Below, one piece after another: positions 1 to 14,820 of a stretch of 14,820 bases of DNA. The notes under the pieces are model-generated. The model was not told where the DNA came from. It did no database searches and worked only from the letters and a program-made list of their open reading frames with translations. A program made the position numbers and the translations under genes. Source of the stretch: Candidatus Acidulodesulfobacterium acidiphilum (GTDB lineage Bacteria; SZUA-79; Acidulodesulfobacterales; Acidulodesulfobacteraceae); the NCBI GenBank assembly GCA_008534395.1, contig SHMQ01000031.1, positions 1 through 14,820 of the forward strand, read 5' to 3'. Numbering within the stretch: the stretch's first letter is position 1; each line of letters begins with the position of its first letter.

Positions 1-1723
1 AAATATCTTTAAGGATATCTATGTTTTCCGTTAATATTTGTCTTGCCCTTTCATGGTTCGAAGTAATAATTTCTTTAACTTCCTGGTCTATAGAGACTGC
101 CGTAGATTCGGAATAATCCTTGTGCTGAGCAAATTCCCTGCCAAGAAATATCTGCTCCTCCTTTTTGCCGAAAGTCATAGGGCCAAGTTTTTCGCTCATA
201 CCCCATTCGCAAATCATCTTTCTTGCGATATCGGTAGCTCTTTCTATATCGTTTGAGGCTCCGGTGCTCATCTGGTTGAATATTATCTCTTCTGCCGTTC
301 TGCCGCCAAGCAATATAGCTATTTCGTTTAGCAGATATTCTTTATCGTAATTATGTTTTTCGTCTATAGGCAGTTGCTGCGTAAGCCCCATAGCCATGCC
401 TCTCGGAATTATAGTAACCTTGTGAATAGGATCGGTATCCGGCAGCAGTTTTGCCACAAGGGTATGTCCTGCTTCATGATAGGCCGTAATTTTCTTTTCT
501 TTTTCCGTAATTACCATACTCCTTCTTTCCGTTCCCATCATAACCTTGTCTTTAGCTTCTTCAAGATCCAACATGCTGACGGAAGTTTCGTTTTTTCTTG
601 CGGCTAAAAGGGCGGCTTCGTTAATCATATTGGCAAGATCTGCACCGGAAAATCCTGGAGTTCCCCTCGCTATAACTTTTAAATTTACGTCCTGACTTAT
701 GGGAATGTCTTTAATATGCACTTTTAATATTTCTTCTCTGCCTTTTATATCGGGCTTTGGAACTACTACCTGTCTGTCGAACCTTCCAGGCCTTAAAAGG
801 GCGGGATCTAAAACATCCGGCCTGTTTGTTGCGGCAATTAAAATAACCCCTTCGTTCGGCTCGAAACCGTCCATTTCCACGAGAAGTTGATTAAGAGTCT
901 GCTCCCGTTCATCGTGTCCGCCGCCTAAACCTGCCCCTCTGTGTCTTCCGACGGCGTCTATTTCATCTATGAAAATTATACAAGGTGCGCTTTTCTTTCC
1001 CTGGGCAAAAAGGTCTCTTACCCTCGATGCTCCAACGCCGACGAACATTTCGACAAAATCCGAGCCGCTTATGCTAAAGAAAGGAACGCCCGCCTCTCCG
1101 GCTATAGCTTTTGCCAGAAGAGTTTTACCCGTTCCGGGAGGACCTACCAAAAGTACGCCGTGCGGTATTTTACCGCCGAGTTTAGTAAACTTTTTAGGGT
1201 CTTTTAAGAAATCGACTATTTCTTCAAGTTCCTGTTTCGATTCTTCTATTCCTGCCACGTCTTTAAAGGTAACCTTGTTAGTGCCGTCGTTCAGTAATTT
1301 TGCTTTAGATTTTCCAAAAGACATAGCCTTTCCAGCTCCTCCCTGCATCTGCCTCCAGAAAAAATACCAGAATGCGAACAGGATTATTATCATAGGCAGC
1401 CAGTCTATAAGAAAACTCAAATACCACGGCGAACCTGGTTTAGGTTTTGCATCTATGGCAACGTTATGTTTTTCTAAAAGAGGTACTAAACCCGGATAAG
1501 TAGGCGCATAAGCCTTAAATTTCTTTCCGTTCTTAAAAACGCCTATTATATCGTGAGATTCTAACGTAACGCTCTTAACGTTTCCGGACTTTATGTTTTT
1601 TATTAAAACCGAAAAAATTATTTTTTTAATTTTTGGAGGATGGTGATTAAACATTGTAAAGATAAAAATCATCAAAAAAATTATAAATACCCACAACAAA
1701 AGATTTTTTATTCTCGAATTCAA
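1..1723 (-). CDS. ftsH: ATP-dependent zinc metalloprotease FtsH, 3' end beyond window
   Basis: This is a membrane-anchored AAA+ protease that degrades misassembled membrane proteins and selected cytosolic proteins. About 574 codons are present; the C-terminal tail lies beyond the left edge. I read the frame directly. A first membrane helix lies at about residues 7-25, then a short periplasmic domain, and a second helix at about 104-124. The AAA domain has Walker A GPPGTGKT at 194-201, a Walker B stretch [11 protein letters not shown], and a second-region-of-homology stretch ending [20 protein letters not shown]. The zinc site HEAGH is at 416-420. The start is TTG at 1723: an in-frame stop lies three codons upstream, and an AAGGGGG ribosome binding site sits 10 nt before it. 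The tilS-to-ftsH neighbourhood is widely conserved in bacteria. No truncation is seen inside the visible part. Confidence 0.97.
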
Positions 1724-1829
1724 ATTATATTAACCCCCTTAAGGTTTTTGTCTTAAATTTTAATTTTATTAATATAGTCATATATTAAATATGTCATATT
1801 TATATATTTTTTTCAATAACTATTTGTAG

Positions 1830-1917
1830 AAAAAGGTGTCAGATTTTATTTTACGCATTCGAAAAGAAACAATGAACGATAAAAGATGTTGCGTAAAATA
1901 AAATCTGACACCTTTTT
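1830..1917. repeat. Dispersed palindromic repeat, copy 1
   Basis: This 88 bp element is bounded by AAAAAGGTGTCAGATT and its reverse complement. The inverted arms are near perfect for about 28 bp each, from AAAAAGG to TACGCA. They flank an asymmetric core containing GAAAAGAAACAAT. It is almost identical to the reverse complement of copy 3 (9206-9292), differing by a few substitutions and one indel. It starts 23 nt after the tilS stop and precedes ftsH. The A-run, GC-containing stem and T-run arrangement would work as a terminator hairpin on either strand. It encodes no protein. Confidence 0.9.
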
Positions 1918-1940
1918 CCTGTCCCAAATTAAATCCGCTT

Positions 1941-3491
1941 TTACTCTATACGCATAATTCCGACGTTTTTTGTAAATTCGGTTATTTTAATACAATCGCA
2001 TATCTCGTTTAAAGAAACCCATGCTATTTTACCGCCGAACAAAATTATCGGGATTATTCTTCTTACTTTAATAGGAACTTTTTTGTCTATAAAATATTCC
2101 TTCAATTTTTTGGCGTCTTTCATACCTAGCGGAACAAATCTGTCGCCTTCTATGAAATTTCTTATCGTTATAGGAAACCTTATTTTATCGTAATCGAAAT
2201 AAACCGACTCAGGTTTAAAATTCAATTCTTTTTTAGTTATTTTATTTATTATTTCGGCACTGTCGGACTCATTAACGCTTTCAATAGAAAAAGTCTTATT
2301 TATTTCTTTAATTTTAATTTTTAAACTTGTTATTAAAGACGGCGGTATTTTTTCTATTAAATATTCGTATTTATTATAGCGAGAAGCGGCGTTGGATTCT
2401 TTATTTTCGATAGATTCGGCTAAATTAAATTTGACGGATTTAAAACTAAACGAGCCTTCGGATGCAGTATATCCGATAAAAATATTATCGTACTCGTTTC
2501 CCACTTCTATAAATTTGCCTATATAAAAAAAAGCGTTAGGTTTTCCGGATTTTATAAGTTCAATAAATGCTTTAAAATTATTATAGTAAATTATTGGTTT
2601 TTTAATGAAAAAACTGTATTCATCTTTCGGATTATATTTATATATTTCTAAAATTGAAAGCTTTAATATCCTATATAGTACAGGGTCGTCTAATTTTAAT
2701 AAATCTTTTTTTTTAAAATAAATTTTTCCGTTATTTACAGGTTCGGCTATTTCTTTAAAAATTTTAAACGAGATTTTTTCGATAAAATCATCGTCTTTTT
2801 TTAATATTTCAGCCGTATTTCTAACCGTATTTAAAAATGAAGGATTAACGGATTTAAAAGACGGCAGAATATTTAATCTGACGAAATTTCTTAAAATTTT
2901 CGTATCTTTGTTGGTGAAATCTTCGGTAAATTTTATCGAATTTTTATCGGCAAATTCTATTATCTCGGATTTTGAATGGTTTATAAGCGGCCTTATTACC
3001 TGTCCGTATTTGGCTTGAAAACCGGATATAGCTCCTGCTCCTGCTCCTGTAATAAGCCTCATAATTACGTTTTCCGCAAAATCGTCTGAATGGTGGGCAA
3101 CCGCAATTTTTGGGGCATTAAAATCGCGCGCCGTTTTTAATAAAAAATTATACCGCAAAATTCTCGCAGTTTCTTCAAGATTTAATTTATTTTCTTTTGC
3201 GTATAATTTTACGTCGCCGCTTCCGAAATAAAAAGGTATGGAAAGATTTTTACATAAATCTTTTATGAATATTACGTCTTGTCCTGAATCCGGCCTTATT
3301 TTATGGTCGAATGAAGCGCAGGCGATGGATATTCCTAAATAATGCCTTAATTCATAAAGCGAAAAAAGCAGAACGGACGAATCCACCCCGCCGCTTACCG
3401 CAACCACGACCCTTTCTCCCCAAGCGAGAAGGTTAAAACTTCTTACGGTTTTAATTAATTTATCGAGGAAAGAAGAGCTGATTTTATCCAA
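1941..3491 (-). CDS. tilS: tRNA(Ile)-lysidine synthase TilS
   Basis: TilS uses ATP and lysine to convert C34 of the CAU-anticodon tRNA-Ile to lysidine, so that it reads AUA and is charged with isoleucine. The N-terminal PP-loop ATPase motif SGGVDS is at residues 33-38. It is followed by family features such as FDHKIRPDSG and the HHSDDFAEN stretch. The C-terminal substrate-binding domain is recognisable from IRNFIEGDRFVPLGMKDAKKLKEYF onward. At 516 residues it is somewhat longer than many TilS proteins; the middle region is Lys- and Asn-rich and poorly conserved. The start is TTG at 3491, preceded in frame by tandem stops TAG TAA, and has no clear Shine-Dalgarno sequence. That suggests coupling to the small ORF ending 26 nt upstream, or a slightly different start. 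ftsH follows in the same direction after repeat copy 1. Confidence 0.95.
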   Translation of the reverse strand: MDKISSSFLDKLIKTVRSFNLLAWGERVVVAVSGGVDSSVLLFSLYELRHYLGISIACASFDHKIRPDSGQDVIFIKDLCKNLSIPFYFGSGDVKLYAKENKLNLEETARILRYNFLLKTARDFNAPKIAVAHHSDDFAENVIMRLITGAGAGAISGFQAKYGQVIRPLINHSKSEIIEFADKNSIKFTEDFTNKDTKILRNFVRLNILPSFKSVNPSFLNTVRNTAEILKKDDDFIEKISFKIFKEIAEPVNNGKIYFKKKDLLKLDDPVLYRILKLSILEIYKYNPKDEYSFFIKKPIIYYNNFKAFIELIKSGKPNAFFYIGKFIEVGNEYDNIFIGYTASEGSFSFKSVKFNLAESIENKESNAASRYNKYEYLIEKIPPSLITSLKIKIKEINKTFSIESVNESDSAEIINKITKKELNFKPESVYFDYDKIRFPITIRNFIEGDRFVPLGMKDAKKLKEYFIDKKVPIKVRRIIPIILFGGKIAWVSLNEICDCIKITEFTKNVGIMRIE

Positions 3492-3517
3492 TTTATAAAA
3501 TTACTAAAAGTTATCCG

Positions 3518-3676
3518 TCAAACGTGAATATTTATATTGCCGTTTGACTCCTGAACAGTAACCGAGGGCGGAGCATTAGGCAGTTTTATTTTTATTGGCG
3601 GAGCGTTCTGAATAATCTGCTGATAATTAGTATCTATTGTACTGGCAGGCGTAGAAGTAATGCCGGTAACCGCCAT
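3518..3676 (-). CDS. Small 52-residue protein of unknown function
   Basis: This small ORF starts at ATG 3676 with a strong AAGGAG ribosome binding site 7 nt upstream, and a TATAAT box at 3712-3717 about 35 bases before the start. The predicted protein begins MAVTGITSTPASTIDTNYQQ, has two Ala-Pro-Pro segments (NAPPIKIKLPNAPPSV), and ends in INIHV. There is no signal peptide, membrane segment or cysteine. Codon use resembles neighbouring genes, with GC-richer codons than the surrounding spacer. The stop lies 26 nt before the tilS start, so the two may be co-transcribed. I do not recognise a family. The good ribosome binding site and promoter make a real gene likely; the role is unknown. Confidence 0.6.
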   Translation of the reverse strand: MAVTGITSTPASTIDTNYQQIIQNAPPIKIKLPNAPPSVTVQESNGNINIHV

Positions 3677-3711
3677 AACAAAATCTCCTTCGCTTTATTT
3701 AATGATTTAAT

Positions 3712-3717
3712 ATTATA
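3712..3717 (-). promoter_or_regulatory. Candidate -10 box upstream of the small ORF and tilS
   Basis: On the minus strand there is a perfect TATAAT, preceded by TTG, about 35 bases before the ATG of the 52-residue ORF. No convincing -35 hexamer lies 16-18 nt upstream. It would start a transcript covering the small ORF and tilS, separate from the lipoate operon that ends at 3793. AT-rich DNA gives such matches by chance. Confidence 0.4.
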
Positions 3718-3792
3718 CAATAAGTTTAAACATTAAAATGTATCTGTATAAATTTTATAAATTATTTCAAAAAATTTCAACCAAATTTTTAA

Positions 3793-4254
3793 TTATGCTT
3801 TTTCAGAATTATCGAACGAAATTTCAAAATAGGTTCTTTTTTCTATCATGGTGTGTACGGGGCATCTTTGTGAAACCCTCTGAAGCTCTTCTATCTGGTC
3901 GTCGTCTAAATTTCCTATAAATTTTATCTTTTTTTCAATTTTATGAACATAACCCCTTTCATCGTCTATTTCAACCCCCGATTCTTTTAGTTCTTCTACT
4001 CTGACCCTTTTGTGCGTAAGATTTATCTCTACGCCCTGCAGGTCGTACTTCATTCTTTTTGCAAACATCATAAGTACGGAAATAGTACACGAACCTTCCC
4101 CTCCAAGCACAAGCTCTATTGGATTAATCGCAAGTTCGTCGCCACCCGAAGCCTCCGGCTCGTCCGTGATTATCGTATGTTTTTCCGTAATTATCTGATT
4201 TTGCAAATTATTTAAATGCTTAACTTTGACGTTGACTAATTCTGCTTCGTTCAA
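3793..4254 (-). CDS. OsmC-like family protein
   Basis: This 153-residue protein has the OsmC/Ohr fold signature. Family members use two cysteines to reduce organic hydroperoxides, and some OsmC-like proteins have other or unknown thiol functions. Cys56 in ELVLGGEGSCTISVL and Cys131 in SQRCPVH match the conserved pair; the first lies at the start of the long central helix. The start is TTG at 4254 with AAGGAG 8 nt upstream. It lies 22 nt after the stop of the LipS1-like gene, so it is almost certainly the last gene of the lipoate operon. Inference: it may protect or process thiols or persulfides, or reduce lipoyl disulfide, in support of the upstream enzymes. Some OsmC proteins are reduced by lipoylated proteins, which makes the context suggestive. 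The substrate cannot be read from sequence. Confidence 0.88.
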   Translation of the reverse strand: MNEAELVNVKVKHLNNLQNQIITEKHTIITDEPEASGGDELAINPIELVLGGEGSCTISVLMMFAKRMKYDLQGVEINLTHKRVRVEELKESGVEIDDERGYVHKIEKKIKFIGNLDDDQIEELQRVSQRCPVHTMIEKRTYFEISFDNSEKA

Positions 4255-4276
4255 TTCTTTTTCTCCTTATTCGCCT

Positions 4277-5395
4277 TTAGTATTCCAGCAATTCCTTTCT
4301 TACCCTGTTTACGTCGACGGCGTTAAGCTCAAAAGGAAAACTTCTTATATTTTTTGGAGAAGAGTCGCCGAAAGGCCTGTTGCAGGCGGAAATTTCGGTT
4401 CTGCCTGGACAGCCGGTAGTCTGGAAAGCTGCGCCTCTTTCTACTATTTCCGCTATGTTTTTAAACGGTATTCCGAAATCTATTATTTTTCCGCTTTCGT
4501 CAAATTTCATATCGTCTGCTCTTCCCAAATCGTAGTCGATTATATGTCTTGCGACCTGAATTCTTCTATACTGGCCTGCGGGACATTGAGGGTGGTTTTC
4601 TAATTTAGAACCCTTTTCTTGATAAAAAGAAAAAAGATGCGACCTTGCGCCTTTATCTCTTACCGACTGTATTCTTTCCGCCATTTCTTTCTCCGTTTCT
4701 CCAAGTCCTACGACAAGGTGGCATCCGACTTTATTTTTGCCGAAAACGGAAACCGAATATTTCAGTATATCGTTATATTTCTCCCATCTGTGAGGACCTC
4801 CGACGCCTCTGCCCCTGTACTCGTCGAACAACTCCGGCGTCGCGGCATCTAACGCCACGGTAACCATATCCGCTCCGTATTCTTTAAATCTGTCTATATC
4901 TCCGTGTTTTAATATAGTCGGGGTCATAAGTATAGAAACGGGACAGTGCAGTTCGCCCGAAAATCTTCTTAAAATAGTAAAAGTGTCGTCTTTTGCCTTT
5001 TCGTGCGTTATCATGGAAATACAAATCCTATCCACTATTTTTTTCTTTTTTAAAGTCGATTCTATTATGTCGTCTGTTTTAAACGCCGGCCAATCTACCC
5101 TTATAAAACTCTTATCGTTATATCCTCCTTCTCTCGATTTTTGAAGTCCGCAGTAAGCGCAATTTGCCCTGCAGCCTTCTTCGTAAGTCAAAAGAACGTT
5201 TATGCAATGGAGGCAGGCATTGCGGTAAAAAATACCCGGTACGAAATCCATAGTCATAGCCGCCGCCAAACTCACCTTTAAATATTCAGGAGAACTTCCT
5301 ATAATGTCGGTATTTTCTTTATTTTCACTACATCCGCAGTTAAAATCCAAATTTTTTGCCGCCTCTTCCGCCGTATATCCGGTTATTCCGTTCAT
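4277..5395 (-). CDS. lipS1: Radical SAM lipoyl synthase component, LipS1-like
   Basis: This 372-residue radical SAM enzyme has the cluster motif CX3CX2C at Cys75, Cys79 and Cys82 (EEGCRANCAYCGLQK). Further cysteines could bind an auxiliary Fe-S cluster: Cys20/Cys22 (NCGC), Cys61/Cys64 (ACLHC), and others near the C terminus (TTGCPGR, SACNRPF). LipS1 and LipS2 are biotin-synthase-like enzymes that together insert two sulfurs into octanoyl-protein, replacing LipA. The assignment rests on pairing with a second such enzyme, a lipoate-protein ligase and two LbpA-like carriers. The choice of LipS1 over LipS2 is by recollection of the family and could be swapped. It starts at ATG 5395 with GGAGG 9-10 nt upstream, 41 nt after the ligase gene. 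The alternative is another biotin-synthase-related radical SAM enzyme. Confidence 0.72.
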   Translation of the reverse strand: MNGITGYTAEEAAKNLDFNCGCSENKENTDIIGSSPEYLKVSLAAAMTMDFVPGIFYRNACLHCINVLLTYEEGCRANCAYCGLQKSREGGYNDKSFIRVDWPAFKTDDIIESTLKKKKIVDRICISMITHEKAKDDTFTILRRFSGELHCPVSILMTPTILKHGDIDRFKEYGADMVTVALDAATPELFDEYRGRGVGGPHRWEKYNDILKYSVSVFGKNKVGCHLVVGLGETEKEMAERIQSVRDKGARSHLFSFYQEKGSKLENHPQCPAGQYRRIQVARHIIDYDLGRADDMKFDESGKIIDFGIPFKNIAEIVERGAAFQTTGCPGRTEISACNRPFGDSSPKNIRSFPFELNAVDVNRVRKELLEY

Positions 5396-5436
5396 ATTTT
5401 TACTTCCTCCGTTTTCTTTTTTATTGCAATAACGAA

Positions 5437-7002
5437 TTATTTTATTGCATTATCCGCAGTTATCTGCCGCCCGTTAAAAATTTTAAATAAAACGCGCGCG
5501 CCGAGCGTAGTTTCTCCATTAAACTTGCCTTCGTAAGCATCTCTTTCTTTTTTATACTTATAGCATAACGGAGAAGAAATATCGATCAACAGAGCTTTTA
5601 TACCGCTGTTTTTAAACGCTTCGTTTCTTTTTATATAAAATTCTTTGCAACAGAAACCGATATAAGATTTAATACCTTTTATTTTCAACTCTTTTAAAGT
5701 TTCTACTAAATTTTCGTAACTTATAACGGTTTTTGGAATAATTCCGTATTTTTCCGCAAATTTATAAGCAATGCCGGTTTCGCATTCGCCGCATGCAATA
5801 CATTTATCCTTGTTTCGAAACTCGCAGTCCGGTTTTTTTGCGCAATATGGGAGCAAAATATATTCCGCAGAAGAAATATCTTCCGCATTCATTCCGTTTA
5901 CGAATGTAAATCTAGATAAATCTTCTTCTTTTAGTCCGGCGTTTTTAAGAAATTGAACTTTATTTATTATTTGAACTATTATATTGAAAAAATCTTCTTT
6001 CTTTACGTTGCGAAATTCAGGCTTAAATTTTTCAAAATAATCGTCTATTTTAAATATCGCTTCATTAAGAGGAACGTCTTTAAGACAGCTTTCTAAATCA
6101 TTAACCGTCCTTGCCGGCGAAACGAAAAAATCACCAGTAAAATATATATATTTTAATAAATTTCTTTTTTCGTCCACCTTTGCGAAGGTTTTAAAAATTC
6201 CTCCTCCGCATTTATATATTTCGGAAATTATTTTTGTTTCCGCGGGGTCGAAATCTTTTGAATAAATCCATTCTTCGGACGAATAGAAAGAGCGGTTTTC
6301 ATTTAAAAAATCTTCTTCTTTCTTAGAAATTGCAGATTCATAAAAATCTAAATTTAAATGTTCCTTGAAGCCTTCTAGGACGGCAGATTTTATAGTATCT
6401 AAATCCGGTATATACCCTAAAATATTTTTGACGGAAATTACCCTTGATAAAATAGAATCAAAATTTTTAGCCGTCAGTTTTTCTATGGGTATTTTTAAGG
6501 ATTTTACCATATTTTCAGGATTAAAATCCAAGAGAAGCGTTCCCTGAAAAAAATAAACAGAAGACTCGTAAGTTCCGCCCGTTCCGGATATTTTGCGCCC
6601 TTCGACTTCTATATCGTTTCTCGGTCTGAATTCCGCATTTATACCAAGCTTTTTCATTCCTTTAGAAAAAGCAGTACATATATTTTCGGTTAAAGCATCT
6701 AAATTTTTAATTTTGATGCTTTTAGCCGAAAAAACAAGTTCCCATCCAAGCTGGGTTTCGTCGAAATATATAGCCCCGCCTCCGGTAATCCTTCTGCCGA
6801 CTGCTATGTTTTTTTCTTTGCAGTAATCTAATCTTATTTCGCTGAATACGGATTGATGATAACCGGTCAAAACGCAGGGTTCGAATCTTAAAAAACGGAA
6901 AGTGTCTTCTATTAACCCTTCTTTTCTTAATTCTATCAGGGCTTTATCCATGCATATATTGTAAGAAAAATCTTTTAAGCCCGTGTCTATAACTCTAAAC
7001 AT
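5437..7002 (-). CDS. Lipoate-protein ligase (sLpl(AB)-like) fused to a DUF116-like Cys-rich domain
   Basis: This 521-residue protein appears to have three parts. Residues 1 to about 235 are an LplA-type ligase: RRITGGGAIYF at 70-80 is the lipoyl-AMP binding loop, and Lys137 in GRKISGTGG matches the active-site lysine. Residues about 240-325 resemble the ligase accessory domain (LplB or C-terminal domain) needed to activate lipoate. Residues about 380-510 resemble DUF116, with Cys387, Cys393, Cys401, Cys404, Cys407, Cys451/452 and Cys480; the CIACGEC stretch looks like an Fe-S or zinc ligand set. Known two-domain ligases are much shorter, so the tail is an extra module. The likely role is attaching octanoate or lipoate to the two LbpA-like proteins. 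The ATG at 7002 has no clear Shine-Dalgarno sequence, and repeat copy 2 fills most of the space before it. Confidence 0.85.
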   Translation of the reverse strand: MFRVIDTGLKDFSYNICMDKALIELRKEGLIEDTFRFLRFEPCVLTGYHQSVFSEIRLDYCKEKNIAVGRRITGGGAIYFDETQLGWELVFSAKSIKIKNLDALTENICTAFSKGMKKLGINAEFRPRNDIEVEGRKISGTGGTYESSVYFFQGTLLLDFNPENMVKSLKIPIEKLTAKNFDSILSRVISVKNILGYIPDLDTIKSAVLEGFKEHLNLDFYESAISKKEEDFLNENRSFYSSEEWIYSKDFDPAETKIISEIYKCGGGIFKTFAKVDEKRNLLKYIYFTGDFFVSPARTVNDLESCLKDVPLNEAIFKIDDYFEKFKPEFRNVKKEDFFNIIVQIINKVQFLKNAGLKEEDLSRFTFVNGMNAEDISSAEYILLPYCAKKPDCEFRNKDKCIACGECETGIAYKFAEKYGIIPKTVISYENLVETLKELKIKGIKSYIGFCCKEFYIKRNEAFKNSGIKALLIDISSPLCYKYKKERDAYEGKFNGETTLGARVLFKIFNGRQITADNAIK

Positions 7003-7029
7003 ATGCGGTAAATGATTTGATATACCTAT

Positions 7030-7117
7030 AAAAAGATATCAGATTAATTTTACGTAAAATCTTTTTATATTTAATTGTTTCTTTTCGAATGCGAGAAATA
7101 AAATCTGATGCCTTTTT
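7030..7117. repeat. Dispersed palindromic repeat, copy 2 (diverged, inside the lipoate operon)
   Basis: This 88 bp element has the same orientation as copy 3 and the same core (TTAATTGTTTCTTTTCG) but is more diverged. The arms read AAAAAGATATCAGATT and AATCTGATGCCTTTTT. In both arms the GTCAG of the other copies has become ATCAG, a paired change that keeps the stem. It lies 31 nt after the lipS2-like stop and ends 27 nt before the ligase ATG, so transcription of the ligase and LipS1-like genes must pass through it. Confidence 0.82.
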
Positions 7118-7148
7118 CTTTATATTTTATATGCTTGCATATTAATAT

Positions 7149-8150
7149 CTAATTACCGGTTTTTATTACAGGCAAAGCCGATTCCGAAAAAATTAAAGAA
7201 CAGCAGACCTCTGAAAACTTAGGTTTTAAACCTAAGTTTACGCTGAAAGGAATTATTCCTTCCGAGGGATAAGCTATGCCGTTTAAACCGGCTTTTACGG
7301 CAAGTTCTTCTATTTTAAACTTGCTCAATCCGTAAGGCCTTTCGCATCCTAAAAGAATAGGAGTTTTAATGAATTTTTTCCGCGCATATAAAAAAACCTC
7401 TCCTATTTCTTCTGCGGCCGGCGGGACTATGTTTTCCATTTTCGTATTTTGCATAGGCATAAAACCTACAAGTACAAGCGACGATATATCGTAATTAGAT
7501 ATAATATCTATCGCATTAAATTCTCCTGCTATTATGCCGTGTTTAAGCCCTATTACTACGTGTGGCGAACATGGAATTTTCCTGTCGGATAAATATTTTA
7601 AAGAATTTTCGTAGTCTTTAACTTCTGCATTAAGATGGTAAATTTTACGTATCGTATCTTCTTCGCCGATAATATCGAGCATGGCGGAATCAACTCCGGC
7701 TTCCAAAAGTCCGTCGGCTATCTCTTCGGTGATTAGTCCGCAATGCACTATTACTTTGAGATTTAACTCGGATTTTATCTTTTTAACGGTTTTTATATAA
7801 GGAAGAATATCAACTATACCCCTGCTGTTAGAACCGCCGCTAAGGAGAAAACCCAATCCCCCCGACTTATAAATAGCATTAGCTCTTGCAAACAGTTCGT
7901 CCGGAGTTAATGCAGGAGCCATAGATTTTAAAATTTCCGCATTGCAGTGTTCGCATTTTAAAGAACACGAACCTCCCGTAATCGAAAAAGGAGGAAAAGA
8001 GTCCGATTTTGTATTTTTAAAATCTTCCGTTTCGTAAGATTTTATACTTGGGGCATAAAAATTTATTTCCGAATCGAAATATATTTTTCTTATTTCAAAA
8101 CCTTTTGCGTATTCTTCGTCAATATTTTCGTTATATTCATAAAAACTCAT
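7149..8150 (-). CDS. lipS2: Radical SAM lipoyl synthase component, LipS2-like
   Basis: This 333-residue radical SAM protein has the 4Fe-4S motif CX3CX2C at Cys62, Cys66 and Cys69 (ITGGSCSLKCEHCNAEIL). The TIM-barrel continues through LLSGGSNSRG, VHCGLI, DSAMLDIIG and SPHVVIGL. The C-terminal part includes LLGCERPYG and GIAYPSEGI. It resembles the biotin-synthase homologues annotated as LipS2, the partner of LipS1 in two-step sulfur insertion on octanoyl-carriers. The ATG at 8150 lies 2 nt after the stop of the second lbpA-like gene, so the two are translationally coupled. Which of the two radical SAM genes is LipS1 and which LipS2 is an inference; the pairing itself is better supported. Repeat copy 2 follows. 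Confidence 0.72.
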   Translation of the reverse strand: MSFYEYNENIDEEYAKGFEIRKIYFDSEINFYAPSIKSYETEDFKNTKSDSFPPFSITGGSCSLKCEHCNAEILKSMAPALTPDELFARANAIYKSGGLGFLLSGGSNSRGIVDILPYIKTVKKIKSELNLKVIVHCGLITEEIADGLLEAGVDSAMLDIIGEEDTIRKIYHLNAEVKDYENSLKYLSDRKIPCSPHVVIGLKHGIIAGEFNAIDIISNYDISSLVLVGFMPMQNTKMENIVPPAAEEIGEVFLYARKKFIKTPILLGCERPYGLSKFKIEELAVKAGLNGIAYPSEGIIPFSVNLGLKPKFSEVCCSLIFSESALPVIKTGN

Positions 8151-8152
8151 AC

Positions 8153-8599
8153 TTATCTCTTTTTGCAGATTATATCTTCCTTTTCAAGCTTTTTAACATA
8201 GGCTTTAACGGCTTCTTCGCCGAAAGGAAGAGAGTTTAAGTCGGAAACGGACTCCGGAAGAGGTTTTAACTTTACTATCCATCCTTTTCCGTACGGATCA
8301 ACATTTATAATATGAGAATCGTTTTCGAGCTCCTTATTTACCTCTGTTATTTCGCCGGCAAAAGGCATAGGAAAAGGACCTACGTATTTTCCGCTTTCTA
8401 TGGTAGCGGCGCTTTTTCCTTTTTTGATAATTTTTCCGACTGCCTTAACGTCTGCGTAAAGAATCTTACCCGCCAAAGACTGCGCAGGATCCGTCATTCC
8501 GAAAGTAAAAGTTCCGTCATTGTTTTTTCGACCCCAAACCTGATTCTCAATATCGTAATAGAGATCATCCGGTAAATTACATTCGTTAAAAATAGACAT
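8153..8599 (-). CDS. lbpA: GcvH-like lipoate-binding protein, LbpA type (second copy)
   Basis: This 148-residue lipoyl-domain protein of the GcvH fold has Lys71 in IESGKYVGPFPMPF as the expected lipoylation site. Glycine-cleavage H proteins normally have ESVKAxSD here; ESGK-x-VGP is the pattern I associate with LbpA, the lipoate-binding protein that works with sHdr in sulfur oxidation. GMTDPAQSLAGK and DPYGKGW are further fold signatures. Cys7 and Cys145 occupy the same places as Cys8 and Cys145 of the neighbouring paralogue. The start is ATG 8599 with GGAG 7-8 nt upstream. It lies 31 nt after the first lbpA-like gene and is coupled to lipS2. By eye it is roughly half identical to its neighbour, so the duplication is not recent. 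A role as a glycine-cleavage H protein is not excluded. Confidence 0.83.
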   Translation of the reverse strand: MSIFNECNLPDDLYYDIENQVWGRKNNDGTFTFGMTDPAQSLAGKILYADVKAVGKIIKKGKSAATIESGKYVGPFPMPFAGEITEVNKELENDSHIINVDPYGKGWIVKLKPLPESVSDLNSLPFGEEAVKAYVKKLEKEDIICKKR

Positions 8600-8630
8600 T
8601 TATATACTCCAATTTTTTTACAAATTTATT

Positions 8631-9071
8631 TTATTCGCATTTAATTCCGTCGGCTTCAATTTTTTTCTTGTATGCTTCTACCGCTTCTTTTCCGGTAAGC
8701 AGATTTTTTTTGTCTGCTTCTATGTTGTCGGCTTTAATCTTGCATACCCATCCTTTGCCGTAAGGGTCGGAATTTATTAAGGATACGGTTTTAACCGCCT
8801 CATCGTTTATTTCCGTTATTTCTCCTGAAAACGGAGCGGGGACGGGCCCGACGTATTTTCCGCTTTCTACCGTTGCGACCGACTTAAGCTGTGCTATCTT
8901 TTGGCCGACTTTTTTAGGAGTAAGGTATAAAAGTTTACCGGCTAAGCTTTGAGCTACGCTCGTCATTCCGACGGTCACTATTCCGTCGTCGCCTAATTTC
9001 CCCCAAACGTGTTTTTCTACGCTGTAGTATAAATCCTCCGGAATATCGCATCCGTTAATCTTGGACGGCAT
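8631..9071 (-). CDS. lbpA: GcvH-like lipoate-binding protein, LbpA type (first copy)
   Basis: This 146-residue GcvH-fold protein has Lys72 in VESGKYVGPVPAPFSGEITEIN as the predicted lipoyl-lysine. The N-terminal GCDIPEDLYYSVEKHVWG, the GMTSVAQSLAGK segment and DPYGKGW match the family. The ESGK-x-VGP context favours LbpA over glycine-cleavage GcvH. Cys8, Cys109-110 region (GWVCKIK) and Cys145 are extra thiols; Cys8 and Cys145 are shared with the second copy. It is the first gene of the lipoate operon: ATG at 9071, AGGAGG about 8 nt upstream, and a good sigma70-type promoter at 9128-9156. No sHdr gene is in the window, so its partner oxidoreductase is unknown. In known systems LbpA carries sulfane sulfur or sulfite-forming intermediates on its dithiolane. 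Confidence 0.85.
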   Translation of the reverse strand: MPSKINGCDIPEDLYYSVEKHVWGKLGDDGIVTVGMTSVAQSLAGKLLYLTPKKVGQKIAQLKSVATVESGKYVGPVPAPFSGEITEINDEAVKTVSLINSDPYGKGWVCKIKADNIEADKKNLLTGKEAVEAYKKKIEADGIKCE

Positions 9072-9127
9072 AATAAATTCCTCCTTAATTTTAATTTAAA
9101 TAAATTGCGTTTAATTTAATTAAATAT

Positions 9128-9156
9128 ATAATACTACAATTTTCTATTATTCTCAA
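9128..9156 (-). promoter_or_regulatory. Candidate sigma70 promoter of the lipoate operon
   Basis: On the minus strand, TTGAGA (9156-9151) and TATTAT (9133-9128) are separated by exactly 17 nt; each matches consensus at five of six positions. Transcription would start near 9121, giving a leader of about 50 nt before the lbpA ATG. No riboswitch-like structure is apparent in that leader. The promoter would drive lbpA-lbpA-lipS2-ligase-lipS1-osmC. Confidence 0.6.
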
Positions 9157-9205
9157 GTATACCTTTAATCCTGCAATAAAACAACAAAAACCCTCTTATA
9201 TACAG

Positions 9206-9292
9206 AAAAAGGTGTCAGATTAATTTTACGCAACATCTTTTATCGTTAATTGTTTCTTTTCGTATGCTTAAAATAAAATCTGACACCTTTTT
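9206..9292. repeat. Dispersed palindromic repeat, copy 3
   Basis: This 87 bp copy is in reverse orientation to copy 1, with outer arms extended to CAGAAAAAGG and CCTTTTTCTG. It lies 20 nt after the stop of the crotonase gene and about 50 nt upstream of the lbpA promoter. It therefore separates two transcription units, where its stem and T-run could end transcription of the efflux/crotonase unit. The core is asymmetric (TCGTTAATTGTTTCTTTTCG), so it is not a plain terminator palindrome. Confidence 0.9.
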
Positions 9293-9312
9293 CTGACGCT
9301 TTGATAGTATTT

Positions 9313-10074
9313 TTACAAAGAATCGCCGTAAAAATCTTTTACCGTTTTTTTCCAATCTTTACCTTCTTTTAAAATTTCCGAAAAAATTTCTTCGGCCGGA
9401 AGATGGTTGTTTTTTAAATAGTTTTTCCATAAATCTATAAATAATTTTTTCTTAAGCCTCAAAGAATCAACGGAAAGGTTCCTGAAATTTTCTATAAATC
9501 CGTTAACGCCTTTTTCAAAATTTTCCTCGCTAAAATAATCGGATATAAAATTAAACCTGAACATATCGTCTGCCGAATATATTTTAGAACTTAACAAAAT
9601 TTCTTTAGTTTTCTGCACTCCTATCAAAAAAGACAGCCTTAAAATAATATGGGATGGATACAATATGCCGTATTTAGAAGACAAATCCGCAAAAGAAGCT
9701 TTTTCCCCTGCAAGCCTGAAATCGCACGAAGAAACTATATCGAGTCCTATACCGCTAACGGCGCCGTTTATAATGCATATGACGGGCACTGCCGACTCGT
9801 AAATATGTTTAGTCAATACGTTAAGAAGAGTCACGTAATATCTTGCGCCTTCCCTGTCTAATCCCGCTATTTCTTTAATTTCCGGTCCGGTAGCAAAATA
9901 ATCGGGGTTAGCACTTTTAATCACAATAGCCTTTAAATCTATTTCTTTTTCTAAATTAGATTCTAATATTTTTATAAGTTCGTTTATTTCGGCGATATTA
10001 AATGAATTTTTACCGCCTAAATCCAAATCTATCTCTGCAATACAGCTGTTAGCGCAATTAAATTGTATAGGCAT
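9313..10074 (-). CDS. Crotonase-fold (enoyl-CoA hydratase/isomerase) family protein lacking usual catalytic glutamates
   Basis: This 253-residue protein has the crotonase fold, whose members act on acyl-CoA thioesters through an oxyanion hole. The first oxyanion segment is FATGPEIKEIA (residues 60-70) and the second is NGAVSGIGLDIVSSCD (103-118). In true hydratases two glutamates do catalysis. The first position is Asp112 here (GIGLD), and the second aligns with Ser132 (FADLSSKYG replaces the usual FxxPEvxlG). Hydratase activity is therefore unlikely; an isomerase, a different CoA reaction, or a binding role remains possible. The ATG at 10074 has a GAGG ribosome binding site 8 nt upstream. 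It lies 68 nt after the RND permease stop and may be co-transcribed with it. Repeat copy 3 follows. A link to the lipoate genes via octanoyl-CoA is speculation. Confidence 0.85.
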   Translation of the reverse strand: MPIQFNCANSCIAEIDLDLGGKNSFNIAEINELIKILESNLEKEIDLKAIVIKSANPDYFATGPEIKEIAGLDREGARYYVTLLNVLTKHIYESAVPVICIINGAVSGIGLDIVSSCDFRLAGEKASFADLSSKYGILYPSHIILRLSFLIGVQKTKEILLSSKIYSADDMFRFNFISDYFSEENFEKGVNGFIENFRNLSVDSLRLKKKLFIDLWKNYLKNNHLPAEEIFSEILKEGKDWKKTVKDFYGDSL

Positions 10075-10142
10075 AATAATAACCTCGATGTTTTAAAATA
10101 ATATTTAATTTAATTTTACATATATTTCAAAAATTTAATATT

Positions 10143-13100
10143 TTACAGATTATCGTGAATATCTTCTTTATGCCACCTTCTCCCTTCTATCATATAATAG
10201 AGCACGGGAATAACGATAAGCGTAAGCGTAGTGGAAGCAATCATTCCGAAAATAAGCGCCCATGCCAGACCGTTCCAAACCGGATCCGTTACCAATATAG
10301 CCGAACCGAATACTACTGCAAGGGCAGTTATAATAATTGGTCTTGCCCTCATTGACCCGGCCGCTACGAGCGAATCTATTATATTATATCCTTCTTTTTT
10401 TCTGTCGTTGATAAATTCAAGCAGAAGAAGCGAATTTCTTATAACTATGCCGGACAGCGCAATAGCGCCTATCATAGAAGTTGCCGTAAAATAAACGCCT
10501 ATTAAACCGAAACCCGGCATTATCCCTATCATTTCAAGAGGTATAGCTCCCATAAGTATTAAAGGTATTATAAAAGAACCGGTGTAACCTACCAGCAATA
10601 TATAAATAAGCAAAATTGCTATTCCCATAGCCGCGCCGAGCTGGGCAAAAACTTTAAGCGTCAGATGCCATTCGCCTCCCCAGCGGATTCTATAGCCTGT
10701 CGGCAGAGGGTGCTTTAGAAAATGAAGAAAAAGATCTAAGTTCGCATACATAGGGCTTCTCTTGACTACTTTTCCGTAAACATAAACTACGGATTTTAAA
10801 TCTCTCTGGTATATCATATTATGAAGGTAGCCGCGTTTTATTTTTACGACGGAATTTAAAGGCACTAATCTACCTGCATACGGCGCATAAATCCATAACG
10901 AAGACAACGCATTTACGTCCGTCCTGAAATCGTCCGGCATTCTCAAAAATATATCGTCCTGATGTAAATGCCCTTTTTTGTGTATAGTTCCGACGCTCAT
11001 GCCATTATTCAAAATATAAACCGACTGGGCTATCATTTGCGTCGTTATTCCCATAAGAGCGGCTTTTCTTCTTCTTATGATAAGCATTATCTTTCTGATG
11101 CGCTTTTTATAAGAAGAATTTACGTCGGTAACGCCCCTCGTTTTTTTCATCCTCGCTTCCACTATTTTAGAAAGCTTTTCCTGCTTTTTATAATTATTGC
11201 CGTATATTTCGGCGACGATAGTGGACTTAACCGGAGGTCCCGGCGGACTTTCCAGTACTTTTACGTCGGCATCGTATTTTTTTCCTATCTTATGAACTAC
11301 GGGAAGTATATTAAGCACAAGCTGATGCGACGAAGTGCTCCTTTTGTCTTTATTTATTAAATTAACCCTTATTTCGGAATACCAGCTTGTATTCCTGAAA
11401 TTTGCGCCTCTCAAAAGGCCGGAAAAATCTATTACCGAAGGCGTGCCTACCGTAATTACGTAATTTTTTACCTGTTTTATACTTTTTAAATAATTTACTA
11501 TGTGCATCGTAGCGATATTTGTAGATTCAAACGTAGAACCAGGACGTTTATTGACCGTAATTAAAAAAGTATTCGTATTTGCTACCGGTAGCATTTTAAA
11601 TTTAACAATTTTTAAAACGGGGAGCGACATTGCCAAAATAAATAAAATTATTATAACCGACATAAAAATATATCTTTTCTTTTTGCTCGACAGCAGGGGT
11701 TTTAATATTCTTGCATATAATCCGGAATTAACGTCTTTCCCTTCTTCTTTTAATTCTTTTTTCCTTAAAAGAGCCATTCCCTTTTCGTTTGCCATCAGCT
11801 TAAGATAGAACCATGGAACTATCGTAAGGGCTACAAATAAAGAAACCAGCATTGCAATAGGTACGTTAAAAGGAATAGGCCTCATATAAGGACCCATCAT
11901 TCCTGTTACGAAAAGCATGGGAATAAAAGAAGCTATAACTGCAAGAGTTGCAAAAAAATTAGGATTTCCTATTTCATTTACAGCGTCCACGGCATAAGTC
12001 GGAAGGACGTTTCTTTCACGAGAAAAAACTCTCTCTATGTTGTCTATAACTACTATCGCGTTATCGACTAAAAGTCCCAAAGAAAGAATAAGGGCAAAAA
12101 GCGTAATCCTGTTCAACGTCTGGTGAAATATATATGCAATGCCGAGGGTTAAAAACAGCATAAGCGGAATAGTAAAAGCTACTATAAAAGCTTCTCTCCA
12201 GCCCAGTATTAGCAGAAGCAGGACTATTACGATAATTATGCTTATAATAAGATGAAACAGCAGTTTATTTACTGCATTATTCGCCTTTTTGCCGTCGTTT
12301 CTCGTTATAGTATAATGAACTCCTGCCGGCAGGCTTGTTTCGGCTATTTTGTGAAACTTTGCAAGAACGTTATCGACGACGGTAACCGCATTTTTGCCCC
12401 TTCTTTTAGCTATTGCGATAGTAACCGCCGGATAAACGCCTTTAGCGTCTTTTATTATTCTGTCGTTTGCGTTAATTTTCCTGTAATAACCGCCGAATCC
12501 TATTTCGGATAAAAAATTTAAAGGTTTATATGAAGATTTAACCTTTGCTACGTCTTTTAAATAAACCGGCCTGCCGTTATAAACCGATATTATAAAATTT
12601 TTAACAGACCTTGCGCGGTGAAAATATCCGCCTGCGGTGATAAATGTTTTTTTATTGTCGTTTCTTAAAAAACCTGCCGGCATATTAACGTTCGTATTTT
12701 TAAGCTCCTGCGCTATCATAAGCGGAGAAACGTTATATGCGGCCATTTTTACTGGATTAAGATAAACGTTCAGCTGTTTATATCTAGCTCCGTTTAAAGA
12801 GGTTACGCCCGTTCCCTCGACGGAGTCTAATTTATCCAATATTCTGCCTGCTATGGTCGTCAGATATCCCGCATCGTATTTTTTGCTCCATAGCGTAATA
12901 TTAAGAATAGGAACATGATTTACGTCGATAGGCTTTATAAGCGGACGCATAACTCCTTTTGGAATTTCATCTAAGTTTGAAAAGACTTTATTATAAATAT
13001 CGACGAGGCTTTTATCGCGGCTTGCATTGACGTGAAACTGCACGGTCACTATAGACTCTGAATTCATGGATATAGAATAAACATGCTTTACTCCAGGAAT

Positions 13101-13334
13101 CTGCCACATTTTTCTTTCTAAAGGCTTTGTGACTAAATTTTTAACCTGCTCTGCGCTTGCTCCGGGAAATCTTACTATTACGTTGGCGGCTGGAACAATA
13201 ATCTGCGGATTATACTGCCTCGGCGTCAACATAACCGCTATTATTCCGAAACCTATTATGAATAATATGAGAAGTAAAGTGATTTTATTTTCTATAAAAT
13301 ATTCGGTAATTTTAGCGCTGAAATTCTTATTCAT
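10143..13334 (-). CDS. RND efflux permease (AcrB/HAE-like superfamily)
   Basis: This 1063-residue inner-membrane pump subunit is full length for the family. A first membrane helix (residues about 18-36) is followed by TPRQYNPQIIVP and FPGASAEQVKNLVTKPLE, standard N-terminal RND signatures. Two large periplasmic halves alternate with helix clusters around 355-530 and 880-1050. The TM4 proton-relay motif reads LGLLVDNAIVVIDNIER: Asp424 is kept, and the second Asp of AcrB is Asn425. The TM10 motif is GIVIRNSLLLLEF, with Arg966 in place of AcrB Lys940. These variants occur in other RND subfamilies, so it is probably active. The substrate (drugs, metals or solvents) cannot be told from sequence. 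ATG at 13334 has AAAGGAG about 12 nt upstream. The adaptor gene precedes it; no outer-membrane TolC-like gene is in the window. Confidence 0.94.
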   Translation of the reverse strand: MNKNFSAKITEYFIENKITLLLILFIIGFGIIAVMLTPRQYNPQIIVPAANVIVRFPGASAEQVKNLVTKPLERKMWQIPGVKHVYSISMNSESIVTVQFHVNASRDKSLVDIYNKVFSNLDEIPKGVMRPLIKPIDVNHVPILNITLWSKKYDAGYLTTIAGRILDKLDSVEGTGVTSLNGARYKQLNVYLNPVKMAAYNVSPLMIAQELKNTNVNMPAGFLRNDNKKTFITAGGYFHRARSVKNFIISVYNGRPVYLKDVAKVKSSYKPLNFLSEIGFGGYYRKINANDRIIKDAKGVYPAVTIAIAKRRGKNAVTVVDNVLAKFHKIAETSLPAGVHYTITRNDGKKANNAVNKLLFHLIISIIIVIVLLLLILGWREAFIVAFTIPLMLFLTLGIAYIFHQTLNRITLFALILSLGLLVDNAIVVIDNIERVFSRERNVLPTYAVDAVNEIGNPNFFATLAVIASFIPMLFVTGMMGPYMRPIPFNVPIAMLVSLFVALTIVPWFYLKLMANEKGMALLRKKELKEEGKDVNSGLYARILKPLLSSKKKRYIFMSVIIILFILAMSLPVLKIVKFKMLPVANTNTFLITVNKRPGSTFESTNIATMHIVNYLKSIKQVKNYVITVGTPSVIDFSGLLRGANFRNTSWYSEIRVNLINKDKRSTSSHQLVLNILPVVHKIGKKYDADVKVLESPPGPPVKSTIVAEIYGNNYKKQEKLSKIVEARMKKTRGVTDVNSSYKKRIRKIMLIIRRRKAALMGITTQMIAQSVYILNNGMSVGTIHKKGHLHQDDIFLRMPDDFRTDVNALSSLWIYAPYAGRLVPLNSVVKIKRGYLHNMIYQRDLKSVVYVYGKVVKRSPMYANLDLFLHFLKHPLPTGYRIRWGGEWHLTLKVFAQLGAAMGIAILLIYILLVGYTGSFIIPLILMGAIPLEMIGIMPGFGLIGVYFTATSMIGAIALSGIVIRNSLLLLEFINDRKKEGYNIIDSLVAAGSMRARPIIITALAVVFGSAILVTDPVWNGLAWALIFGMIASTTLTLIVIPVLYYMIEGRRWHKEDIHDNL

Positions 13335-13384
13335 CTATTTATAAAACTCCTTTTATTTCTTTTATTCCTTTTAAATTAATGCCT

Positions 13385-13433
13385 TTATCTCAGGGTTGCC
13401 GGTTTATTTGCCGCTTCAATTTTTATGCGTTTA
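13385..13433 (-). other. Possible lost C-terminal extension of the adaptor (+1 frame)
   Basis: The adaptor ends GAC TTT TAA. Skipping one T of the four-T run opens a frame of 15 more codons (KRIKIEAANKPATLR) ending at TAA 13387-13385. The stretch is clearly GC-richer than true spacers in this window and uses codons typical of its genes. It may be a frameshift remnant, a sequencing homopolymer error, or chance. Confidence 0.35.
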
Positions 13434-14486
13434 AAAGTCTGGAGTTACGTAATCGCCGATATCTATTTTATTTAATTTTCCGGTTATAACCGTCATTCCT
13501 GGATTTAATCCGTTTAAAATTACTACGAATTTTTTCTTATAAACCCGTCCTTTCTTTATAGGCTGGAACATAACCTGTCCTGATTTATCGGCGATATATA
13601 CCCCTGTTATGCCTAACCTTCTGACTACGGCGTTTTTAGGAACTATCAAAGCCTTTTCGGCGCCTATTTTAAAATAAGCTACCCCGTACATTCCCGGCAT
13701 AAGCCCGTCCATATGAGATTTTGCTATGGATATCCTTACTAAAACAGAATGCGAATAAGGATTTGCAGAACGTACGACCGATATTATTTTTCCTTTTATA
13801 GTCTTATTTATAGACGAAAATTTCAGATTTGCCGTCTCGCCGTTTTTAATTTTATCGTAATATTTAACGTTCACGGAAGTTTTGAATTCCAAATTTTTAA
13901 CCCCCTGTATCATAAGGAGCATCTGCCCGGGAGCAACCAGATCGCCCATTGAAACGTTCTTTTTAACGATAATTCCGTTTATAGGCGAATCTATGTTTTT
14001 ATAATTCAAATAACTTCCTGCTTCGTTAAGATCAGCCTTTGCAACGTTATACTGCATAAGCGTATTGTCGTATGTCTGGCGCGAAACCGAATTTTCTGAA
14101 TATAATCTTTTAATTCTGTCGTAAGTTTTTTTTGCATTGACAAATCCGGCTTTAGCGGCATAATATTTTGAAGCGATTTCCGGCGCGCTTAATTTTAATA
14201 AAATCTCTCCCCTGTTAACCGGCTGACCCTGATGAACGTCGTCCATAATCACGTAACCCATTATATGCGCGGAAATAACCGTATTGTTTAAAGAATCGGT
14301 ATTACCCGGAGATTTAAGAAAATTAGGCATCGAAATATATTTAGTCTTGTATGCGGCGACCGATATTTTATTTTCGGTTTTTTCTTTATAAACCGATTTT
14401 TCCGAACATCCGCTTAACGATAATGATAAAAGCGACGTTATAAAAGTTGTAATTAAAATACCGTAAAATATTCTTTTTTTTCTCAT
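13431..14486 (-). CDS. RND periplasmic adaptor (membrane fusion) lipoprotein
   Basis: This 351-residue HlyD/AcrA-type adaptor links the RND permease to an outer-membrane channel. It starts with a lipoprotein signal peptide: Lys/Arg-rich MRKKR, a hydrophobic stretch, and lipobox LSGC with Cys27 as the lipidated residue. A biotinyl-lipoyl-like hairpin domain is split around a coiled-coil: VISAHIMGYV and VHQGQPVNRGEILLKL before, then NIDSPINGIIVKKNVSMGDLVAPGQMLLMI after. Residues about 105-160 form the alpha-helical hairpin. A beta-barrel and membrane-proximal domain follow to the end. ATG at 14486 has GGGAG 6 nt upstream. The gap to the permease gene is 96 nt, longer than expected for an operon pair, and part of it looks coding in the +1 frame (13385-13433), so the original protein may have been longer. 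Confidence 0.93.
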   Translation of the reverse strand: MRKKRIFYGILITTFITSLLSLSLSGCSEKSVYKEKTENKISVAAYKTKYISMPNFLKSPGNTDSLNNTVISAHIMGYVIMDDVHQGQPVNRGEILLKLSAPEIASKYYAAKAGFVNAKKTYDRIKRLYSENSVSRQTYDNTLMQYNVAKADLNEAGSYLNYKNIDSPINGIIVKKNVSMGDLVAPGQMLLMIQGVKNLEFKTSVNVKYYDKIKNGETANLKFSSINKTIKGKIISVVRSANPYSHSVLVRISIAKSHMDGLMPGMYGVAYFKIGAEKALIVPKNAVVRRLGITGVYIADKSGQVMFQPIKKGRVYKKKFVVILNGLNPGMTVITGKLNKIDIGDYVTPDF

Positions 14487-14820
14487 CGACTGCTCCCTTT
14501 TAATATCTTATTTTCGCAATTCCGAAATTTATAAGCCAAATCCCGATTTAGGATTTTATATTCTGGATAAGCCGTCTAAATACCTACGGCTCATCCAGAA
14601 TTAATTATAACTGGAATACTTAAAACAGTTTCTAAATCGAGATTAGGGTATAATATTTATATTGATTATTTTTTGCGCATTAATAATATATAATATCATA
14701 TATATGAATATCAATATATAATAATATTATCATTTTTGCATATTAAATATCAACCTTTTTTTGCAAAATTTACAACGTCGAAGGCTGGGAGGTATATAGC
14801 AAGGATAATAAATAAAACGG
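14487..14820. other. AT-rich upstream region of the efflux operon
   Basis: No gene is firmly supported in these 334 bases. They hold the adaptor ribosome binding site, a nested inverted repeat (14540-14643), an extremely AT-rich tract (about 14645-14750) with repeated TATA and TCAATAT runs, and a GC-richer end from about 14775. On the minus strand TTGATA (14753-14748) and GATAAT (14731-14726), 16 nt apart, form a possible promoter for the efflux genes. On the plus strand a frame is open from about 14736 to the right edge (ending KAGRYIARIINKT), which might be the start of a divergent gene. I could not confirm it: there is no good start or ribosome binding site. Confidence 0.5.
14540..14643. 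repeat. Nested inverted repeat before the efflux operon
   Basis: The inner hairpin, 14561-14600, pairs TTCTGGATAAGCCGT with ACGGCTCATCCAGAA (14 of 15 pairs) around a 10 nt loop. Outer arms ATCCCGATTTAG (14540-14551) and CTAAATCGAGAT (14632-14643) match at 11 of 12. It lies 54-157 nt before the adaptor start. It could be an operator, a leader structure that controls the efflux genes, or a terminator of an unseen gene, though neither side has a strong T-run. Confidence 0.75.

Follow-up and report, generated by a model that had tools for sequence, protein, structure and literature searches.

A lipoate-assembly operon with paired LbpA carriers and a ligase fused to a DUF116-type domain in Candidatus Acidulodesulfobacterium acidiphilum

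A six-gene cluster of Candidatus Acidulodesulfobacterium acidiphilum encodes two LbpA-type lipoyl carriers, the radical SAM proteins LipS1 and LipS2, a lipoate-protein ligase and an OsmC-like protein. We propose that it is probably that part of an sHdr-LbpA operon for sulfur oxidation which assembles lipoate and provides the carriers. It is a variant of the LipS1/S2-sLpl pathway in which LbpA would be loaded for sHdr. The new element of the operon, as judged from sequence, is the ligase, a two-domain Lpl that carries a fused, soluble DUF116-type domain. An initial annotation held that the operon makes and loads lipoyl-LbpA; profiles, trees and ligands give good support for LipS1/LipS2 and for a ligase predicted to load LbpA-type carriers, whereas the loading itself stays a prediction.

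The window analyzed here is the entire 14,820-bp contig C31 of a 2.09-Mb genome (70 contigs, scored 100% complete) from an uncultured acid-mine bacterium within SZUA-79/Ca. Acidulodesulfobacterales. We found all six ORFs of the initial annotation, with Pfam families in agreement, on the minus strand in the order ECH (enoyl-CoA-hydratase-like), lbpA1, lbpA2, lipS1, ligase, lipS2, osmC, tilS and ftsH. This order is shared by about 20 relatives from six genera, osmC being its least constant member, and the arrangement is therefore not due to chance. The relatives are nearly all metagenome-assembled genomes, and those retrieved by the LipS1 search include SZUA-79 and Candidatus Acididesulfobacter diazotrophicus AP1; gene absences in genomes refer to profile or BLAST searches. 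A tblastn search of plasmids with ligase and LipS2 queries found no full-length relative, and an Rfam search gave zero matches. Between osmC and tilS, a 52-aa ORF with a good ribosome site (MAVTGITSTPASTIDTNYQQ...) lies at 3518-3676 (minus strand).

From lbpA1 to osmC the intergenic gaps measure 31, 2, 146, 41 and 22 bp, and the 146-bp gap, between lipS1 and the ligase gene, contains a palindromic repeat of ~91 bp (7020..7119, minus strand) that may break the transcript. A single promoter had been proposed for the operon. The sigma-70-like match upstream of lbpA1 (TTGAGA-17-TATTAT; 9128..9156, minus strand) is no better than chance, with 15 matches found against 18.1 expected, and the repeat splits lipS1 from the ligase gene; the single promoter stays putative. 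The repeat (AAAAAGGTGTCAGATT...AATCTGACACCTTTTT), for which a long hairpin is predicted, has three copies in the window (9205-9294, 7020-7119 and 1828-1918) and about ten in 211 kb of this genome. One of the copies occupies the ECH-lbpA1 junction, here without the hdr cassette described below (sHdr-A), and the same is seen in genome G005.

The carriers LbpA1 (8631..9071, minus strand; 146 aa) and LbpA2 (8153..8599, minus strand; 148 aa) match GCV_H with E values of 1e-35 and 2e-35 and have their lipoyl lysines at K72, in ESGKYVGP, and K71, respectively. Both are GcvH-like proteins distinct from GcvH and lie beside hdr genes in relatives, which identifies them as LbpA-type carriers. LbpA1 is 54% identical to LbpA2, 53% to a third LbpA and 25-35% to the two GcvH of the genome, and lbpA2 adjoins lbpA1 in every SZUA-79 relative whose operon was read. 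The duplicated carriers had been singled out as a distinctive trait, but LbpA1+LbpA2 pairs were already known in sulfur oxidizers (PMC6067878). The third LbpA-type carrier (ESGKWVGP; L072 8914-9363, G000:C1:120961-121323) is encoded away from the lip operon, with thioredoxin-fold and DsrE-like neighbors.

Both LipS1 (7149..8150, minus strand; 333 aa) and LipS2 (4277..5395, minus strand; 372 aa) match Pfam Radical_SAM and carry the expected CX3CX2C motif, at 62/66/69 and 75/79/82. LipS1 scored 221.2 bits against NCBIfam NF053742, below the cut-off of 230 that two of its close relatives exceed, and LipS2 scored 217 bits against NF053743, below the cut-off of 270; the runner-up families were far lower, at 27 and 53 bits. 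The auxiliary-cluster ligands mapped in T. kodakarensis are C230, C276, C277 and probably H159 for LipS1, and C85, C276 and C279 for LipS2 (PMC9585515). Every one of these mapped cysteines is retained (C269, C316 and C317 in LipS1; C125, C329 and C338 in LipS2), and LipS1 H197 corresponds to H159. The six LipS1 cysteine positions are invariant across all LipS1 aligned, those of LipS2 are present in 40/40 aligned sequences, and an extra C64 is common to the LipS2 clade. Trees were rooted on the genome's own BioB, plus LipA for LipS1. LipS1 groups with LipS1 of Asgard, Azospirillum and lineage f42 (95/97), and LipS2 clusters with proteins of Asgard, f42 and Azospirillum (98/97), SZUA-79 standing beside Azospirillum and f42 within that cluster (85/76). 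Profiles, trees and ligands thus agree with the identity originally assigned to both proteins, and placement outside the LipS1/LipS2 clades was not found in these trees, whose named members do not include the characterized enzymes. An apparent LipS1::LipS2 fusion in Azospirillum (L146) proved spurious: it arose from a long ORF in GC-rich DNA, and LipS1 is in a different frame.

The gene lpl::duf116 (5437..7002, minus strand) encodes a protein of 521 aa with Pfam matches to LplA-B_cat (E 5e-44) and DUF116. Its match to Lip_prot_lig_C, at residues 276-342, is weak (19.7 bits against a cut-off of 24), and the model matches ligases over residues 1-343, with Z up to 21 (Thermoplasma LplA) and 18 (two-domain enzymes); residues 1-345 form a two-domain lipoate ligase with a catalytic and an accessory domain. 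The ligase had been described as extended, and the extension, a cysteine-rich DUF116-type domain, is the element of interest here. The Pfam match (31.1 bits, gathering cut-off 25) covers residues 377-481 (5560..5874, minus strand), and the domain spans about residues 365-512. Eight cysteines (C387, C393, C401, C404, C407, C451, C452 and C480) are invariant across SZUA-79 and Asgard sequences, and most align with stand-alone DUF116. The domain appears soluble and lacks the hydrophobic stretch with which stand-alone DUF116 proteins are equipped at the N-terminus. Its model is of moderate quality (pLDDT 80) with a Rossmann-like fold, and a fold search gave a best Z of 7.1, to a designed protein, and a best Foldseek E of 0.04, with no informative relative among the matches listed. 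Literature searches did not find a paper connecting DUF116 with lipoate. The fused domain probably holds one or more Fe-S clusters and would act as a scaffold feeding cluster or electrons to LipS1/S2.

We further examined the distribution of the ligase::DUF116 fusion. It occurs across SZUA-79, in about 30/227 Asgard-phylum genomes (full-length matches, frames of 520-620 aa), where it is part of LipS2-LipS1-Lpl::DUF116-LipT operons, and in a single further bacterium, G060, the only genome found in a search of its phylum. The G060 fusion is flanked by tusA-like and lipT-like genes on a contig of 3.3 kb, and contamination is possible. In that contig (L211 211-2049) the TusA-like gene immediately precedes the fusion, a hint at sulfur delivery. 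In an unrooted tree of the ligase part, SZUA-79 stands beside Asgard G563-G566 (100/98), within the spread of Asgard fusions, and the data do not reject a single origin for all of them (p-AU 0.64). A transfer of the fusion between Asgard archaea and SZUA-79 bacteria is likely; the trees do not settle its direction, because the ligase tree has no root and the LipS trees disagree with it.

Other readings of DUF116 were set aside. As a general lipoate gene it would not be expected to stand alone as frequently as it does (110/386 genomes match), on contigs other than those of lipS2 in the genomes compared. A role as LipT substitute is disfavored by the presence of both in Asgard operons. Further long DUF116 ORFs (G164, G168, G288) were discarded as fusions, as the ligase domain was not recognized in them. 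Separately, this genome itself encodes a stand-alone DUF116 protein away from the operon (L215 7861-8613, G000:C5), with neighbors that resemble fmt and def.

The osmC-like gene (3793..4254, minus strand; 153 aa; Pfam OsmC, 45.8 bits) has a TTG start after AAGGAGAA and keeps C56 and C131, around which its product aligns to the OsmC domain of 9wo1. It adjoins the operon in 13/15 relatives with complete context and was not found beside it in G017 and G020. OsmC/Ohr proteins are described as lipoyl-dependent peroxidases in references cited by PMC10332631, and the protein encoded here probably takes dihydrolipoyl-LbpA as reductant, acting as a putative LbpA-dependent peroxidase. The operon has no lipT, and the sole candidate found elsewhere in the genome is a flavoprotein that is 29% identical and belongs to a broad family.

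In many relatives, the ECH-lbpA1 junction (9072..9312 here) is the site of a 5.5-kb ArsR-hdrC1B1A-C2B2 cassette, sHdr-A. It consists of an ArsR regulator and hdrC1-B1-A-C2-B2, directly upstream of lbpA1, and about half the relatives carry it at the operon. ECH and lbpA1 are 5.5-6.4 kb apart with the cassette, 245 bp here and 106-731 bp in eight others; in these nine genomes the two genes are joined on one contig and sHdr-A was not found. The absence of adjacent sHdr genes reported at first is therefore true of this genome, whereas in many relatives sHdr-A forms the first part of the same operon, lbpA adjoining it. As the H gene is absent, sHdr-A is not a type-I sHdr and is graded as sHdr-like only. 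Among close relatives without sHdr-A, w is 0.02-0.11 for the operon genes, values that match or slightly exceed those of the neighboring ftsH and RND pump genes, and 0.04-0.08 when the DUF116 part is taken by itself; this purifying selection shows that the operon is still in use. The f42 lineage (L264 1-8626, L263 7230-11182) has a different Hdr-like/lipoate cluster, ordered in L264 as hdrA-like, hdrC2-like, hdrB2-like and other genes, then LbpA-like, an unfused 352-aa ligase, lipS2 and lipS1.

The operon had also been described as self-contained, a description that needs correcting in view of the rest of the genome. Contig C51 carries hdrC1 (truncated by the contig end)-hdrB1-hdrA-H-hdrC2-hdrB2, a type-I sHdr core whose order is intact in relatives; H, a 256-aa gene with no family match, is assigned by position, and HdrB1 is 46% identical to HdrB1 of sHdr-A. 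C16 encodes LipA, which scores 335.6 bits against PRK05481 (cut-off 203), and C14 encodes GcvT-GcvH-GcvPA-GcvPB. Other LplA/LipB-type matches are limited to C43 and C48, beside a GcvH, and the ends of these contigs share sequence and therefore look like one LplA/LipM-type gene. The third LbpA adds to this set. A separate LipB was not found in genome searches, so that the claim of an operon without LipA and LipB stands, but does not extend to LipA in the genome. With LipA and an LplA/LipM-type gene by GcvH elsewhere, the genome seems to serve GcvH through LipA and LbpA through LipS1/S2; bacteria are reported to have LipA and LipS1/S2 together commonly (PMC10332631). Nearly all relatives also have an unlinked type-I sHdr core (L095 = G000:C51; L096-L101), and no lbpA was found beside it on the stretches seen, although published sHdr genes are described as invariably accompanied by lbpA (PMC6067878).

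In homologs, the ligase octanoylates or lipoylates LbpA, and LipS2 and then LipS1 insert sulfur (PMC6067878, PMC10332631, PMC9585515). From the gene content, conservation, family placement, ligands and sHdr-A pattern, we infer corresponding activities and a client here. The ligase would put octanoate or lipoate on LbpA1 K72 and LbpA2 K71; LipS2 would add sulfur at C8 and LipS1 then at C6, each spending its own auxiliary [4Fe-4S] cluster. The lipoyl-LbpAs would serve sulfane-sulfur oxidation via the sHdr complex, and GcvH would be handled separately by the LipA and LplA/LipM-type route. The ancestral operon was probably ArsR-hdrC1B1A-C2B2-lbpA1-lbpA2-lipS1-lpl::duf116-lipS2-osmC; the hdr cassette would have been deleted in this lineage, leaving carriers that most likely serve the type-I sHdr core of C51.

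The pairing of sHdr with LbpA in this genome is drawn by analogy, and the lack of linkage between the core and any lbpA on the stretches seen counts against it. Nevertheless, sulfur oxidation by sHdr requires LbpA in homologous systems (PMC6067878, PMC10332631, PMC9585515), and the pairing appears to fit transcripts of the order, which include hdrB2, hdrC2, gcvH, sqr and sirA and were published under labels such as methane or glyoxylate metabolism (PMC6776010). We consider it improbable that LbpA1 and LbpA2 serve another system, such as a lipoyl-dependent OsmC peroxidase or one-carbon metabolism, with sulfur oxidation secondary. The adjoining osmC of most relatives, with both cysteines kept, and the reported peroxidases would favor such a client, but osmC was not found beside the operon in two genomes, GcvT-H-PA-PB and a further GcvH are already encoded in this genome, published LbpA cannot replace GcvH (PMC6067878), and about half the relatives have sHdr genes in this operon.

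A carrier set left without any client, decaying as a relic after loss of sHdr-A, is very hard to reconcile with intact ORFs throughout, retention of both carriers and the low w of every operon gene in sHdr-A-less genomes, even though the cassette is absent at this locus in this genome and eight others and lipS1 and the ligase gene now have a repeat between them. The history of the cassette itself is less clear-cut. On the locus tree its presence requires 5 changes, not clearly fewer than with shuffled labels, and this patchiness would suit late, repeated gains between ECH and lbpA1. We regard such gains as unlikely, since the same genes stand in the same order at the same insertion point in several genera, with HdrB1 93-98% identical, and a single shared position is explained more simply by losses. 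An ancestral sHdr-LbpA operon that lost its hdr cassette thus remains our preferred account.

More tentatively, and doubtfully as a whole, the DUF116 domain might be an Fe-S module that renews or reduces the sacrificial LipS1/LipS2 clusters on a ligase scaffold, bringing octanoylation and both sulfur insertions into one complex, shared by Asgard archaea and SZUA-79 through gene transfer. If true, this would be the first function for a DUF116-type domain, and it offers a testable handle on how LipS1/S2 renew their spent auxiliary clusters and on their electron source. The natural absences of the sHdr-like cassette (about five events) beside kept carriers can reveal which sHdr complex belongs to which LbpA. 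sHdr-LbpA sulfur oxidation would also be extended to Ca. Acidulodesulfobacterales, whose hdr and gcvH transcripts carry other labels.

Among known systems, the sLpl(AB)-LipS1/S2 clusters of Thioalkalivibrio K90mix and Hyphomicrobium denitrificans (PMC10332631, PMC6067878) likewise combine lipS1, lipS2, a ligase and one or two lbpA, with sHdr alongside as in relatives of this genome. Here, however, the ligase is fused to DUF116, OsmC stands in place of LipT and the operon is unlinked to sHdr. The Asgard operons share the same fusion (37-43% identity end to end) and related LipS1/LipS2, but differ in gene order and contain LipT, with lbpA and osmC not recognized alongside. LipS1/LipS2 of T. kodakarensis (PMC9585515) have CX3CX2C and all mapped auxiliary-cluster cysteines in common with the proteins described here, which are longer, carry the extra C64 and space the last LipS2 cysteines as C-x8-C rather than C-x2-C. 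Finally, LP-x-C, CxxCGxC and later cysteines of stand-alone DUF116 (PF01976) align with the fused form, which differs in lacking the N-terminal hydrophobic region and reaches only 31 bits, and in the genomes compared the stand-alone genes lie off the lipS2 contigs.
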